Source of the DNA: Algoriphagus sp. TR-M9
Lineage (GTDB): Bacteria; Bacteroidota; Bacteroidia; Cytophagales; Cyclobacteriaceae
DNA length: 64,000 nt
Direction: 5' to 3'
Assembly: GCF_027594545.1 (NCBI RefSeq)
Contig: NZ_CP115160.1
Coordinates: forward strand, 4,584,501-4,648,500
Below the pieces are notes generated by a model, which was not told the DNA's origin, did not search any database, and saw only the letters and a list, made by a program, of their open reading frames with translations. Shown here in pieces: positions 1-64,000 of the stretch. Each line of letters opens with the position of its first letter. The first letter of the stretch is position 1. A program made the position numbers and the translations under genes.

Positions 1-524
1 TTGCGTAGGAGCTCCACGATTGGAATCTCCAAATCGATTACCAGGGTGGTGTCCGAGTTGTTTGCAGTGTTAGTGGTACTGTTGTTTTCGAGTTGAAGCG
101 GAAGAAGCAGGTTTTGGATATTCAGATCATTGACTATGCTGTCGATATTGATTACCAGATCCTTTTTGAATATGGCATCAATTCTTATCGCGAGGCTGTC
201 TTTGGGCTGAAAGTTACCGATGAGAATTCTTCCGTTGGTGTATCGTGGTTTGAAGGAATTGATTTTGGTCAGTTTCTGAGATTCGGATCGGGTGTCTTCA
301 GATGTAGCAGAAATCGCTGCACCATGCTGCATAAAATAGGCATCTACTCTATCATAGTAGTCGCCCAAAGCCCGTGCGATTTCATTTTTTGAGGCTTCTA
401 TGCTTCGGATCAGTTGGTTTTCCAATTCCCGCTGGTTATTGGTAGCCTGTACATATAGTATGACACCGATAATACCGATGACAGGCAAAAGAAAAAGCCA
501 TACTGTCTGTGTCTTTAGCTTCAT
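1..524 (-). CDS. N-terminal part of a membrane-anchored sensor-like protein (truncated by window edge)
   Basis: The reading frame is open from an ATG at 524 down to base 1, giving 174 residues with no stop, so the gene continues outside the window. The start MKLKTQTVWLFLLPVIG is a short basic N terminus followed by one hydrophobic segment (about residues 8-26). A hydrophilic, partly helical region follows, probably periplasmic, rich in Asn, Asp and Ile. This layout is typical of the sensory end of histidine kinases or other one-pass signalling proteins, but no catalytic domain lies in the window, so the function is inference only. The gene is divergent from the coiled-coil protein at 706; the roughly 180 bp between them would hold both promoters. 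Confidence 0.7.
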   Translation of the reverse strand, partial: MKLKTQTVWLFLLPVIGIIGVILYVQATNNQRELENQLIRSIEASKNEIARALGDYYDRVDAYFMQHGAAISATSEDTRSESQKLTKINSFKPRYTNGRILIGNFQPKDSLAIRIDAIFKKDLVINIDSIVNDLNIQNLLLPLQLENNSTTNTANNSDTTLVIDLEIPIVELLR

Positions 525-705
525 AAAAAATCATTAGAAAAATGCATCTTCAAAATACCTTTTAAATAGCTGAAAGTCAATAGATAAAGGATTTATAAAA
601 ATGTACAGGTATTTCCAGCCATAAAATTTTGACTTTGATAAGCTTGCCAAGGCATGTTTATTGGAGGCTGAAGCCCATCACCCTAGTTTGCAAATAAATT
701 ACCCA

Positions 706-1305
706 ATGAAAAGCGTATTTTCTCTAACACTACTATTGTTCACATTGCTAGCTTTGCCCTATGCTGTGCTTGCGCAAAGCAATTCAGAAGATAAAGGATC
801 CTTAAAATCAGGTACCATTGACAGCCAGTTTGATTACATCTATAGTGTATCAAACAACTACCAAGAATATAAAGTGGTGAAGCGCACCAATCTGGATCAG
901 CTCAAGTCCAACATGCTGGATTCTATGCGGACGATGAGACAGGAAGTGGCGGATCTTAAGGGGCTGATAGCAAGCCAAAAAGATTCTATCGCAAGCCTGA
1001 ATAACAGCCTAGTCACTGCCGAAACAGAAAAGCAGGAAGCGATTGATCAGAAAGACAATTTTACCTTTTTGGGCATGGGTGTCCATAAAGCGGTTTACTC
1101 CTCGTTTATGTGGATTTTGGTAGCAGCCTTGGCTGTGGCACTTGCCTTTTTCTCTTTTCAGTATTTCAGCAGTTTCAAAAAAATCAATAAAGCCAGAAAG
1201 GATCTGGCCGAGGTACAGGAGGAATTTGACAATCATAGGAAAAACATGCTGGACCGGGAGCGTAAGCTTAAGCGTGAACTGGTCGATGCCCAACTGGGCA
1301 GATAG
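706..1305 (+). CDS. Small secreted/membrane coiled-coil protein (family often mislabelled tRNA (guanine-N1)-methyltransferase)
   Basis: 199 residues. The ATG at 706 is preferred over an in-frame TTG at 661 because it begins a clean signal peptide (MKSVFSLTLLLF, cleavage near VLAQS). A conserved segment with the core QFDYIYSVSNNYQEYKVVK follows, then a coiled coil (about residues 65-120), one transmembrane helix (about 135-160) and a charged C-terminal coiled coil. From memory this is a widespread Bacteroidetes family that databases often label tRNA (guanine-N1)-methyltransferase, yet nothing here resembles a SAM-binding or TrmD-type SPOUT fold. The more likely role is an envelope structural protein, but that is inference. 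It appears monocistronic. Confidence 0.8.
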   Translation: MKSVFSLTLLLFTLLALPYAVLAQSNSEDKGSLKSGTIDSQFDYIYSVSNNYQEYKVVKRTNLDQLKSNMLDSMRTMRQEVADLKGLIASQKDSIASLNNSLVTAETEKQEAIDQKDNFTFLGMGVHKAVYSSFMWILVAALAVALAFFSFQYFSSFKKINKARKDLAEVQEEFDNHRKNMLDRERKLKRELVDAQLGR

Positions 1306-1507
1306 GGGAATCAGTCCTCAGTGGATTTTTAGACCCCAGAGCTGACCTTTGGGTAGTGATTCTCTGCGTAGCTTGCCTTTCGTTAGTAGACTGTGCCAAG
1401 TCGTGCAAAGTTTGATGGTAAATCTGTGTGAAAGCTTTCCACCTGTGCCAAGGATTTCCCTGAAAAAAAACCGTAAGTTTGTGACCTTAAAATAGCAAAA
1501 TCACCTA

Positions 1508-3295
1508 ATGGCTAAGAAAAGAGGAACTGCTTTGGAAGAAGGCGAGAAAAGGAAGTTGAACAAGCAGAATTTGAACAAACTGGGAGGCATTTTCAATTTT
1601 ATGATGCCTTACAAAGGAGCATTTTTTCTAGGGTTGATTTTTCTTGTTTTTTCATCGCTTACCTTATTGACCTTTCCTTATGTAGCGGGAAAGCTGATCG
1701 ATACTGCTCAGGGAAAAGACTGGATAGTCAATGATGTCAATTCCATTGCTTTGGTTTTAGTGGGGATTTTGGCAGTACAAAGTATCTTTTCCTTTTTCAG
1801 AGTTTGGACCTTCGCTTTGGTTTCAGAACGATCCATGCGGGATATCCGGCATGCACTTTATTCCAGATTGGTACGCTTGCCGATGACGTTTTTTGACAAG
1901 CGCAGAACCGGGGAATTGATCAGCAGAATTACCTCTGATGTGAGTTTGCTGCAGGACACCTTCTCGGTGACTTTGGCAGAGCTTTTCCGGCAGGTGGTGA
2001 CCTTAGTAGCCGGAGTTGGTTTTCTATTGTTCAATACGCCCAAGCTAACCTTATTCATGTTAGCTACCTTTCCTATACTGGTAGTTATCGCTATGGTTTT
2101 CGGGAAGTTTATCCGTAAGCTGTCCAAGTCCACTCAGGATGAATTGGCCGGTGCCAATGTGATCGTGGAGGAAACGCTTCAGTCCATCACTACGGTAAAG
2201 TCATTTGCCGGAGAGGCCTATGAGTCGGCCCGATATGGCAATGGCTTGAATCGTGTGGTAGGAGTGGCTTTACGAGCTGCTAAGTACAGAGGAGCATTTA
2301 TCTCTTTTATCATTTTTGTGCTTTTCGGAGGCATAGTAGCAGTGATGTGGTATGGAGCCAGTCTGGTGGGAGCAGGAGAGATGAGTGTGGGCGAGCTGGT
2401 GTCTTTTGTGCTCTATACCACGTTTATTGGTGGGTCTATAGCTGGTTTGGGGGATATTTATGGTCAGGTTCAAAAGGCCATAGGATCTTCAGAAAGGGTA
2501 TTGGAGATCCTTGACGAGGAAGCCGAACCGGTATCAGGATCTAATACGTTAAGGCTGGAAGGAAAAATCAGTTTTGATCATGTGGGATTTCATTATCCTA
2601 CCAGACCTGAAGTGGAAGTCTTGAAAGACCTCACTTTTCATGTCAAGTCAGGAGAGAAAGTGGCTCTGGCGGGTCATTCCGGGGCTGGTAAATCCACCAT
2701 CATTCAGCTCCTCATGAGATTCTATGAGGTACAAAAAGGAGAGATTCTAGTCGATGATAAACCTTTGCAGGATTGGAATCTAGAAAATCTGAGACAGCAA
2801 GTGGGCATAGTACCCCAGGAGGTATTGCTTTTTGGTGGGTCTATCCGCGAAAACATTGCTTATGCCAAAACTGATGCCACCGAAGAGGAAATCATAGAGG
2901 CTGCCAAAAAAGCCAATGCCTGGCAGTTTATTTCTAAATTCCCAGAAGGTCTGGATACGCTGGTGGGAGAGCGTGGAGTGAAACTCTCCGGGGGTCAGAG
3001 ACAGCGTGTAGCTATAGCCCGGGCGATTTTAAAGGATCCTTCCATATTAATACTGGATGAGGCTACCTCTTCATTGGATGCTGAATCGGAGTCTTTGGTT
3101 CAGGAAGCCTTGGATGAGTTGATGAAAGGCCGTACCACCATCATTATTGCGCATAGATTGGCGACCATACGAAAGGTTGACCGCATTTATGTGCTGAGCG
3201 ATGGGGAGATCATTGAGCAGGGCAATCACGCTGAACTGCTCGGACAGGAAGACGGCTTTTATGCCAACCTGGTCAGGTTACAGTTTGCCGATTAA
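1508..3295 (+). CDS. ABC exporter, fused permease and ATPase (MsbA/ABCB type)
   Basis: 595 residues, the normal length for a half-size type IV ABC exporter. The N-terminal half (about residues 35-320) carries the six-helix ABC transmembrane domain; the C-terminal half is the nucleotide-binding domain with Walker A GHSGAGKST (about 390), signature LSGGQRQRVA (about 493), Walker B ILILDEATSSLD and the switch histidine in IIIAHRLATI. Such proteins work as homodimers in the inner membrane and export lipids, lipid-linked glycans or drugs. An MsbA-like lipid A flippase role is possible, but the substrate cannot be read from sequence. Its stop codon overlaps that of the convergent methyltransferase gene by 4 bp. 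Confidence 0.95.
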   Translation: MAKKRGTALEEGEKRKLNKQNLNKLGGIFNFMMPYKGAFFLGLIFLVFSSLTLLTFPYVAGKLIDTAQGKDWIVNDVNSIALVLVGILAVQSIFSFFRVWTFALVSERSMRDIRHALYSRLVRLPMTFFDKRRTGELISRITSDVSLLQDTFSVTLAELFRQVVTLVAGVGFLLFNTPKLTLFMLATFPILVVIAMVFGKFIRKLSKSTQDELAGANVIVEETLQSITTVKSFAGEAYESARYGNGLNRVVGVALRAAKYRGAFISFIIFVLFGGIVAVMWYGASLVGAGEMSVGELVSFVLYTTFIGGSIAGLGDIYGQVQKAIGSSERVLEILDEEAEPVSGSNTLRLEGKISFDHVGFHYPTRPEVEVLKDLTFHVKSGEKVALAGHSGAGKSTIIQLLMRFYEVQKGEILVDDKPLQDWNLENLRQQVGIVPQEVLLFGGSIRENIAYAKTDATEEEIIEAAKKANAWQFISKFPEGLDTLVGERGVKLSGGQRQRVAIARAILKDPSILILDEATSSLDAESESLVQEALDELMKGRTTIIIAHRLATIRKVDRIYVLSDGEIIEQGNHAELLGQEDGFYANLVRLQFAD

Positions 3296-3963
3296 CCCAG
3301 GTTATGCGCACAGATGGACTTGGTCATACCCAGCCAAGACTCCTTGTAAATACTGCTTCCCGGGAATAACTTTTTCATTTCTTGTAGTGTAAGCAAACGT
3401 ATTTCATCCAGATACTGCTGTGCATGTGCGGGATCCCATTTTTGAAGTCTGCTGACCTTGGTTTTGGTCAGGAAAAAAAACACCCAAGACTTTGGCACAT
3501 ACTGGGAAAATGGAATGGCGTAATGTGCTTCTATGGGGAAATGCTTGTTCGGAGTTTGGATAAAATGCTTTTTACCTACACGCAGAATCTCAGCGGCCAT
3601 TTTCTGTTGGTTTTCCCAGGTATATAAATGCTCAATGACCGAATTGGAAAAGATCAGGTCAAAACTCTGGTCTGGGAATTGGGGCATAGAGGTGGCATCT
3701 CCCACTACTGCTTTGAATCTATCATTCTCGTTTGGATCCAGACTTAAATTCAGAAGCGTGATCTCCACATTTGGCAAATCCAGCAGAGCACTATTCTTCC
3801 AGAAATAGTCTGTACCGCCTAGATCTAGTATTCTAACTGGCTTGGTTTTTGAAAAATTCTTGAAAAATAAATCCTCAAAATCTTTTTGTCTTTGGTTTCT
3901 AAATTTGGCTCCTAGCGAGCGTGGATTTTCAGAAGGAGAAAATAAATCAGTAATAAAACTCAT
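3292..3963 (-). CDS. Class I SAM-dependent methyltransferase
   Basis: The ATG at 3963 (MSFITDLFSPSEN) gives 223 residues; an upstream ATG at 3999 is possible but adds a poor leader. A motif I-like segment ILDLGGTDYFW is followed by the acidic motif II region and a post-I block DLIFSNSVIEHLYTW, typical of Methyltransf_11-type enzymes. The substrate is unknown. Its position divergent from an exopolysaccharide sugar transferase suggests a glycan- or lipid-related substrate, which is inference. The 3' end overlaps the stop codon of the ABC exporter. Confidence 0.85.
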   Translation of the reverse strand: MSFITDLFSPSENPRSLGAKFRNQRQKDFEDLFFKNFSKTKPVRILDLGGTDYFWKNSALLDLPNVEITLLNLSLDPNENDRFKAVVGDATSMPQFPDQSFDLIFSNSVIEHLYTWENQQKMAAEILRVGKKHFIQTPNKHFPIEAHYAIPFSQYVPKSWVFFFLTKTKVSRLQKWDPAHAQQYLDEIRLLTLQEMKKLFPGSSIYKESWLGMTKSICAHNLG

Positions 3964-4120
3964 GCGTTGCCTAGAGGCTTTCGTATAATAATAAAGCACA
4001 AAAGTAATCAGGCTTGCTGATTCTTTTCTTAATTTTGGCTTCTAAAATGAATCGGATTGGCTTAGTATCCAAGTTTAACTGGTATTGAAGGTAAATAGGC
4101 CGGATTCGGTTAGTGTTTTT

Positions 4121-5488
4121 ATGAAAAGAAGGTTTGATAAGTATTTTCCTTGGGTGTTTACCCTGATAGATTTTTTGGTGTCCTTAGTGGCACTGCTTAT
4201 CTGTGATTATGGACTTCAGTTCATCGGTATTTTTGAAGGAGCGAGTTTTCTTGCTTTTGTTCCTCTTTCAGTTTTATGGATGCTGGTGTCCGTGCTCCGA
4301 AAAGATTTTAAAATCCCGCGTACAGACGAATATGAACATACGCTTCGTCGTCATCTGGGTACAGTAGGTTGGTTTACGGGGGCAACGGCCATTCTTTGGT
4401 TGCCTTTTCGCACTCCGGCCCTACAAGTGATCCCGGTTCTGGCTTTGGGCTTTGGGATGTTGGTCATCATGGGGATGTTCCGGGTGACCGTGCACATGAT
4501 TCTTCGGAAGTATCGAACCAAAGGGAACAATTACCGAAATGCTGTCATAGTAGGAAAGGGTGGCACTGGGCGAAAACTAGCCGATGTGCTGAAGATCCGC
4601 AAAGACTTTGGGATTAACTTTCTCGGCTATTTTGATGATAAATCAAACTGCGCGCAGACTAGAGGAAAAATCAAAGACTTCTTTGAGCGGGCAGCGGAGA
4701 TGGATTTGGATATGATTTATATCCACGAAAAACTGGATTCTGACTTAGTCAAAAGGGTGATAGATTTTGCTGATGAGCATTACATTCAGGTGAAGATGCT
4801 GCCCGGTGGTAGCCTTCAGCTGGAGAAGAGCCTGTCTTTTTCCAAATATGGAAATCTTTTTGTCATCAATGTCAATGAAATTCCGCTGGATCATTTCTTT
4901 AACCGATTTGCCAAAAGAGCATTTGATGTGATTTTTGCGGTGGTGGTGATTGTATGTTTTCTGTCATTGCTTATTCCTATTTTAGGTATTCTGATCAAAC
5001 TGGAATCCAAAGGGCCTATATTCTTCATTCAGAAAAGAAATGGGGTAAACAATAAAGTGTTCAATTGCATCAAGTTCCGCTCCATGACAGTGACTGATCG
5101 GGAGGATGGAGACCCTGAGAATGATCATAATTCCAGAATCACCAAAATAGGGCTGTTTATGAGAGAATCTTCTCTGGATGAGGTGCCCCAGTTTATCAAT
5201 GTCCTGCTTGGGCATATGTCAGTGGTAGGGCCTAGACCGCACACGGTATCGATGAATAAGGAATTGAACACGCAGATCATGGGCTATAATTCCAGACACA
5301 AAGTACGTCCGGGAATCACGGGTCTTGCTCAGGTGCGAGGCTACCGGGGAAAAATCGAAACTCCACAGCAGATTCGCAATAGAGTACGTCTGGATTCATT
5401 CTATATCCATAGATGGTCATTCATGCTGGATCTTGAGATTATGGGGAATACTTTTGGGGTGCTTTCTAACAAGGAAGATGGGGATTGA
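4121..5488 (+). CDS. Polyprenyl-phosphate glycosylphosphotransferase (exopolysaccharide initiating sugar transferase)
   Basis: About 455 residues from the ATG at 4121; a TTG at 4085 is an alternative start. The N-terminal region has four predicted membrane helices, then a nucleotide-binding-like CoA-binding segment (AVIVGKGGTGRKL), a further helix near residue 280 and the catalytic bacterial sugar transferase domain with KRAFDVIFA, KFRSM and the C-terminal motifs RESSLDEVPQFINVLLG, VGPRP and RPGITGLAQVRG. Enzymes of this PssY/WcaJ class move a sugar-1-phosphate from UDP-sugar to undecaprenyl phosphate at the inner membrane, the first step of capsule or exopolysaccharide assembly. The downstream methyltransferase overlaps it by 11 bp, so the two are probably cotranscribed. 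Confidence 0.93.
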   Translation: MKRRFDKYFPWVFTLIDFLVSLVALLICDYGLQFIGIFEGASFLAFVPLSVLWMLVSVLRKDFKIPRTDEYEHTLRRHLGTVGWFTGATAILWLPFRTPALQVIPVLALGFGMLVIMGMFRVTVHMILRKYRTKGNNYRNAVIVGKGGTGRKLADVLKIRKDFGINFLGYFDDKSNCAQTRGKIKDFFERAAEMDLDMIYIHEKLDSDLVKRVIDFADEHYIQVKMLPGGSLQLEKSLSFSKYGNLFVINVNEIPLDHFFNRFAKRAFDVIFAVVVIVCFLSLLIPILGILIKLESKGPIFFIQKRNGVNNKVFNCIKFRSMTVTDREDGDPENDHNSRITKIGLFMRESSLDEVPQFINVLLGHMSVVGPRPHTVSMNKELNTQIMGYNSRHKVRPGITGLAQVRGYRGKIETPQQIRNRVRLDSFYIHRWSFMLDLEIMGNTFGVLSNKEDGD

Positions 5489-6407
5489 GGTAAAAAATTC
5501 CTGCAAGTTTTGTGGTAGTATCCAGTTGAGATTTTTTGAAGCCCAAGAGCGAATGATTGGTTTGGGCGATAGCTTTGAGTACACAGCCTGTCAGGACTGT
5601 GGTTCATTGCAGATCAGTGAGATTCCTGAAAATTTATCCACTTATTATTCTCATTCTAATTATTATTCATTTCTGCCTTTGGTGCGATCCGGAAGGCTTA
5701 AAAACCTGCTCAAAACGCTCAGAATACGCACTTTTCTCCAAAGTGGATTGCAGCCTTTTTCGCCAGAATACGGCTATTGGTTAAAAAAAGTCCACAGTTC
5801 TTTTGATGCTAAAATCGCAGATGTGGGATGTGGCAATGGGCAATTGCTCTATGAACTAGCTGTTTCTGGTTATTCGGATTTGCACGGGATAGACCCATTT
5901 ATTGAAGACGATGTGCGGCTGCATCCCCATGTTCGCTTGTACAAGAAGGAACTCCAGGAAGTAGCATTTCAATTTGAGCTGATCATGATGCATCATTCCT
6001 TTGAGCATATGGGTGATCCAAAGGAAACATTGGAAGTGTGCAGAGAAAGACTGAGCAAAGGAGGTAGGCTGCTCATTCGGACTCCGGTTTCCGATGCTTC
6101 TGTGTGGAAGGATCATCAGGAATTTTGGGTGCAGCTGGACGCTCCGAGGCACCTAGTGATTCCTTCTGTTGCTGGGATGAAAAGCTTGGCTGGGCAATTT
6201 GGTTTTCAAATTGATGAAATCGAGTTTGATTCCACGGCATTTCAGTTTTGGGGGACTGAACTCTATGAAAAAGGATTGACCTTGAGTTCAAAGCCAGAAG
6301 ATCATTTTACTAAGGAAGAGCTAGCAGAGATGCAAAAAAAAGCCCTCCGTTACAATAGGGAGGGCAAAGGGGATCAGGTGTGTTTTTATATGACCAAGAT
6401 AGCTTAA
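5478..6407 (+). CDS. Methyltransferase with N-terminal zinc-ribbon-like region
   Basis: The start at 5478 (MGIEVKNSCKFCGS) is chosen because homologous-looking sequence begins there; the longer open frame upstream lies inside the sugar transferase gene. 309 residues. Two CxxC pairs (CKFCGS and CQDCGS, about 28 residues apart) form a probable zinc ribbon, followed by a class I SAM domain with motif I ADVGCGNGQLLYEL and the block LIMMHHSFEHMGDP. The arrangement recalls C-methyltransferases and Methyltransf_23 proteins found in glycan clusters. The 11-bp overlap with the sugar transferase implies translational coupling. The substrate may be an exopolysaccharide sugar or its precursor (inference). 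Confidence 0.85.
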   Translation: MGIEVKNSCKFCGSIQLRFFEAQERMIGLGDSFEYTACQDCGSLQISEIPENLSTYYSHSNYYSFLPLVRSGRLKNLLKTLRIRTFLQSGLQPFSPEYGYWLKKVHSSFDAKIADVGCGNGQLLYELAVSGYSDLHGIDPFIEDDVRLHPHVRLYKKELQEVAFQFELIMMHHSFEHMGDPKETLEVCRERLSKGGRLLIRTPVSDASVWKDHQEFWVQLDAPRHLVIPSVAGMKSLAGQFGFQIDEIEFDSTAFQFWGTELYEKGLTLSSKPEDHFTKEELAEMQKKALRYNREGKGDQVCFYMTKIA

Positions 6408-7318
6408 ATCTTAAACAGGGCTTCGAAGAATCCGATTGTCTCACCCTTCTTTTTGAATATCAGCATAGGAAGTAGATTATTGACGTTGACGAGTTTTTCA
6501 GCCACGGATCCTAGGAGAATAGCTGCGGATTTTGTTTTACCTCTGGACCCCAGCAAAATCATGTCCGCATCCAGTTTCAGGGCTTCGTCCAGAAGGGTCT
6601 TTCCTTTGTCTTCTCCGGTATTCTGCACAAAGTGGCATTCTATGTTTTTATGATTGAATTTCGTGATGAAATTCTTGAAGTCTTCCTTCGCATTATTCTT
6701 CATGATCTCAGAAAACTCCTCTAATGTCTTTCCGGTTTTGGAATAGCCATGGGGCACATCGTAGATATGCACAGGAACCAACTCCGCGTTTAACTCTTCC
6801 GAGATTCGCTCTCCAAAATCGTAGATCATATCTGTGTGGGCGGAAAAATCTGAAGGGATCATGATTCTCTTCGGTAATCCCGGAGGTCTTTTTTCCTGAA
6901 GCATCAAGATGGAGCAAGGTGCCTTTTTGGCGATACCCTTAGCTAGAGATCCACTGCCCTCTAGGGTTTCCTTTCTACCCATGATGATCAGGTCCACATC
7001 TTTGATTTTGGCCCAGCGCAAAAAGGTGTCCAAAGGATGTGCTCCTTCCTCAGCAAAGACTTCTATATCCATAGACGGGGGGAAGTGGTACTCTTTGAGC
7101 TTTTCCGTGATAATCGCCTCTATAGATTCATCACCGGGAGCCAAAAGTTCCGGATGGTTATCCAATATTTCCTGCGGTATGGCTAGGTCTTTGGCCACAT
7201 GCACAAAGTAACATTTATCTATTCCTAGGAATTCCAGATATACTATTGTCTTTTTGATCAGGATATCATCAATCTCGCTCAGATCCAGGCCTATCATGAC
7301 CTTTGAAAAATGCTTCAT
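6404..7318 (-). CDS. Tandem universal stress protein (UspA family)
   Basis: 304 residues, two Usp domains in tandem (about residues 1-145 and 150-290), the usual double-Usp form in Bacteroidetes. The second domain carries the nucleotide-binding signature around LLGSRGKTKSAAILLGSV, with Gly-Ser spacing typical of ATP-binding Usp proteins. In the first domain the equivalent region IIMGRKETLEGSGSLAKG is less canonical. Predicted cytosolic; Usp proteins help cells survive stress, though the partner here is unknown. The 3' end overlaps the convergent methyltransferase stop by 4 bp. Confidence 0.93.
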   Translation of the reverse strand: MKHFSKVMIGLDLSEIDDILIKKTIVYLEFLGIDKCYFVHVAKDLAIPQEILDNHPELLAPGDESIEAIITEKLKEYHFPPSMDIEVFAEEGAHPLDTFLRWAKIKDVDLIIMGRKETLEGSGSLAKGIAKKAPCSILMLQEKRPPGLPKRIMIPSDFSAHTDMIYDFGERISEELNAELVPVHIYDVPHGYSKTGKTLEEFSEIMKNNAKEDFKNFITKFNHKNIECHFVQNTGEDKGKTLLDEALKLDADMILLGSRGKTKSAAILLGSVAEKLVNVNNLLPMLIFKKKGETIGFFEALFKI

Positions 7319-7422
7319 AGTTGTTTGGTGTTTATATCCCTTAATTTAAGGCTTTGATTGAGTTTATCGAATAGTTTTTTTGTTTTTACCTTACGAATTG
7401 GTTTTCGAGGTAGTTTTGTGGG

Positions 7423-7974
7423 ATGAAAGTCATGCAGAAATATTTTTTGGCGCTGGTGCCAGAGGGGAAAATCCAAGATGAAGCCACGGCTCTGAAGTAT
7501 GAGCTCAAAGATGCGTTCAATGTGAAGTATGCGCTGAAGTCACCGGCTCATGTTACTATGAAGATGCCTTTCGTTTATAATGAAGCCAAAGAGGGCGTCT
7601 TGCTTGCCAAGTTGCGGCAGTTTACGCAAGAATTCCACAGTATGAAAATCCAGGTTGACGGTGTGGAGACTTTTGGGCAGCGGGTGATATTTCTGGGCAT
7701 AGCGGCTGATGCTGATTTGATAAGCTTTCAGCAGGAATTGAAATTGTACTGCAAGCGGGAGCTAAATCTGGTGGATGAACTGAGTGACCGAAATTTCCAC
7801 CCTCACATGACTATTGCCTTTAAGGATCTGAAAAAAAACAACTTTCAGCAGGTGCTAGATTTTGCGAAGGCAAAAGCAATCCAGGGAGTATTTGAAGCGC
7901 AACATCTTTGCCTCTTAAAAAGAGAGAGTGGAAGATGGACGGTGTATCAGAAAATCGATTTTGGGAAGAAGTAA
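7423..7974 (+). CDS. 2H phosphoesterase / 2'-5' RNA ligase family protein
   Basis: 183 residues; a second ATG at 7432 (MQKYFLALVPEG) is an equally good start. The two His-x-Thr motifs that define the 2H superfamily are present: HVTMKMPF near residue 47 and HPHMTIAF near residue 127. Members such as ThpR and YjcG act on 2',3'-cyclic phosphate or 2'-5' linkages in RNA or nucleotides. The exact substrate is unknown. A strong hairpin follows the gene and ends the convergent unit. Confidence 0.85.
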   Translation: MKVMQKYFLALVPEGKIQDEATALKYELKDAFNVKYALKSPAHVTMKMPFVYNEAKEGVLLAKLRQFTQEFHSMKIQVDGVETFGQRVIFLGIAADADLISFQQELKLYCKRELNLVDELSDRNFHPHMTIAFKDLKKNNFQQVLDFAKAKAIQGVFEAQHLCLLKRESGRWTVYQKIDFGKK

Positions 7975-7994
7975 CCCGGATTTTCAGCAAAAAA

Positions 7995-8020
7995 AATAGC
8001 CGAGCACATACTCGGCTATT
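7995..8020. terminator. Bidirectional hairpin terminator
   Basis: A perfect 10-bp inverted repeat (AATAGCCGAG / CTCGGCTATT) with a 6-nt loop lies between two convergent genes, with an A run on its left side that becomes a T run for the minus-strand transcript. Confidence 0.8.
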
Positions 8021-8044
8021 GAATTGATTGATTAGGTTTTAAAA

Positions 8045-9553
8045 TTAATACCCGGGGTTTTGATCCCCATTGGAAAGTGCAGAGTTGTTGTCCAATTCTA
8101 CAGTAGGTAAAGGCAATAGGTCATATCTTTCTTGATATCCGTCTATAGGTTCATTAGGCAAGTAGCCCATTCTACGCCATCTGCGAATATCTCTATTTCG
8201 TACCTGCTCTCCTGGCATTTCTACACGTCTTTCGTGCATGATGGCCAGTCGTGTTTCTTCCTTGGTGCCGGTAGGGTATTGTGCCGTTGGGTATTCTGGC
8301 ATTTGTACATCGGCTCTATTTCTGGTCATATTCAGGTATGGCAAAGCTGCCGCAGGTCCGGAGAGTTCATTCTCTACCTCTGCCATCATAAGTAGGACAT
8401 CTGCATAGCGTATGGCGCGGAAATTAATTCCGGACTGCGTGTTTTCATTGGCGCGCTTATAAATAGTCTGATACTTTCTCCAGCTAGGCTTAGTGAAATC
8501 ACCCTGTACAGTGGACTCGTCCAGCACACTTTCACCTGCATTGAAGGTGTCTCCTAGTCGGTAGAAATTATAGCTCATTCTTGGATCCTCTTTAGGACTA
8601 GTTTCAAATTCATTTACCAGAGCAGTATTTGGGATCAGATTTCTCCAGGCATTTGGACCATACTCTTGACCTCGGAATGTAACCTCGGCGATACCTGTAC
8701 CATCTGCATTCCATCCCCCGGCATTGCCAAAGGCTTCTGAAAACTGGATTTCCCAGATTGACTCAGCGTTGTTTTCATTTTCCTCTTCGAAATTGTCCAA
8801 ATACCGATCTACTAAAGAATACTGATTGGAATTGATGATTTCTGTCAAATAGGGCTTTGCGCCAGCATAATCACCTTGAAACAAAAGCAACTTGGCAGCT
8901 ACTGCCTGTGCAGTGCCTTTGCTAGCTCTTCCCACGTCGGCACCGGTATAGGTGCTAGCCAGTGGAAGTCTAGAAATCGCTTCGTTCAGGTCATTCAGAG
9001 ATTGCGCAAAGGACTCGGCCTGAGTAGACCTTGGGAGCCCTTCGGGAGAAGATGCGGAAGTAGTCATTAGCGGTACTCCGCCCCACATAGTGGACAATTC
9101 GTAAAATGCCAGTCCTCTGAGAAAGTAGGCCTCCCCGATTATTCTGCTTCGCAAAGCATCAGTAATATCATCGGTGGCATTTTCTGCATTTTCTAAAACC
9201 AAATTGGCTCGGTGGATCAATCTGTACCAGCCTCTCCAGTTTGCATCTACCAATGGATTGGAAGCGTCAAATACATAATTCAGCATTTGTGCCCTTGGAG
9301 CCTCTAGCTGAGCTCCCCCAGTCTCTACATCATCTGAAAGTAAATCGTGTAGGAAGAAATACTCTCTATTATATAAATTGTTTCCTTGGAGCGTGGCATA
9401 TACGGAATTTATCGCCGCTACGAGTTGTGGACCAGTTTTGTAGAAAGTCTCCGTACCCAGTTGATTAGGGTTTACCGGATTCAATACTTCCTCATCACAG
9501 GCCACTAAGCCCACAGCCATTATCACTGCCAAAAACGTGGATCTTGTTTTCAT
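8045..9553 (-). CDS. SusD/RagB-family outer membrane lipoprotein
   Basis: 502 residues. Lipoprotein signal MKTRSTFLAVIMAVGLVAC with the acylated Cys at residue 19. The rest matches SusD: an N-terminal SusD-like region (NPNQLGTETFYKT) and a C-terminal RagB/SusD domain with the typical block IRYADVLLMMAEVENEL and the ending RRWRRMGYLP. It binds the oligomeric substrate at the cell surface and hands it to its SusC partner, encoded immediately upstream (17 bp gap). No glycoside hydrolase, peptidase, sigma/anti-sigma pair or hybrid sensor sits next to the pair, so the substrate cannot be inferred. Confidence 0.96.
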   Translation of the reverse strand: MKTRSTFLAVIMAVGLVACDEEVLNPVNPNQLGTETFYKTGPQLVAAINSVYATLQGNNLYNREYFFLHDLLSDDVETGGAQLEAPRAQMLNYVFDASNPLVDANWRGWYRLIHRANLVLENAENATDDITDALRSRIIGEAYFLRGLAFYELSTMWGGVPLMTTSASSPEGLPRSTQAESFAQSLNDLNEAISRLPLASTYTGADVGRASKGTAQAVAAKLLLFQGDYAGAKPYLTEIINSNQYSLVDRYLDNFEEENENNAESIWEIQFSEAFGNAGGWNADGTGIAEVTFRGQEYGPNAWRNLIPNTALVNEFETSPKEDPRMSYNFYRLGDTFNAGESVLDESTVQGDFTKPSWRKYQTIYKRANENTQSGINFRAIRYADVLLMMAEVENELSGPAAALPYLNMTRNRADVQMPEYPTAQYPTGTKEETRLAIMHERRVEMPGEQVRNRDIRRWRRMGYLPNEPIDGYQERYDLLPLPTVELDNNSALSNGDQNPGY

Positions 9554-9570
9554 GATTTCTTTATTTATAA

Positions 9571-12500
9571 TTAAAATGCAAGTTGTATACCTCCCATGAT
9601 CGTGCGCGCTGCTGGGAACTGACCGTAGTCAATACCTGTACCTAAGGAGGAGTTGATACCTGTTCTTACAGAGATCTCGGGATCATACCCTGAGTAGTCT
9701 GTGAAAGTCAGGAGGTTTTGCGCGGAGACATACACTCTTACTTTTGAAATGTTTCCTTTACTCCAAGCATCTAATAAAGAGCTTGGGATACTATAGCCCA
9801 ATGAGATGTTTTTCAGTCTGAGATAAGAACCATCTTCTACAAATCTAGAACTGGCTCTAGCGTTTCTATTCGGGTCGCCTGAGATTGCTCTTGGCACATT
9901 AGTATCGGTATTGTTTGGCGTCCATCTATCCAAAACCACCGCACTGGCGCCAAAAAGCCGGGTCATCCCTTCCGTGTGATAGCGTAGGTTGTTGAAGATT
10001 TCGTTGCCAGAAACACCTTGCCAAAACATAGTGAAATCGAAGCCTTTGTAAGAGGCATTCATGTTCAAACCATAGGTGAAGTCCGGAAGGTAATGGCCTA
10101 GATTAGTTCTGTCATCTGCGTTGATCACACCATCATTGTTGATGTCTCGGAATCTGATGTCTCCTGCTTCTGCATCAGGCTGCTGACTGGTGTCTTCTCC
10201 ACTTTGGAAAATTCCGTCTGCAATCCAACCGTAGAAATAAGCAATAGGTTGACCTTCCTCTGTCAGGGTCATGGCATCTCCTTGGAAGTTTGGACCGAAG
10301 ATGGTGTTACCAGAACCTAGAGAAACCAGCTCATTGCTTACAAATCCCATGTTTCCGTCAATTGCCATTTGAAAATCGCCAGATCTAAGCTCATAGCCTG
10401 CAGTGATTTCAAATCCAGTGTTTTTCACTGTACCTACGTTAGCCACAGGGGCTCCGTCATATCCCAATGAAGGAGGGATCGGTACACCTAGGATCATATC
10501 CTCGGTAGTGTTTTCGTACCATTCCAGAGCTAGCGTGAACTGGTCATTGAATAAGCCTAAATCCAGACCTATGTTTTTCATGATGGTAGTTTCCCATTTC
10601 AGGTCGGCATTTGCAAGTGCTGAAATCGTACTACCTGTCAGCAGGTTCTCATCAAAGTTGTAGAACAAGTTTGAATTAATAGTGGCTTGGTACACATAAT
10701 CACCGATTCGGTCATTACCTGTCTCGCCATAACTGGCACGCAGTTTTAAATCACTCACAGCATCCAGGCCTTGCATAAAGCCCTCTTCGCTAATTCTCCA
10801 TCCCAAGGAAAGAGATGGGAAGGTACCCCATTTATTATCCGGACCAAATCTGGATCCTCCATCTCGTCGGATACTAGCGCTGACTAGGTATTTCTGCGCA
10901 TAATCATAGTTCACACGACCTACGTAAGAAATCAAGCCATACTCTGTTCTAGTACTTGAAGTAGTCTGGTTTTCCACACCCTGAAGTTCTTTCACTTCAT
11001 TGGTGAGGGAGTTTTGACCGGTTCCATTCAGCGAGGTGAAGGTGGAGGTCTGTCTTTCGATTACTCCCAGTAGGTCAATATGGTGCTTTCCAAAGTCTCT
11101 ATTATAAGTGAATTGATTACTGATCAATGGAGAGACAAAAGTAGATCTGGTCTGACCTATGGCTGCAAAAGGCTGGATACTGAAATCACCCGCATTGAAT
11201 GCTGGAGTATAGTCAAAGGTATTTCCTAATCCCAAGTCCATTCCTACAAGGAGCTTGTAATCCAATCCTTTTAGGATATTCACAGTGATATAAGCAGAGC
11301 CTAAGATTTTGTAGTCCACAGTATTATTTCGTCTCAGAGAAGCATTTAACACGGGGTTTTCCGGATCTGAGCCATCTACCCGATCTGGTGCTCTAAATCC
11401 ACCAAGTCTGCTGGCATCTCTTACCGGAATGTAAGGGACGGATTTCACGATATGCTCCAACTGACTACGTCCACCGGAGAAAGGTTCGTTGTTTCTATCA
11501 GAGTAGGCTACAGTGAGGGTTTCCCCTATTTTGATCCTATCGTTGATCTTAAATTCTGTATTGGATCGAACTGAGATTCTTTCAAATCCGGTTCCTCTCA
11601 TAATTCCTTCTTGGGAGAAATATCCCACAGAGAAGTTATAGAGCACATTGTCCGTACCTCCAGCTACACTCACATTATAGTCCTGGATAGGAGCAGAGCG
11701 GAACATCTCATCTTGGTAATCGATGTCATTATTGGCAAACTCTCCCAGGTCATCAAATCTTGCCGGGGCGTCTTCGCCTGCATTACCAAGTAAATCACGC
11801 CCAAATGCGATGTACTGGTCTCTATTTAGTAGATCCAGCGTTTTCCAGGCATTTTGTGAACCATAATATCCATCTACGGACACTAGAGGCTTACCGGCTT
11901 TTCCTTTTTTGGTGGTCACGAGGATTACCCCATTTGCACCTCTGGAACCATAAATGGCAGCAGTGGAGGCATCTTTTAATACTTCAATAGATTCAATATC
12001 GGCTGGGTTGATTTGGTTGAGCCCGCCTGCTGGCATACCGTCAATTACATATAGGGGATCATTGTTTCCAACTGTACCTATACCCCGTATTCTCACCAGT
12101 GGATTGGTACCTGGAGATCCGGTATTGGTCACAGCCACCCCGGCAGCTCTACCTTGTAGGGCAGAGGCCAAACTAGGGACTGGCAGCGCACGGATTTCCT
12201 CTGAGCCTACCGATGAAATGGCACCGGTGACTTTTGCCCGCTCCTGTGTACCATACCCTACTACTACAACCTCAGAAAGTGAAGAAAGGTCTTCTTCCAA
12301 TACCACAGAGAGCTGGGAAGAATTTCCTACACGAACTTCCTTAGAAGTGTAGCCGATAAATGAGAATACTAAGATGGATTCGTCCGAAGGGACTGTTAAG
12401 CTAAAATTGCCGTCAATGTCAGAGGCTGTACCTGTGGTGGTACCTTTAATTAGCACGTTAACTCCGGGCATGGCCTCCCCGGTTGAGGATGTGATGGTGC

Positions 12501-12630
12501 CGCTTACATTTCTGCTTTGGGCAAAGGCACTTCCTGCAAAAATCAATAGCAGGAGCATTGGGAGCACAAAACCTTTGACATCTAGCCAAGGTGGGAGTGC
12601 TCGCGATTTTGGGTAAATCGTTTTGTACAT
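9571..12630 (-). CDS. SusC/RagA-family TonB-linked outer membrane transporter
   Basis: 1019 residues. Signal peptide (to about residue 38, GSAFAQS), a CarboxypepD_reg-like domain (about 40-115, VSGTITSSTGEAMPGVNVLI), a TonB box-like stretch SEVVVVGYG, the plug domain with the SusC signature (IRGIGTVGNNDPLYVIDGMP, then IEVLKDASTAAIYGSRGANGV) and the beta-barrel ending in QLAF. It imports a polymer-derived substrate with its SusD partner, energised by TonB. First gene of a two-gene operon; the 430-bp region upstream should carry its promoter. Confidence 0.97.
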   Translation of the reverse strand: MYKTIYPKSRALPPWLDVKGFVLPMLLLLIFAGSAFAQSRNVSGTITSSTGEAMPGVNVLIKGTTTGTASDIDGNFSLTVPSDESILVFSFIGYTSKEVRVGNSSQLSVVLEEDLSSLSEVVVVGYGTQERAKVTGAISSVGSEEIRALPVPSLASALQGRAAGVAVTNTGSPGTNPLVRIRGIGTVGNNDPLYVIDGMPAGGLNQINPADIESIEVLKDASTAAIYGSRGANGVILVTTKKGKAGKPLVSVDGYYGSQNAWKTLDLLNRDQYIAFGRDLLGNAGEDAPARFDDLGEFANNDIDYQDEMFRSAPIQDYNVSVAGGTDNVLYNFSVGYFSQEGIMRGTGFERISVRSNTEFKINDRIKIGETLTVAYSDRNNEPFSGGRSQLEHIVKSVPYIPVRDASRLGGFRAPDRVDGSDPENPVLNASLRRNNTVDYKILGSAYITVNILKGLDYKLLVGMDLGLGNTFDYTPAFNAGDFSIQPFAAIGQTRSTFVSPLISNQFTYNRDFGKHHIDLLGVIERQTSTFTSLNGTGQNSLTNEVKELQGVENQTTSSTRTEYGLISYVGRVNYDYAQKYLVSASIRRDGGSRFGPDNKWGTFPSLSLGWRISEEGFMQGLDAVSDLKLRASYGETGNDRIGDYVYQATINSNLFYNFDENLLTGSTISALANADLKWETTIMKNIGLDLGLFNDQFTLALEWYENTTEDMILGVPIPPSLGYDGAPVANVGTVKNTGFEITAGYELRSGDFQMAIDGNMGFVSNELVSLGSGNTIFGPNFQGDAMTLTEEGQPIAYFYGWIADGIFQSGEDTSQQPDAEAGDIRFRDINNDGVINADDRTNLGHYLPDFTYGLNMNASYKGFDFTMFWQGVSGNEIFNNLRYHTEGMTRLFGASAVVLDRWTPNNTDTNVPRAISGDPNRNARASSRFVEDGSYLRLKNISLGYSIPSSLLDAWSKGNISKVRVYVSAQNLLTFTDYSGYDPEISVRTGINSSLGTGIDYGQFPAARTIMGGIQLAF

Positions 12631-13060
12631 AGTAAAATTGTTTAGACAATTCCTTTTGAATCGTCAGGTTTGAGATGGGTTATTGCTCGTTCAGTTTTCT
12701 GAACTTACCTATGAAAGTAAGAACAAATTATTCTATAAAACAAAATTTTGTCTATGTATTTATATAGGGAATATTGTATGTTCAAACATTAAAATAACTG
12801 ATATTTAATTTTTTAAAAATACTTTTTGGGGATAGTAAAAAAATTACTCAAAGCTTCTGGTGCATTGTCTAAAAACTTTCCCTTTTTAGGCTTAAAAACA
12901 ATAATTTCGCTTTGAGAAGCAGATCCAAAAGAGATGGGGAAATCTAATGACCAAGCAGAAATGGGCATACAATTCAGTCCCCTGGAGCGATTTTAGTTTT
13001 ATCTACTTACAGCAGTAAAAGCTGCCACTACTCCATCAAGCGAGTACAGAGCGTTTCCAT
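12631..13060. other. 430-bp non-coding region upstream of susC
   Basis: AT-rich sequence with no credible ORF on either strand. It should hold the minus-strand susC promoter. TTTG-containing stretches occur near 12750 on the minus strand, but no well-spaced Bacteroidetes -33/-7 pair could be fixed. The DUF6702 gene that ends at 13061 is transcribed toward it. Confidence 0.5.
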
Positions 13061-13552
13061 TTACTTGGTGAGCTTTCCTTCTGGCTGTCCTTTTTCCAGG
13101 ATGAGGCTTTTTGGACTTTGCGGATCAAAGAAAAACTGGACGATATTTTTTTGATCTGGAAAATCATCGATTAAAATTTCATTCAATACATGGATACTGG
13201 ATGGCTTTGAAACGGCTTCTGACTCAAAATAAAACCAAGCTGCATCTTCCTCCACCTCATGACCGAGGTAGCGCATTGTTATTTCACGTCCTTCTATCCA
13301 GTATTTGTTCTTACTCCTGATGTATTGGTTGATTTGATCTTCTAGCTTTTCCTTGTTCGCTGGATTCAAAAAGTCTATGGATTCTTCATGAAAATTTCCC
13401 AAGGCTATTTCCAGATCATCCCAGAAAATCTTCTGCGAAACCTCCAGGTGCTGGGTGTTTTCGTTCCAGGCTATTTCCGTCAGACTCAGGTGAAAAGGGT
13501 GATAGAATACCAGCCATCCCAAGCTGATCATAGATATGTAAAACTGTTGCAT
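13061..13552 (-). CDS. DUF6702 family protein
   Basis: 163 residues. An N-terminal hydrophobic stretch (about residues 5-20) looks like a signal or anchor, then the recognisable DUF6702 start HPFHLSLTEIAWNENTQHLEV followed by a beta-rich domain and ILIDDFPDQKNIVQFF. The function is unknown. It is divergent (84 bp) from a HupE/UreJ-like gene and an M1 aminopeptidase; from memory this trio recurs in Bacteroidetes, which suggests a shared envelope or metal-related role (inference). Confidence 0.8.
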   Translation of the reverse strand: MQQFYISMISLGWLVFYHPFHLSLTEIAWNENTQHLEVSQKIFWDDLEIALGNFHEESIDFLNPANKEKLEDQINQYIRSKNKYWIEGREITMRYLGHEVEEDAAWFYFESEAVSKPSSIHVLNEILIDDFPDQKNIVQFFFDPQSPKSLILEKGQPEGKLTK

Positions 13553-13636
13553 TTGGTATGAAGTCGTCTGTCTTTTCTGGGAATAATCCTGTATTATTGC
13601 GCAATTTACTTCTTTAGAGGTACATCACCCCATACT

Positions 13637-14218
13637 ATGAGTTCATTTCAATTGTATTTTCGCCTTGGACTTCAGCACATCCTGGATATCCAAGGTTTTG
13701 ATCATATTCTTTTTGTATTGGCATTGTGTGCGATCTACATCCCCCGGGACTGGAGGAAGATAGTCGTGCTAGTCACTGCATTTACCATAGGTCACTCGCT
13801 TACCTTGGCTTTGGCTACATTTAAGTTAGTGCAGGTCAATTCGGACCTGATTGAATTTCTGATTCCGGTTACCATCGCGATCACTTCTTTTATCACAATT
13901 CTTCGACCAAAACCCTCCAGTGGCAAAGGAATTAATATCAATTATGCCTTTGCCTTGGTTTTTGGATTGATCCATGGCCTGGGTTTTTCCAATTACCTCA
14001 GGGGACTGCTGGGCAAAGAGGCCAGTATTTGGCAGCCCTTGTTGGCTTTTAATTTGGGCTTGGAGCTCGGGCAATTGATCATTGTGGGAATTTTCCTCGT
14101 GGTCACTTCTATACTGGTGGGGATAGCAGGCGTCAGCCGTAAGGAGTGGACTTTGGTGGTAGCTTCCATGGTATTCGGAGTAGCATTGATGCTGATGCTG
14201 GAGACCAAATTTTGGTAA
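13637..14218 (+). CDS. HupE/UreJ-like integral membrane protein
   Basis: 193 residues, about six membrane helices. Hallmarks of the HupE/UreJ group are the motif GFDHILFVLALCAIY near residue 19, FTIGHSLTLALA near 49 and HGLGFSNYL near 112. Classical HupE/UreJ proteins are nickel or cobalt permeases, but this short form has no N-terminal signal region and its substrate is unproven. It lies 52 bp ahead of the M1 aminopeptidase on the same strand and is probably cotranscribed with it, so metal supply for a metallopeptidase is a plausible but untested link. Confidence 0.85.
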   Translation: MSSFQLYFRLGLQHILDIQGFDHILFVLALCAIYIPRDWRKIVVLVTAFTIGHSLTLALATFKLVQVNSDLIEFLIPVTIAITSFITILRPKPSSGKGININYAFALVFGLIHGLGFSNYLRGLLGKEASIWQPLLAFNLGLELGQLIIVGIFLVVTSILVGIAGVSRKEWTLVVASMVFGVALMLMLETKFW

Positions 14219-14270
14219 TTGGTGAAGACAAAAGATATTGTATTGGAATTTAAACCCATAAAATAGATTT

Positions 14271-16598
14271 ATGAGAAAATTATTCGCATTAACACTACTG
14301 GCAATTTTGGGGATATTCCCTGCTTTTGCGCAGCATTCAGAACAAAATCATGCCGAACGCTTTGAGCAGCTGGGGACCATGCTCAGAACGCCCAATGTGT
14401 ACCGGACCGCCTCTGGTGCTCCAGGACATATGTATTGGCAGCAGCAGGCAAATTACGTGATCAATGTGGAGCTGGATGATGAAAATCAGTCTATCAAGGG
14501 TTCTGAAAAGGTCACATACATCAATAATTCCCCAGATCAGCTGACCTACCTCTGGGTGCAGCTGGAAGAAAATCAGCGTGGAGCTGGTTCAGACGCTCCC
14601 AAAGTGGCGCAGAGTTCTATTGGAAACCGCATGACCCTTCGTAACCTGCAAGGTATCATCTGGGCTAATGATGACTATGGCTATAAAGTATTGGAAGTGA
14701 CAGATGCCAAAGGAAATCCTCTACCTGTCACGGTGAATAATACCATGATGCGTATCGACCTACCTACACCGCTCAAGGCTGGAGATTCATTTACTTTTGG
14801 TGTAGAGTGGTCTTTCAATATCACCAATCGTGTGGGCTATATCTCCGGAAGACCTGGCTATGAATATTTTGAAGAGGACGGCAATTACCTGTACACCATG
14901 GCGGAGTGGTTTCCGAGAATGGCGGTTTACTCAGACTTTGAAGGATGGCAAAACAAACAATTTCTCGGAAGAGGAGAATTTGCCCTGGTATTTGGTGATT
15001 ATGAGGTGAATATCACCGTCCCGGCTGACCACATGGTGGGCGCTACAGGTGAGCTTCAAAACCCAAACCAAGTGCTTTCATCCACTGAACTGGATCGCTG
15101 GAATAAGGCAAAACAAACCTATGATAATCCAGTGGTCATCCGTACGCAGGATGAAGCTACAGAATTCGAGAAGGGCAAGTCTACCGAGAAAAAGACCTGG
15201 AAGTTCAAAGCTGAAAATGTACGTGATTTTGCATGGACTTCTTCCCGCAAGTTCATCTGGGATGCCATGGCTGTGAAGCAAGGAGGCAAAGACGTAATGG
15301 CCATGTCTTACTATGCCAAAGAAGCCAATCCCCTTTGGGGTCAGTATTCTACCCGTGTGGTAGCGCATACCATCAAATCTTACTCTGCCCATACTTTCGA
15401 TTACCCGTATCCAACTGCGATTTCTGTAGAGGCTGCAAATGGTATGGAGTACCCAATGATCTGTTTCAACTATGGTCGTCCAGATGCTGATGGGACTTAT
15501 TCGGAAGCGATAAAAAATGGAATGATCGGCGTGATCATACATGAAGTTGGACACAACTTTTTCCCAATGATCGTCAACTCTGACGAGCGTCAGTGGACTT
15601 GGATGGATGAAGGACTGAATACCTTTATGCAGTTTATGGCCGAGCAGGAATGGGATAGAAACTTCCCTTCGCGCCGTGGACCCGCGCACAAGATCGTTCC
15701 CTACATGAGAAGTCCTGTAAATACCCTGGAGCCGATTATGACCAATTCGGAAAATATTATCCAATTTGGGCCAAATGCTTATGCCAAGCCAGCCACTGCG
15801 CTGAACATCCTTCGAGAAACTGTAATGGGCAGAGAGCTGTTTGATTATGCTTTCAAGGAATATGCGAATCGATGGAAATTCAAGCACCCGACTCCAGATG
15901 ACTTGTTCAGGACTTTGGAAGATGCTTCGGCAGTTGATCTGGACTGGTTTTGGAGAGGATGGTTCTATGGCACTGAGCCGGTAGATATTGCGATTGAAAA
16001 TGTATCCTTGTACAAAATGGACAACCGTACACCGGCTGAGAAGAGTGCAGATCTACAAGCTGAGGCGGAACGTGAAGAAGCCTTTGTGACCAAAGAATAT
16101 AACAAAGCAGCAGTGCCAGAAACGGTGATAGAAACAGATCCTGCTACACGAGATTTCTACACTAGCTATAATCCGTTCACTGTGACTCCTGAGGATGAAG
16201 AAAACTACCGCAAATTCATGGCTAGCCTTAGTCCTGAGGAAAAGGAACTGATGGAGAAGGATTTGAATTTCTATGAGATCAATTTCAGGAATGTAGGTGG
16301 TTTAGTCATGCCTATTATACTTGAATTCCAATATGCTGATGGTACTTCGGAGATAGAACGAATTCCTGCAGAAATCTGGAGATTAAATGAGACAGCCGTG
16401 ACCAAAGTATTTGTAAAGGAAAAAGAAGTCACTCAGATCATTTTGGACCCTAAAAGAGAAACTGCCGATATCGATGAGTCGAATAACTACTGGCCAAGAC
16501 AATACCTGCCAAGTCGATTTGAATTGTTCAAAGGATCAGGCGCTGCTAGAGGGACATCTACGGGTAGTAATCCTATGAAAGAGGCACAGAAGAAGTAA
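14271..16598 (+). CDS. Secreted M1-family metallopeptidase
   Basis: 775 residues with signal peptide (MRKLFALTLLAILG, cleavage after AFAQ). The gluzincin zinc site is complete: H424-E425-V-G-H428 with the third ligand E447 in WMDEGLNTF, exactly the HExxH-x18-E spacing of M1 aminopeptidases. An N-terminal beta-sandwich (about 40-270) precedes the catalytic domain. The C terminus (about 570-775) is an extra, charged region ending in a basic Lys-rich tail. Likely periplasmic or surface peptide trimming. A strong terminator follows at 16621. Confidence 0.95.
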   Translation: MRKLFALTLLAILGIFPAFAQHSEQNHAERFEQLGTMLRTPNVYRTASGAPGHMYWQQQANYVINVELDDENQSIKGSEKVTYINNSPDQLTYLWVQLEENQRGAGSDAPKVAQSSIGNRMTLRNLQGIIWANDDYGYKVLEVTDAKGNPLPVTVNNTMMRIDLPTPLKAGDSFTFGVEWSFNITNRVGYISGRPGYEYFEEDGNYLYTMAEWFPRMAVYSDFEGWQNKQFLGRGEFALVFGDYEVNITVPADHMVGATGELQNPNQVLSSTELDRWNKAKQTYDNPVVIRTQDEATEFEKGKSTEKKTWKFKAENVRDFAWTSSRKFIWDAMAVKQGGKDVMAMSYYAKEANPLWGQYSTRVVAHTIKSYSAHTFDYPYPTAISVEAANGMEYPMICFNYGRPDADGTYSEAIKNGMIGVIIHEVGHNFFPMIVNSDERQWTWMDEGLNTFMQFMAEQEWDRNFPSRRGPAHKIVPYMRSPVNTLEPIMTNSENIIQFGPNAYAKPATALNILRETVMGRELFDYAFKEYANRWKFKHPTPDDLFRTLEDASAVDLDWFWRGWFYGTEPVDIAIENVSLYKMDNRTPAEKSADLQAEAEREEAFVTKEYNKAAVPETVIETDPATRDFYTSYNPFTVTPEDEENYRKFMASLSPEEKELMEKDLNFYEINFRNVGGLVMPIILEFQYADGTSEIERIPAEIWRLNETAVTKVFVKEKEVTQIILDPKRETADIDESNNYWPRQYLPSRFELFKGSGAARGTSTGSNPMKEAQKK

Positions 16599-16620
16599 AC
16601 TGAGACAGTATAACTGAGAG

Positions 16621-16646
16621 AAAAAGCCGGCGAAAGTCGGCTTTTT
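16621..16646 (+). terminator. Rho-independent terminator after M1 peptidase
   Basis: A 9-bp stem AAAAAGCCG / CGGCTTTTT with an 8-nt loop and a T run. A diverged copy of the same sequence recurs after the next gene near 17517. Confidence 0.85.
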
Positions 16647-16727
16647 CCATTTCATGAAATATTCATGGTGATTATTGACCACTTTAATTACCTTGAAAAT
16701 CAATTGAAACAACCCAAACCCTTACCT

Positions 16728-17507
16728 ATGAAAAAGATCAATCTGATTGCAAGCTTGCTAATTCTTGCAGTTACTTTTATTAGCTCAACTTCTTTTGCGC
16801 AAAAAAGAGATTTCTATGAGCTTAGAACTTACCATATTGAGAGTGGCGAGCAAGAGGCTATGCTAGACCATTATTTTGAAAATGCTTTGATCCCTGCTGC
16901 ACACAGGCAAGGTGTGTCTAAAGTAGGTGTGTTTAAACCAATCGCAGGCCAGCCCAATGAAGGAAAGGAAGTTTATTTGTTTCTCCCTTTCAAAAACATG
17001 AATGATTTCGTGGCTTTGGAAGGAAAACTGGCGAAAGACCAAGCCTATCAGACTGCCGGATCTGCCTACATCAATGCTTCCCATACCAATCCACCTTACA
17101 AAAGAATTGAAAGCTCTCTACTTCAGGCAATGAGTGGACAGCCGAAGTTTGCGGAGTCTAACTTGACCAATGCAAAGAAAGATAGAGTCTATGAATTGCG
17201 TAGCTATGAAGCTGCTACGGAGCGTCTGTATCAGGCAAAAGTGAAGATGTTCAATTCCGGTGAAATGGATATTTTCGAGAAGCTGAATTGCAGTCCGATT
17301 TTCTATGGGGAGACCATAGCTGGGGCGAATATGCCAAACCTTTGGTACATGACCACTCATGAAAATATGGATATCAGAAATGAGCACTGGGATCAGTTCC
17401 GCGTAGATCCAGATTGGGAAGCCATGAAGGACCTGCCAGAATACGCCAATACGGTTTCTCATGCAGATGTTTTGCTGCTTTACCCAGCGGAGTACTCTGA
17501 TTTGTAA
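16728..17507 (+). CDS. Secreted NIPSNAP-family protein
   Basis: 259 residues from the ATG at 16728, which starts a good signal peptide (MKKINLIASLLILAV, cleavage after SFAQ); an upstream ATG at 16665 would bury it. Two NIPSNAP-like ferredoxin-fold modules are visible: one begins RDFYELRTYHIESGEQEAML (about residue 26), the second begins DRVYELRSYEAATERLYQ (about residue 151). Bacteroidetes encode many such exported double-NIPSNAP proteins; their biochemical role is unknown. The gene stands alone between two related hairpins. Confidence 0.88.
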   Translation: MKKINLIASLLILAVTFISSTSFAQKRDFYELRTYHIESGEQEAMLDHYFENALIPAAHRQGVSKVGVFKPIAGQPNEGKEVYLFLPFKNMNDFVALEGKLAKDQAYQTAGSAYINASHTNPPYKRIESSLLQAMSGQPKFAESNLTNAKKDRVYELRSYEAATERLYQAKVKMFNSGEMDIFEKLNCSPIFYGETIAGANMPNLWYMTTHENMDIRNEHWDQFRVDPDWEAMKDLPEYANTVSHADVLLLYPAEYSDL

Positions 17508-17516
17508 TTGAAAGTG

Positions 17517-17542
17517 AAAAGCCGGCGAGAGTCGGTTTCTTT
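17517..17542 (+). terminator. Weak terminator, diverged copy of the 16621 hairpin
   Basis: GAAAAGCCGGCGAGAGTCGG followed by TTTCTTT matches the 16621 hairpin at most positions. The lower stem is interrupted, so it may terminate less well. Confidence 0.55.
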
Positions 17543-17620
17543 ACCGCAGGGCGCACAGCATTTTATCATTTGTCTATAATTGCTGAGTTGGCCCACAACT
17601 CCAGTGGAGGTGATTTTCGC

Positions 17621-17658
17621 AGACCTTCCAGGATTTCAATCCCTGGAAGGTCTTCTTT
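17621..17658 (+). terminator. Strong hairpin terminator between convergent genes
   Basis: A perfect 12-bp stem AGACCTTCCAGG / CCTGGAAGGTCT with a 9-nt loop and a T-rich tail, immediately before the stop codon of the convergent amidohydrolase. Confidence 0.8.
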
Positions 17659-18783
17659 TTACCCATTCACTTTTCTCACAATTCCCTCAAAAATCCTCAC
17701 TCCGGTCTCTATCAGTTCATCCGGGAAATCATAGCTAGGCTCGTGTAGCTGCGGGCAGCTTTCCCCTGATCCCAGTCCAAATAGATAAGAAGGGCAAGAT
17801 TGACTAAACAACCCAAAGTCCTCTGACCAGCGAAAAGGTTCTTCTTTTTCAATTTGATCCAGCCCCAGTTCTTTAAATGCACCCTTGGCTATTTCAGCCG
17901 CATGAGGGTCATTCTTTGAGACTGCGAAGGATTCTACAAAACTGAAATTGCATTCGAGTTTTTCACTTTTGGAGATGCTTTCGGCCTCTTTCGTGATCAG
18001 TGTCTTCAAACGGTCCAGATCATCCTGATCAAAAGCCCGAATAGTCAAGCTCAAACTCCCCTTTCCGGCACTGGTGCCAAAGGCCAAGCTCCCAAGTTCC
18101 GCATGGATCACTGTGACTAGGGTAAAGGACCTGACCTTTTCGGTAAGCTTTGGCAGAACTTGGATCATTTGGGCAATGGCAGCTGCGGGGTTGATTCCCG
18201 CATCAGGATGAGCAGCGTGGGATGTTTTACCTGTGAGGGAAATAGTCAAGCCTACACTTCCTGCTGCGAAAGTGTCCTGTCTCACGACCACTTGATGGAG
18301 TGGGAAGCCAGGGAGATTATGCAGGGCAAAGGCGTAATCAGGTTGGATCCGATCATAGTTGGGATCTTCTAATATTCTTTTTGCTCCCTCACCAGTTTCT
18401 TCGGCAGGCTGAAAAAGCAACACCACCTCCCCATTCTCGGGTCTTTGGGCAGCTAGCTTTTCTGCTAATCCACAGATGATGACCATGTGTCCATCATGTC
18501 CGCAGAGATGGGCTTTGCCGGATAGCTTACTTTTGTAACTAGGCTTGCCGGTTTCGTGGATAGGTAAGGCATCTAACTCAGCTCGGAAGAGAAGTCGAGG
18601 TCCTGGTTTTTTACCTTCGAAAATAAAAGCCAGACCTGTTCCGCCTAGGTTTTGAATGATATGATCAGGTTTTAGCTTATCTATAAATCCTAAAATCCTT
18701 TCAGCAGTGTGGGTTTCTTGTCCGGCGATCTCGGGATTTTCATGTAGATCGTGACGTAGTTTTATCAGTTCGGTAAGCGGCAT
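17659..18783 (-). CDS. M20-family amidohydrolase (N-acyl-amino acid hydrolase type)
   Basis: 374 residues, matching M20D peptidases such as hippurate hydrolase, IAA-amino acid hydrolase and N-acetyldiaminopimelate deacetylase. The conserved N-terminal LIKLRHDLHENPEIAGQE, the metal-binding Cys-Gly-His-Asp-Gly-His at residues 94-99, the acidic pair in LFQPAEETGEGA and the dimerisation domain (about 175-290) are all present. It has no signal peptide, so it probably acts in the cytosol on acylated amino acids. The exact substrate is not readable from sequence. Confidence 0.93.
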   Translation of the reverse strand: MPLTELIKLRHDLHENPEIAGQETHTAERILGFIDKLKPDHIIQNLGGTGLAFIFEGKKPGPRLLFRAELDALPIHETGKPSYKSKLSGKAHLCGHDGHMVIICGLAEKLAAQRPENGEVVLLFQPAEETGEGAKRILEDPNYDRIQPDYAFALHNLPGFPLHQVVVRQDTFAAGSVGLTISLTGKTSHAAHPDAGINPAAAIAQMIQVLPKLTEKVRSFTLVTVIHAELGSLAFGTSAGKGSLSLTIRAFDQDDLDRLKTLITKEAESISKSEKLECNFSFVESFAVSKNDPHAAEIAKGAFKELGLDQIEKEEPFRWSEDFGLFSQSCPSYLFGLGSGESCPQLHEPSYDFPDELIETGVRIFEGIVRKVNG

Positions 18784-18852
18784 AGCTTAGTATAAATAAT
18801 CAATTTCTAAAGCGCTAAAGGTCAGTTGGAATCATTTTTGTCGAAAAAAATG

Positions 18853-18887
18853 AGGCATACATCAGGAACTTTTCAGGATGGATGCCT
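18853..18887 (+). promoter_or_regulatory. Imperfect hairpin in the leader of the small CDS
   Basis: AGGCAT-A-CATC pairs with GATG-G-ATGCCT around a 13-nt loop, 40 bp before the 58-residue ORF. It could be a 5'-UTR structure or an operator; there is no direct evidence for either. Confidence 0.3.
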
Positions 18888-18927
18888 ATTTTAGATCAAC
18901 ACTTCTTCAACCCTTAATCTAACTTTT

Positions 18928-19104
18928 ATGAGCGAAGCACAAATTGAACAGTACAACGAGCAAATCCAAGCACTTGAGGCACAAATCACCGGTGATATGT
19001 TTGCTGACATGGAAATCAGAGACAAAATCCACAATTTGAAGATGGAACGCGACGGTGTAAAACCTACCGATTCCAGCATTGATTGCGTAGGCTGCGGAAG
19101 TTAA
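18928..19104 (+). CDS. Conserved 58-residue protein with C-terminal Cys motif
   Basis: The ATG at 18928 opens a 58-residue ORF, below common calling thresholds: starts MSEAQIEQYNEQIQALEAQI, is helical and Glu/Gln-rich, then ends DCVGCGS. The coding signal is good and the two-Cys tail (C-V-G-C-G-S) looks conserved; from memory similar short Bacteroidetes proteins share this ending. The tail could bind metal or be oxidised, but the function is unknown. It sits 10 bp ahead of the pseudouridine synthase gene, which begins with TTG, so the two may be translationally linked. Confidence 0.75.
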   Translation: MSEAQIEQYNEQIQALEAQITGDMFADMEIRDKIHNLKMERDGVKPTDSSIDCVGCGS

Positions 19105-19114
19105 TCCATACGTC

Positions 19115-19732
19115 TTGGCTAGGTATTTTATCATTTACAAACCCTTTGGGGTTCTAAGTCAATTTTCAGGAGAGGGGCATACATTGGCCTCTCTTTTTGA
19201 TTTTCCGAAGGAGGTATATCCGGTGGGAAGACTGGATAAGGACTCCGAAGGCCTACTGCTGATCACTGATGACAAGTGGTTAAACCACCAGCTGCTCAAT
19301 CCGAAATTTGGCCATCAGCGCACCTATTATGCCCAGGTAGAAGGAGCTCCCCAGGCCCAAGACCTCAGGCCACTCACACAGGGAGTTCTGATCAACGTAG
19401 ATAAAAGAGACTATAAAACTAAGCCAGCCATTGCCAAGCTGTTGGCCCGGGAGCCGGACCTTCCAGATCGAGATCCTCCTATCCGGTATAGGGCCAGCGT
19501 TCCGGATACCTGGATTGCTCTGACTTTGATAGAAGGGAAAAACCGACAGGTACGGAAAATGACGGCTGCCATAGGATTTCCGACTTTGAGGTTGGTGCGC
19601 TGGTCAATGGAAAAGCTAAGTATAGGGGGATTTGAAGTGGGCGAAGTGAGAGAAATGGATGAAACCGAAATTTATCATAAGTTGGGGCTGACAGGTTTTA
19701 AGAAGAGGGACAGGAATAAATCAAGGCGGTAG
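19115..19732 (+). CDS. Pseudouridine synthase, RsuA/RluE type
   Basis: 205 residues beginning at a TTG codon (MARYFIIYKPFGVLSQFS); no ATG lies near the conserved N terminus, so a TTG start is needed. The catalytic Asp is in VGRLDKDSEGLLLITDD, and the C-terminal motifs IEGKNRQVRKMTAAIGFPTLRL match the family. It has no S4 domain, as in RluE, which modifies U2457 of 23S rRNA in E. coli. The C terminus is basic (KKRDRNKSRR). RluE is the best guess, but other members of the RsuA branch cannot be excluded. Confidence 0.88.
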   Translation: MARYFIIYKPFGVLSQFSGEGHTLASLFDFPKEVYPVGRLDKDSEGLLLITDDKWLNHQLLNPKFGHQRTYYAQVEGAPQAQDLRPLTQGVLINVDKRDYKTKPAIAKLLAREPDLPDRDPPIRYRASVPDTWIALTLIEGKNRQVRKMTAAIGFPTLRLVRWSMEKLSIGGFEVGEVREMDETEIYHKLGLTGFKKRDRNKSRR

Positions 19733-19748
19733 GTCCTTTCCTGATCAA

Positions 19749-19779
19749 AACCTTCGAGGTTGTGTAAACCTCAAAGGTT
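19749..19779 (+). terminator. Hairpin after rluE-like gene
   Basis: AACCTT-C-GAGGTT pairs with AACCTC-A-AAGGTT (13-nt arms with one mismatch, 5-nt loop). There is no long T run, so it may be a dispersed palindromic element rather than a classic terminator. Confidence 0.45.
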
Positions 19780-19966
19780 ATCCACCGCTGCGTCGCCGCG
19801 CCGCTGCGAGAAATAATTATTCGCTTCTTCGAGAAATAACCTTCTTAAAAAATCATAAAATCCCTTTGATCGCAATGCATTACCGCTTCTAAGATTTAAG
19901 ATTGTCCTTTGAGACAAAATCATCTATTTTAGTCTCCCTTTAGTTGCACTCAAAGATTTAAATTCC

Positions 19967-20938
19967 ATGCATCAGGAAAAAATAGCAAATGTCATCCAGG
20001 AAGTACGAAAAGTAGTAGTAGGTCAGGATCGAATGGTGAACAGACTTTTGATCGGGCTTTTTACCAACGGCCACATCCTTCTGGAAGGTGTGCCGGGGCT
20101 TGCAAAAACCCTTACCGTAAATACCCTGGCCAAAGTTCTTCATCTGGACTTCAATAGAATTCAGTTTACCCCGGATTTGCTTCCCGCGGATCTGATCGGA
20201 ACCATGATCTATAATCAGCAGGCGGCTAATTTTGAAGTGAAAAAAGGGCCCATATTTTCAAACCTAATCCTGGCAGATGAGGTAAACCGTTCTCCTGCCA
20301 AAGTGCAGTCGGCCCTTTTGGAGGCCATGCAGGAAAAGCAGGTGACAATAGGCGAGACCACCTATCAGCTAGACCGTCCGTTTTTGGTTTTGGCTACTCA
20401 AAACCCCGTGGATCAGGAAGGTACTTACCCACTTCCAGAAGCTCAGGTAGATAGATTCATGATGAAAGTGCACATAGACTATCCTAGCAAGGCAGATGAA
20501 ATGGAGGTAATGCGCCGGATGGCTAATATGTCCTTTAGCTCAGATGTAGATGCCATGCTTTCGAAAGAGGACATTTTTGAAATCAGAAATCTGATCAATT
20601 CCGTGAAAATGGCTGAACCTCTGGAGCATTACATTATAGAATTGGTTTTTGCCACCAGATTCCCTGATCAATATGGGCTGAAGGAGGAAGCTAAGTACAT
20701 TCAGTTTGGTGTTTCCCCCCGTGCCAGCATCAATTTGAACTTGGCATCTAAGGCAGTAGCATTCATGGATGGCAGGGATTATGTCCTACCAGAGGATATC
20801 AAAGAAATCGCGGAAGATGTACTGAACCACCGAATAATCCTCAATTATGAAGCTGAGGCAGACGGGGTGAACACCCGTGATCTGGTAAAAATCCTAATGG
20901 AGAAAGTACCAATTAACAAATCGGTAACATTGAAGTAA
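19967..20938 (+). CDS. MoxR-family AAA+ ATPase
   Basis: 323 residues. Walker A is the MoxR variant GVPGLAKT, Walker B is LILADEVNRSPAKVQSALLEAM, and the sensor and lid motifs (VLATQNPVDQEGTYPLPEAQ, DRFMMKV) follow. MoxR ATPases act as chaperones that load metal or activate partner proteins. They are commonly beside DUF58 and VWA-domain genes, but neither is present here: the next gene is an unrelated lipoprotein, so this copy appears to be orphaned. Confidence 0.94.
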   Translation: MHQEKIANVIQEVRKVVVGQDRMVNRLLIGLFTNGHILLEGVPGLAKTLTVNTLAKVLHLDFNRIQFTPDLLPADLIGTMIYNQQAANFEVKKGPIFSNLILADEVNRSPAKVQSALLEAMQEKQVTIGETTYQLDRPFLVLATQNPVDQEGTYPLPEAQVDRFMMKVHIDYPSKADEMEVMRRMANMSFSSDVDAMLSKEDIFEIRNLINSVKMAEPLEHYIIELVFATRFPDQYGLKEEAKYIQFGVSPRASINLNLASKAVAFMDGRDYVLPEDIKEIAEDVLNHRIILNYEAEADGVNTRDLVKILMEKVPINKSVTLK

Positions 20939-20951
20939 TAGCTATTTCACT

Positions 20952-20985
20952 AAAAGGGGGTTTTTCGCAAGAGAAGCCTTTTTTT
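20952..20985 (+). terminator. Terminator after MoxR gene
   Basis: GGTTTTTC / GAGAAGCC stem (with G-U pairs) around GCAA, flanked by AAAAG and a run of seven T. Confidence 0.55.
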
Positions 20986-21125
20986 ATGCGCTTTTTGTTA
21001 TTCCAATATTAAATTCTGATTCTTTTTTTAAAAAAACCATAATTCAGAAAATTCTATTGAGGTCAAAAATTGATACAGTTTTGCATCGTCAATAAAGGCA
21101 AAACCATAATCAATTATAATTCTCA

Positions 21126-22358
21126 ATGAAAAAGTTAAACTCACTCTTTCTCCTATTTGCAGCTGTAGCAATCGGATTCTCTAGCTGTGTAGATGGAAAT
21201 GACAATCCAGTAGATCCAGTAGATCCTGAAGAGGATGATGTACTATTGGTTGAGTCCAATATCTCTTCCAATACTACTTGGGAAACAGGCAAAACGTATG
21301 TGCTAGGTGGTAGAATCACAGTGACTTCTGGAAATACCCTTACCATTCAGCCAGGTGTAATAGTGAAAGGTGAAGTTGGATCTGGATCCAATGCTACTGC
21401 CTTGATTATCGCAAGAGGTGCTAAAATTGACGCGCAAGGAACTGCTGATTCTCCTATCATCTTCACCACCATTGCGGATGAAATCATGCCGGGTCAGATC
21501 GCTTCTCCAAACCTTGATCCAGATCTTTCTGGTCTTTGGGGTGGTCTTATTGTACTAGGAAATGCCAAAGGCTCTTTCGCTGGTGATGTGACTGAAATCC
21601 AAATTGAAGGTATCCCACCGTCCGATACTAACGGCCTATATGGTGGTTCTGACGATGAAGATAACTCAGGCGTGATCAAGTACATCTCTATCCGTCACGG
21701 TGGTGCTAACATCGGAGAAGGAAACGAAATCAACGGCCTTACACTAGGTGGTGTAGGTTCTGGAACTGTAATCGAAAATGTAGAAGTAATCGCTAACCAG
21801 GATGATGGAATCGAATGGTTCGGAGGTACTGTAAGTGTAAAGAATTCGATCGTCTGGAATGCAGGTGATGATGCTTTGGATACTGACCAGGCTTGGGCCG
21901 GTACGCTAGACAACTTCGTAGTAGTAGCTGGTGGCGAGACTGATCACGCATTGGAAATCGACGGACCTGAAGGTTCTTACCTAGCTGGACATACGCTTAT
22001 GAACGGTACGATCATCGGTAGCGAAGCTGCTGAAATGGGCGACTTCAGAGATGGCGCCATGGGTACTTTCGAAAACATCTACTTTGTAAACTTCCCTGAC
22101 CCGGCTGCTACAGACGGTCGTGGAGATCTTTCTCTAAGCGGTGACAAGACGCTTGCAACTTATGCAGATGGTACTTTGAAATTCATGAACCTAGAAGCTA
22201 CTCTAGCTGAAGGTGTGGCATTGTCCGACGTGTTCAAAGGTGGTACTGCTGATTCGGCTATGAGTGTAGCTGAGGGTGCAAACACTGTAGGTGCTGACCT
22301 TTCAGCCTTTGGATCTTGGTCTTGGACTTCCGTAGCAGGAAACCTTTCAGGACTGTAA
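21126..22358 (+). CDS. Surface lipoprotein with beta-helix-like repeats, partner of TonB receptor
   Basis: 410 residues; a lipoprotein signal with Cys at residue 21 (FSSC). A Pro/Asp-rich linker (NPVDPVDPEEDD) is followed by short Gly/Asn/Val repeats such as GNTLTIQPGVIVKGEVG and GTVIENVEVIANQDDGIEWF, consistent with a right-handed parallel beta-helix. Codon use is strongly biased toward frequent codons, which hints at high expression. The gene is followed by a hairpin and then a TonB-dependent receptor, as in binding-protein/transporter pairs, but it is not SusD-like. Ligand unknown; no catalytic residues recognised. Confidence 0.8.
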   Translation: MKKLNSLFLLFAAVAIGFSSCVDGNDNPVDPVDPEEDDVLLVESNISSNTTWETGKTYVLGGRITVTSGNTLTIQPGVIVKGEVGSGSNATALIIARGAKIDAQGTADSPIIFTTIADEIMPGQIASPNLDPDLSGLWGGLIVLGNAKGSFAGDVTEIQIEGIPPSDTNGLYGGSDDEDNSGVIKYISIRHGGANIGEGNEINGLTLGGVGSGTVIENVEVIANQDDGIEWFGGTVSVKNSIVWNAGDDALDTDQAWAGTLDNFVVVAGGETDHALEIDGPEGSYLAGHTLMNGTIIGSEAAEMGDFRDGAMGTFENIYFVNFPDPAATDGRGDLSLSGDKTLATYADGTLKFMNLEATLAEGVALSDVFKGGTADSAMSVAEGANTVGADLSAFGSWSWTSVAGNLSGL

Positions 22359-22372
22359 TATTCTAATCCACA

Positions 22373-22413
22373 AAGAAGGAAGAATGAGCTTGCAAGGTGA
22401 TTTCTTCCTTCTT
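22373..22413 (+). terminator. Hairpin between lipoprotein and receptor genes (terminator or attenuator)
   Basis: A perfect 12-bp inverted repeat AAGAAGGAAGAA / TTCTTCCTTCTT with a 17-nt loop. It lies 14 bp after the lipoprotein stop codon and before the receptor start, so it could lower receptor expression relative to the lipoprotein. Confidence 0.6.
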
Positions 22414-22458
22414 CCCTTTATTAATTGCTGTATGAAAAATCAATCTACAAATCAGTTC

Positions 22459-25335
22459 ATGAAAAGAACATTTGTACTCATTCTGCTGGTACTTTCTCAA
22501 GTGTTTGCAGGATTCGCATTTGCCCAAAAAGGAACAATTCGAGGTACCATCTTCGATGAAATCACGGGCGAACCTCTGTTTGGTGTTTCGGTTCTAGTGA
22601 AAGAAACATCCTCTGGTGCTGTCACTGATTTTGATGGCAAATTCGAAATTCAAGTAGATCCAGGAAGCTATACGCTTCAGCTTTCTTACATCTCTTATTC
22701 TACCATAGAGCTTACGGAGGTAGAAGTGAAAGCAGACGAAGTCAATGTGCTCAATGATTTATTGATGGCTGAAGAAGCATCAGATCTTGAGACGGTGACC
22801 ATTTCAGCAGCTGCAATCAGAACTACCGAGGCAGCGTTGATGTCTGTCAAAAGAAATGCGGCCAACCTGATAGATGGGATTTCGGCCAGCACATTCCGCC
22901 AAATCGGAGATGGGGATGCAGCTTCAGCAGTGAAGCGTGTCACCGGTGTTTCCATAGAAGGCGGTAAATACATCTATGTTCGTGGCCTGGGTGATCGATA
23001 CACCAAAACGGTACTAAACGGAGTAGATATCCCTGGCTTGGACCCAGACAGAAATACCATTCAAATGGATATTTTTCCTACGAATGTGATTGACAATATT
23101 ATTGTTTCAAAATCCTTCACTGCGGATCTTCCTGCTGATTTCACCGGAGGTGTAGTGGATATTGAAACCAAAGACTTTCCTGAAGAAAAAACAATGAGAT
23201 TGAGCCTGAGTGGAGGTATCAATCCATCTATGCACTTCAATTCCAGCTACCTGAAATATGATGGTGGAAAAACAGACTTTTTAGGCTTTGACGATGGTAC
23301 CAGAGCGATCCCAACTGACGGGAGAACAGACATACCTCAGTACGGTGATGCTGTGGGTAATCCAAATGGCCCTGCAGGTATGGAGTACCAGCGAATTCTA
23401 GGTGACTTTAATAAGACCCTGGGAGGATACAGATCCAATAGCTTAATGGACATGGGAATCAGCTTTTCCTTAGGGAATCAGATTGCAAAGCCAAAGGCGA
23501 CTTGGGGGTACAATTTCGCTCTGACTTACAAGAACGAAACGGAATTTTATCAAGATGCAGAGTACAATCTGTACGCAAAGCCAAGAGAGGCATCAGCCAC
23601 AGAGCTAGAGCCACTTGAGAGACAGCGTGGGGACTATGGTGTAAATAATGTGTTATTAGGAGGTTTGGCAGGAATTGCATTAAAAACTGACAACTCCAAG
23701 TACAAGCTGAACATCATGCACCTCCAAAATGGAGAATCCAAAGCTGGTCAATTCAACTTTATCAATACGAACCTTGGAGCAAACTTTGAGGCATCTCAAT
23801 ATAACTTGGAATATAGTCAAAGAGGACTGACCAGCATTTTGCTTGGAGGAACTCATTTTCTGAATGGAAATGAATGGGAGGTCAACTGGAAAGTGGCGCC
23901 TACCAGATCTACTATCTCAGATCCGGATATACGATTTACCCGATTCAGAGAGCCTACGAACACTGTTTCTACCGAAGTTGGGCTTCCGGCAAGAATCTGG
24001 AGAGATCTAGAGGAGTACAGCATTGTGGCCAAGGGAGACATAGCAAAGAACCTTTCTTTGTTTGCAAGAGAAGGCAAGTTGAAGTTCGGTGGAAATTATG
24101 TATTCAAGCAGCGTGATTTCAACATTCAATCCTTCCAGTTTGCTACCGGAGACACGGAATTCACCGGAGATCCTAATGAAATATTGCTGGATGAAAACCT
24201 ATTCTCAGCTGACAATAGAAACGGGGTACGATACAATGCTGATTTTATTCCTATCAATGCAAATGAATATAACTCCATCGCTACCAACATGGCGGGATAT
24301 GCTTCCTTGGAGGCCAATCCGGCAGCAAACCTAAAAGCAATCCTAGGCTTGAGAGTGGAGCAATATAATCAGTATTATACCGGTACAAACCAGACAGGAA
24401 CGATCAACTTTGATTTGGTAGAAATGCTGGATGATCTGGATTTCTTCCCCACTGTAAACTTGATCTTCAACATCAAAGAAAACCAAAACCTACGGGCTTC
24501 TGCTTCCAGAACTATCGCTAGGCCTTCTTTCAAAGAATTGTCCTACGCAGAGATCCTGGATCCTATTTCGGGCAGAACTTTCATTGGGGGACTGTATCCA
24601 GAAACCACCAATGGCGGAACAGAGGTACTTTGGGATGGCAATTTGGTTTCCACTCGTGTGAATAACTTTGACCTAAGATGGGAGGCCTTCCAGGATAGAG
24701 GTCAGATGGTTTCCGTAAGTGCTTTCTATAAGACATTTGACAAGCCGATAGAAATGGTTCAGTTCCTTGCAGATCCAGGAACCTTCCAGCCTAGAAATGT
24801 AGGTGATGGTACGGTGGCAGGTTTGGAGTTGGAATTCAGAAGAAATCTGAAGTTCATCACTCCTGCGCTGGAGAACTTGTCATGGAATACTAACGTGACT
24901 GTGACCAAGTCTCAGATCGAAATGTCCGAATCTGAATTCAGATCTAGAACACTTACGGCCAGAGAAGGTCAAGTCATAGACGACACGCGCGATATGGCAG
25001 GTCAGGCTCCATACTTGATCAATACAGGCTTAAACTACCAGTCTTATGTGACTGGCTGGGAAGCTGGGATCTACTATAATGTGCAAGGTTCTTCTCTCCA
25101 ATATGTAGGCTTTGGTAATAGAACTGATACGTATTCAGTGCCATTCAATAGCTTGAACTTGAATATCAACAAGACCTTCGGTGCAGATGAAAGAATTCAG
25201 GCCGGTATGGGTGTACAGAATATTTTAAATTCAAGAAAAGAATATGTCTTCCAATCCTATCAGGCAGAAGATCAAATCTTCTCTAGTCTTTCTCCTGGTA
25301 CCAAAGTGAACTTTAGAGTGGCGTTTTCATTCTAG
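22459..25335 (+). CDS. TonB-dependent receptor with carboxypeptidase-like N-terminal domain
   Basis: About 958 residues from the ATG at 22459 (MKRTFVLILLVLSQ, signal cleavage after FAFAQ); ATGs at 22432 and 22384 are alternatives, but 22384 falls within the inter-gene hairpin. A CarboxypepD_reg-like domain (GTIRGTIFDEITGEPLFGVS) precedes the plug, which has DGDAASAVKRVTGVSIEG and YIYVRGLGDRYTKTVLNGV, and then a beta-barrel ending KVNFRVAFSF. It is not of the SusC subtype (no SusC signature), more like siderophore- or oligopeptide-type receptors. Likely transports the ligand bound by the preceding lipoprotein. Confidence 0.93.
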   Translation: MKRTFVLILLVLSQVFAGFAFAQKGTIRGTIFDEITGEPLFGVSVLVKETSSGAVTDFDGKFEIQVDPGSYTLQLSYISYSTIELTEVEVKADEVNVLNDLLMAEEASDLETVTISAAAIRTTEAALMSVKRNAANLIDGISASTFRQIGDGDAASAVKRVTGVSIEGGKYIYVRGLGDRYTKTVLNGVDIPGLDPDRNTIQMDIFPTNVIDNIIVSKSFTADLPADFTGGVVDIETKDFPEEKTMRLSLSGGINPSMHFNSSYLKYDGGKTDFLGFDDGTRAIPTDGRTDIPQYGDAVGNPNGPAGMEYQRILGDFNKTLGGYRSNSLMDMGISFSLGNQIAKPKATWGYNFALTYKNETEFYQDAEYNLYAKPREASATELEPLERQRGDYGVNNVLLGGLAGIALKTDNSKYKLNIMHLQNGESKAGQFNFINTNLGANFEASQYNLEYSQRGLTSILLGGTHFLNGNEWEVNWKVAPTRSTISDPDIRFTRFREPTNTVSTEVGLPARIWRDLEEYSIVAKGDIAKNLSLFAREGKLKFGGNYVFKQRDFNIQSFQFATGDTEFTGDPNEILLDENLFSADNRNGVRYNADFIPINANEYNSIATNMAGYASLEANPAANLKAILGLRVEQYNQYYTGTNQTGTINFDLVEMLDDLDFFPTVNLIFNIKENQNLRASASRTIARPSFKELSYAEILDPISGRTFIGGLYPETTNGGTEVLWDGNLVSTRVNNFDLRWEAFQDRGQMVSVSAFYKTFDKPIEMVQFLADPGTFQPRNVGDGTVAGLELEFRRNLKFITPALENLSWNTNVTVTKSQIEMSESEFRSRTLTAREGQVIDDTRDMAGQAPYLINTGLNYQSYVTGWEAGIYYNVQGSSLQYVGFGNRTDTYSVPFNSLNLNINKTFGADERIQAGMGVQNILNSRKEYVFQSYQAEDQIFSSLSPGTKVNFRVAFSF

Positions 25336-25355
25336 GAAACAAACTAACATAATAG

Positions 25356-25386
25356 AAAAAGGCTCCGGACTCGGAGCCTTTTTTAT
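25356..25386 (+). terminator. Strong rho-independent terminator
   Basis: A perfect 12-bp stem AAAAAGGCTCCG / CGGAGCCTTTTT with a 4-nt loop and T run, after the TonB receptor gene. Confidence 0.9.
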
Positions 25387-25404
25387 TTTTTCTAGGGAAC
25401 TTGC

Positions 25405-25893
25405 CTAGGTTAATCTTCGGATGATTTCTTCTGATTTGGGATACTTTTGAAGTAGTTGATCTGCTGAAAAAAGCTCAAAATCCTTAAAATCAAATCCTGG
25501 GGAGACTACACAGGACACTAGCGCATAACTGTTTTCCTCATCTACAGTGCTTCCAAAAATGCTGTCTGCTTTTACCAGTTGTTGTGGAGCGCATTGTAGA
25601 TCCCTTCCAGGCAATCCTAGTTTGAGTACTTCATGCCCATAGGCTGTGAGCAAATGAATACTGAGCGGACTTCCTTCATGGAAAAACCAATGCTCATCGC
25701 TTTTGATCCTGTGGAATCTGGAAACATTCTCAGAGGTCAGTAGAAAATAGATTACTGTCACCAGGTTCCGCTCACCTGCCTCTGTAACCAAAGTCTGGGT
25801 TGATCTATAGGTTTCCTTGTAAAACCCACCTTCTGGATGAGGTAGGAGATCCATTTTTTCCACTAGGAATTCGATTCGTTGATTTTGGTTCAT
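25405..25893 (-). CDS. Cupin-domain protein (DUF985 / cupin_5)
   Basis: 162 residues. The DUF985 pattern is clear: an N-terminal helix (FLVEKMDLLPHPEGGFYKETYRS), then ISxHR-like FHRIKSDEHWFFHEGSPLSIHLL and a terminal CVVSPGFDFKDFELF. Cupin_5 proteins bind metal in the beta-barrel but few have a known reaction. Its start overlaps the end of the wecB gene by 4 bp, so it is translated from the same message, which ties it to nucleotide-sugar metabolism by position only. Confidence 0.88.
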   Translation of the reverse strand: MNQNQRIEFLVEKMDLLPHPEGGFYKETYRSTQTLVTEAGERNLVTVIYFLLTSENVSRFHRIKSDEHWFFHEGSPLSIHLLTAYGHEVLKLGLPGRDLQCAPQQLVKADSIFGSTVDEENSYALVSCVVSPGFDFKDFELFSADQLLQKYPKSEEIIRRLT

Positions 25894-26993
25894 TGGGAAC
25901 TTGGATACGCTTTGATTAAAATATCCACAATTCGCTCAGCTGTCTTTCCATCCCAAAGTGGAATTTCCTGGTATTTTTTCCAATCCCCAGCCATTATTTT
26001 GTCCAGGTATGGTTTTAGTTTGGCGGGGTCAGTCCCTACAAGTTCATTAGTTCCTAATTCTATGGTCTCCGGTCGCTCTGTATTGTCCCTGAGTGTAATG
26101 CAGGGGACGTTCATAACTGAAGCTTCTTCGGTGATTCCTCCAGAGTCGGTGATGACTCCTTTGGCATTTTTCACCAGATAGTTGAATTCTAAATATCCCA
26201 AAGGATCGCTCATCAGAAGATTGGAGGCATGGATGCCTAGGGATTGAAGGTTTTTAGCAGTTCTCGGATGTACGGGGAAAATAATCGGCAGTCCAGCCGT
26301 TCCCTCCAGAATGGCCTCAATCATGGCTTTGAGTTTATGCTCCTGATCCACATTGGCAGGGCGGTGCATAGTCATCACGAAATATTGTCCAGGCTGAAGC
26401 TTATCAAAAATATCCCCTTCAGGCTTTTGAAATCTTGGTAGCTGAGCCATCAGAGTATCGATCATGGTGTTGCCCACAAAATGGATCTTTGATTCCTCAA
26501 ATCCACTTTTACGTAAGTTTTCATTCGCTTTTTCACTGGTGGTGAAAAAATGATCGGTGATGCTATCAGTGACCATTCTGTTGATTTCCTCCGGCATGGA
26601 AAGGTCACCGGAGCGAATACCACCCTCTACATGGGCTACATCCACCTGAAGTTTTTTGGCAGTAATAGAGCATGCCAGCGTACTGGTCACATCTCCCACC
26701 ACCAGCACGATGTCTGGGCGATTAGCGAGCAATTCTTTTTCAAAAGCCACCATAATGGCAGCTGTCTGTTCTGCCTGCGTACCACCGCCTCCACCTAAAT
26801 TGGCATCTGGTTCAGGGATGTTGAGTTGCTCAAAAAAGTCGCCAGACATTTTTTTGTCATAGTGCTGACCCGTATGCACCAGCCTATAATCTACCGGGAT
26901 ACCTTCTTTTTTCTTTTGGATCAACTGGTGAATAATGGGAGCGATCTTCATGAAGTTTGGTCGAGCTCCTGCGACAATAGTAAAACTGGTCAT
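25890..26993 (-). CDS. wecB: UDP-N-acetylglucosamine 2-epimerase (non-hydrolysing)
   Basis: 367 residues from the ATG at 26993 (MTSFTIVAGARPNFMKIAPI); an upstream ATG at 27026 only adds a poor leader. Diagnostic segments are GARPNFMKIAP, GQHYDKKMSGDFFEQL, VVGDVTSTLACSI, HVEGGIRSGD, the MTMHRPANVD block and DSGGITEEASVMNVPC. The enzyme interconverts UDP-GlcNAc and UDP-ManNAc in the cytosol, supplying ManNAc-type sugars for surface glycans. The downstream cupin gene overlaps it by 4 bp. Confidence 0.95.
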   Translation of the reverse strand: MTSFTIVAGARPNFMKIAPIIHQLIQKKKEGIPVDYRLVHTGQHYDKKMSGDFFEQLNIPEPDANLGGGGGTQAEQTAAIMVAFEKELLANRPDIVLVVGDVTSTLACSITAKKLQVDVAHVEGGIRSGDLSMPEEINRMVTDSITDHFFTTSEKANENLRKSGFEESKIHFVGNTMIDTLMAQLPRFQKPEGDIFDKLQPGQYFVMTMHRPANVDQEHKLKAMIEAILEGTAGLPIIFPVHPRTAKNLQSLGIHASNLLMSDPLGYLEFNYLVKNAKGVITDSGGITEEASVMNVPCITLRDNTERPETIELGTNELVGTDPAKLKPYLDKIMAGDWKKYQEIPLWDGKTAERIVDILIKAYPSSQ

Positions 26994-27129
26994 AGCTATG
27001 CTTTGATTTGACCCAAAAATAAGCAATCCTTTAGCAGCTGGGGAGTGAAATTACCTTTCTTTTCCTACTGCCTAATTGGCTCCTTTTTTGTTTCTTTGCA
27101 GAGGTTGATTATTTCATTAATAGATTTAA

Positions 27130-27795
27130 ATGTACACAATTACCTACTTCAAGGGATTTAGTTTCTTCTTCCTGGGGTTGTCTCTACTCTTTTTTGCTTC
27201 CTGTTCTGATACTTTGGAGTCCGAAGTAGTAGCATACAGCAATAATTTCTCAGATGCAGACCTTGCCGGGTTTGAAAACGGCAGGCTTCAGATATTTGAA
27301 AATGACACTGTGGTAGGTTATTATCACAATGAAGAAATAGCCGTAAACCTTTCTGGTCTGCCTTCACATAATATGTTGAAAGTGACCATAGATGTGCTGA
27401 TTCACGATAGCTGGGATGGAAATCAGTCTGGCTATGGTAGTGGGCCGGATCAGTGGTTTTTTGGGGTAGATTCGGAGGAGGTTTTTAGAACTACTTTTTC
27501 CAATACTCCATGTGAATCCACCTATTGTCTTTACCAGTCCTACCCGGACAATTATTTCAAACAGAATGTACCTAAATCCGGGGCGGTTCAGACCAACTTG
27601 CCCGGACTTTGTATTTTTGGACCAGTAGCCAATTATACTTCTAGATACAGTATTTCCAAGATTATTGAACACAGCAATTCCTCCGCAAGAATTTACATGA
27701 ACTCTGATTTGGTTGCTGAAAACTCTCCTGACCCTTTTTGTGACGAATCCTGGTCTCTGGCAGAAATCACTGTAGAAGCCCTAATTGTGAAATGA
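27130..27795 (+). CDS. Lipoprotein of unknown function, coupled to Wzi-like protein
   Basis: 221 residues with a lipoprotein signal and acylated Cys at about residue 25 (FFASC). The mature part is beta-rich with a lectin-like look (NFSDADLAGFENGRLQIFEND, VTIDVLIHDSWDGNQSGYG) and four later Cys residues that could form disulfides. It is not assigned to a known family here. Its stop codon overlaps the ATG of the Wzi-like gene (ATGA), so the two are translationally coupled and probably work together at the outer membrane. Confidence 0.75.
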   Translation: MYTITYFKGFSFFFLGLSLLFFASCSDTLESEVVAYSNNFSDADLAGFENGRLQIFENDTVVGYYHNEEIAVNLSGLPSHNMLKVTIDVLIHDSWDGNQSGYGSGPDQWFFGVDSEEVFRTTFSNTPCESTYCLYQSYPDNYFKQNVPKSGAVQTNLPGLCIFGPVANYTSRYSISKIIEHSNSSARIYMNSDLVAENSPDPFCDESWSLAEITVEALIVK

Positions 27796-29501
27796 GCATG
27801 TTCAAGACTGACACTATATTGAAAAGTATTTTTGGAGTGTGCTTACTTTTAGCGCTCAACTCGCCAATTTTGGCTCAGACCGTTCCGCTGGGGATGCCGG
27901 TTCTGGATGATTACCTGCGTAGGGCACAGTTACTGGGTAAAGTTGATTCTGCGTCTTCCTTTATGATCAGACCACTTTATCCCGTGGAGGCTTTTGGGAT
28001 GCAAGATGGATTTGATCTGGACAGTTCTGTGGTAGATATGGATTTGTCCAAAGTCAATACCAGATTTGGGAAAGATAATAAGGGCAAGTTTTTACTGCTT
28101 CCGGTAACGCTCAAAACACAGTATAACTCCACTTATGCCTTTGGTGTAAATGATGGGGCATTTATTCCCAACCGTGGCATTCAGGCTATTTTGAGCCCAG
28201 GGGCCTATCTAGAATATGGCCCCCTGAGTGTGCAGTTTCAGCCAGAACTGCTCATGGCGCAAAATAAGGATTACAAAGGGTTTCCTATTGAGCATCAAGC
28301 CACCATTTTATTCTATTATGAATATATGAACCGCATAGATATGCCGGAGCGATTTGGGGATGATGCATATAATCAGGCTTACCTCGGTCAGTCTAGTATT
28401 AGATTAAATTATAAAGAATATTCTGTAGGCTTATCGTCAGAAAATCTCTGGTGGGGTCCAGGACGACGAAATTCTTTGTTGTTGGGTAACAATGCTCCTG
28501 GTTTTCTGCACTTTACATTAAACACGAGAAAGCCAGTCCAGACCAAAATTGGTTCTTTTGAAGGACAATATATCACAGGTTTTCCGAGTTCTTCCGGATT
28601 TTTGCCGCCACTTTCTGACTATAATATCCAGGAAAATAACGTCTATATCCCAAAACCAGAGGATAACAAGCGTTTGCTTTCGGGTGTAGTTTTTACCTAT
28701 CAGCCTAAATGGGTACCAGGTCTATTCTTGGGTTATGGATCTACGAGCCAGATGTATAGAGATGATGTGTCTACGCTGGGCGATATAATCCCTGTATTCA
28801 ATGGGCGCAAAAAGGCTGAAAATATTGTTGACCCCATTCAGGAAAAGCGTCAGCAGTTTAGTTCAGGGTTTTTTAGATGGTTGAGCGCTGCAGGTAATTT
28901 TGAGTTTTATGGAGAATACGGTACGCGGGACAATGACCGGCGGCTAGGCGATTTTCTCATTACGCCAGAGTCAGGCAGAGCCTTCACCTTTGGTTTTTCC
29001 CATTTGATGGAATTGAAAAAGCCCGGCCATTATTTTCAGCTCAGCTCAGAGATGACCCAGACAGGACAGACTATCCGGGAAGACATTCGGGATCTGAAAA
29101 CTTGGTATATTCATGACCATGTGGTAGATGGATACACCCACAATGGTCAGGTTTTGGGGGCGGGAAACGGCCCGGGTAGCAACGTGATTTTTGTGGAATT
29201 TGCCTGGGTAAATAAAATGAACCGGATAGGCTTTCAGATGGAGCGTATCGTTTACAATAATGACTTTTATTATTACCGATATGAAGCGTCTAAAGACTGG
29301 AGAAATAAATACGTAGATCTGGTACCTTCTTTAATCGGAGATTGGAGATTTGGTAATGTGCTTTTGAATGCGAGATTGCAGTATGTGAATACCTTAAACT
29401 ACAAGTGGTATTTAGAGAATAACCCAGACCAGTACTTTGTGCCGGGATACGATAGAAAAAACTTTGTGGGTCAGGTTGGCTTGGCTTACATGTTTCAATA
29501 A
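27792..29501 (+). CDS. Capsule assembly Wzi-family outer membrane protein
   Basis: 569 residues, signal peptide ending near LAQTVPLG. The sequence has the recognisable Wzi-type block with SSENLWWGPGRRNSLLLGNN and repeated amphipathic beta-strands through to the terminal aromatic residue (LAYMFQ), as expected for an 18-strand-type outer membrane barrel. E. coli Wzi is a lectin that anchors capsule to the cell surface; Bacteroidetes members are presumed to act on their own surface glycan. Coupling to the preceding lipoprotein and the presence of wecB nearby fit this. Confidence 0.88.
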   Translation: MSMFKTDTILKSIFGVCLLLALNSPILAQTVPLGMPVLDDYLRRAQLLGKVDSASSFMIRPLYPVEAFGMQDGFDLDSSVVDMDLSKVNTRFGKDNKGKFLLLPVTLKTQYNSTYAFGVNDGAFIPNRGIQAILSPGAYLEYGPLSVQFQPELLMAQNKDYKGFPIEHQATILFYYEYMNRIDMPERFGDDAYNQAYLGQSSIRLNYKEYSVGLSSENLWWGPGRRNSLLLGNNAPGFLHFTLNTRKPVQTKIGSFEGQYITGFPSSSGFLPPLSDYNIQENNVYIPKPEDNKRLLSGVVFTYQPKWVPGLFLGYGSTSQMYRDDVSTLGDIIPVFNGRKKAENIVDPIQEKRQQFSSGFFRWLSAAGNFEFYGEYGTRDNDRRLGDFLITPESGRAFTFGFSHLMELKKPGHYFQLSSEMTQTGQTIREDIRDLKTWYIHDHVVDGYTHNGQVLGAGNGPGSNVIFVEFAWVNKMNRIGFQMERIVYNNDFYYYRYEASKDWRNKYVDLVPSLIGDWRFGNVLLNARLQYVNTLNYKWYLENNPDQYFVPGYDRKNFVGQVGLAYMFQ

Positions 29502-29518
29502 GAATTAGCTTTTAAATA

Positions 29519-30034
29519 ATGGTAATCGAGAAAAATAAAGTAGTAGGGATTTCCTACAGCCTAAAGGTAGATGACGGTGAGTCTGGCATGGAGCACTATG
29601 AGACTGTACCTGAAAACAAGCCGTTTTACTTTCTCCTTGGGGCGGGAGAAGTCTTTCCAAAATTCGAAGATGCGCTGATAGGGAAATCTGCAGGGGATGA
29701 GTTTTCGGTTTTTTTGGACTTTGAGCATGCCTACGGGGATTACATGGAGGAGAAAAAGACCATTATTCCTAAGGCTAACTTTAAGCAAAAAGGGAAAGAC
29801 AGTAAAGAGCTACTCCGCGTAGGAAATGTGATCCCCATGCAAGATGATCAAGGCCGTCAGATCCGTGGTGAGATCATGAAAATAGACTACATAGGCGTAC
29901 ACATGGATTTCAATCCCCCATTGGCTGGCTATGACCTGCAGTTTGACGGTAAGGTAATAGCTGTGCGTGATGCTCAACCCGAAGAGCTAGAGCATGGCCA
30001 TGTGCATGGTCCGGACGGACACCACCACCATTGA
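29519..30034 (+). CDS. FKBP-type peptidyl-prolyl isomerase, SlyD-like
   Basis: 171 residues. The FKBP fold starts VVGISYSLKVDDGESG and has the SlyD hallmark ALIGKSAGDEFSVFLDFEHAYGDY, followed by the IF (insert-in-flap) chaperone domain. The C terminus is His-rich (HGHVHGPDGHHHH), as in SlyD proteins that bind nickel. Cytosolic folding helper and possible metal store. It begins 17 bp after the Wzi gene. Confidence 0.92.
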   Translation: MVIEKNKVVGISYSLKVDDGESGMEHYETVPENKPFYFLLGAGEVFPKFEDALIGKSAGDEFSVFLDFEHAYGDYMEEKKTIIPKANFKQKGKDSKELLRVGNVIPMQDDQGRQIRGEIMKIDYIGVHMDFNPPLAGYDLQFDGKVIAVRDAQPEELEHGHVHGPDGHHHH

Positions 30035-30040
30035 AACACT

Positions 30041-30067
30041 AATGCCCTGTTCATTGAATAGGGCATT
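30041..30067 (+). terminator. Terminator after slyD-like gene
   Basis: An 8-bp stem AATGCCCT / AGGGCATT with an 11-nt loop, 7 bp after the stop codon. Confidence 0.7.
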
Positions 30068-30124
30068 TGTCGTATAGGGCTAGCGGGAGTTTGAATTTAC
30101 ATTTGAGTAAAGAAGCGGGTACAG

Positions 30125-30196
30125 ATGGAGGAAAAATATATCAAACTTCTGAAGCGATTGGCTTTACTTGGATTCTTTATTGCCTTCATGGCATAA
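30125..30196 (+). CDS. Possible 23-residue hydrophobic peptide
   Basis: ATG GAG GAA AAA to a TAA stop: a short charged N terminus (MEEKYIKLLKR) followed by a single hydrophobic stretch ending FMA. It resembles one-helix membrane peptides but is short enough to arise by chance. No ribosome binding site or neighbour supports it strongly. Confidence 0.2.
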   Translation: MEEKYIKLLKRLALLGFFIAFMA

Positions 30197-30274
30197 GGAG
30201 CATTCAGGTTTACTGAGAACAACTTTTTACTGGTCTGTTCGGAAAATTAGGGGTGATTAATCCGGCAGTGTAGG

Positions 30275-30298
30275 CCTCCAAGATTTTGGAGGTCATTT
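30275..30298. terminator. Hairpin terminator before the transglutaminase-like gene
   Basis: CCTCCAA / TTGGAGG stem around a 4-nt loop, then a T-rich run on the plus strand. It lies at the 3' end of the minus-strand gene as well, so it could serve either transcript. Confidence 0.55.
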
Positions 30299-31120
30299 TT
30301 ATTTAGAACTTGCCGTGTATTGGATTTGGTCTTCAGCGAGTGCCTTAAGGCCTTCTATTCTTTCAGAATTATACAATTCTAATGCTTTCTGAAGCTGTGC
30401 ACTGGCATACTGATATTCCTGCTGGTTGAAAAGTGAAATGGCATCATTGTAATATTGTAATCCTGCTAGTTGCTTCAAGTTCACCTTTCTGAATACTGCA
30501 TTGTCCCAAAGTTCGTTTTTCGGAGCACCCAGTCGCTTATCCACAGCTTGCAAGGTGGCACTAGCCACAGGTTGATAGCTTTCCAGATATTCAGCCACTT
30601 CAGAGGGAGCAGTCATCATACCACCCACAGGTAAAGTGCTCTCCAGGATAATGTCTTTTCCTTCAAAATTCACTCTGATGAAAACATGATAGTCGGTTTC
30701 GACAATATCAAACTCAAAACCATAACGGTCCAATAATAGCCCCAATGCTGCAGAAGCACTCACACAGTCGTATTTTCCAGCTGTCAGCATGGTGTTGAAG
30801 GTGGAGTGCTGCTCGTAGGTTTGGAAGAGCCTTTGGTGGGATTTTTCAAATACCTTCCTTAAAAGCTTATAATCTGCACCTTTTTTATTAAATCTTTTGT
30901 CCAGATCCTGGACCAAAACCTTCCAGTTTTCATCGGACAATTGCTCATCTGCCTGCACTGCCCTGAACAGATAGTAAGGATCTTCTTGGCCTTCGACCCA
31001 AAGTGCTTTTTCTGATTTGTTTTCAAAAGTCAACTCCTCCGGATTTTCAATACTCTCCTGGCCTTGTGCAATAAAGCCAAGGGCAGAGATTAGAAAATAT
31101 GTGAGAAGAAATTTTTTCAC
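30299..31120 (-). CDS. Exported transglutaminase-like protein
   Basis: 273 residues, signal peptide (MKKFLLTYFLISALGF, cleavage after AQGQ). The central part has a Cys in KYDCVSASAALGLLLDRYGF (about residue 116) followed by a His in VETDYHVFIRV, spaced as in papain-like transglutaminase-core domains. The C terminus (about 220-273) looks like tetratricopeptide helices (LFNQQEYQYASAQLQKALEL). Most likely a periplasmic transglutaminase-like or TPR protein of unknown substrate. Confidence 0.7.
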   Translation of the reverse strand: MKKFLLTYFLISALGFIAQGQESIENPEELTFENKSEKALWVEGQEDPYYLFRAVQADEQLSDENWKVLVQDLDKRFNKKGADYKLLRKVFEKSHQRLFQTYEQHSTFNTMLTAGKYDCVSASAALGLLLDRYGFEFDIVETDYHVFIRVNFEGKDIILESTLPVGGMMTAPSEVAEYLESYQPVASATLQAVDKRLGAPKNELWDNAVFRKVNLKQLAGLQYYNDAISLFNQQEYQYASAQLQKALELYNSERIEGLKALAEDQIQYTASSK

Positions 31121-31304
31121 CTAGAATGAAGCTAATGTTACCTTTTGTACGGTCAATGTTACGTAAAGTTAACAATTTGGTAACATTAAAGCATGAAAAA
31201 CCCCAAAACTTAACATTGGGGAAATGTGATTACTTCACTTACCGCCTTGTGATCAGGTAGTTTGAGGTACAAGTGGCGCGGATCTGTGCAAAAAATTGGA
31301 AGGG

Positions 31305-31778
31305 CTATTCGTGGTGATAAGGCTCGTTTCTCAGGATAGTAAATCCACGATAAAGCTGCTCGATAAAAAATGGTCGGATCATCTGATGGGAAAATGTCAT
31401 TTTGGAAATGGAAAGCTTTCCGTTGGCTCGGGAGTACACAGCGTCTGAGAATCCGTAAGGTCCGCCGATCACGAATATTAATTGCTTCAGGCCGGCATTC
31501 ATTTTTTTCTGAATAAATGCCGAAAAATCCATGGAAGTGTAGCTTTTGCCTCGCTCATCCAGCAAAATGAGATCGTCAGATGGTATTGTTTTTTTGAGGA
31601 TAAGCTCGCCTTCTTTCTCCTTTTGCAAAGCTTCAGAAAGTGATTTGGTGTTTTTGATGTCCGGAATCACTTCCACTTCAAACTTGATATAAAAATTGAG
31701 TCGCTTCGAATACTCAGCTATGAGTTCGTTAATAGCCTTGTGGTCAGTTTTTCCGATTGCGATCAGTTTGATTTGCAT
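31305..31778 (-). CDS. rlmH: 23S rRNA (pseudouridine1915-N3)-methyltransferase RlmH
   Basis: 157 residues from the ATG at 31778 (MQIKLIAIGKTDHKAINELI); the longer open frame upstream is not homologous and runs through the promoter and start of the fasciclin gene. SPOUT-fold signatures are LIFVIGGPYGFSDAVYSRA and the C-terminal LYRGFTILRNEPYHHE, which is nearly invariant in RlmH. The cytosolic enzyme methylates the pseudouridine at position 1915 of helix 69 in 70S ribosomes. Confidence 0.97.
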   Translation of the reverse strand: MQIKLIAIGKTDHKAINELIAEYSKRLNFYIKFEVEVIPDIKNTKSLSEALQKEKEGELILKKTIPSDDLILLDERGKSYTSMDFSAFIQKKMNAGLKQLIFVIGGPYGFSDAVYSRANGKLSISKMTFSHQMIRPFFIEQLYRGFTILRNEPYHHE

Positions 31779-31947
31779 GTTCAAATATCTGAAAATTCTC
31801 CCGTACACAGAAAAATAATGCTGGTGTTTAGAGCTATAAGTAGCTTTCGAGGGGTTTTTATAAAATTTGTAAAAAATTGACAAACAATTACTTACATGGG
31901 CTGTTAGGTGGTAGTAAACCAATAAAAAAACTAAACAATTAACTACC

Positions 31948-32454
31948 ATGAAAAAAACAGGAATTGCGTTTATGATGATGCTATTAGTAGTGGCTTCTTC
32001 ATTTACATTAAAAACGAACAGCGTACACGAAACCAAGTTTGATGCGGACATCGTGGAATTAGCTGCATCACAGGATTTTTTAACCACTCTAGTAGCTGCT
32101 GTTAAAGCTGGTGATTTGGTAGAAACACTCCAAGGTGATGGACCATTTACCGTTTTTGCCCCTACCAATGAAGCTTTTGCTAAGCTTCCTGAAGGGACTG
32201 TAGAAAACCTATTGAAGCCTGAAAATAAAGCCCAACTGGTCAAGATCCTTACCTACCATGTGGTACCGGGAAAAGTGATGTCGGCTGACCTGAAAAATGG
32301 TCAAATGGCGAAAACCGCTGAGGGAAGCTCGATCAAAGTGACCTTGATGGACGGTAAAGCCATGGTCAATAATGCAACGGTCACCACTGCTGATATTGAA
32401 GCGGACAATGGTGTAGTGCACATCATAGACACGGTGATCATGCCGCCAATGTAA
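31948..32454 (+). CDS. Fasciclin (FAS1) domain protein, secreted
   Basis: 168 residues with a signal peptide (MKKTGIAFMMMLLVVASS). One FAS1 domain follows: DFLTTLVAAVKAGDLVETLQ, the H1 motif FTVFAPTNEAFAKLPEGTV, the YH motif TYHVVPGKVM, and the H2-like ending GVVHIIDTVIMPP. FAS1 proteins mediate adhesion or act in the envelope. Codon use is biased, suggesting good expression. A strong terminator follows. Confidence 0.93.
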   Translation: MKKTGIAFMMMLLVVASSFTLKTNSVHETKFDADIVELAASQDFLTTLVAAVKAGDLVETLQGDGPFTVFAPTNEAFAKLPEGTVENLLKPENKAQLVKILTYHVVPGKVMSADLKNGQMAKTAEGSSIKVTLMDGKAMVNNATVTTADIEADNGVVHIIDTVIMPPM

Positions 32455-32476
32455 ATTTTGTTGAGGGTTAGTGTTT

Positions 32477-32513
32477 AGAGGCTGTTCCAAAAGATTTTGG
32501 CAGCCTCTTTTTT
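32477..32513 (+). terminator. Strong terminator after fasciclin gene
   Basis: AGAGGCTG / CAGCCTCT outer stem and CCAAAA / TTTTGG inner stem, followed by a T run. Confidence 0.85.
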
Positions 32514-32564
32514 ATGGGTTTGGTTTTTTATCTTTAGAATGCAAACTCTAAAACCATCACCCTA

Positions 32565-35500
32565 ATGAAATTTTATTCACTCTTAGTCCTTTGGATGTGC
32601 TCCACTTACCTTGTAAATGGACAATCCGAAGTATCCCCCTTTTTCACATTCAACCCTACGCTTACCCCTGATGGACAGACCGTGATCTTTAGCTATGAGG
32701 GTGATCTTTGGAAAGTACCAGCTGCAGGAGGGGAATCCGCTAGGATTACTGCTATGGAAGGAGAGGAAACCAATCCTGCAGTTTCTCCAGATGGAAAATG
32801 GCTGGCTTTTTCGGCCGAGCAATATGGCAACAAAGATGTTTTCATCATGCCGCTGGAAGGCGGTGAGATACTTCAGCTTACCTACCATGAAGCAGCAGAT
32901 GAAGTGGAGTCCTGGAGCTGGGATAGTCAGAAGATTTACTTTAGCTCAGGCAGGTATAATACTTATACAACTTTTGAGATTGCTGTAGATGGAAGTACGC
33001 CAAAGCGGCTTTTCCCACATTATTTCAATACCGTACATAACACTGCGGTGAGCCCTACAACCGGCGAAGTATTTTTCAATGAAAGCTGGGAAAGTAAAAG
33101 GTTTGCGATCCGCAAGCGCTATAAAGGGGAGTATAATCCCGATATCAAATCCTATAACCCGGAGACCAAAGCGTATAAACAGTACACAGATTATGAGGGA
33201 AAAGACTTTGGAGTGACGATAGACCAAGAGGGGAATGTCTATTTCATGTCAGATGAAGCAAATGGGGAATACAACCTTTATACTTTCAAAAATGGCGTAA
33301 AGACCCAGCTCACAGACTTTACCAGTTCGATCATGTGGCCAAAAGTCAGTGCCAATGGTCAGAAAGTTGTTTTCCAAAAAGATTATCAGATCCACGTGTA
33401 TGATGTGGCTACAGGTGAGACTATCCAGCCAGCATTCTCACTTTTCCAGAACCAGACATTGGCAAAGGATATCTCTAGGTCCGTATCGGGAAATGTAAGT
33501 TACTTCGATGTGTCTCCTGATGGGAAGAAAATTGCTTTTGTTTCCCGTGGTGTTCTTTTTATTTCTGATGTTAAAGGCAAGTTTATCAAGCAAATCCCTA
33601 CCCATGCCAAGGAAGCTGTGGAAGAGGTGAAGTGGATGTCTGATAATGAATCCCTGCTTTACACCCGCACAGTCAAGGGTTATCATAATCTTTTTACCAT
33701 TTCTGCCCAAAATCCGGAGGATGAAAAGCAATTGACCTCAGATCAAGATAAGAATAGAAATCTCACGCTAAATGAAGATAGAACTTTGGGGCTTTACATC
33801 AGTGGAAGGAATGAAGTGCGGGAAATTGATCTAAAGACTATGGAGAGCAAAACTCTGGTGGAAGATGAGCTTTGGGGGCTTTATACACCTAGTGCCTATT
33901 TCTCACCTGATGATGCATACGTGGTGTTCTCACCCATCCGAAATTTCGAGCGCGAAGTAATGGTATACCATAGGCCTTCAGCTAAGGTGATTAATTTGAC
34001 CCAAACCCGCGTTACAGAAACCAACCCAGTATGGTCTCCGGATGGCAAATACATCTATTTCACCAGTGACCGTACTCAGCCAAGCTATCCTTACGGTACC
34101 ACTGAGGCTCATCTTTATAGGATGAAGCTGGAGAAGTTTTCAGAGATTTTTGAGTCGGATAAGGTAGAGGAGCTTTTTGCAGAGGAAGAAAAAGAGGACA
34201 ACGACAAAGGAGATGAAAAAGAGGATAAATCGGTACAAGTGAAAATCAGTACAGGTAACTTCATGGACAGGCTGGAGTTGATCGGGCCTTCCTTTGGGCA
34301 GCAAGCTGATCCATATGTGTATCAAAAGAAGGGGAAAACCATGGTATTTTACATTTCCAATCATGATGAGGGTACGTCTAAGATGTGGAAAACTACCTTG
34401 GAGGACTTTGAAAAAACAAAGACCGAAAAAGTCTCTGATCAGCGAATGGGCGGTTTTGATATCGTAGTAGCGAAGGATAAATTGTACTTAACCTCCGGTG
34501 GAAAGCTGCATACTTTTGACCCGGCAAGCAATAAAACAGAGGAGATTAAACTGGAGCATTCATTCTCAAAAAATCTACAGAATGAATTTGAGCAGATGTA
34601 TTATGAGGCTTGGGCAGGCATGGAGCAAAACTTCTATGACGGAGATTTTCATGGTCAAAATTGGCAGGAACTTCGGGATAGGTATGCACAATTTCTGCCT
34701 TTTGTACGCAGCAGAGCTAATCTTTCTGTGATTTTCAACGAAATGCTAGGTGAATTAAATACCTCACACTTTGGCTTCAATACTAGTGGCGCTGAAGAGA
34801 GAATCTACCTTGGAGCTAGATCTATGGAAACCGGAATTGTTTTTAAAAATGATGCCCCATTCGTAGTAGATAGGGTATTGGCGGACAGTCCACTTGATCT
34901 GGATCCAGTGCCAGTGAAGCCAGGTGATGAGCTCCTTGCTGTGAATGGAATAAATGTGGATAAGTCTATAAACCGGGAGTTCTATTTTTCTTCTCCAACT
35001 CTTGCTGAGGAACTGGAGTTGACTTTTCAAAGGGATGGAGAACAGCTGAAAGTAAAGGTTCATCCGGCTTCCTATTTTGCGATGAGAACCTGGCTATATG
35101 ACGAGTGGATGGATAGCAATGAGGCCTATGTGGATGAGAAAGCAGACAATAAAATCTCCTATGTGCATATGAAAAATATGAGCGGTGGAGAACTCCAGCA
35201 TTTCCTAGAATATATGGTTTCAAACAAAGCAGATCGGGATGGGCTGATTTTGGATCTCAGGTATAACACCGGGGGTAATGTGCACGACCGTGTACTTCAG
35301 TTTCTCAGTCAGCGAAGCTATCTGCAGTGGAAATATAGGGACGGAGCTTTGACCAACCAACCCAATTTTTCCCCATCGGATAAGCCAATTGTTTTGCTGA
35401 TAAACGAGCAGTCCCTTTCTGATGCAGAAATGACTGCGGCTGGTTTTAAGGAGTTGGGCTTAGGGACTATAATTGGAACAGAGACTTACCGCTGGATCAT

Positions 35501-35705
35501 ATTTACCTCTGGTCAGGGATTGGTAGATGGGTCGTTTTATAGATTGCCTTCCTGGGGCTGTTACACCTTGGATGGGAGAAATCTAGAGACGGAAGGCGTA
35601 GCTCCGGATATCCGAATGGAGGAGAGCTTTGTGGACCGCCTAGAGGGGAATCAAAAGCAACTTGATAAGGCAATAGAGGTGATAATGGACCAAATGAAGA
35701 AATAA
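32565..35705 (+). CDS. Tricorn-type S41 peptidase with beta-propeller and PDZ domains
   Basis: 1046 residues with signal peptide (YLVNGQS). The N-terminal half (about 30-520) has WD40-like/PD40 repeats typical of tricorn propellers (for example TNPAVSPDGKWLAFS and TNPVWSPDGKYIYFTSD). An acidic linker (EEEKEDNDKGDEKEDK) follows, then a helical region, a PDZ-like domain (about 775-840) and the S41 catalytic domain with DGLILDLRYNTGG and the presumed nucleophile Ser952 in EQSLSDAE. Exported peptidase, probably periplasmic, degrading peptides. Tail-specific-type substrates are inference. Confidence 0.93.
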   Translation: MKFYSLLVLWMCSTYLVNGQSEVSPFFTFNPTLTPDGQTVIFSYEGDLWKVPAAGGESARITAMEGEETNPAVSPDGKWLAFSAEQYGNKDVFIMPLEGGEILQLTYHEAADEVESWSWDSQKIYFSSGRYNTYTTFEIAVDGSTPKRLFPHYFNTVHNTAVSPTTGEVFFNESWESKRFAIRKRYKGEYNPDIKSYNPETKAYKQYTDYEGKDFGVTIDQEGNVYFMSDEANGEYNLYTFKNGVKTQLTDFTSSIMWPKVSANGQKVVFQKDYQIHVYDVATGETIQPAFSLFQNQTLAKDISRSVSGNVSYFDVSPDGKKIAFVSRGVLFISDVKGKFIKQIPTHAKEAVEEVKWMSDNESLLYTRTVKGYHNLFTISAQNPEDEKQLTSDQDKNRNLTLNEDRTLGLYISGRNEVREIDLKTMESKTLVEDELWGLYTPSAYFSPDDAYVVFSPIRNFEREVMVYHRPSAKVINLTQTRVTETNPVWSPDGKYIYFTSDRTQPSYPYGTTEAHLYRMKLEKFSEIFESDKVEELFAEEEKEDNDKGDEKEDKSVQVKISTGNFMDRLELIGPSFGQQADPYVYQKKGKTMVFYISNHDEGTSKMWKTTLEDFEKTKTEKVSDQRMGGFDIVVAKDKLYLTSGGKLHTFDPASNKTEEIKLEHSFSKNLQNEFEQMYYEAWAGMEQNFYDGDFHGQNWQELRDRYAQFLPFVRSRANLSVIFNEMLGELNTSHFGFNTSGAEERIYLGARSMETGIVFKNDAPFVVDRVLADSPLDLDPVPVKPGDELLAVNGINVDKSINREFYFSSPTLAEELELTFQRDGEQLKVKVHPASYFAMRTWLYDEWMDSNEAYVDEKADNKISYVHMKNMSGGELQHFLEYMVSNKADRDGLILDLRYNTGGNVHDRVLQFLSQRSYLQWKYRDGALTNQPNFSPSDKPIVLLINEQSLSDAEMTAAGFKELGLGTIIGTETYRWIIFTSGQGLVDGSFYRLPSWGCYTLDGRNLETEGVAPDIRMEESFVDRLEGNQKQLDKAIEVIMDQMKK

Positions 35706-35745
35706 AGCCAGCAGATAATCGAAGCTTAGTTGACTTGGCGCTAAA

Positions 35746-35779
35746 TGCAAAAGCCTCCCCAGAAAGGGAGGCTTTTGCA
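35746..35779. terminator. Very strong bidirectional terminator
   Basis: A perfect 14-bp stem TGCAAAAGCCTCCC / GGGAGGCTTTTGCA with a 6-nt loop between two convergent genes. Confidence 0.9.
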
Positions 35780-35795
35780 TGAATATGGGGTCAGC

Positions 35796-36272
35796 TTATT
35801 TCATCAGCTCTTTTCTCTTCAGGATGGTCTCCAAAAACTTCCGCTCATTTTCAGAATTGAAAATCCGGAAGGGGAGATGGATGAATTGGGCCTTGGAGAG
35901 GTACAGTAAGTACGCTTCATTTTTGATCTGGGCGCTTTTGATCATATTCCATTGTACAGGCATTCCCTGCTTTGGATTGATTTTCATCAGGATCTGACGG
36001 CTATCTATTTCGTAAGCCATTTTTTCGAAAATCATTTTATTCTGCTCCATTTGGGTTACGCCGGTAAACTGAATCGCCCAGAACAATACGTAGAGGCCGT
36101 ACCCCAGCAATCCGCCTATGATCCACCAGATGGATGGAATCCAAAAATATCCGCACATGATGGCTATGGCAATCGGGATTACCCACCACTGTTGTTTCAA
36201 TACGTTGGCTAATGCGATTTTAATATAGGTACCAGTAGGGAGCTGGTATTTTTTTGTTTTTACTATCATCAC
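35796..36272 (-). CDS. YcxB-like membrane protein
   Basis: 158 residues, two closely spaced membrane helices (about 30-47 and 50-72, WWVIPIAIAIMCGYFWIPSI), then a C-terminal soluble domain with the shape of YcxB-type proteins (MAYEIDSRQILMKINPKQGM, ending FLETILKRKELMK). Function unknown. The ATG at 36269 is as good as that at 36272. Confidence 0.72.
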   Translation of the reverse strand: MMIVKTKKYQLPTGTYIKIALANVLKQQWWVIPIAIAIMCGYFWIPSIWWIIGGLLGYGLYVLFWAIQFTGVTQMEQNKMIFEKMAYEIDSRQILMKINPKQGMPVQWNMIKSAQIKNEAYLLYLSKAQFIHLPFRIFNSENERKFLETILKRKELMK

Positions 36273-36421
36273 TTCTATTTTTCAGAGCGCAAATATCCAC
36301 CTATCCAAGGGATTAAACAAGCCAAACGAATTCATAATACGCCGCTCAAGGCCCCGAACTTCTGCCTGTGGTCCAGTTGGTACGATTGCTGAATGATCGC
36401 TATAAACCAGTAAGAATCCTA

Positions 36422-36477
36422 AAATCAATGGATTAGGAGTAGATTTTATCAAAACAAATCGCCTAGACCATTGATTT
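36422..36477. repeat. 10-bp inverted repeat in a gene-poor gap
   Basis: AAATCAATGG and CCATTGATTT are perfect complements separated by 36 bp, 39 bp upstream of the small membrane protein gene. It could form a cruciform or be a regulator site; nothing identifies a binding protein. Confidence 0.5.
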
Positions 36478-36516
36478 ACTAAAGGTATTCGATTATCTTA
36501 TTTGAAATTTTTCACT

Positions 36517-36747
36517 ATGGATAGCCTAATAATAGATCTTATTCTTTTCGCGGCGGCATACGTGGTATTCGTGTATGTCTTGGCAACTATGACCAGAAGG
36601 TCCATGAAAAGTGGTGGTAAAAATGAGGATGACGGAGACGGAGGAATAGAAGACTTCACCCCGCCCAAAATTGATTTACCGCCTGGTGTGATCTGGCCCA
36701 GCGACTCGCCCAAAGGACGCAAAATCCCGGAGCCGGTGGAGTTTTAA
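36517..36747 (+). CDS. Small one-helix membrane protein
   Basis: 76 residues from the ATG at 36517 (MDSLIIDLILFAAAYVVFVY), one N-terminal helix, then a Gly/Asp-rich soluble stretch (SGGKNEDDGDGGIED) and a Pro-rich tail (PPGVIWPSDSPKGRK). The tail pattern PPGVxxP looks conserved. Function unknown. Its stop codon overlaps that of the convergent Fur-family gene by 4 bp. Confidence 0.65.
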   Translation: MDSLIIDLILFAAAYVVFVYVLATMTRRSMKSGGKNEDDGDGGIEDFTPPKIDLPPGVIWPSDSPKGRKIPEPVEF

Positions 36748-37151
36748 TTACACTTGTCGCAGGTTCCCTGCACCAAGAGACTCATTTCTTTTTTCTTAAA
36801 GCCTTTTGGGAGACTTACAGCCGGCAGCGTGATGTCTTCCAGACAAATAGTTTCCCCACAATTTTCACACTTAAAGTGTACATGCTCATGACTATGGTTT
36901 TCCTCCTCATGGGTACAAAGTGCGTATTTGGTGGCGCCGCTATCGTCCAAGACCTTGTGAATAATATCGCTTTCCAAAAAAGTATTCAGTGTCCTGTAGA
37001 TGGTAACTCTATCAAACTGACTGTCTAAGGATTCCTCTAGATCTGAATGGGCAAGTGCCACTTGCTTATCCAGAAATTCCCGGATGATTTCCTGCCGGCA
37101 ATCGGTTATTCGGAGTTTGTGATTTTGTAGTATGGTTAATGGGCTGGTCAT
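36744..37151 (-). CDS. Fur-family transcriptional regulator
   Basis: 135 residues from the ATG at 37151 (MTSPLTILQNHKLRITDCRQE); a start at 37166 is also possible. The winged-helix DNA-binding part (FDRVTIYRTLNTFLESDIIHK) and the C-terminal metal/dimer region with a His-rich stretch (HEEENHSHEHVHFKCENCGET) and a CDKC tail are clear. Two CxxC pairs form the structural zinc site. Fur, Zur or PerR cannot be told apart with certainty; the short length and rich Cys content fit a Zur-like or general Fur role. Confidence 0.92.
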   Translation of the reverse strand: MTSPLTILQNHKLRITDCRQEIIREFLDKQVALAHSDLEESLDSQFDRVTIYRTLNTFLESDIIHKVLDDSGATKYALCTHEEENHSHEHVHFKCENCGETICLEDITLPAVSLPKGFKKKEMSLLVQGTCDKCN

Positions 37152-37216
37152 ATGCATGTATTTCAAACAAAACTAAGCAAAAATTGATTTCAAGCGAATC
37201 GAATTAAATACCGATA

Positions 37217-37350
37217 TGGATATCCGCTTTCTTACCAGTAGCTAGAGAAATTATGGGTTAAGGTTTCTTTCAACGCGCTGTGGGCAGTGGACTGTCGTTG
37301 GTGGACGATTATCTGCTACTATCCAGCCGCATTCTTTAACTACTGGCATT
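37217..37350 (-). repeat. Dispersed intergenic repeat, copy A
   Basis: On the minus strand this about 130-bp segment closely matches the plus-strand segment at 50458-50590, including the blocks GCCAGTAGTTAAAGAATG, CGACAGTCCACTGCCCACAG and CCCATAATTTCTCT, in the same order with short differences. It has no convincing ORF. This could be a small non-autonomous mobile element or a conserved structured RNA or DNA element. Confidence 0.8.
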
Positions 37351-37400
37351 ATTGCGTATAATCATAAATACCGAATAGCAGGTTGTTGATTAACCAAAAA

Positions 37401-37427
37401 AAATGGGTGCCAAGCTGACACCCATTT
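37401..37427 (-). terminator. Terminator of the metalloprotease gene
   Basis: AAATGGGTG / CACCCATTT stem with a 9-nt loop and A run on the plus strand (T run for the minus-strand transcript), just after the stop codon at 37451. Confidence 0.8.
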
Positions 37428-37450
37428 TCAAAATAAATAATCCCCTTTGT

Positions 37451-39976
37451 TTATTTAGGATCTAGTATGGCATTGATCCGCTCTAAAGCATCTTCCAGAT
37501 GAAGCTTTGACATTCTATCGGAAGTCCTGGCAATAGCTGATTTGATGTCTTTTTGAAGGATTTTCAGTTCTCCTCTAGCCATAGGTCTGATGTCAGACTG
37601 GGAGGCATTGATCGGGGTACCGTAATACCTTCTCAATGCAGAAGGGATGTTTGGACCATCATTGGTCATCAAGTATTCTAAACGCTCGATATGGGCTCTT
37701 TGCAGGGCTCTTCTGTGAACATCTATGGTCTTGCCAGAAGGAAGCTCTGACCAGATGCCTTTTCTCAGGTCATCAAATAGCTCGGTGATTTTGTAAGCCT
37801 CGTCACCGTTCAGTGCTTCATTTTCAATCACTCGGCCTAATCTTCCCATGTCCAGCACGGCGTTCAGCGTGTTGGCTTGTACGCTTCTGATTCTTTCCAG
37901 TGCTCCGAAATCCTGCGTTCTGGCAAAAATTTCATCTTGCATCAGCCACTCCGGAGTGGTAAATAATTCTGCATTTAAAAAGGCAATGGCAGATTTCTGG
38001 ATGTCCTTGGCAGTATGGGTATAAACCGGCTCCTCCTGTCCAGATGCTCTATAAACCTCAGCTACACCACCTACATTGGTTTTTACATGCCCCATGTATC
38101 GGTTAAACTGGGTGACTACTTGACCGTACATTTCATCTAGGTCATCATAGTTCTTAAAGGGTTTATCTTCTTCAGCGGTCCACTCCATCAGGTTTGGAAC
38201 AATTCTCTTTAAGTTAGCGATACCATACTCAGAGGCTTTCATGGAGTTGTCGCCCAGGTCTTCACTTTGAGCGGTAGGATCGTAGCTATTTCCTTGACGC
38301 CCATATCTATATACAGGATCATCTTGCTTTTCCATGATCCACTGATCCAAGGTCATTAACTCATCTTCAGGAGTTTCAGCATCTAGGATGGGTCTGTAGC
38401 CCCAAGCCACGGCATACTTATCGTAAGGGCCTATATTTGGCATCAGACTCACACCTTCATCGCCTGGCTGTGCGATGTAATTGAATCGTGCATAATCCAT
38501 AATGGATGGAGCAGTTCCCATTTCTTTAGTGAAAGCAGCATCTCTCAGTTTTTCCACTGGGTAAGCGTGAGAAGAGGCAAAGTTATGCGGTAGTCCAAGT
38601 GTGTGTCCCACCTCGTGAGATGAAACAAATCTGACCAGTCTACCCATTACTTCATCTTTGAACTGTACACTTCTAGCGTCAGGATTGATCGCGGCAGTTT
38701 GGATAAAGAACCAGTTTCTCAGTAGGTTCATCACGTTATGATACCATCCTATATCAGATTCCAGGATTTCTCCTGATCGTGGATCAGACACGTGAGGGCC
38801 ATAGGCATTTTGGATATCAGAAGCGAAATATCTGATTACGGAATAACGGGCATCTTCTGGACTCCAGTCTGGGTCTTCCTCAGGTGTAGGAGCTAGCTTC
38901 GCCACAATGGCATTTTTGAAACCAGCTTCCTCAAAAGCCGCTTGCCAATCTTCCACTCCGGCGATCAGGTAGGGTACCCACTGCTTAGGGGTGGCAGGAT
39001 CGATGTAGTAAACGATCTGTTTTTTCGGCTCTACGAGCTCTCCAGCTTTGAATTTTTCTATATCCTCGTCTTTCACTTCCAGTCTCCATCTGTCCAGGAA
39101 GGATCTTCGTTCTGCCTTCTGAGCGTCAGAGCCATAATCCACTATAGATCTGCTGAACCAGCCTACGCGCTGATCGCTGAGTCTTTGCTTCATTGGTTCC
39201 TTTGGCAGTAAAAGCATGGAAGAGTTCATCTCCAATGTAATAGATCCAGTGGAGCTGTTAGAAGGAGGGTCATTAGCCAGATAAGTCATTACGTATCTAG
39301 CTTCGATATTGATCGGGTAGGTGTGGATATGGTCGATGTACGATCTGTCTGTATCCAGACGGGTGACTTTGTATTGCGTGCGTTGTCTCTTTGGTAAGCC
39401 GATGGCCTGCACGTCCTTCGCAAAAAGGTCGGTCACCTCAATCACGATTCCGGTAGAATCTGTTTGGTTAGATTTGATGTCAAACTTCTGCAGCAAAGGC
39501 TCCAAGTTGGAGTTTTTCACAGCCAGGGCAATTGGCAGAGAGTCTGCTGCGTAGTTGTTTACGGAGGAGATTTTCAGATGGATTTCATCGTTATATTTCT
39601 CCCATTTCATCATCAGTGTGTTGGTGCGTTCTCCACCGTAGCCTATTCCGTCGGCAGTTTTGGCGATGGTGGTGACCATGAGCATGTCCCTGTTCAGCAG
39701 GGAATCAGGGATTTCATAGTAATACTTGTTTTCGATCTGGTGCACCTTGAACAAGCCATCTTTGGACTTGGCTTTGGAAGTGATGACTTCACTGTACGGC
39801 TTAGGACCGGAGTCTTTGCTTCCGTTAGCAGGCTTTGCCGTAGGTGCGGAGGTCTCTTTTTTAGCATTCTTCTTTTTCTTTTTTTGAGCAAAAGAATCTG
39901 TAGAATACATCATAGCGCCCATTACAGCTAAAACTAGGGTAAGTCTCTTCAGTAATTTGGGTAGGGTATTTCTCAT
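37451..39976 (-). CDS. Zinc-dependent metalloprotease (DUF5117/DUF5118 type)
   Basis: 841 residues with signal peptide, then a Lys/Ala-rich low-complexity stretch (about 30-55). The catalytic centre is HEVGHTLGLPH at residues 454-464, a metzincin HExxHxxGxxH zinc site, followed by the Met-turn-like SIMDYARFNY. The overall layout matches Bacteroidetes zinc-dependent metalloproteases with N-terminal DUF5118/DUF5117 regions and a C-terminal DUF4953-like region. Likely periplasmic or surface-exposed. Divergent from the FAD oxidoreductase gene, 110 bp apart. Confidence 0.93.
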   Translation of the reverse strand: MRNTLPKLLKRLTLVLAVMGAMMYSTDSFAQKKKKKNAKKETSAPTAKPANGSKDSGPKPYSEVITSKAKSKDGLFKVHQIENKYYYEIPDSLLNRDMLMVTTIAKTADGIGYGGERTNTLMMKWEKYNDEIHLKISSVNNYAADSLPIALAVKNSNLEPLLQKFDIKSNQTDSTGIVIEVTDLFAKDVQAIGLPKRQRTQYKVTRLDTDRSYIDHIHTYPINIEARYVMTYLANDPPSNSSTGSITLEMNSSMLLLPKEPMKQRLSDQRVGWFSRSIVDYGSDAQKAERRSFLDRWRLEVKDEDIEKFKAGELVEPKKQIVYYIDPATPKQWVPYLIAGVEDWQAAFEEAGFKNAIVAKLAPTPEEDPDWSPEDARYSVIRYFASDIQNAYGPHVSDPRSGEILESDIGWYHNVMNLLRNWFFIQTAAINPDARSVQFKDEVMGRLVRFVSSHEVGHTLGLPHNFASSHAYPVEKLRDAAFTKEMGTAPSIMDYARFNYIAQPGDEGVSLMPNIGPYDKYAVAWGYRPILDAETPEDELMTLDQWIMEKQDDPVYRYGRQGNSYDPTAQSEDLGDNSMKASEYGIANLKRIVPNLMEWTAEEDKPFKNYDDLDEMYGQVVTQFNRYMGHVKTNVGGVAEVYRASGQEEPVYTHTAKDIQKSAIAFLNAELFTTPEWLMQDEIFARTQDFGALERIRSVQANTLNAVLDMGRLGRVIENEALNGDEAYKITELFDDLRKGIWSELPSGKTIDVHRRALQRAHIERLEYLMTNDGPNIPSALRRYYGTPINASQSDIRPMARGELKILQKDIKSAIARTSDRMSKLHLEDALERINAILDPK

Positions 39977-40086
39977 TTGTATGGATTTGGGTAAGAAATA
40001 ATTAAACCATGAATTTCTTGAATGGATTGGAAAGGATTTTCCATTTTTGATGAGCGGTATATTGAACCATTCAAAGGCAAAGGGTC

Positions 40087-41199
40087 ATGCATAAATATGA
40101 AATAATTATAGTTGGTGGTGGACTGGCCGGTTTGGTGTCTGGATTTTTACTGGCAAAAAGTGGCAAAAAAGTTCTCTTGATCGAAAAGAAGACTTACCCT
40201 TTTCATCGGGTATGCGGGGAATATGTGTCAAAGGAAGTGGAAGATTTCCTGAGAAGGGAAGCGCTCCTGCCTACTGCGCTAGATCTGCCTAGAATGACTC
40301 ATTTTCATTTCTCAGATACTTCAGGTAGCATGGCCAAAGTTCCCTTGGATCTAGGTGGATTTGGAATCAGCCGATATGTTTTGGACGATTACCTGTTTCA
40401 GCAGGCTAAAGCAATGGGGGTAAGCCCGAAAACCGGAGCGGCTGCAGAAACCATCACTTTTGACCCTACCGAAAACCATTTTAAAGTTGGGCTTCGCGGT
40501 GGAGAGGAATTCTATGCAGAATTTGTCATAGGGGCATTTGGGAAGAGGTCAAAGCTGGACAAGACGTTGAACCGGCCATTTATAGCAAAGCGCAGCCCGT
40601 ACATAGGGGTGAAATATCATATCAGGACGGAATTTGACACCAGTGCAGTAGCCCTGCATAATTTCGATGGGGGGTATTGTGGGCTCAATGCCATAGAGGA
40701 GGGCAAAGGAAATCTTTGCTATTTGGGAAGTAGGGAAGCATTAAGGCAATTTGGCTCACTTGACAAAATGGAGCGGGAGATCCTGTGGAAAAATCCTCAT
40801 CTCAACAAACTGTTTAATGAAAGTGATTTTCTTTTGGAAAAGCCAGAAGTGATCAACGAGATCAATTTTGAGAAAAAGAAGCCGGTCGAAAACCATATCC
40901 TCATGGCTGGCGATTCAGCAGGATTGATTACTCCTCTCTGTGGCAACGGAATGGCCATGGCTATACACGCCGGGAAGCTCGCCGCCGAGGCGATCCTGCA
41001 AGGCAAAGATAGAGAACAGGTAGAAAACCTGTACGCCAGGGGCTGGAAGGCAAAGTTTGAACGGAGGCTTTGGGTGGGGAGAAATTCTCAGCGCCTTTTT
41101 GGGGGGCATCGTGCCTCTGGTTTTGCCCGGTCTTTGATCTCCAATTTCCCCGGCTTTGCGAAGCTTATCATCAGTCAAACTCACGGGAAGGTCATCTAA
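40087..41199 (+). CDS. FAD-dependent oxidoreductase, geranylgeranyl reductase-like, of the polyketide locus
   Basis: 370 residues. N-terminal FAD dinucleotide fold YEIIIVGGGLAGLVSGFLLA, then HRVCGEYVSKEVEDFL and the second FAD motif ILMAGDSAGLITPLCGNGMAM near residue 280. This is the geranylgeranyl reductase/flavin hydroxylase type (GGR/UbiH-like). In Streptomyces griseus phenolic-lipid clusters (srsA-srsB-srsC) a flavoprotein hydroxylase converts type III PKS resorcinols to quinols; this gene could play that part. It is convergent with the UbiA-like gene and 1 kb upstream of the type III PKS, so the link is by position. Confidence 0.88.
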   Translation: MHKYEIIIVGGGLAGLVSGFLLAKSGKKVLLIEKKTYPFHRVCGEYVSKEVEDFLRREALLPTALDLPRMTHFHFSDTSGSMAKVPLDLGGFGISRYVLDDYLFQQAKAMGVSPKTGAAAETITFDPTENHFKVGLRGGEEFYAEFVIGAFGKRSKLDKTLNRPFIAKRSPYIGVKYHIRTEFDTSAVALHNFDGGYCGLNAIEEGKGNLCYLGSREALRQFGSLDKMEREILWKNPHLNKLFNESDFLLEKPEVINEINFEKKKPVENHILMAGDSAGLITPLCGNGMAMAIHAGKLAAEAILQGKDREQVENLYARGWKAKFERRLWVGRNSQRLFGGHRASGFARSLISNFPGFAKLIISQTHGKVI

Positions 41200-42092
41200 T
41201 ACCCCAAGGCTTGATGGATCTGGGTATTTTCAAAAAAATAATAGATAAAGAAAGCATTCAGCATAATAGCCGAAATCAGATTCATCCCCATCATCCAAGA
41301 ATAATTGGCATATTTCACAGCATCGAGTCTGATGAAATTGAACCAAACCAAAAAGTAAATCATCACAGGTGCTAAGGCCGCCAAAAACATCCAGAGCACA
41401 TCCTCTTGGTTTCTATCCAAAAAAAACCACGCAAATGCCGCACCCGCCAGAATAAAGAGCAGCGAAGCGAAGAGAAATGTCCCGCGAATCCCCAGCACCA
41501 AACTCAAGGTCTGGTCACCGCGGCGGGAATCTTCCCCATGCTGGTAAACCTGCGTAAGAGGATAAGATGCCCAAAGCAAGGAGCTGGTCAATAATCCGGG
41601 TATAATTACATGTTCTTTGAAAAGCACTGTATAGTCTAAACTGCTGACGCCCGCGTAGGCAATTGCAAATGTGAAATACCCTTGAAATAGCCCAGCAATA
41701 AACCAGCTCAGCCAGGGGTATTTTTTGATTCGAAGCCTGGGATGGGAATAAGCCATGCTCACTAGGCCGTACAGCAAAATCATCGCGGCAATGCTCAGGT
41801 TAATAGTCCATCCTATACCTATGGCTATGACCCAAAGGCTCATGGATAGCCATAAAAGATCAGAAGTCACTTTGGGAGGATGCCTTAATCCTCCTATACT
41901 TTCCTCGTCCTTGTCAAAATAGCTGTTATAGCCATTACTGGAAGGGTATAGAAAGAGGTGCAAAGCGACAAAGACCCATATCAGCCTGGATTCATTGAGG
42001 TTAGGGGTGAAAGCCAAGGCAAAGAAAAACACCGGCACTAAGAAAAAAGAGAAAGGAATGCGTAAGTGCTTAAGGCTGGATTTGCTGATCAT
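41196..42092 (-). CDS. UbiA-family prenyltransferase-like membrane protein with altered Asp-rich motifs
   Basis: 298 residues from the ATG at 42092; the ORF could start at 42137, but that adds a poor leader. About eight or nine membrane helices. The two UbiA motifs are recognisable but changed: the first, usually NDxxDxxxD, reads N56-S-Y-F-D60-K-D-E-E64; the second, usually DxxxD, reads Q184-H-G-E-D188 in VYQHGEDSRRGDQT. UbiA enzymes attach prenyl chains to aromatic rings using Mg-diphosphate. The changes may alter metal binding or define a subfamily. Convergent (4-bp overlap) with the FAD gene and divergent from the type III PKS. Confidence 0.82.
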   Translation of the reverse strand: MISKSSLKHLRIPFSFFLVPVFFFALAFTPNLNESRLIWVFVALHLFLYPSSNGYNSYFDKDEESIGGLRHPPKVTSDLLWLSMSLWVIAIGIGWTINLSIAAMILLYGLVSMAYSHPRLRIKKYPWLSWFIAGLFQGYFTFAIAYAGVSSLDYTVLFKEHVIIPGLLTSSLLWASYPLTQVYQHGEDSRRGDQTLSLVLGIRGTFLFASLLFILAGAAFAWFFLDRNQEDVLWMFLAALAPVMIYFLVWFNFIRLDAVKYANYSWMMGMNLISAIMLNAFFIYYFFENTQIHQALGY

Positions 42093-42200
42093 TGCGTAGA
42101 TGGGGATAAGAATTCCCCTAAGTGAGGGGCAATACAAGGTAACTTTAATCTAAGTGATATTTAATCTCTTAACTTAAGGGGAGTAAAATCTTTAGCAAAA

Positions 42201-42212
42201 ACATTGCAATGT
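42201..42212. promoter_or_regulatory. Perfect 12-bp palindrome in the divergent promoter region
   Basis: ACATTGCAATGT is its own reverse complement and lies 42 bp upstream of the type III PKS start, in the gap between the divergent UbiA-like and PKS genes. This is where a dimeric repressor or activator could bind, but no regulator gene is adjacent. Confidence 0.45.
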
Positions 42213-42254
42213 CTTTCGGGTTGGGATATAGAACACTTTTAGAAAAAGCAATTT

Positions 42255-43334
42255 ATGGCAAGTAGTATAGTGAGTATAGGTCTGGCAAACCCGGGAGCGC
42301 CTATCGCACAAGCGAGCATCGCAGATTTTATGAAAAAAGCCCATCAGCTGGATGAGCTGGAATCGCGAAAACTGGGTTTTCTTTACCGCAAATCGGGGAT
42401 TGATACTCGATACAGTGTCTTGGATGATTTTGAAAAATCTGGATCTTCTGAGTTTACTTTTTTTCCGAAAAGTGAAGATTTCGAACCCTTTCCAGGAACC
42501 AAAGCCCGAATGGATGTATTCAGCAAGACTGCTGCTGATTTGTGCGAAACGGCAGCCAGAAGTTGCTTGTCAAAACCTAAAACCCATACCTCGGAGGTTT
42601 CCCATTTGATCTTGGTGTCCTGTACCGGGATGATGGCTCCTGGAGTAGAATTACAGCTGATGGAGCGCCTGGGCTTGCAGGATTCTGTGGAGCGGTACTG
42701 TGTGCATTTCATGGGATGCTATGCCGCTTTTACGGGTTTGAAATTAGCAGATAAAATAGTCTTAGCAGAGCCTGAGGCCAAGGTGCTCTTGGTATCTGTA
42801 GAGCTTTGTACCTTGCACTTTCAAAAGGAATACAGCGAGGATAATGTGCTGGCCAATTCCCTTTTTGGAGATGGTGCAGCTGCGGCTTTGGTGATGAATT
42901 CTGAGCAGGGTATGAAGATGCAGTCTTACCAAAGCAATGTGCTCCGGGAAGGAGAGGCTGATATGGCTTGGGGAATCGGGGATTTTGGCTTTGAGATGCG
43001 TCTGAGTAAGTATATTCCTACTTTGCTGGACAAAGGTATTCAGCAGCTTTTGGAAAAATTTGAGCATAAATATCAATTATCCACCTTGAAACATTTTGCG
43101 ATTCATCCTGGGGGGAAGCAGATTTTGCAAAAGGTCAAAGAAGCTTTCCAGTTGCCGGACTCCGCCAATACACATGCTCTTGAGGTGTTGTCGAAATTTG
43201 GGAATATGTCCTCCAGTACTATTCTTTTTGTTTTGCACAGCATGATGGAAGATCCAGCTATACAGGGAAAAATCCTTGCCATGGGCTTTGGTCCGGGCTT
43301 GACATTGGAAACCTTATTATTGGACAAGCAATGA
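42255..43334 (+). CDS. Type III polyketide synthase (chalcone/stilbene synthase family)
   Basis: 359 residues, usual length for the family. The catalytic triad is complete: Cys155 (HFMGCYAAF), His284 (FAIHPGGKQIL) and Asn317 (SKFGNMSSST), with the GFGPG loop at 344-348. The substrate-pocket sequence around Cys155 (a Tyr-Ala-Ala-Phe follows it) differs from plant chalcone synthases. Bacterial members extend acyl-CoA or ACP starters with malonyl-CoA to make alkylresorcinols, alkylpyrones or naphthols. The stop overlaps the methyltransferase start (ATGA), so the two are coupled. Confidence 0.96.
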   Translation: MASSIVSIGLANPGAPIAQASIADFMKKAHQLDELESRKLGFLYRKSGIDTRYSVLDDFEKSGSSEFTFFPKSEDFEPFPGTKARMDVFSKTAADLCETAARSCLSKPKTHTSEVSHLILVSCTGMMAPGVELQLMERLGLQDSVERYCVHFMGCYAAFTGLKLADKIVLAEPEAKVLLVSVELCTLHFQKEYSEDNVLANSLFGDGAAAALVMNSEQGMKMQSYQSNVLREGEADMAWGIGDFGFEMRLSKYIPTLLDKGIQQLLEKFEHKYQLSTLKHFAIHPGGKQILQKVKEAFQLPDSANTHALEVLSKFGNMSSSTILFVLHSMMEDPAIQGKILAMGFGPGLTLETLLLDKQ

Positions 43335-44059
43335 GTCTATTTGCGCAGCGAAGTGAAGAAAAGGAGCTGATGGATGACCTGGAATGCTCGGGGGCGGAGT
43401 TGTCACACACTTTGGCGGAGTTGAAAACAATAAACCGCTGGCTAGGCGGTAATTACGTCTCTACCAATGGACTGCTAAAGATCTGCAAGCGCTACCCTCA
43501 GGACAGCTATACCCTTGCGGATATAGGCTGTGGAGGGGGAGATATGATCAAAGTAATGCAAAAATGGGCGGATGATCAGAAAAAAGATATTAACTTTATA
43601 GGCATCGATGCCAACAAAAATATCATTGATCTGGCTCGAGAAAGATTAGCTGACCTGCCCAAAGTCACCTGGAGAGTGCAGAATGTTTTTAGTGAAGAAT
43701 TCTCCGAAGAAAAAGTAGATATATCTACTTGCACGCTCTTTACACATCATTTTACCGATAGCGAGTTAGTCGGACTTTTGAAATCTCTCAAGGCCAAATC
43801 CAGACTTGGGATTGTAATTAATGACCTTCATAGGCATTGGTTTGCTTTTTACAGCATCAAATTTCTGACCTGGTTATTCAGTAAATCTGAGATGGTCAAA
43901 CATGATGCGTCCTTATCTGTGTTAAGGAGTTTTTCTAAATCAGACTGGGAAAAAACGCTTAGATCTGCAGAAATTGATAATTTTGAAATAAGCTGGCACT
44001 GGGCTTTTCGCTGGCAAGTGAACATATATTTTAGTAAACCATCAATTAAAATCAATTAA
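43331..44059 (+). CDS. SAM-dependent methyltransferase of the polyketide locus
   Basis: 242 residues. Class I SAM motif LADIGCGGGDMIKVMQKWA near residue 57, then NFIGIDANKNIIDLARERL and DISTCTLFTHHF. A C-terminal helix-rich region (about 170-210) may cover a lipophilic substrate. Translational coupling to the type III PKS (ATGA overlap) makes it a tailoring enzyme for the polyketide, comparable by position with SrsB or BpsB, which O-methylate alkylresorcinols or alkylpyrones. The reaction is inferred. Confidence 0.88.
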   Translation: MSLFAQRSEEKELMDDLECSGAELSHTLAELKTINRWLGGNYVSTNGLLKICKRYPQDSYTLADIGCGGGDMIKVMQKWADDQKKDINFIGIDANKNIIDLARERLADLPKVTWRVQNVFSEEFSEEKVDISTCTLFTHHFTDSELVGLLKSLKAKSRLGIVINDLHRHWFAFYSIKFLTWLFSKSEMVKHDASLSVLRSFSKSDWEKTLRSAEIDNFEISWHWAFRWQVNIYFSKPSIKIN

Positions 44060-44061
44060 AA

Positions 44062-44916
44062 ATGGAAGATTACGGAATTTCTCAAGAAACCATGGACGCA
44101 CTCTATGCTGACGGAATTAGTCTGGCAGCAGAGGTGGCATTTAGAATTATAGGGGCATTACTCTTTTACTTCATAGGCAGAGCTATTGTCAAAAAGGTAC
44201 TGAAAACCATCGCGAGAGCTTTGGAAAAAAGAGATGACACGCCTTCATTGAATGAATTTCTTAATAGTTTCTCTAAGATCCTGCTATACTTTATCCTATT
44301 CGTAGGAGTGCTGATGATTCTGGGAGTTCCGGGCAGTTCGTTCTTAGCTGTATTTGGAGCTGCTGGTTTAGCTATAGGTTTGGCGCTTCAGGGCTCACTG
44401 TCCAATTTTGCCGGAGGACTTTTGATTCTTGCCTTCAAACCTTTCAAAGTAGGACATGTGATCGTGGCCCAAGGTCATACCGGTACTGTGGCCAGAGTAC
44501 AGGTGCTTTATACTCACTTGATGACATTTGACAATCAGGAAGTGATCATTCCGAACGGAAATTTGGCCAATTCTGATATCATCAATATGAGTACGCAGGA
44601 AACCCGAAGAGCCGAACTGAAAGTAGGCGTAGCTTACGGCACTAATATCAAGCAGGCCAAGGAAATCATCTTGAACATTTTCGAAAATGACCCTAGAGCC
44701 CTGAAAGATCCTGCTCCATTTGTGGCACTGAGCAATTTTGGCGATAGCTCACTGGATATAGTGGTGCGTGTATGGGCCAAGTCTGCCGATATGTGGCCGA
44801 TGTATTTCGATGGAATGGAAGCGATCAACACGGAGTTTGAGAAGCATGGCATCGAGATTCCATTCCCTCAGCGAGTGGTACATCAGATTCAAGAAAAAGC
44901 AGATGGAGAGGGATAA
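44062..44916 (+). CDS. MscS-family mechanosensitive channel
   Basis: 284 residues. Three N-terminal membrane helices, with the pore helix pattern SFLAVFGAAGLAIGLALQGSLSNFAGGLLILAF, the MscS signature, and the cytosolic beta domain (FKVGHVIVAQGHTGTV, TFDNQEVIIPNGNLANSDIIN). It starts 2 bp after the methyltransferase stop codon, so it is very likely in the type III PKS operon, an unusual place for an osmotic safety valve. Confidence 0.93.
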   Translation: MEDYGISQETMDALYADGISLAAEVAFRIIGALLFYFIGRAIVKKVLKTIARALEKRDDTPSLNEFLNSFSKILLYFILFVGVLMILGVPGSSFLAVFGAAGLAIGLALQGSLSNFAGGLLILAFKPFKVGHVIVAQGHTGTVARVQVLYTHLMTFDNQEVIIPNGNLANSDIINMSTQETRRAELKVGVAYGTNIKQAKEIILNIFENDPRALKDPAPFVALSNFGDSSLDIVVRVWAKSADMWPMYFDGMEAINTEFEKHGIEIPFPQRVVHQIQEKADGEG

Positions 44917-44940
44917 TCCTTAACAATTGTCAACAAAATG

Positions 44941-44975
44941 GAAAAGGTGGCCAGTCGGTCACCTTTTCGTTTTTT
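44941..44975. terminator. Terminator at the end of the polyketide operon
   Basis: GAAAAGGTG / CACCTTTTC stem with a 10-nt loop and T run. It also abuts the 3' end of the convergent nitroreductase. Confidence 0.8.
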
Positions 44976-45651
44976 AAAAACGGATAAGAATATCTTCTAG
45001 GGGTTTCCGTTGTATATCCGGTACGTATGTTTCTGCTTTGGCATAGCCTACCGGAATTAGCAGGTAGGGCTTTTCATGGGCAGGTCTTTTTAAAAGCTTA
45101 CTTAGAAAATTCATGGGACTTGGCGTATGGGTCACAGCGACCAGCCCCGCCTTATGTATAGCTGATAGGAGCATTCCGCAGGCAATTCCCACCGACTCAT
45201 TGACATAATAATGTTGGATTTTTTCGCCGTTTTTCATTCCATAGGACTGTTTGAAAACTACGATGAGAAAGGGAGCTTCCTCCAAAAAAGGCTTTTCCCA
45301 GGTAGTTCCTAATGGTTTCAAGTCTTCTTTCCAAGTAGCAGACATGCGGCTGGCATAGCTGGTTTTTTCTTCCTCTTCCGCAGCTTTTCTGATTTTGGTC
45401 TTCAGTTCGGAATCCGAGATCAAGCAGAAGGTCCAAGGCTGCTTATGAGCTCCTGATGGAGCAGTATTAGCTGTTTTGATGATGTTTTCCAGAACTTCTA
45501 CTGGGATGGGTGTGGAGTCAAATTCACGTACTGTACGTCTTTGCTCCATTTCTTGGTAGAAAGCCTCACTTCTGGAAACCATTTCATTTCCAGTGAGCTT
45601 GGGCCTATGGTATTTGACGTGAGGGAATCCTTCTATTCTTTTCTTTTCCAT
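44974..45651 (-). CDS. Nitroreductase-family flavoprotein
   Basis: 225 residues from the ATG at 45651 (MEKKRIEGFPHVKYHRPKL), which follows directly after the terminator of the upstream lipoprotein gene. FMN-binding signatures include QRRTVREFDSTPIPVEVLENII, APSGAHKQPWTFCLIS and the later GIACGMLLSAIHKAGL and PHEKPYLLIPVGY-type end. This branch (iodotyrosine deiodinase-like/BluB-like) reduces diverse substrates with NAD(P)H; specific role unknown. Confidence 0.9.
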   Translation of the reverse strand: MEKKRIEGFPHVKYHRPKLTGNEMVSRSEAFYQEMEQRRTVREFDSTPIPVEVLENIIKTANTAPSGAHKQPWTFCLISDSELKTKIRKAAEEEEKTSYASRMSATWKEDLKPLGTTWEKPFLEEAPFLIVVFKQSYGMKNGEKIQHYYVNESVGIACGMLLSAIHKAGLVAVTHTPSPMNFLSKLLKRPAHEKPYLLIPVGYAKAETYVPDIQRKPLEDILIRF

Positions 45652-45654
45652 AAA

Positions 45655-45685
45655 AAAACGACTATCTGCGAAAGATAGCCGTTTT
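45655..45685 (-). terminator. Terminator of the lipoprotein gene, next to the nitroreductase start
   Basis: AAAACGGCTATC / GATAGTCGTTTT when read on the minus strand (one G-U pair), with a 7-nt loop and a T run, ending just ahead of the nitroreductase ATG. Confidence 0.75.
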
Positions 45686-45704
45686 GAATGATTCAAATCA
45701 AGGA

Positions 45705-46529
45705 TCAATCTATTGTGATTTCTTTGCTTCCTCCCGGGTAAACTACCGTTCCACTCCGATCACATGCTCCATTGCCAAAATCCATTGAAACTTCTATACC
45801 TCTAAAATCAAACTGTAACACACCTGAACTAGCCAAAGTATTTCCTGTGGCGATGCAGTCCTGTCGGAAAATCAAGGGTTCTACTACCGAGGTACTGTAT
45901 TCAAACCCTTCTCTGCTTACTCCTGAAGCGGTTCCGGTTATGCTGGCTTGATAGCCTTGGGTACTGAGGGTGATTTCTCTACTTTGAAAGCTGGTGTAAG
46001 TCACGTAAGATCCGTCAGGCCAAGTTACCTTTCCGTTTTCTACTTTAACCTCTAAAGAAATAGAGTTGGCGTCCAAATCCACACCGGTATTGGTGATGGT
46101 TCTTTTGCCTTCTACTTGAAAACCATTCACTTCATAATCTTCAAATGTAGCAACTATGGTAGCCCCCTGAAAAAGCACATTTCCGGAGTAAGCCAGGTTG
46201 ATGATACCTTTACGAACGGTTCCGTTTTCGCTGGTGCATCCATCTCCGAAGTCTATGCTGATGGTTTTATTTGCTTCATCCAGGATGATAGTAGCTGCTG
46301 CGCAGATGTTATTGGATGGGATCTCTACCGCGGTTCGCATGCCTAAACTACTATTGCTCATGGCAGAAAGGGTGATATTGTCCAGGTCCTCCAGGGCTGC
46401 ATTTACGGCTAGGTCTTCTTCTACCACAGCCAAATCTGGCTCTGGTACAGGGTCGTCAGATGTGTCACAGCTACTAGCAAAAGTCAATAGTAGCAATAAG
46501 TAAAGTGGGTTAAATTTCAGTGCTTTCAT
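45705..46529 (-). CDS. Lipoprotein of unknown function
   Basis: 274 residues from the ATG at 46529 (MKALKFNPLYLLLLLTFASSC), acylated Cys at about 21. After a Pro/Asp-rich spacer the protein is rich in short beta-strands (ISIDFGDGCTSENGTVRKGIIN, SITGTASGVSREGF). Two similar segments with DFGDGCTSENGTV and DFGNGACDRSGTVV suggest an internal duplication. Outer membrane or periplasmic; no catalytic motif found. Confidence 0.78.
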   Translation of the reverse strand: MKALKFNPLYLLLLLTFASSCDTSDDPVPEPDLAVVEEDLAVNAALEDLDNITLSAMSNSSLGMRTAVEIPSNNICAAATIILDEANKTISIDFGDGCTSENGTVRKGIINLAYSGNVLFQGATIVATFEDYEVNGFQVEGKRTITNTGVDLDANSISLEVKVENGKVTWPDGSYVTYTSFQSREITLSTQGYQASITGTASGVSREGFEYSTSVVEPLIFRQDCIATGNTLASSGVLQFDFRGIEVSMDFGNGACDRSGTVVYPGGSKEITID

Positions 46530-46652
46530 AAATATATTTAGTTGAGGGGTTGAGTATTTGTCTTGAGGCGGCTTCAAAAGGCTTCCCGGCGTCTGCCTGA
46601 GCTGATTCGAAGTCCATTTCCTGTTATTGAGGATACATTTCGACTGGCGATA

Positions 46653-46826
46653 CTATTGAGAAAACCTCTTTTTCTTGGAAGTTTTAGACTTTCCACCAGC
46701 ACAGCCTATGTTTTGGGTGAAAGAGATTTCTTCAGGGAAAATCCCCATTCCAGAGCCCTGCGCTATTGCTCGATCTTCTTCCTCAGCGTAGGACTTATCT
46801 TTATTATCGGGTTTGCTTGCAGTCAT
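46653..46826 (-). CDS. 57-residue acidic-to-basic small protein
   Basis: ATG at 46826, stop TAG at 46653. Starts MTASKPDNKDKSYAEEEDR, has GMGIFPEEISFTQNIG in the middle, and ends CAGGKSKTSKKKRF. A similar short layout with a Gly-Cys-Gly-Gly-type tail occurs, from memory, in other Bacteroidetes small proteins. The codons fit the neighbouring genes. It reads opposite to a longer plus-strand frame at 46563-46832 that shows no family features, so the minus-strand reading is preferred. Unknown function. Confidence 0.55.
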   Translation of the reverse strand: MTASKPDNKDKSYAEEEDRAIAQGSGMGIFPEEISFTQNIGCAGGKSKTSKKKRFSQ

Positions 46827-46936
46827 AGATGAAGGATTTCTAGATTAAAACGCACACATATCAAATTCGAGTATCCCTGCATTCAAGGATTAAGCCAAAA
46901 TCACCAATAAGCAGCACTCAATACCTATCTTTGGGG

Positions 46937-48706
46937 ATGAATGGATTTGATTTCGATAATTCAACACTCGAAGAAAAGCTCAAAGAAGGCAAAGCGAGGA
47001 CAGGAACCCTTTCATTATTAAGGCTTTTTGTGTTTTTGGCCATGGGTGGCAGCTTTGTGCTCACACTTTCTGACGCTCCGATTTGGGGGGTGGCTTTGGG
47101 GATTTCGGTTGCTGGATTTATTTTTTTGATCAAGAAATACAATCATCAAAAAGACCAGGAAGCCATTTACCTTAGCTTGCAGCAAATAGAGACCAGTCGT
47201 CAAAAAAGAGTGGCTAGGAGCTTGGCAGGACTAAAGTCTGGAAGTGAATTTCTGGATAAAAACCACCCATTTTCCAATGATCTGGATTTATTTGGGGAGC
47301 ACTCTCTTTTCCAGCTTCTCAATCATACCGTGAGCCGCCCGGGTGCGCAGGCGCTAGCGGATCGAATGAAGTCAAGTTTGGATTTGGAAAAAGCCAAAGC
47401 GTATAGAGAGGCCTCTACAGAATTGGCTAGCAAACCGGAATTTCTTCAAGCCATGGAAAGTATTGGCTTAGCATTTTACAGTGATGAAAAAGCAAACGCT
47501 GGCTGGATCAAGTGGCTGAATAGTCCCGAAAAGAGCAATTCCCTTATTCCCTTGTTGGCTTACATTGGGCCGCTTGGAGGCTTGGCACTGGCTGTTTTAT
47601 CCTATCTGGGAGTTATACCGGGAGCTTTTCTTGGGATTTGGATATTGGTAGGTATGCTTTTTTTGGGGATGGTGTTCAAGTCCTTGAAAACCGCCGCCGA
47701 GGAGATACCCAGCAGAAACCAGCTGAAGACCTACAGATATTGGCTTTCTGTATTGGAAGCGCAAAGTTTCAATTCTTCACTTTTAATAGCCCATCAAAAA
47801 CACTTTTTATTAGCTCATCGGAAAGCTTCTCAGCTGTTTGACCAGCTGGATAGCTTGGGACTTTGGATCCAAAACAGGATCAATATCCTTTACATTCCGC
47901 TAAACCTGTTTTTTTGGACAGACTTATTTCTCTTTGTCCGCTTGGTTTCCTGGAAGTCAAATTACGGTGGGCTTGTTGCCAATTTCCCTTCCCAATTGGT
48001 GGAATGGGAGGTTTTGGTGTCTTTGGGGGCTTTTGAAAATGAGGTAGGAGGCAAAGGGGAAGTGATTGCTGTGGAAGATGGATTGAAAGCTGAGGAATTG
48101 GCACATCCGCTGCTTTTGCCTGCCAAAGCTGTGGCAAATGACTTCAAGATGGATCAGAATCAAAGCATAATTCTTTTGACTGGCGCAAATATGAGTGGAA
48201 AAACCACCTTTATGCGAACGCTGGGGATCAATTGTGTGTTGGTAAACCTAGGCTTAAAACCTTATGCGAAAGCGTTTGGCTTTGGAAACTTCCAGTTATA
48301 CACCAGCATGAGAAATTCCGATAATCTGGGTGAAAGTGTAAGCTCCTTTTATGCGGAATTGAGCAGGATCAAGACGCTGATCGATCGAATAGAAAAAGGG
48401 GAGAAGATATTCTTTTTACTCGATGAGATTCTGAAAGGAACCAATACGGAGGATAGAATAGCGGGTTCTGAAGCGCTGATTAGGCAGGTAAATGCTACTC
48501 GGTCTTTGGGAATAATCAGTACCCATGATATAGAGCTATCGGGAATGGAAGAGCGTATTGATAGGGTGAAAAACTATAGTTTTCACTCTGAAATCCACGA
48601 TCAAAAAATTGACTTTGATTACACCATAAAGCCGGGCGCATGTCCCAGTTTCAATGCACACAAGCTAATGGAGCTGATGGGGATTCGTTTCCAGCATGAA
48701 AAGTAA
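46937..48706 (+). CDS. Membrane-anchored MutS-like ATPase
   Basis: 589 residues from ATG 46937 (MNGFDFDNSTLEEKLKEG); a TTG at 46931 is an alternative. Two predicted membrane helices near residues 28-65, a further hydrophobic pair near 195-250, a MutS core-like helical region, and the MutS ATPase domain with Walker A TGANMSGKTTFMRTLG (about 414), the DNLGESVSSFYAELSRI block, Walker B IFFLLDEILKGTNTEDR and the TRSLGIISTHDIELS region. It lacks the mismatch-binding N-terminal domain of MutS1 and the Smr nuclease domain of MutS2. Its partners are unknown; a role in mismatch repair is doubtful. Confidence 0.88.
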   Translation: MNGFDFDNSTLEEKLKEGKARTGTLSLLRLFVFLAMGGSFVLTLSDAPIWGVALGISVAGFIFLIKKYNHQKDQEAIYLSLQQIETSRQKRVARSLAGLKSGSEFLDKNHPFSNDLDLFGEHSLFQLLNHTVSRPGAQALADRMKSSLDLEKAKAYREASTELASKPEFLQAMESIGLAFYSDEKANAGWIKWLNSPEKSNSLIPLLAYIGPLGGLALAVLSYLGVIPGAFLGIWILVGMLFLGMVFKSLKTAAEEIPSRNQLKTYRYWLSVLEAQSFNSSLLIAHQKHFLLAHRKASQLFDQLDSLGLWIQNRINILYIPLNLFFWTDLFLFVRLVSWKSNYGGLVANFPSQLVEWEVLVSLGAFENEVGGKGEVIAVEDGLKAEELAHPLLLPAKAVANDFKMDQNQSIILLTGANMSGKTTFMRTLGINCVLVNLGLKPYAKAFGFGNFQLYTSMRNSDNLGESVSSFYAELSRIKTLIDRIEKGEKIFFLLDEILKGTNTEDRIAGSEALIRQVNATRSLGIISTHDIELSGMEERIDRVKNYSFHSEIHDQKIDFDYTIKPGACPSFNAHKLMELMGIRFQHEK

Positions 48707-48752
48707 TTTTACCATAAACATGAAAATCCTAATTTTGAATTTGTTTTAAATT

Positions 48753-49898
48753 ATGGCAATAAAACCCCAATCCCCCATCCTCGGCGTACTAGGCGGTGGC
48801 CAGCTGGGCAGAATGCTGATCCAGTCGGCAGTGAACTACAACCAGGATATCCACATTTTGGATCCGGATCCAAATGCTCCCTGTAAGGATCTTTGTCAGC
48901 GTTTTACTGCGGGATCTTTGAAAGATTTCGATACAGTTTATGCGTTTGGACATGGCTGTGATGTGATCACTGTGGAGATAGAAAGTGTTAATACAGAAGC
49001 TCTTGAGAAGTTACAGCGCGAAGGGAAGAAGGTTTTTCCACAACCCCATATTCTGAATCTGATCAAGGATAAGAGAAAGCAAAAGCAGTTCTACCAGCAT
49101 CATAATATTCCTACAGCAGATTTCATTTTGACAGCTGATAAGGCAGAAGTTATCCACAATTCTGCTTTCCTGCCAGCGGTGAATAAACTGGGAAAAGAAG
49201 GTTATGATGGAAGAGGAGTACAAGTGTTGCGCTCAGAGAATGACTTGGAAAAAGCTTTTGATGCACCTGGATTATTGGAGAAGTTGATTGATTTTGACAC
49301 GGAAATCGCGGTGACAGTTGCTAGAAATGAAGCCGGGGAAATGCTCGCTTATCCTGCAGTGGAGTGCGCTTTTCACCCTACAGCAAATCTGGTCGAATAC
49401 CTTTTTGCGCCAGCTCAAATCAGTGCAGAAATAGAGCAGAAGGCTCAGGAAATAGCCAAAGATGTCATTTTGAAATTGGGCATGGTGGGTATTTTGGCCG
49501 TAGAGATGTTTGTGACCAAAGATGGCGAAGTACTGGTCAATGAAGTAGCGCCTCGCCCTCATAACAGCGGACACCATACCATTGAGGCCAATTTCACCTC
49601 TCAATTTGAACAGCACCTAAGATCGGTGATGAACTGGCCACTGGGTAATCCATCTTTAAGATGTCCGGCAGCCATGATCAACTTACTGGGTGAAGAAGGA
49701 CATGAAGGTGTAGCCTACGTGGAAGGGATGGAAGAAGCGATGAAGGAGGAAGGGGTTTATATCCACCTGTATGGCAAAAAAATCACCAAGCCTTTTCGGA
49801 AAATGGGACATGTGACCATTTTGGATGAAAATATAGATCAGTTAAAAGAACGGGCTACCCGAATCAAGGAGCTCATTAAAATCAAATCAAAAGCATGA
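48753..49898 (+). CDS. purK: 5-(carboxyamino)imidazole ribonucleotide synthase PurK
   Basis: 381 residues, ATP-grasp enzyme. The start has [19 protein letters not shown], then [16 protein letters not shown], the ATP-grasp region [17 protein letters not shown] and [18 protein letters not shown] near residue 260. It makes N5-carboxyaminoimidazole ribonucleotide from AIR, bicarbonate and ATP in purine synthesis. The purE gene overlaps it by 4 bp (ATGA), giving a coupled two-gene unit. Confidence 0.97.
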
Positions 49899-50410
49899 AT
49901 CCACAAGTAGGAATTATCATGGGAAGTCAGTCGGACCTTCCTATCATGGCAGAGGCGGCGCAAATGCTGGAAGAACTTGGTGTAGGCTATGAACTTACCG
50001 TAGTTTCGGCGCATCGTACGCCGGAACGCATGATTGACTATGCGCATTCAGCCAGAGAAAGGGGCATCAAGGTAATCGTAGCCGGAGCGGGCGGAGCAGC
50101 GCACCTGCCAGGAATGGTAGCTTCTATGACCAGTTTGCCGGTAATCGGGGTGCCTATCAAAAGCTCCAATTCCATAGATGGCTGGGATAGTATTCTTTCC
50201 ATTTTGCAAATGCCGGGAGGTATACCTGTGGCTACTGTAGCACTGAACGGTGGGAAAAATGCCGGGATTTTGGCTGCTTCCATGGTGGGTTCCTTTGATG
50301 CTAAAGTAGGGGCTTCGCTGGATGCCTATAAAAAGACCCTGAAAGAAAAAGTAGAGGCTTCAGCCTCTGAAATAGAGTCCAAAGGCTGGAAAGAAATCCT
50401 TAAAAAATAA
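49895..50410 (+). CDS. purE: N5-carboxyaminoimidazole ribonucleotide mutase PurE
   Basis: 171 residues, class I PurE. Hallmark start [21 protein letters not shown], then [60 protein letters not shown] and [20 protein letters not shown]. It moves the carboxylate of N5-CAIR to form CAIR, the step after PurK. Translationally coupled to purK. Confidence 0.98.
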
Positions 50411-50457
50411 CAAGAGCTTGTCTCAGCAGGCTATCAGCTTTGTGGTTAAATGAAATG

Positions 50458-50590
50458 ATGCCAGTAGTTAAAGAATGTGGCTATGTAGTAGCGGATAATC
50501 GTCCACAGACGACAGTCCACTGCCCACAGCACATAAAAAGAAACCTGAACCCATAATTTCTCTCGCTACTGGAAAGAAGGCGGATTATCA
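50458..50590 (+). repeat. Dispersed intergenic repeat, copy B
   Basis: Inverted counterpart of the element at 37217-37350; see that entry for shared blocks. The copy lies 48 bp after the purE stop and ends 17 bp before the ATG of the small membrane protein at 50607. Confidence 0.8.
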
Positions 50591-50606
50591 TTATAGTATT
50601 TTACTT

Positions 50607-50756
50607 ATGAACTGGAAAAAGCCAATTCGTTTTAAAGTAGGGGATGTACCCTGGGAGATACCCTTGCATGTGCTGATTATGCTGATCGCAATTACCTTAG
50701 TAATGATGGGTTTTGGGGCATATTTTGGGTTTCGCTTTGGTAGCGGTACACTCTAA
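50607..50756 (+). CDS. 49-residue one-helix membrane protein
   Basis: ATG at 50607, stop at 50754-50756. Sequence begins MNWKKPIRFKVGDVPWEIPL, followed by a strong helix (HVLIMLIAITLVMMGFGAYF) and a short basic tail. Its stop overlaps that of the convergent acidic protein gene by 4 bp, an arrangement common in this window that supports a real gene. Function unknown; too short for many callers. Confidence 0.6.
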   Translation: MNWKKPIRFKVGDVPWEIPLHVLIMLIAITLVMMGFGAYFGFRFGSGTL

Positions 50757-51214
50757 TCTGTAAAAATCCCCCAACCATCGTCATAGCTTTCATCTCTGCT
50801 AAACCCGCGGTGCCATTCTAAAAACAAGATTCTAAACTCCTCTATCGCCTCCCTGAGTAGTTCCAGATGTTCTTGAGCGTGAGTTTCTTCAGCTTGCAGC
50901 TGATAGGTCATGCCATTAAGACTCTTTGCATGCACTTTGATAATGACGGCTTTCTCCATTTTCAGCGCATAGTCGGCAATGGATTCTGCACCGGCAAATT
51001 TGGCGCTCATGATCATCGCGTCCTCCATCATGATATTGCCGTAAAGCTCCCTTCTGGCTTCGTCCAGGCTACCCACTAAAGCTCGGGTAAGGCCAAGGAT
51101 TTCCTTGGCCTTTTTCATTACCGGGTGTTTATAGACTCTGTCGTGTTCTTTTTTGGGATCATACTCTTCATCGTCCTCCCAATCAGAATCTTCATCATCA
51201 AAATCGTCCCACAT
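50753..51214 (-). CDS. Acidic alpha-helical protein of unknown function
   Basis: 153 residues. Very acidic start (MWDDFDDEDSDWEDDEEYD), then long helices with regularly spaced Glu and His (MEDAMIMSAKFAGAESIADY, LQAEETHAQEHLELLREAIE), which could form a four-helix bundle; a ferritin-like or helical scaffold is possible but not shown. No signal peptide. It starts 12 bp after the DUF3127 gene stop (same strand), so both are probably one operon. Confidence 0.7.
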   Translation of the reverse strand: MWDDFDDEDSDWEDDEEYDPKKEHDRVYKHPVMKKAKEILGLTRALVGSLDEARRELYGNIMMEDAMIMSAKFAGAESIADYALKMEKAVIIKVHAKSLNGMTYQLQAEETHAQEHLELLREAIEEFRILFLEWHRGFSRDESYDDGWGIFTD

Positions 51215-51226
51215 AATATATTGTTT

Positions 51227-51571
51227 TTAGAATGGAAGCTTATCCTCTTCGCCTTCTGAGTGGAAAGTGTCCACTTCAGGCATTTGTGGAGGAGCTGATT
51301 CCGACCCGTTTTTTACGACTTTATATGCTTTCACATCTGTGTACCATCTGCCGTTGAATTCCCGGCTTTCCACATCTACACTTAGGGTGACATCTTCGCC
51401 GTTATTGATGGCAAATTGGTCTATTTTGTCTCCCCAAAGTGCCACGCATACTTTTTTAGGATATTGCCCGGGAGTTTCTAGGATAAATTCCTGCTTTCTC
51501 CATTCGTTTCCACTTTTTGATTTTCCACCTACTTCGGGTAGTTTTTGAATAATTTTTCCGCTCAGTTCCAT
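51227..51571 (-). CDS. DUF3127 protein with SSB-like acidic tail
   Basis: 114 residues. An OB-fold-like DUF3127 domain (about 1-88: MELSGKIIQKLPEVGGKSKS, EFILETPGQYPKKVCVALWG, FNGRWYTDVKAYKV) followed by a linker and the acidic C-terminal end EGEEDKLPF. The tail mirrors the DDDIPF tip of single-stranded DNA-binding proteins that recruits repair enzymes. Cytosolic; probably binds single-stranded nucleic acid (inference). In an operon with the acidic protein downstream. Confidence 0.85.
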   Translation of the reverse strand: MELSGKIIQKLPEVGGKSKSGNEWRKQEFILETPGQYPKKVCVALWGDKIDQFAINNGEDVTLSVDVESREFNGRWYTDVKAYKVVKNGSESAPPQMPEVDTFHSEGEEDKLPF

Positions 51572-51919
51572 TATTGTTACATTGATTTTCTATCAAACGA
51601 AGGTACACAATGCCCTTGAAATTTTGCATTTGAAAAGAATGATTTAAGTTAATGAAAAATTGTGTGTTTAACATTTTTTGGCATTATCATTGGAGAAAAG
51701 TGCATGAAAGTGAAATGACGGGTCTGATTTTATACCGTCATTTGCTGAATATGCGGAATTTTATTTGGAAATGGGTTTTGTGATCTATTTCATGATAAAA
51801 TCCTATCTATTTCTTTGCAGAGATGTAATTGAAAGCATACTTTTAAAGTCATTCAAGATTCTTCACACTAACTAGATACTATGGCCTAGACCTTTACGTT
51901 TATATTAAACCAACTTAAA
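51572..51919. other. 348-bp gap with a hairpin
   Basis: Divergent region between the DUF3127 and sigma-factor genes, with no ORF. A perfect 9-bp inverted repeat AAATGACGG / CCGTCATTT lies at 51713-51743 (13-nt loop). It may be a regulatory site or a terminator for a short transcript; nothing else is apparent. Confidence 0.55.
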
Positions 51920-52522
51920 ATGAGTAAGCGAATAGGTCCAAAGGACAGTGAATTAATTGCACAGTATCGGAATGGCAACAATGCTGCGTTTGATCTCTTG
52001 GTAGATCGCTATCAAAATAAAATGTTTACTACCATTTTTCTGATCGTTAAGGATCGGAAGATTGCTGAGGATTTGCTTCAGGATGTATTTGTCAAAGTGG
52101 TGAAAACCCTAAATTCTGACAAGTACAATGAGGAGGGGAAATTTCAGCCATGGGTGATGAGAATAGCGCATAATCTTGCTATAGATCACTTTAGGAAGGC
52201 CAAAAGGTATCCTACCATCATGATGGAGGATGGAACCAATATTTTCAATTCTTTGCGTTTTGCAGAGGAGAATATTGAAGACCGTCAGGTAAAAGAAGAA
52301 AATATTGAGTTGGTGAAGCGTTTGATAGAGGAACTGCCAGAGGCTCAAAAGGAAGTTTTGATTATGCGGCATTACCTGGATATGAGTTTTCAGGAAATCG
52401 CAGATAAAACAGGAGTTAGTATTAACACGGCTTTGGGGAGAATGCGATACGCGCTGATCCACCTGAGGAAGAAAATGAAACAAATAAACTTTGCTTATGA
52501 TAAAACCATTTACCCCAAATGA
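51920..52522 (+). CDS. ECF-type RNA polymerase sigma factor
   Basis: 200 residues. Sigma region 2 with the -10 recognition stretch AFDLLVDRYQNKMFTTIFL and KIAEDLLQDVFVKVVKTLN, then WVMRIAHNLAIDHFRKAKR, and region 4 with PEAQKEVLIMRHYLDMSFQEIADKTGVSINTALGRMRYAL. The linker between regions carries a charged insert (about 100-125). It resembles the ECF sigma factor that is widely conserved in Bacteroidetes. The downstream small gene overlaps its 3' end and may encode a regulator of it. Confidence 0.93.
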   Translation: MSKRIGPKDSELIAQYRNGNNAAFDLLVDRYQNKMFTTIFLIVKDRKIAEDLLQDVFVKVVKTLNSDKYNEEGKFQPWVMRIAHNLAIDHFRKAKRYPTIMMEDGTNIFNSLRFAEENIEDRQVKEENIELVKRLIEELPEAQKEVLIMRHYLDMSFQEIADKTGVSINTALGRMRYALIHLRKKMKQINFAYDKTIYPK

Positions 52523-52730
52523 CCTGATCAGATATATCTATCAGGAAATGCCGGAGGTAGAGCAAGAACTCTTAGTGCAAGCCTTGCAAAGCGATCAAGC
52601 GCTGATGCAAGAATATGTAGAGATGCTGAGCACAATAGAGCAGATGGATCAGGTCCAGCTCCAGCCTTCGGAAAAAGTAGTAAAAGCGATCAAGATGAGC
52701 GCAAAGTCTACGGGACTTGAAAAAGTCTAA
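52497..52730 (+). CDS. Small protein overlapping the sigma factor gene, possible anti-sigma
   Basis: 77 residues from the ATG at 52497 (MIKPFTPNDLIRYIYQEMPE), overlapping the sigma-factor gene by 26 bp in another frame, so the two are translationally coupled. All-helical, acidic and Gln-rich (VEQELLVQALQSDQALMQEY). It lacks the HxxxCxxC motif of zinc anti-sigma factors and any membrane helix. The coupling suggests a direct regulatory link to the sigma factor (inference). Confidence 0.75.
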   Translation: MIKPFTPNDLIRYIYQEMPEVEQELLVQALQSDQALMQEYVEMLSTIEQMDQVQLQPSEKVVKAIKMSAKSTGLEKV

Positions 52731-52741
52731 AAGAAACCGGC

Positions 52742-52768
52742 AACCCCGCTATTTTGCGGGGTTTTTTA
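52742..52768 (+). terminator. Terminator of the sigma-factor operon
   Basis: AACCCCGC / GCGGGGTT stem with a 6-nt loop and a T run. Confidence 0.88.
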
Positions 52769-52833
52769 TTGGAAGTTTGGCAATGCTTCCTGATGAAAAG
52801 CTCCAAAAAGTTTTGACTCTTTATATTATTGGA

Positions 52834-52884
52834 ATTGGCTCGCCAATTTTACTGGAAATGTAGATATGATATTCTACCAGTAAA
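52834..52884. repeat. Cluster of inverted repeats between convergent genes
   Basis: ATTGGC-TC-GCCAAT (52834-52847) is followed by TTTACTGG (52848-52855) and its complement CCAGTAAA (52877-52884). More GAGG/CCTC-rich pairing follows to about 52945. No ORF is present here; it could be a structured RNA or a transcription stop region. Confidence 0.4.
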
Positions 52885-52981
52885 GTTTCCAAAGCAAAAT
52901 CAGGCAGGAGAGGCCTACTTCGTTTTCTCCTCCTAGACAACAAAGGAAATTAGGATACAGGTAGGTTTCCTTAGATTCAAA

Positions 52982-53857
52982 TTACTGTATCACACTATTT
53001 ATAAAAGTCGCCGCCTCCTGAAATAAGGGAGGATAGGTAGAGTCCTGAAATCCATGCCCCTCATTGGGAACAATGGTAAACTGATGCGCAACTCCGGCAG
53101 ACTCCAGCGCATCCGCTAAAATTTCACTTTGAGAAATGGGCACCACCGTGTCCACAGTCCCATGAAAAAATAGGGTAGGGACAGATTCAGAATCCACAAA
53201 TTCTACTGGGCTTGAATCCACATAGCCTTCGGGATTGCTTTCTGGTGTACCTCCTATCAGGCCTTGTAAACCTAGCTTGGTGATGGGGCTGAATTCATAT
53301 AATGCAGTCAAATCTGTAGGCGGGAAAAAAGCGATGGCTGCCTGTATATCCCCAATTTCCTGATGCTTGTAGGCATGAAGCAGGGCCAAATGTCCCCCCG
53401 CACTGGCGCCAGCCAAAACAATTTTGTCAGAAATATTCCATTCAGAGCTTTTAGAAAGCACAAAAGTCACTGCATCTATCACATCATTTTCCTGTTGAGG
53501 AAAGCCATTTGCCCCGGTATTCAAATTATATAGGTTATAATTGATCGCCACAAAGGCATAATCGGGGAGAACTGCGCTCATCAAGTCTTTGAAAGCGACA
53601 AATTCTTCCTTGCTTCCTTCCACCCAGGCGCCGCCATGGATATAAATCATTACAGGTGTGCTTGCCGTGGATCTGCCGGCTGGTAGGTAAATGTCCAAAA
53701 GTTGGTTTCCCGTGGTACCGTAGGAGAGGTTTAGTTCTGTTTTTTCCGGTAAGCCAGTTATGGGATTCTCATCAGGTTCGCTGCTACAAGCCAAAAGGAT
53801 AAGCGTAGCAAAAACCAAGAAAGAAGAATTTCTAAAAAATGTCAGGAATATTTTCAT
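52982..53857 (-). CDS. Lipoprotein alpha/beta hydrolase (esterase)
   Basis: 291 residues, lipoprotein signal with acylated Cys at about residue 24 (LILLAC). The esterase/lipase (HSL-like) features are the oxyanion-hole motif MIYIHGGAWVEGS, the nucleophile GASAGGHLAL (G-x-S-x-G), an acid in LFFHGTVDTVVPIS and the catalytic His in PNEGHGFQDS. Likely in the periplasm or outer membrane; carboxylesterase or acyl hydrolase of unknown substrate. It starts 4 bp after the aldehyde dehydrogenase stop, so both are cotranscribed. Confidence 0.9.
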   Translation of the reverse strand: MKIFLTFFRNSSFLVFATLILLACSSEPDENPITGLPEKTELNLSYGTTGNQLLDIYLPAGRSTASTPVMIYIHGGAWVEGSKEEFVAFKDLMSAVLPDYAFVAINYNLYNLNTGANGFPQQENDVIDAVTFVLSKSSEWNISDKIVLAGASAGGHLALLHAYKHQEIGDIQAAIAFFPPTDLTALYEFSPITKLGLQGLIGGTPESNPEGYVDSSPVEFVDSESVPTLFFHGTVDTVVPISQSEILADALESAGVAHQFTIVPNEGHGFQDSTYPPLFQEAATFINSVIQ

Positions 53858-53860
53858 GGA

Positions 53861-55297
53861 CTAAAACCATTTGATAAGTGAAGATATTAATTGTTTGGTT
53901 CTGAAACCGTACGGCGGACGAAGCATACTGATAGTTGTCATCCCAATACGCTGTTTGAGTACTCCTTTTTGATTGCTAAACTCCAAAAAGCCAAAATGCC
54001 CATGGGCTTTGCCTATTCCACTGTTATTGACACCTCCAAAGGGGAGATTGGGATGCGAATAGTGGAGCACACAATCATTAATGACAGCGTTTCCGGATGA
54101 AGTCTCGGCGATAACCAGTTGCTGCCTGGTCTTTTCATTGCCAAAATAATACAGCGCTAAAGGTTTTGGCTTAGAATTGATGTGATCTATCGCTTCGTCC
54201 AGCTTTTGAAAGGTGCGGATGGGAAGCAAAGGACCAAAAATCTCCTCTTGCATGATTTTCATTGAATCATCTACATTCGTCAGAATAGTAGGCTCTATAT
54301 AATGTGTAGCAGCATTGGAGTTCCCACCAAATGCAATGCTGGCTCCTCGATGCTCAGCATCGGCAAGGTAATCCATTAAGCGGTCAAAATGTTTCTTGTT
54401 GACTATCCTAGCCAAATCTGCTGATTCTTCTATGCCTTTATATTCGGTATCGTACATTTTTTGGAGCCCAAGCTTTAGCTCCATCATCAGTTCCGCTAGT
54501 ACGCTCTCATGGGCCAGGATATAGTCAGGAGCAATACATGTTTGCCCACAATTGACAAATTTGCCCCAGAGGATTTTTTCTGCGGCATCGTGTAAGTCAG
54601 CATTTTGGTCGATGATCACGGGGGATTTTCCGCCCAACTCCAAAGTCACTGAGGTGAGATGTTCGGCAGCGGCACGCATGACTATTTTTCCCACTGAGGG
54701 ACTTCCCGTGAAGAAGATATGATCAAAGGGCAACTTAAGAAGTTCTTGGGAGACTTCTATTTCACCCTGGATTACAGCGACTTCATTGGGGGCAAACAGT
54801 TCGCTGATCATTTTTTGCAGTAGGGCAGCAGTATGTGGAGTTAATTCTGAAGGTTTGATGATAGCCGTGCAGCCCGCGGCCAATGCTGATATCAAAGGCT
54901 CAATGGCCAGGTTAAAAGGGTAATTCCAAGGTGCTATGATGAGAGACCTGCCTTTGGGCTCGAAGTAAAGCTTGCCTTTGGTTCCCAGCATGGTAAGTGG
55001 CGTGCTGACTGAAGTCGGAGCCATCCATTTTTCCAGGTTTTTGAGGCAGTGGTTGATTTCGGAAATCACCGGATAGACTTCGCTCAAGTCGGTTTCTGCT
55101 GCTGGTTTCCCAAAGTCATTTGCAAGTGCAGCACGAATTTGAGTTTGATTCGCTTTGATCCAAGTTCGGATATTTTTCAGACGGGAGGCCCTTTCCTCGA
55201 AGGTGGAAAGTCTCCAGTTCATGGCTACCTCTGCCTGGGACTCAAAAGCAGCTTGAGGAGTGAGAACGAAGTCTGATTGATTGTTAAGTGATTCCAT
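53861..55297 (-). CDS. NAD(P)-dependent aldehyde dehydrogenase (ALDH3-like)
   Basis: 478 residues. Rossmann-fold motif LIIAPWNYPFNLAIEPLISA, glycines FTGSPSVGKIVMRAA, catalytic Glu in TLELGGKSPVII, catalytic Cys in CGQTCIAPDYILA, and EEIFGPLLPIRTF. The C-terminal hydrophobic tail (FRTKQLISSLIKWF) recalls membrane-associated fatty aldehyde dehydrogenases of the ALDH3 type. Oxidises aldehydes to acids; together with the next-door esterase it could act on acyl or fatty compounds (inference). Confidence 0.94.
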   Translation of the reverse strand: MESLNNQSDFVLTPQAAFESQAEVAMNWRLSTFEERASRLKNIRTWIKANQTQIRAALANDFGKPAAETDLSEVYPVISEINHCLKNLEKWMAPTSVSTPLTMLGTKGKLYFEPKGRSLIIAPWNYPFNLAIEPLISALAAGCTAIIKPSELTPHTAALLQKMISELFAPNEVAVIQGEIEVSQELLKLPFDHIFFTGSPSVGKIVMRAAAEHLTSVTLELGGKSPVIIDQNADLHDAAEKILWGKFVNCGQTCIAPDYILAHESVLAELMMELKLGLQKMYDTEYKGIEESADLARIVNKKHFDRLMDYLADAEHRGASIAFGGNSNAATHYIEPTILTNVDDSMKIMQEEIFGPLLPIRTFQKLDEAIDHINSKPKPLALYYFGNEKTRQQLVIAETSSGNAVINDCVLHYSHPNLPFGGVNNSGIGKAHGHFGFLEFSNQKGVLKQRIGMTTISMLRPPYGFRTKQLISSLIKWF

Positions 55298-55714
55298 TGG
55301 GTGATTTCGGTGTATGCGGTAATACGAATGTCAAGATACAAAAGATTTGAGACCCAGAGGGTTCAAAGTTTCGGGGATTTTTTTGGTGGTTTTAGTGACT
55401 TTTTGGCCAGTTGGATTAAGTTTTTAGATGACTTTTAACCCGTGAAAAAATATTTTTACATAAAAAAAATTGCATTATGTATAAAAAAATTCCCCTAAAG
55501 ACTTTGATATGAAAAACATAAAAGTGTATTTTTAAGGCATAATTGTGTAATTGAAAAAGAGTTTGAAGGGTATTGTCTCGCTAGCCAAGTAAATTTTAGT
55601 AGTAGTGAGAGAAGGATTTGACGCTTTAAAGTTCTGACAATCAATCCAAAAGATTAAAACATTCTCCTATTGAGAGCAGCTTTACGAAATCGAAAAATTT
55701 TAAATAATAACGAT
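55298..55714. other. 417-bp divergent upstream region of the giant surface protein
   Basis: No convincing ORF. AT-rich, with a run of A and T tracts around 55440-55550 and several short TTTG or TATNNTTTG-like stretches. This is where the promoters for the aldehyde dehydrogenase (minus) and the giant protein (plus) must lie, though none can be fixed with confidence. The leader of the giant gene is likely long. Confidence 0.5.
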
Positions 55715-58700
55715 ATGGACAGTACATCCAATTGTCAATTCAGTGCCCGGCCACAGCAAAGTGGATTTTTCGAAAGGGCTACAGCATACCGAAGTTTAAA
55801 GGGATTCCTTACTGCAGGGCTACTGCTCCTGTTATTTTTTGCCTCGGGGCAGGTGGCTTTTTCTCAGGGTTTAGGTGATCCGATTTTTATCGAAGACTTT
55901 GGGACCATTAATGATGGGGAGACTCAGCATGTTTTTAATGACACCAGAAGTGGAACTAATGGGAGGGGTGTATACTTCAAATATGAATCATTGGATTATA
56001 TTACTTCAATGGATTTTTATACTCCTCAGCGATGGGGAACTAATCAATTTCCCTATCAAAATCAATATAGGTCGTCTGGACCGAGTATTCCTGGAGGAGT
56101 AAGTTATAACACCTCACCTGCTGGAGCTAACAATAATGTTCAAAATGGCAACTGGGGACCCGTTTTTGCAAATATTAGTGAAAGCAATGGAACGGGTATA
56201 GGGGGATATTCTATAACAAATGATTCTCGTGGCTATTACCAGCCTTATTTTGCCATTGGCACAGATCATACTACTGAAGATGCTGCGGATTACACGGGCT
56301 ACATGCTTTTGATAGATGCACACTCTTCCACTACACTTTATTTTGATAGAAAGATAGATGGTTTATGTGCCGGGACAAAATTTAGGTTTTCGGTTTGGAT
56401 CAAAGATATGAATGGCCAAGGAGGTGAGCCACCAAAGGTAAATTTTAAGATCTTAAATGGAATTAATGATAATCTAATCACTTCGAAGGCAACCACAGAT
56501 GATGATGTTGATCCAGCAGGAGAATGGAAGCAATTATATATTGATTTTCAAATGCCTGCCGGCGTTAGTAGTGTTAGACTCCAGATTGAAAACATAGTTG
56601 GTACTCAATATGGAAATGACTTAGCGATTGATGATATTAGTTTTGCTCCGCTTGGACCACCGGCGGAATTAATAGGTTTAGATGCGGTTTGTGTGGGGGA
56701 GGATCCAGGTTTAAAGGCAAGAATTACCGATGCTGATCCTGAGTTTGCATATTCCACTAATTATTTTCAGTTGCAATATAGAGAGGCTGATTCTCCTGAT
56801 GAGTGGATTAATATAGGTTCTACTTTATCAAATTCGGGTTCTTCAACTGATTATGTCGATTTCCCTAACCCTTATGCTCAACCAGGTTCTCCGCTTGACC
56901 CACTTACTGGATATGAGTTCAGAGTGGTAGTTGCGGGTGACCCAACAACCTTAGAAAATGAATTTTGTAGAGTAGTGTCTCCCAAATTCATAAATGTTTA
57001 CAGACATGAGGTTGCTTTGGAAGCAGAGCTAGAGGAAATTTGTATTGGAAGTTCTACTACAATTTCAGCTGCTGTTTCAAACGGAATTGGAACGCCTACT
57101 TATACCTATGTATGGGAAAAGGAAGTTGGTGGCAACTGGGAAGTAATTCCAAATGAAAATTCTTCTACTTTAAATACGGGAGCACTCTCCGAGTCAACTA
57201 CCTATAGAGCAAAAGCTTTGGTTAACAATTGTCCAGGGTCTGGGTATTCAGATCCTATTACGGTTACTGCGGTAGCTTGTACTGCGACAATAGAAAAGGT
57301 AATCACCAACTTGGCTAATATTCCTATAGTCACCACACCTGGGCAAACAGTGAATTATAGAGTCACTGTTTCGAATCCATCTTCTTTGGATTTGACCGGT
57401 GTTGTGGTCACGGATTTATTGCCGGATGGAAGTGCAGGAATCCTTGTTCAATCTCAAGGAAGTGATGATGATGGCATATTGAGTCCAAGTGAAACATGGG
57501 TTTACACGATATCTTATACTGCCAATAATTTTGATCTACAAAACAGGACAGAGCTCATAAATACTGCTACAGTAGATTCCAATGAGACAGAGCCCAAGTC
57601 GGATACTGCATCTATAGCTATTTTACCTTCAGTTGATTGTGAAAATGAAAACAGTTCTTATGACTTCCAGTGTAATGCTCAAGATATTACCGTAAGTGAG
57701 TTTTATCTAGGTGACCCTATTACAGGGGACGAGTTGGAGTCTTGTGTTGCGGGAAGTAGCCAGTCTGCTGGTATTTGGACTGTTTTTGGAGGTGCAAATC
57801 AAGGTGGGAATAATGAAAGATATAGCCTTTTGGTAAAGTATCAGTTGTATGTCAATGATGAATTTGTGGAGGATGTAGAGTTAGAACTTTTTGGTTCTAC
57901 AAATATTCCAAGAGGGGTTCCTATTAAAATTACAGATTATACTTGGACTTGTGGAGATAAGATAGAGTTTAAGGATTTTTTCATGTCCTGGAGTGCTAAT
58001 CAAAATAGCTGGGATGTTAGTGGGCCAAGGTGTATTAAGTGTTTTACTGGTTTTGTTGTAAATGCGCCGTTGGTAGCAAACTTTGAATACAGTGGTGCAT
58101 GTGAGTCAACGCAAGTGGCCTTTACTGACAAATCCACAGGGGGAGACAATTCAAATTATTCTTATACTTGGACTTTCGGTAATAACCTTGGTAATTCTAA
58201 TGCTTCCAACCCAAGCTTTGACTTTGGAAATCCAGGTACTTATGATGTAACCTTAGAAATTACTGATGGAGATGAAACAACTTCTATTACAAAGCAGGTT
58301 ACAATTGATGAACCTGTTACAGTTTCTGGCTCTTCCAATGGCGAAGTTTGTTTTGGTGCCAATGATGGAACTGTAAGCATCACCCCTGATGGAGGAGACG
58401 GTAGTTATTCCTATTCTTGGACTGGTCCTAATAGCTTTACTTCTAATGATCAAAACCTTACAGGTTTATCTCCAGGTACTTATGAAGTAAAAGTTACTGA
58501 TAGTAAAGGATGTTTTGTAATTGAGGAATATATTGTAGGAGCTGGAGAGCAAGTTGGTCTTCCGAATACAACTGATAAGGAATATTGTAAAGCTGATGAA
58601 GATTTTTACTATATAGTATCACCTACTTCAGCGAACTATGAAATAGTCTATTATACGACTCAGGTTTCTAATGATGGAACAACTACAGCTCCGGCGGTTG

Positions 58701-61700
58701 ATGGTAATAATGTTGGAGATTACTCAGTTTGGGTTAGTCAAAGAAATACAACTTCGGGTTGTGAAAGTGTAAGGAAAGAGGTTGAGATATCTATCATAGA
58801 TCTTCCTGTCCTTGTAGTTCAAAGTCCTGATCCAGTTTGCGGGCCAGCCGATATTGACTTAGCTGATGCGATTGACTTACAGGGCACTTCTCAGGGAGCA
58901 GATTTTACTTATTACAAGCAAGGAGAACCAGGTGAAATATCTTCTACGGTTTCTGAATCAGGCACCTATATAATCAGAGCTACAATCGGGGAGTGTTATG
59001 TAGAGGAAGAAGTAGAGGTAGTTATTAATGAGTGTGCGATCGCGATCATCAAGACGGTTGCACCGACGACAGCAGACGATTGTGTTGAGGCTGGCGATGA
59101 GTTGACCTACACGTTTGTGGTAAGAAATACAGGAACAGTGACCTTGGGTTCAGTAGCTGTGGCAGAGTTGAGCTTTAGTGGAACAGGCACTGCACCTGCG
59201 ATCACGTTTGTGGCCGCAGAGAGTGATAATGTAGAGGGCACGCTAGCTCCGGGCGAGGAAGCGACCTACACTGCCACGTATGTGGTGACCCCTGCCGATG
59301 TTGAGGCAGGATTGATCACGAACCAGGCGAGAGCGACAGGTCAGTTTGGTCAGAACACACCAGTGACCGATGATTCAGGTGAGAGCTTCGAGGTGGATGG
59401 ATTGACCGAGTTTGAGCTATGCCAGAAGGAGTCTATCGCGATCATCAAGACGGTTGCACCGACGACAGCAGACGATTGTGTTGAGGCTGGCGATGAGTTG
59501 ACCTACACGTTTGTGGTAAGAAATACAGGAACAGTGACCTTGGGTAATGTCTCTGTGGCAGAGTTGAGCTTCAGTGGCACAGGCACTGCACCGGCGATCA
59601 CGTTTGTGGCCGCAGAGAGTGATAATGTAGAGGGCACGCTAGCTCCGGGCGAGGAAGCGACCTACACTGCCACGTATGTGGTGACCCCTGCCGATGTTGA
59701 GGCAGGATTGATCACGAACCAGGCGAGAGCGACAGGTCAGTTTGGTCAGAACACACCAGTGACCGATGATTCAGGTGAGAGCTTCGAGGTGGATGGATTG
59801 ACCGAGTTTGAGCTATGCCAGAAGGAGTCTATCGCGATCATCAAGACGGTTGCACCGACGACAGCAGACGATTGTGTTGAGGCTGGCGATGAGTTGACCT
59901 ACACGTTTGTGGTAAGAAATACAGGTACGGTGACGTTGGGTAATGTCTCTGTGTCTGAGTTGAGCTTTAGTGGCACAGGCACTGCACCGGCGATCACGTT
60001 TGTGGCCGCAGAGAGTGATAATGTAGAGGGCACGCTAGCTCCGGGCGAGGAAGCGACCTACACTGCCACGTATGTGGTGACCCCTGCCGATGTTGAGGCA
60101 GGATTGATCACGAACCAGGCGAGAGCGACAGGTCAGTTTGGTCAGAACACACCAGTGACCGATGATTCAGGTGAGAGCTTCGAGGTGGATGGATTGACCG
60201 AGTTTGAGCTATGCCAGAAGGAGTCTATCGCGATCATCAAGACGGTTGCACCGACGACAGCAGACGATTGTGTTGAGGCTGGCGATGAGTTGACCTACAC
60301 GTTTGTGGTAAGAAATACAGGTACGGTGACGTTGGGTAATGTCTCTGTGTCTGAGTTGAGCTTTAGTGGCACAGGCACTGCACCGGCGATCACGTTTGTG
60401 GCCGCAGAGAGTGATAATGTAGAGGGCACGCTAGCTCCGGGCGAGGAAGCGACCTACACTGCCACGTATGTGGTGACCCCTGCCGATGTTGAGGCAGGAT
60501 TGATCACGAACCAGGCGAGAGCGACAGGTCAGTTTGGTCAGAACACACCAGTGACCGATGATTCAGGTGAGAGCTTCGAGGTGGATGGATTGACCGAGTT
60601 TGAGCTATGCCAGAAGGAGTCTATCGCGATCATCAAGACGGTTGCACCGACGACAGCAGACGATTGTGTTGAGGCTGGCGATGAGTTGACCTACACGTTT
60701 GTGGTAAGAAATACAGGTACGGTGACGTTGGGTAATGTCTCTGTGTCTGAGTTGAGCTTTAGTGGCACAGGCACTGCACCGGCGATCACGTTTGTGGCCG
60801 CAGAGAGTGATAATGTAGAGGGCACGCTAGCTCCGGGCGAGGAAGCGACCTACACTGCCACGTATGTGGTGACCCCTGCCGATGTTGAGGCAGGATTGAT
60901 CACGAACCAGGCGAGAGCGACAGGTCAGTTTGGTCAGAACACACCAGTGACCGATGATTCAGGTGAGAGCTTCGAGGTGGATGGATTGACCGAGTTTGAG
61001 CTATGCCAGAAGGAGTCTATCGCGATCATCAAGACGGTTGCACCGACGACAGCAGACGATTGTGTTGAGGCTGGCGATGAGTTGACCTACACGTTTGTGG
61101 TAAGAAATACAGGAACAGTGACCTTGGGTAATGTCTCTGTGGCAGAGTTGAGCTTCAGTGGAACAGGCACTGCACCGGCGATCACGTTTGTGGCCGCAGA
61201 GAGTGATAATGTAGAGGGCACGCTAGCTCCGGGCGAGGAAGCGACCTACACTGCCACGTATGTGGTGACCCCTGCCGATGTTGAGGCAGGATTGATCACG
61301 AACCAGGCGAGAGCGACAGGTCAGTTTGGTCAGAACACACCAGTGACCGATGATTCAGGTGAGAGCTTCGAGGTGGATGGATTGACCGAGTTTGAGCTAT
61401 GCCAGAAGGAGTCTATCGCGATCATCAAGACGGTTGCACCGACGACAGCAGACGATTGTGTTGAGGCTGGCGATGAGTTGACCTACACGTTTGTGGTAAG
61501 AAATACAGGTACGGTGACGTTGGGTAATGTCTCTGTGTCTGAGTTGAGCTTTAGTGGCACAGGCACTGCACCGGCGATCACGTTTGTGGCCGCAGAGAGT
61601 GATAATGTAGAGGGCACGCTAGCTCCGGGCGAGGAAGCGACCTACACTGCCACGTATGTGGTGACCCCTGCCGATGTTGAGGCAGGATTGATCACGAACC

Positions 61701-64000
61701 AGGCGAGAGCGACAGGTCAGTTTGGTCAGAACACACCAGTGACCGATGATTCAGGTGAGAGCTTCGAGGTGGATGGATTGACCGAGTTTGAGCTATGCCA
61801 GAAGGAGTCTATCGCGATCATCAAGACGGTTGCACCGACGACAGCAGACGATTGTGTTGAGGCTGGCGATGAGTTGACCTACACGTTTGTGGTAAGAAAT
61901 ACAGGTACGGTGACGTTGGGTAATGTCTCTGTGTCTGAGTTGAGCTTTAGTGGCACAGGCACTGCACCGGCGATCACGTTTGTGGCCGCAGAGAGTGATA
62001 ATGTAGAGGGCACGCTAGCTCCGGGCGAGGAAGCGACCTACACTGCCACGTATGTGGTGACCCCTGCCGATGTTGAGGCAGGATTGATCACGAACCAGGC
62101 GAGAGCGACAGGTCAGTTTGGTCAGAACACACCAGTGACCGATGATTCAGGTGAGAGCTTCGAGGTGGATGGATTGACCGAGTTTGAGCTATGCCAGAAG
62201 GAGTCTATCGCGATCATCAAGACGGTTGCACCGACGACAGCAGACGATTGTGTTGAGGCTGGCGATGAGTTGACCTACACGTTTGTGGTAAGAAATACAG
62301 GTACGGTGACGTTGGGTAATGTCTCTGTGTCTGAGTTGAGCTTTAGTGGCACAGGCACTGCACCGGCGATCACGTTTGTGGCCGCAGAGAGTGATAATGT
62401 AGAGGGCACGCTAGCTCCGGGCGAGGAAGCGACCTACACTGCCACGTATGTGGTGACCCCTGCCGATGTTGAGGCAGGATTGATCACGAACCAGGCGAGA
62501 GCGACAGGTCAGTTTGGTCAGAACACACCAGTGACCGATGATTCAGGTGAGAGCTTCGAGGTGGATGGATTGACCGAGTTTGAGCTATGCCAGAAGGAGT
62601 CTATCGCGATCATCAAGACGGTTGCACCGACGACAGCAGACGATTGTGTTGAGGCTGGCGATGAGTTGACCTACACGTTTGTGGTAAGAAATACAGGTAC
62701 GGTGACGTTGGGTAATGTCTCTGTGTCTGAGTTGAGCTTTAGTGGCACAGGCACTGCACCGGCGATCACGTTTGTGGCCGCAGAGAGTGATAATGTAGAG
62801 GGCACGCTAGCTCCGGGCGAGGAAGAGACCTACACTGCCACGTATGTGGTGACCCCTGCCGATGTTGAGGCAGGATTGATCACGAACCAGGCGAGAGCGA
62901 CAGGTCAGTTTGGTCAGAACACACCAGTGACCGATGATTCAGGTGAGAGCTTCGAGGTGGATGGATTGACCGAGTTTGAGCTATGCCAGAAGGAGTCTAT
63001 CGCGATCATCAAGACGGTTGCACCGACGACAGCAGACGATTGTGTTGAGGCTGGCGATGAGTTGACCTACACGTTTGTGGTAAGAAATACAGGTACGGTG
63101 ACGTTGGGTAATGTCTCTGTGTCTGAGTTGAGCTTTAGTGGCACAGGCACTGCACCGGCGATCACGTTTGTGGCCGCAGAGAGTGATAATGTAGAGGGCA
63201 CGCTAGCTCCGGGCGAGGAAGCGACCTACACTGCCACGTATGTGGTGACCCCTGCCGATGTTGAGGCAGGATTGATCACGAACCAGGCGAGAGCGACAGG
63301 TCAGTTTGGTCAGAACACACCAGTGACCGATGATTCAGGTGAGAGCTTCGAGGTGGATGGATTGACCGAGTTTGAGCTATGCCAGAAGGAGTCTATCGCG
63401 ATCATCAAGACGGTTGCACCGACGACAGCAGACGATTGTGTTGAGGCTGGCGATGAGTTGACCTACACGTTTGTGGTAAGAAATACAGGTACGGTGACGT
63501 TGGGTAATGTCTCTGTGTCTGAGTTGAGCTTTAGTGGCACAGGCACTGCACCGGCGATCACGTTTGTGGCCGCAGAGAGTGATAATGTAGAGGGCACGCT
63601 AGCTCCGGGCGAGGAAGCGACCTACACTGCCACGTATGTGGTGACCCCTGCCGATGTTGAGGCAGGATTGATCACGAACCAGGCGAGAGCGACAGGTCAG
63701 TTTGGTCAGAACACACCAGTGACCGATGATTCAGGTGAGAGCTTCGAGGTGGATGGATTGACCGAGTTTGAGCTATGCCAGAAGGAGTCTATCGCGATCA
63801 TCAAGACGGTTGCACCGACGACAGCAGACGATTGTGTTGAGGCTGGCGATGAGTTGACCTACACGTTTGTGGTAAGAAATACAGGTACGGTGACGTTGGG
63901 TAATGTCTCTGTGTCTGAGTTGAGCTTTAGTGGCACAGGCACTGCACCGGCGATCACGTTTGTGGCCGCAGAGAGTGATAATGTAGAGGGCACGCTAGCT
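55715..64000 (+). CDS. Giant repetitive surface protein (adhesin-like), 3' end outside the window
   Basis: The ATG at 55715 opens a frame with no stop to base 64000: 2762 codons, exactly in frame at the edge. The N terminus (MDSTSNCQFSARPQQSG) has a long leader, then a hydrophobic segment (about 30-50) ending VAFSQ, a signal peptide. Domain order: beta-sandwich-type N-terminal region (to about 320), a segment with Cys pairs (about 430-520), a DUF11-like domain (about 523-637), a PKD domain (about 785-867), a SprB-like repeat (about 869-933, GSSNGEVCFGANDGTVSI), then from about 1109 a tandem DUF11/DUF7507-like array. Such giant proteins of Bacteroidetes are exported, often by type IX secretion, and used in adhesion or gliding. 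The C-terminal sorting region is not in view. Confidence 0.92.
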   Translation, partial: MDSTSNCQFSARPQQSGFFERATAYRSLKGFLTAGLLLLLFFASGQVAFSQGLGDPIFIEDFGTINDGETQHVFNDTRSGTNGRGVYFKYESLDYITSMDFYTPQRWGTNQFPYQNQYRSSGPSIPGGVSYNTSPAGANNNVQNGNWGPVFANISESNGTGIGGYSITNDSRGYYQPYFAIGTDHTTEDAADYTGYMLLIDAHSSTTLYFDRKIDGLCAGTKFRFSVWIKDMNGQGGEPPKVNFKILNGINDNLITSKATTDDDVDPAGEWKQLYIDFQMPAGVSSVRLQIENIVGTQYGNDLAIDDISFAPLGPPAELIGLDAVCVGEDPGLKARITDADPEFAYSTNYFQLQYREADSPDEWINIGSTLSNSGSSTDYVDFPNPYAQPGSPLDPLTGYEFRVVVAGDPTTLENEFCRVVSPKFINVYRHEVALEAELEEICIGSSTTISAAVSNGIGTPTYTYVWEKEVGGNWEVIPNENSSTLNTGALSESTTYRAKALVNNCPGSGYSDPITVTAVACTATIEKVITNLANIPIVTTPGQTVNYRVTVSNPSSLDLTGVVVTDLLPDGSAGILVQSQGSDDDGILSPSETWVYTISYTANNFDLQNRTELINTATVDSNETEPKSDTASIAILPSVDCENENSSYDFQCNAQDITVSEFYLGDPITGDELESCVAGSSQSAGIWTVFGGANQGGNNERYSLLVKYQLYVNDEFVEDVELELFGSTNIPRGVPIKITDYTWTCGDKIEFKDFFMSWSANQNSWDVSGPRCIKCFTGFVVNAPLVANFEYSGACESTQVAFTDKSTGGDNSNYSYTWTFGNNLGNSNASNPSFDFGNPGTYDVTLEITDGDETTSITKQVTIDEPVTVSGSSNGEVCFGANDGTVSITPDGGDGSYSYSWTGPNSFTSNDQNLTGLSPGTYEVKVTDSKGCFVIEEYIVGAGEQVGLPNTTDKEYCKADEDFYYIVSPTSANYEIVYYTTQVSNDGTTTAPAVDGNNVGDYSVWVSQRNTTSGCESVRKEVEISIIDLPVLVVQSPDPVCGPADIDLADAIDLQGTSQGADFTYYKQGEPGEISSTVSESGTYIIRATIGECYVEEEVEVVINECAIAIIKTVAPTTADDCVEAGDELTYTFVVRNTGTVTLGSVAVAELSFSGTGTAPAITFVAAESDNVEGTLAPGEEATYTATYVVTPADVEAGLITNQARATGQFGQNTPVTDDSGESFEVDGLTEFELCQKESIAIIKTVAPTTADDCVEAGDELTYTFVVRNTGTVTLGNVSVAELSFSGTGTAPAITFVAAESDNVEGTLAPGEEATYTATYVVTPADVEAGLITNQARATGQFGQNTPVTDDSGESFEVDGLTEFELCQKESIAIIKTVAPTTADDCVEAGDELTYTFVVRNTGTVTLGNVSVSELSFSGTGTAPAITFVAAESDNVEGTLAPGEEATYTATYVVTPADVEAGLITNQARATGQFGQNTPVTDDSGESFEVDGLTEFELCQKESIAIIKTVAPTTADDCVEAGDELTYTFVVRNTGTVTLGNVSVSELSFSGTGTAPAITFVAAESDNVEGTLAPGEEATYTATYVVTPADVEAGLITNQARATGQFGQNTPVTDDSGESFEVDGLTEFELCQKESIAIIKTVAPTTADDCVEAGDELTYTFVVRNTGTVTLGNVSVSELSFSGTGTAPAITFVAAESDNVEGTLAPGEEATYTATYVVTPADVEAGLITNQARATGQFGQNTPVTDDSGESFEVDGLTEFELCQKESIAIIKTVAPTTADDCVEAGDELTYTFVVRNTGTVTLGNVSVAELSFSGTGTAPAITFVAAESDNVEGTLAPGEEATYTATYVVTPADVEAGLITNQARATGQFGQNTPVTDDSGESFEVDGLTEFELCQKESIAIIKTVAPTTADDCVEAGDELTYTFVVRNTGTVTLGNVSVSELSFSGTGTAPAITFVAAESDNVEGTLAPGEEATYTATYVVTPADVEAGLITNQARATGQFGQNTPVTDDSGESFEVDGLTEFELCQKESIAIIKTVAPTTADDCVEAGDELTYTFVVRNTGTVTLGNVSVSELSFSGTGTAPAITFVAAESDNVEGTLAPGEEATYTATYVVTPADVEAGLITNQARATGQFGQNTPVTDDSGESFEVDGLTEFELCQKESIAIIKTVAPTTADDCVEAGDELTYTFVVRNTGTVTLGNVSVSELSFSGTGTAPAITFVAAESDNVEGTLAPGEEATYTATYVVTPADVEAGLITNQARATGQFGQNTPVTDDSGESFEVDGLTEFELCQKESIAIIKTVAPTTADDCVEAGDELTYTFVVRNTGTVTLGNVSVSELSFSGTGTAPAITFVAAESDNVEGTLAPGEEETYTATYVVTPADVEAGLITNQARATGQFGQNTPVTDDSGESFEVDGLTEFELCQKESIAIIKTVAPTTADDCVEAGDELTYTFVVRNTGTVTLGNVSVSELSFSGTGTAPAITFVAAESDNVEGTLAPGEEATYTATYVVTPADVEAGLITNQARATGQFGQNTPVTDDSGESFEVDGLTEFELCQKESIAIIKTVAPTTADDCVEAGDELTYTFVVRNTGTVTLGNVSVSELSFSGTGTAPAITFVAAESDNVEGTLAPGEEATYTATYVVTPADVEAGLITNQARATGQFGQNTPVTDDSGESFEVDGLTEFELCQKESIAIIKTVAPTTADDCVEAGDELTYTFVVRNTGTVTLGNVSVSELSFSGTGTAPAITFVAAESDNVEGTLA
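59041..64000 (+). repeat. Tandem array: 12 full and 1 partial 396-bp repeats inside the giant gene
   Basis: Units start at 59041, 59437, 59833, 60229, 60625, 61021, 61417, 61813, 62209, 62605, 63001, 63397 and 63793, always 396 bp (132 codons). Each encodes a DUF11/DUF7507-like immunoglobulin-type domain with AIIKTVAPTTADDCVEAGDE at the start and two Cys (DDCVEAG, ELCQKE). Units 3-5 and 7-9 and 11-13 look identical; unit 1 is most divergent, units 2 and 6 share GTVTLGNVSVAE instead of GTVTLGNVSVSE, and unit 10 has a single Ala-to-Glu change at 62826. Confidence 0.97.

Follow-up and report, generated by a model that had tools for sequence, protein, structure and literature searches.

A near-identical DUF7507 repeat array of differing copy number in a giant predicted T9SS surface protein of Algoriphagus sp. 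TR-M9

Periscope Proteins, which include SasG, Rib, Sgo_0707 and CdrA, are the closest described systems to the locus reported here (Whelan et al. 2021, PMC8201768; review PMC9704523), and for these proteins recombination between near-identical repeats has been proposed to change the length of the stalk (PMC8201768). The giant protein of Algoriphagus sp. TR-M9 shares with them a single-chain, presumably surface-exposed architecture, long and highly identical DNA repeats that encode folded domains, and a stalk that lies between a putative functional part and an anchor. It also shares a repeat number that differs between very similar genomes, here two genomes that possibly represent the same strain. 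The anchoring route and the domain differ from those of the examples described in these articles. Type B T9SS sorting and probable anchoring through PorP stand in place of sortase anchoring and inverse autotransporters, the repeating unit is a DUF7507 domain, and two separate arrays of one protein change in number. The Gram-positive proteins Alpha C / Rib and Esp, as treated in PMC8201768, likewise vary in the copy number of a tandem domain, but they have other folds and other anchoring, and immune selection is discussed there for the Gram-positive proteins.

A second point of comparison is provided by the SprB-type T9SS type B proteins that pair with SprF (PMC9143113), with which the TR-M9 protein has in common a type B sorting domain, a neighbouring PorP/SprF gene, a PorE-like OmpA gene and an SprB repeat domain. 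What sets it apart is the array of near-identical DUF7507 units, and the likeness to SprB is known here from sequence and not from gliding. DUF7507 itself has been renamed CLIPPER_2, and DUF11 CLIPPER, in an account of both as isopeptide stalk domains (PMC12617251). The term "Bacteroid" does not occur in the main text of PMC8201768 or of PMC9704523, nor does "DUF11" in the available text of the fibrillar adhesin survey PMC8286594. In the open-licence PMC literature on Algoriphagus adhesins, T9SS, tandem repeats or DUF7507, the locus is not reported in the titles and abstract openings of the matches listed. Open-licence papers joining T9SS, tandem repeats, adhesin and SprB yielded nothing on a change in repeat number, and those on Bacteroidetes adhesin repeats nothing on a stalk of variable repeat number; no open-licence PMC paper was found that treats isopeptide bonds, tandem repeats, repeat number and adhesins jointly. 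If the reading given below is true, it extends the idea of the variable-length stalk to T9SS surface proteins of Bacteroidota.

The window, the whole stretch of DNA that was analysed, comprises 64,000 nt (C1:4584501-4648500) of the TR-M9 genome, a single contig of 4,816,080 bp, and it ends inside the thirteenth unit of the main array. The giant gene lies on the forward strand, where it begins with an ATG at position 55715, runs to the window end (55715..64000) and stops at 71785 in continued window coordinates; the open reading frame, the genome continuation and the protein database entry P0001 agree on a product of 5,356 residues. Its N-terminal part before the array (55715..59038, forward strand, 1,108 aa) has a signal-peptide-like start, as judged by eye, and Pfam matches to PKD, DUF11/DUF7507 and the SprB repeat, the last at 34.8 bits against a cut-off of 28 over 28 residues. 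No adhesive domain exceeds its Pfam cut-off in the N-terminal part of this protein, where CBM_4_9 scores 21 against 25.9. The array, which we call array 1, follows in frame within the 5,356 codons. One unit amounts to 132 residues and one DUF7507 domain (PF24346, 273.9 bits against a cut-off of 27), and four stretches of a 1,503-aa piece of the protein match this family. Downstream of array 1 are further DUF7507/DUF11 domains, a small second array (array 2) of two copies of a 129-residue unit that differ at 7 of 387 bases, and a C-terminal T9SS type B sorting domain (TIGR04131, 45.8 bits against a cut-off of 35; CHU_C, 81.9 against 27).

The adjoining downstream gene belongs to the PorP/SprF family (TIGR03519, 293.6 bits against a cut-off of 90.55). 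It is followed by an OmpA/PorE-like gene that stays under the family cut-offs, with a PorE score of 146.8 against 600 for the part of the gene that was scanned. It has been reported that PorE, PorP and a type B substrate form a complex and that SprB binds to SprF (PMC9143113), which makes anchoring through PorP a reasonable proposal; we consider that the giant protein is probably held in this way, by analogy with those complexes. The sorting domain and the PorP/SprF neighbour would place the protein at the cell surface. The description of it as a putative adhesin draws on its domains and on its relatives, in which P0010 of A. vanfongensis carries a putative ice-binding-like adhesive domain (pAdhesive_15, 138 bits against 23.8) and P0009, from another Algoriphagus relative, matches CBM_4_9 over its cut-off (36.5 against 25.9).

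TRF detects a single array in the 64,000-nt window, from 59039 to the window end, with a period of 396, 12.5 copies, 99% matches and 0% indels, and direct unit-by-unit comparison resolves it into 12 complete 396-bp units and the first 210 bases of a thirteenth (63791..64000). The original prediction had described thirteen near-identical units of 396 bp beginning at 59041. Both the period and the near-identity, which extends to silent sites, hold, the start needs a small correction to 59039, and the count is an effect of the window: on the forward strand of the genome the array spans C1:4643539-4649867, to 65367 in continued window coordinates, and contains 16 units. Their order is a b c c c b' c c c c* c c c c c* c, of which the first thirteen reproduce exactly the sequence of unit types that had been proposed (1,2,3,3,3,2',3,3,3,3*,3,3,3); units 14-16, past the window end, are c, c* and c.

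The majority type, c, is first seen in unit 3 (59831..60226), which served as the query unit. Relative to it, type a (unit 1, 59039..59434) has 12 differences and type b (unit 2, 59435..59830) has six, whereas type b' (unit 6, 61019..61414) is type b with one further difference, and type c* (unit 10, 62603..62998, and again unit 15 past the window) carries one A-to-E change. Unit 16 is of type c up to position 389 and departs from it only in the final 7 positions, at the junction with the next domain. Over these 389 positions the 16 units have a mean pairwise identity of 99.2% and a minimum of 96.7%, and 56 of the 120 pairs are identical. The homologous domain that comes directly after the array, in contrast, shares only 49% of its positions with unit c when the nucleotides are compared without gaps. 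Only 14 positions vary along the array, and 13 of them fall, in register, within 64 bases (59134..59197 in unit 1), a clustering that none of 200,000 random placements of 14 positions matched.

To compare copy number, we searched for the N-terminal region among proteins 0.55 to 1.75 times the length of the giant protein. Two proteins matched at 100% identity, P0001 itself (5,356 aa) and a protein of 6,010 residues encoded on a contig of 4,756,369 bases; a search of shorter proteins with the N-terminal region gave none above 87% identity. In the second genome array 1 has 19 units against 16 here and array 2 has four against two, in a comparison of n = 2 genomes in which the second is represented by its protein and could be no more than a further assembly of one strain. 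The added units (3 x 132 + 2 x 129 = 654 residues) account for the entire difference in length. Outside the arrays, over 2,986 residues, the two proteins are distinguished by a pair of adjacent positions, both within the 952 residues that separate the arrays; the 1,108 residues preceding array 1 and the 926 following array 2 are identical. At the protein level the second array 1 reads a, b, twelve c, b, four c, and the A-to-E change of c* occurs in none of its 19 units, compared with 2 of 16 here. No gain or loss of one block converts either order into the other at the protein level, with the c* marks ignored and insertion of a block of any content allowed; because any content was allowed, two events are the minimum. 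The variation in length that had been foreseen is borne out in the single comparison available (19 against 16 and 4 against 2 units, n = 2), and the claim of recent recombinational turnover gains support both from a copy-number difference between near-identical genomes and from unit orders that no single block event links.

Taken together, these observations make it likely that recombination between near-identical units alters the length of the stalk and at the same time keeps the units alike. Each 396-bp unit encodes one Ig-like DUF7507 domain, and in the mechanism that we propose neighbouring units, because their DNA is nearly identical, would misalign and recombine, so that whole units are gained or lost in frame. 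The same exchange would spread variants along the array and so maintain its homogeneity, and each gain or loss would alter the length of the stalk and with it the distance from the cell at which the N-terminal part would be held. That the process is homologous recombination and that its outcome is such a variable distance, as well as the surface location and rod-like form of the stalk, are what we infer. Overall, we have good though incomplete confidence that the protein is a stalk of variable length of the Periscope type, exported by the T9SS and probably anchored through PorP. Since their copies of this protein differ almost only in repeat number, the two genomes form a natural pair for tests of what stalk length does.

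Among 71 genomes of the genus, six, TR-M9 included, contain the N-terminal region at an E value of 1e-10 or better. At all six loci it is accompanied by the C-terminal part and then by PorP-like and OmpA-like genes, which were recognised by likeness in the five relatives. What lies between these ends varies: one relative has the same unit, two apparently have another expanded domain, and two have no array. In A. locisalis (G020) the same unit, 92% identical, stands at two contig ends that match each other exactly over 297 bases, so that its contigs break inside array 1 on both sides; its unit agrees with type c at 13 of the 14 variable positions and with type b at the remaining one, and its array 2 has four copies of 417 bases. 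In G068 and G010 the contigs also break at the place of array 1, in a DUF11-type unit instead (DUF11 match in A. vanfongensis P0010, a G068-type protein), with 232 bases (100%) and 317 bases (99%) in common between their two contig ends. Judging by these breaks and by flanks that match, the contigs appear to join across arrays of a different domain. Where array 2 would lie, G068 has 3.2 copies of 387 bases and G010 a run of N. Array 1 is missing from the orthologues of G025 (1,325 codons) and G051 (940 codons), which retain the N-terminal region as well as the sorting-domain end.

The most interesting lead to come from these relatives is the apparent presence of different expanded domains at one and the same place. 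We tentatively raise the possibility, for which we would claim somewhat less than even chances, that the gene contains an "array slot", a conserved site flanked by an N-terminal part and an anchor part that are both fixed, in which several Algoriphagus species hold a recombining array whose expanded domain differs by species (the 132-aa DUF7507 unit in TR-M9 and A. locisalis, a domain of DUF11 type in two further species). Selection would then act on length and not on the sequence of the unit, and length would change faster than point mutation alters the remainder of the protein. The relatives also bear on the alternative that repeat number is neutral, the array growing and shrinking because it is able to and the length of the stalk having no role. 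Two orthologues that lack the array (1,325 and 940 codons) keep the N-terminal region, the sorting domain and the PorP and OmpA genes, and a long stalk would seem dispensable in the G025 and G051 species because these other parts are kept without it. Yet a repeat stretch occupies this place in four of the six orthologues, apparently built from another domain in two of them, which suggests that length is favoured, and elsewhere in bacteria changes in length have been linked to selection, as discussed by Whelan et al. (2021, PMC8201768). We consider neutrality unlikely, though it is an explanation to be taken seriously.

The relatives also inform the question of whether the copy number could be an assembly artefact, by collapse or over-expansion of a repeat that exceeds the read length. 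An assembler has difficulty with 6.3 kb of near-identical units, the drafts of the relatives break at the array, and the recurrence of c* at a spacing of five units could also come from a mis-joined assembly. Against this, the array contains marker units (a, b, b', c*), each of the two genomes is assembled into one contig of about 4.8 Mb, and the contigs of three related species, which break at this very place, reveal repeats there independently of this assembly; moreover, an artefact would leave the homogenised units themselves unexplained. On balance we hold an artefact to be improbable. For draft genomes the breaks serve as a warning, as the contigs of all three related drafts in which an array is present or presumed at this place end inside it.

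Divergence from A. locisalis at fourfold sites is 173/434 in the N-terminal part, 14/64 in the unit, 69/279 between the arrays and 88/413 in the C-terminal part. That units diverge between the two species yet little within the array is the mark of concerted evolution. That the likeness of the units comes from purifying selection acting strongly on both the protein and its DNA and not from recent recombination, a notion that the very high protein identity and the unusual third positions might suggest (GC3 of 0.576 in the unit against 0.274 in the N-terminal part), strikes us as highly improbable, given that 14 of 64 fourfold sites of the unit differ between the species, yet 56 of 120 pairs within the array are identical, and that copy number differs between near-identical genomes. 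As a separate observation, the stretch from the array to the end of the gene has a fourfold difference from A. locisalis of 0.21-0.25, compared with 0.40 in the N-terminal part and 0.45-0.66 in four downstream genes; this lower divergence may reflect exchange between species or constraint.

Recombinational homogenisation of the units, our preferred reading, also bears on the divergent first unit and on the order of the types. Type a has five differences in common with b and six with b', silent ones included. When an 85-base patch of unit 1 was compared with the whole of its own genome, 23 matches were obtained, comprising the 16 array units and seven short hits with E values of 0.05 or worse. 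Gene conversion of this patch from a donor elsewhere in the genome is accordingly not supported, as no match outside the array exceeds chance level. A simpler reading is that the patch represents older variation that would have survived near the 5' edge of the array while the rest was homogenised.

The original prediction had further seen in the unit order a four-unit block that was duplicated once and then followed by single-unit expansion. A four-unit period is indeed present, with b-type units at positions 2 and 6, but a five-unit period fits too because in the full array c* stands at units 10 and 15, units 7-11 and 12-16 both reading c c c c* c. We asked how far the order contracts by removal of tandem copies, a test with few markers in which the order reduces to length 5 if b and b' are treated as one type and to 7 if they are kept separate, with permutations made for the former only. 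Among 2,000 random orders with unit 1 fixed, 582 contracted to length 5 or less, like the real order. The pattern is compatible with block duplication without proving it: its fit is not significant, and we set the unit order aside as evidence while keeping block duplication as a possibility. Better evidence for multi-unit events is provided by the comparison of the orders in the two genomes than by the unit order alone.

To examine the fold of the stalk, we modeled units 3-4 with AlphaFold2 from a 14-row alignment. The model (mean pLDDT 84.3, pTM 0.71) consists of two tandem beta-sandwiches, with a poorly predicted stretch late in each unit where residues ~111-120 have a pLDDT <60. This pTM and the weak linker count against reading a rod directly from the model, and the rod-like shape of the stalk is a prediction. 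The unit matches the DUF7507 family over its cut-off, and its Lys 5, Glu 43 and Asn 95 align with the Lys, acid and Asn of the isopeptide domains, Lys 5 and Asn 95 being conserved in the alignment; the acid of the DUF7507 example shown in PMC12617251 is Asp, whereas that of the unit is Glu 43. In the CnaA-like domains described in that paper, Lys and Asn link the first and penultimate strands and Asp is typical. In the model Lys 5 belongs to the first strand (residues 2-8), Glu 43 to strand 36-46 and Asn 95 to strand 92-103, an arrangement that fits roughly with a putative Lys-Asn isopeptide bond in which Glu would act as the acid. An Ig-like domain is about 4 nm long. At this spacing, the three units by which the two array 1 copies differ would shift the length of a straight stalk by roughly 12 nm.

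The base composition of array 1 stands out in the gene, with a GC content of 0.54 against 0.37-0.48 in the rest. The difference in GC3 between the unit and the N-terminal part recurs in A. locisalis (0.557 against 0.276). GC-biased conversion was considered as the source of the high GC and rejected, because GC3 does not track homogeneity in a second giant gene of the genome: there the blocks of the most homogeneous array (C1:4682503-4685024) have a GC3 of 0.43-0.51, and one block outside it reaches 0.598.

This second giant gene (C1:4660375-4687212, about 8,945 codons) consists almost wholly of diverged DUF11/DUF7507 domains, accounts for 74 of the 106 DUF7507 matches in the genome and has one stretch of greater homogeneity, with 7.9 copies of a 321-base repeat at 91%. 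It belongs to the second of two tandem cassettes, each made up of a giant gene, a PorP/SprF gene and an OmpA gene, with the PorP-OmpA regions at C1:4656317-4659825 and 4687282-4690670. Between the cassettes PorP is 99.7% identical over 911 bases and OmpA 99.3% over 2,474 bases, with 9 of 345 fourfold sites in OmpA different, and the identity begins after the PorP signal peptide. The same PorP and OmpA stretches are about 75% and 69% identical to those of A. locisalis, where the stretch examined contains a single cassette. This pattern points to a recent event at the anchor genes, either gene conversion or duplication. Another large open frame, the third, of 4,929 aa, also has DUF7507 matches and lies at C1:1252801-1256374, as do 14 copies of a 255-base repeat at 89%.
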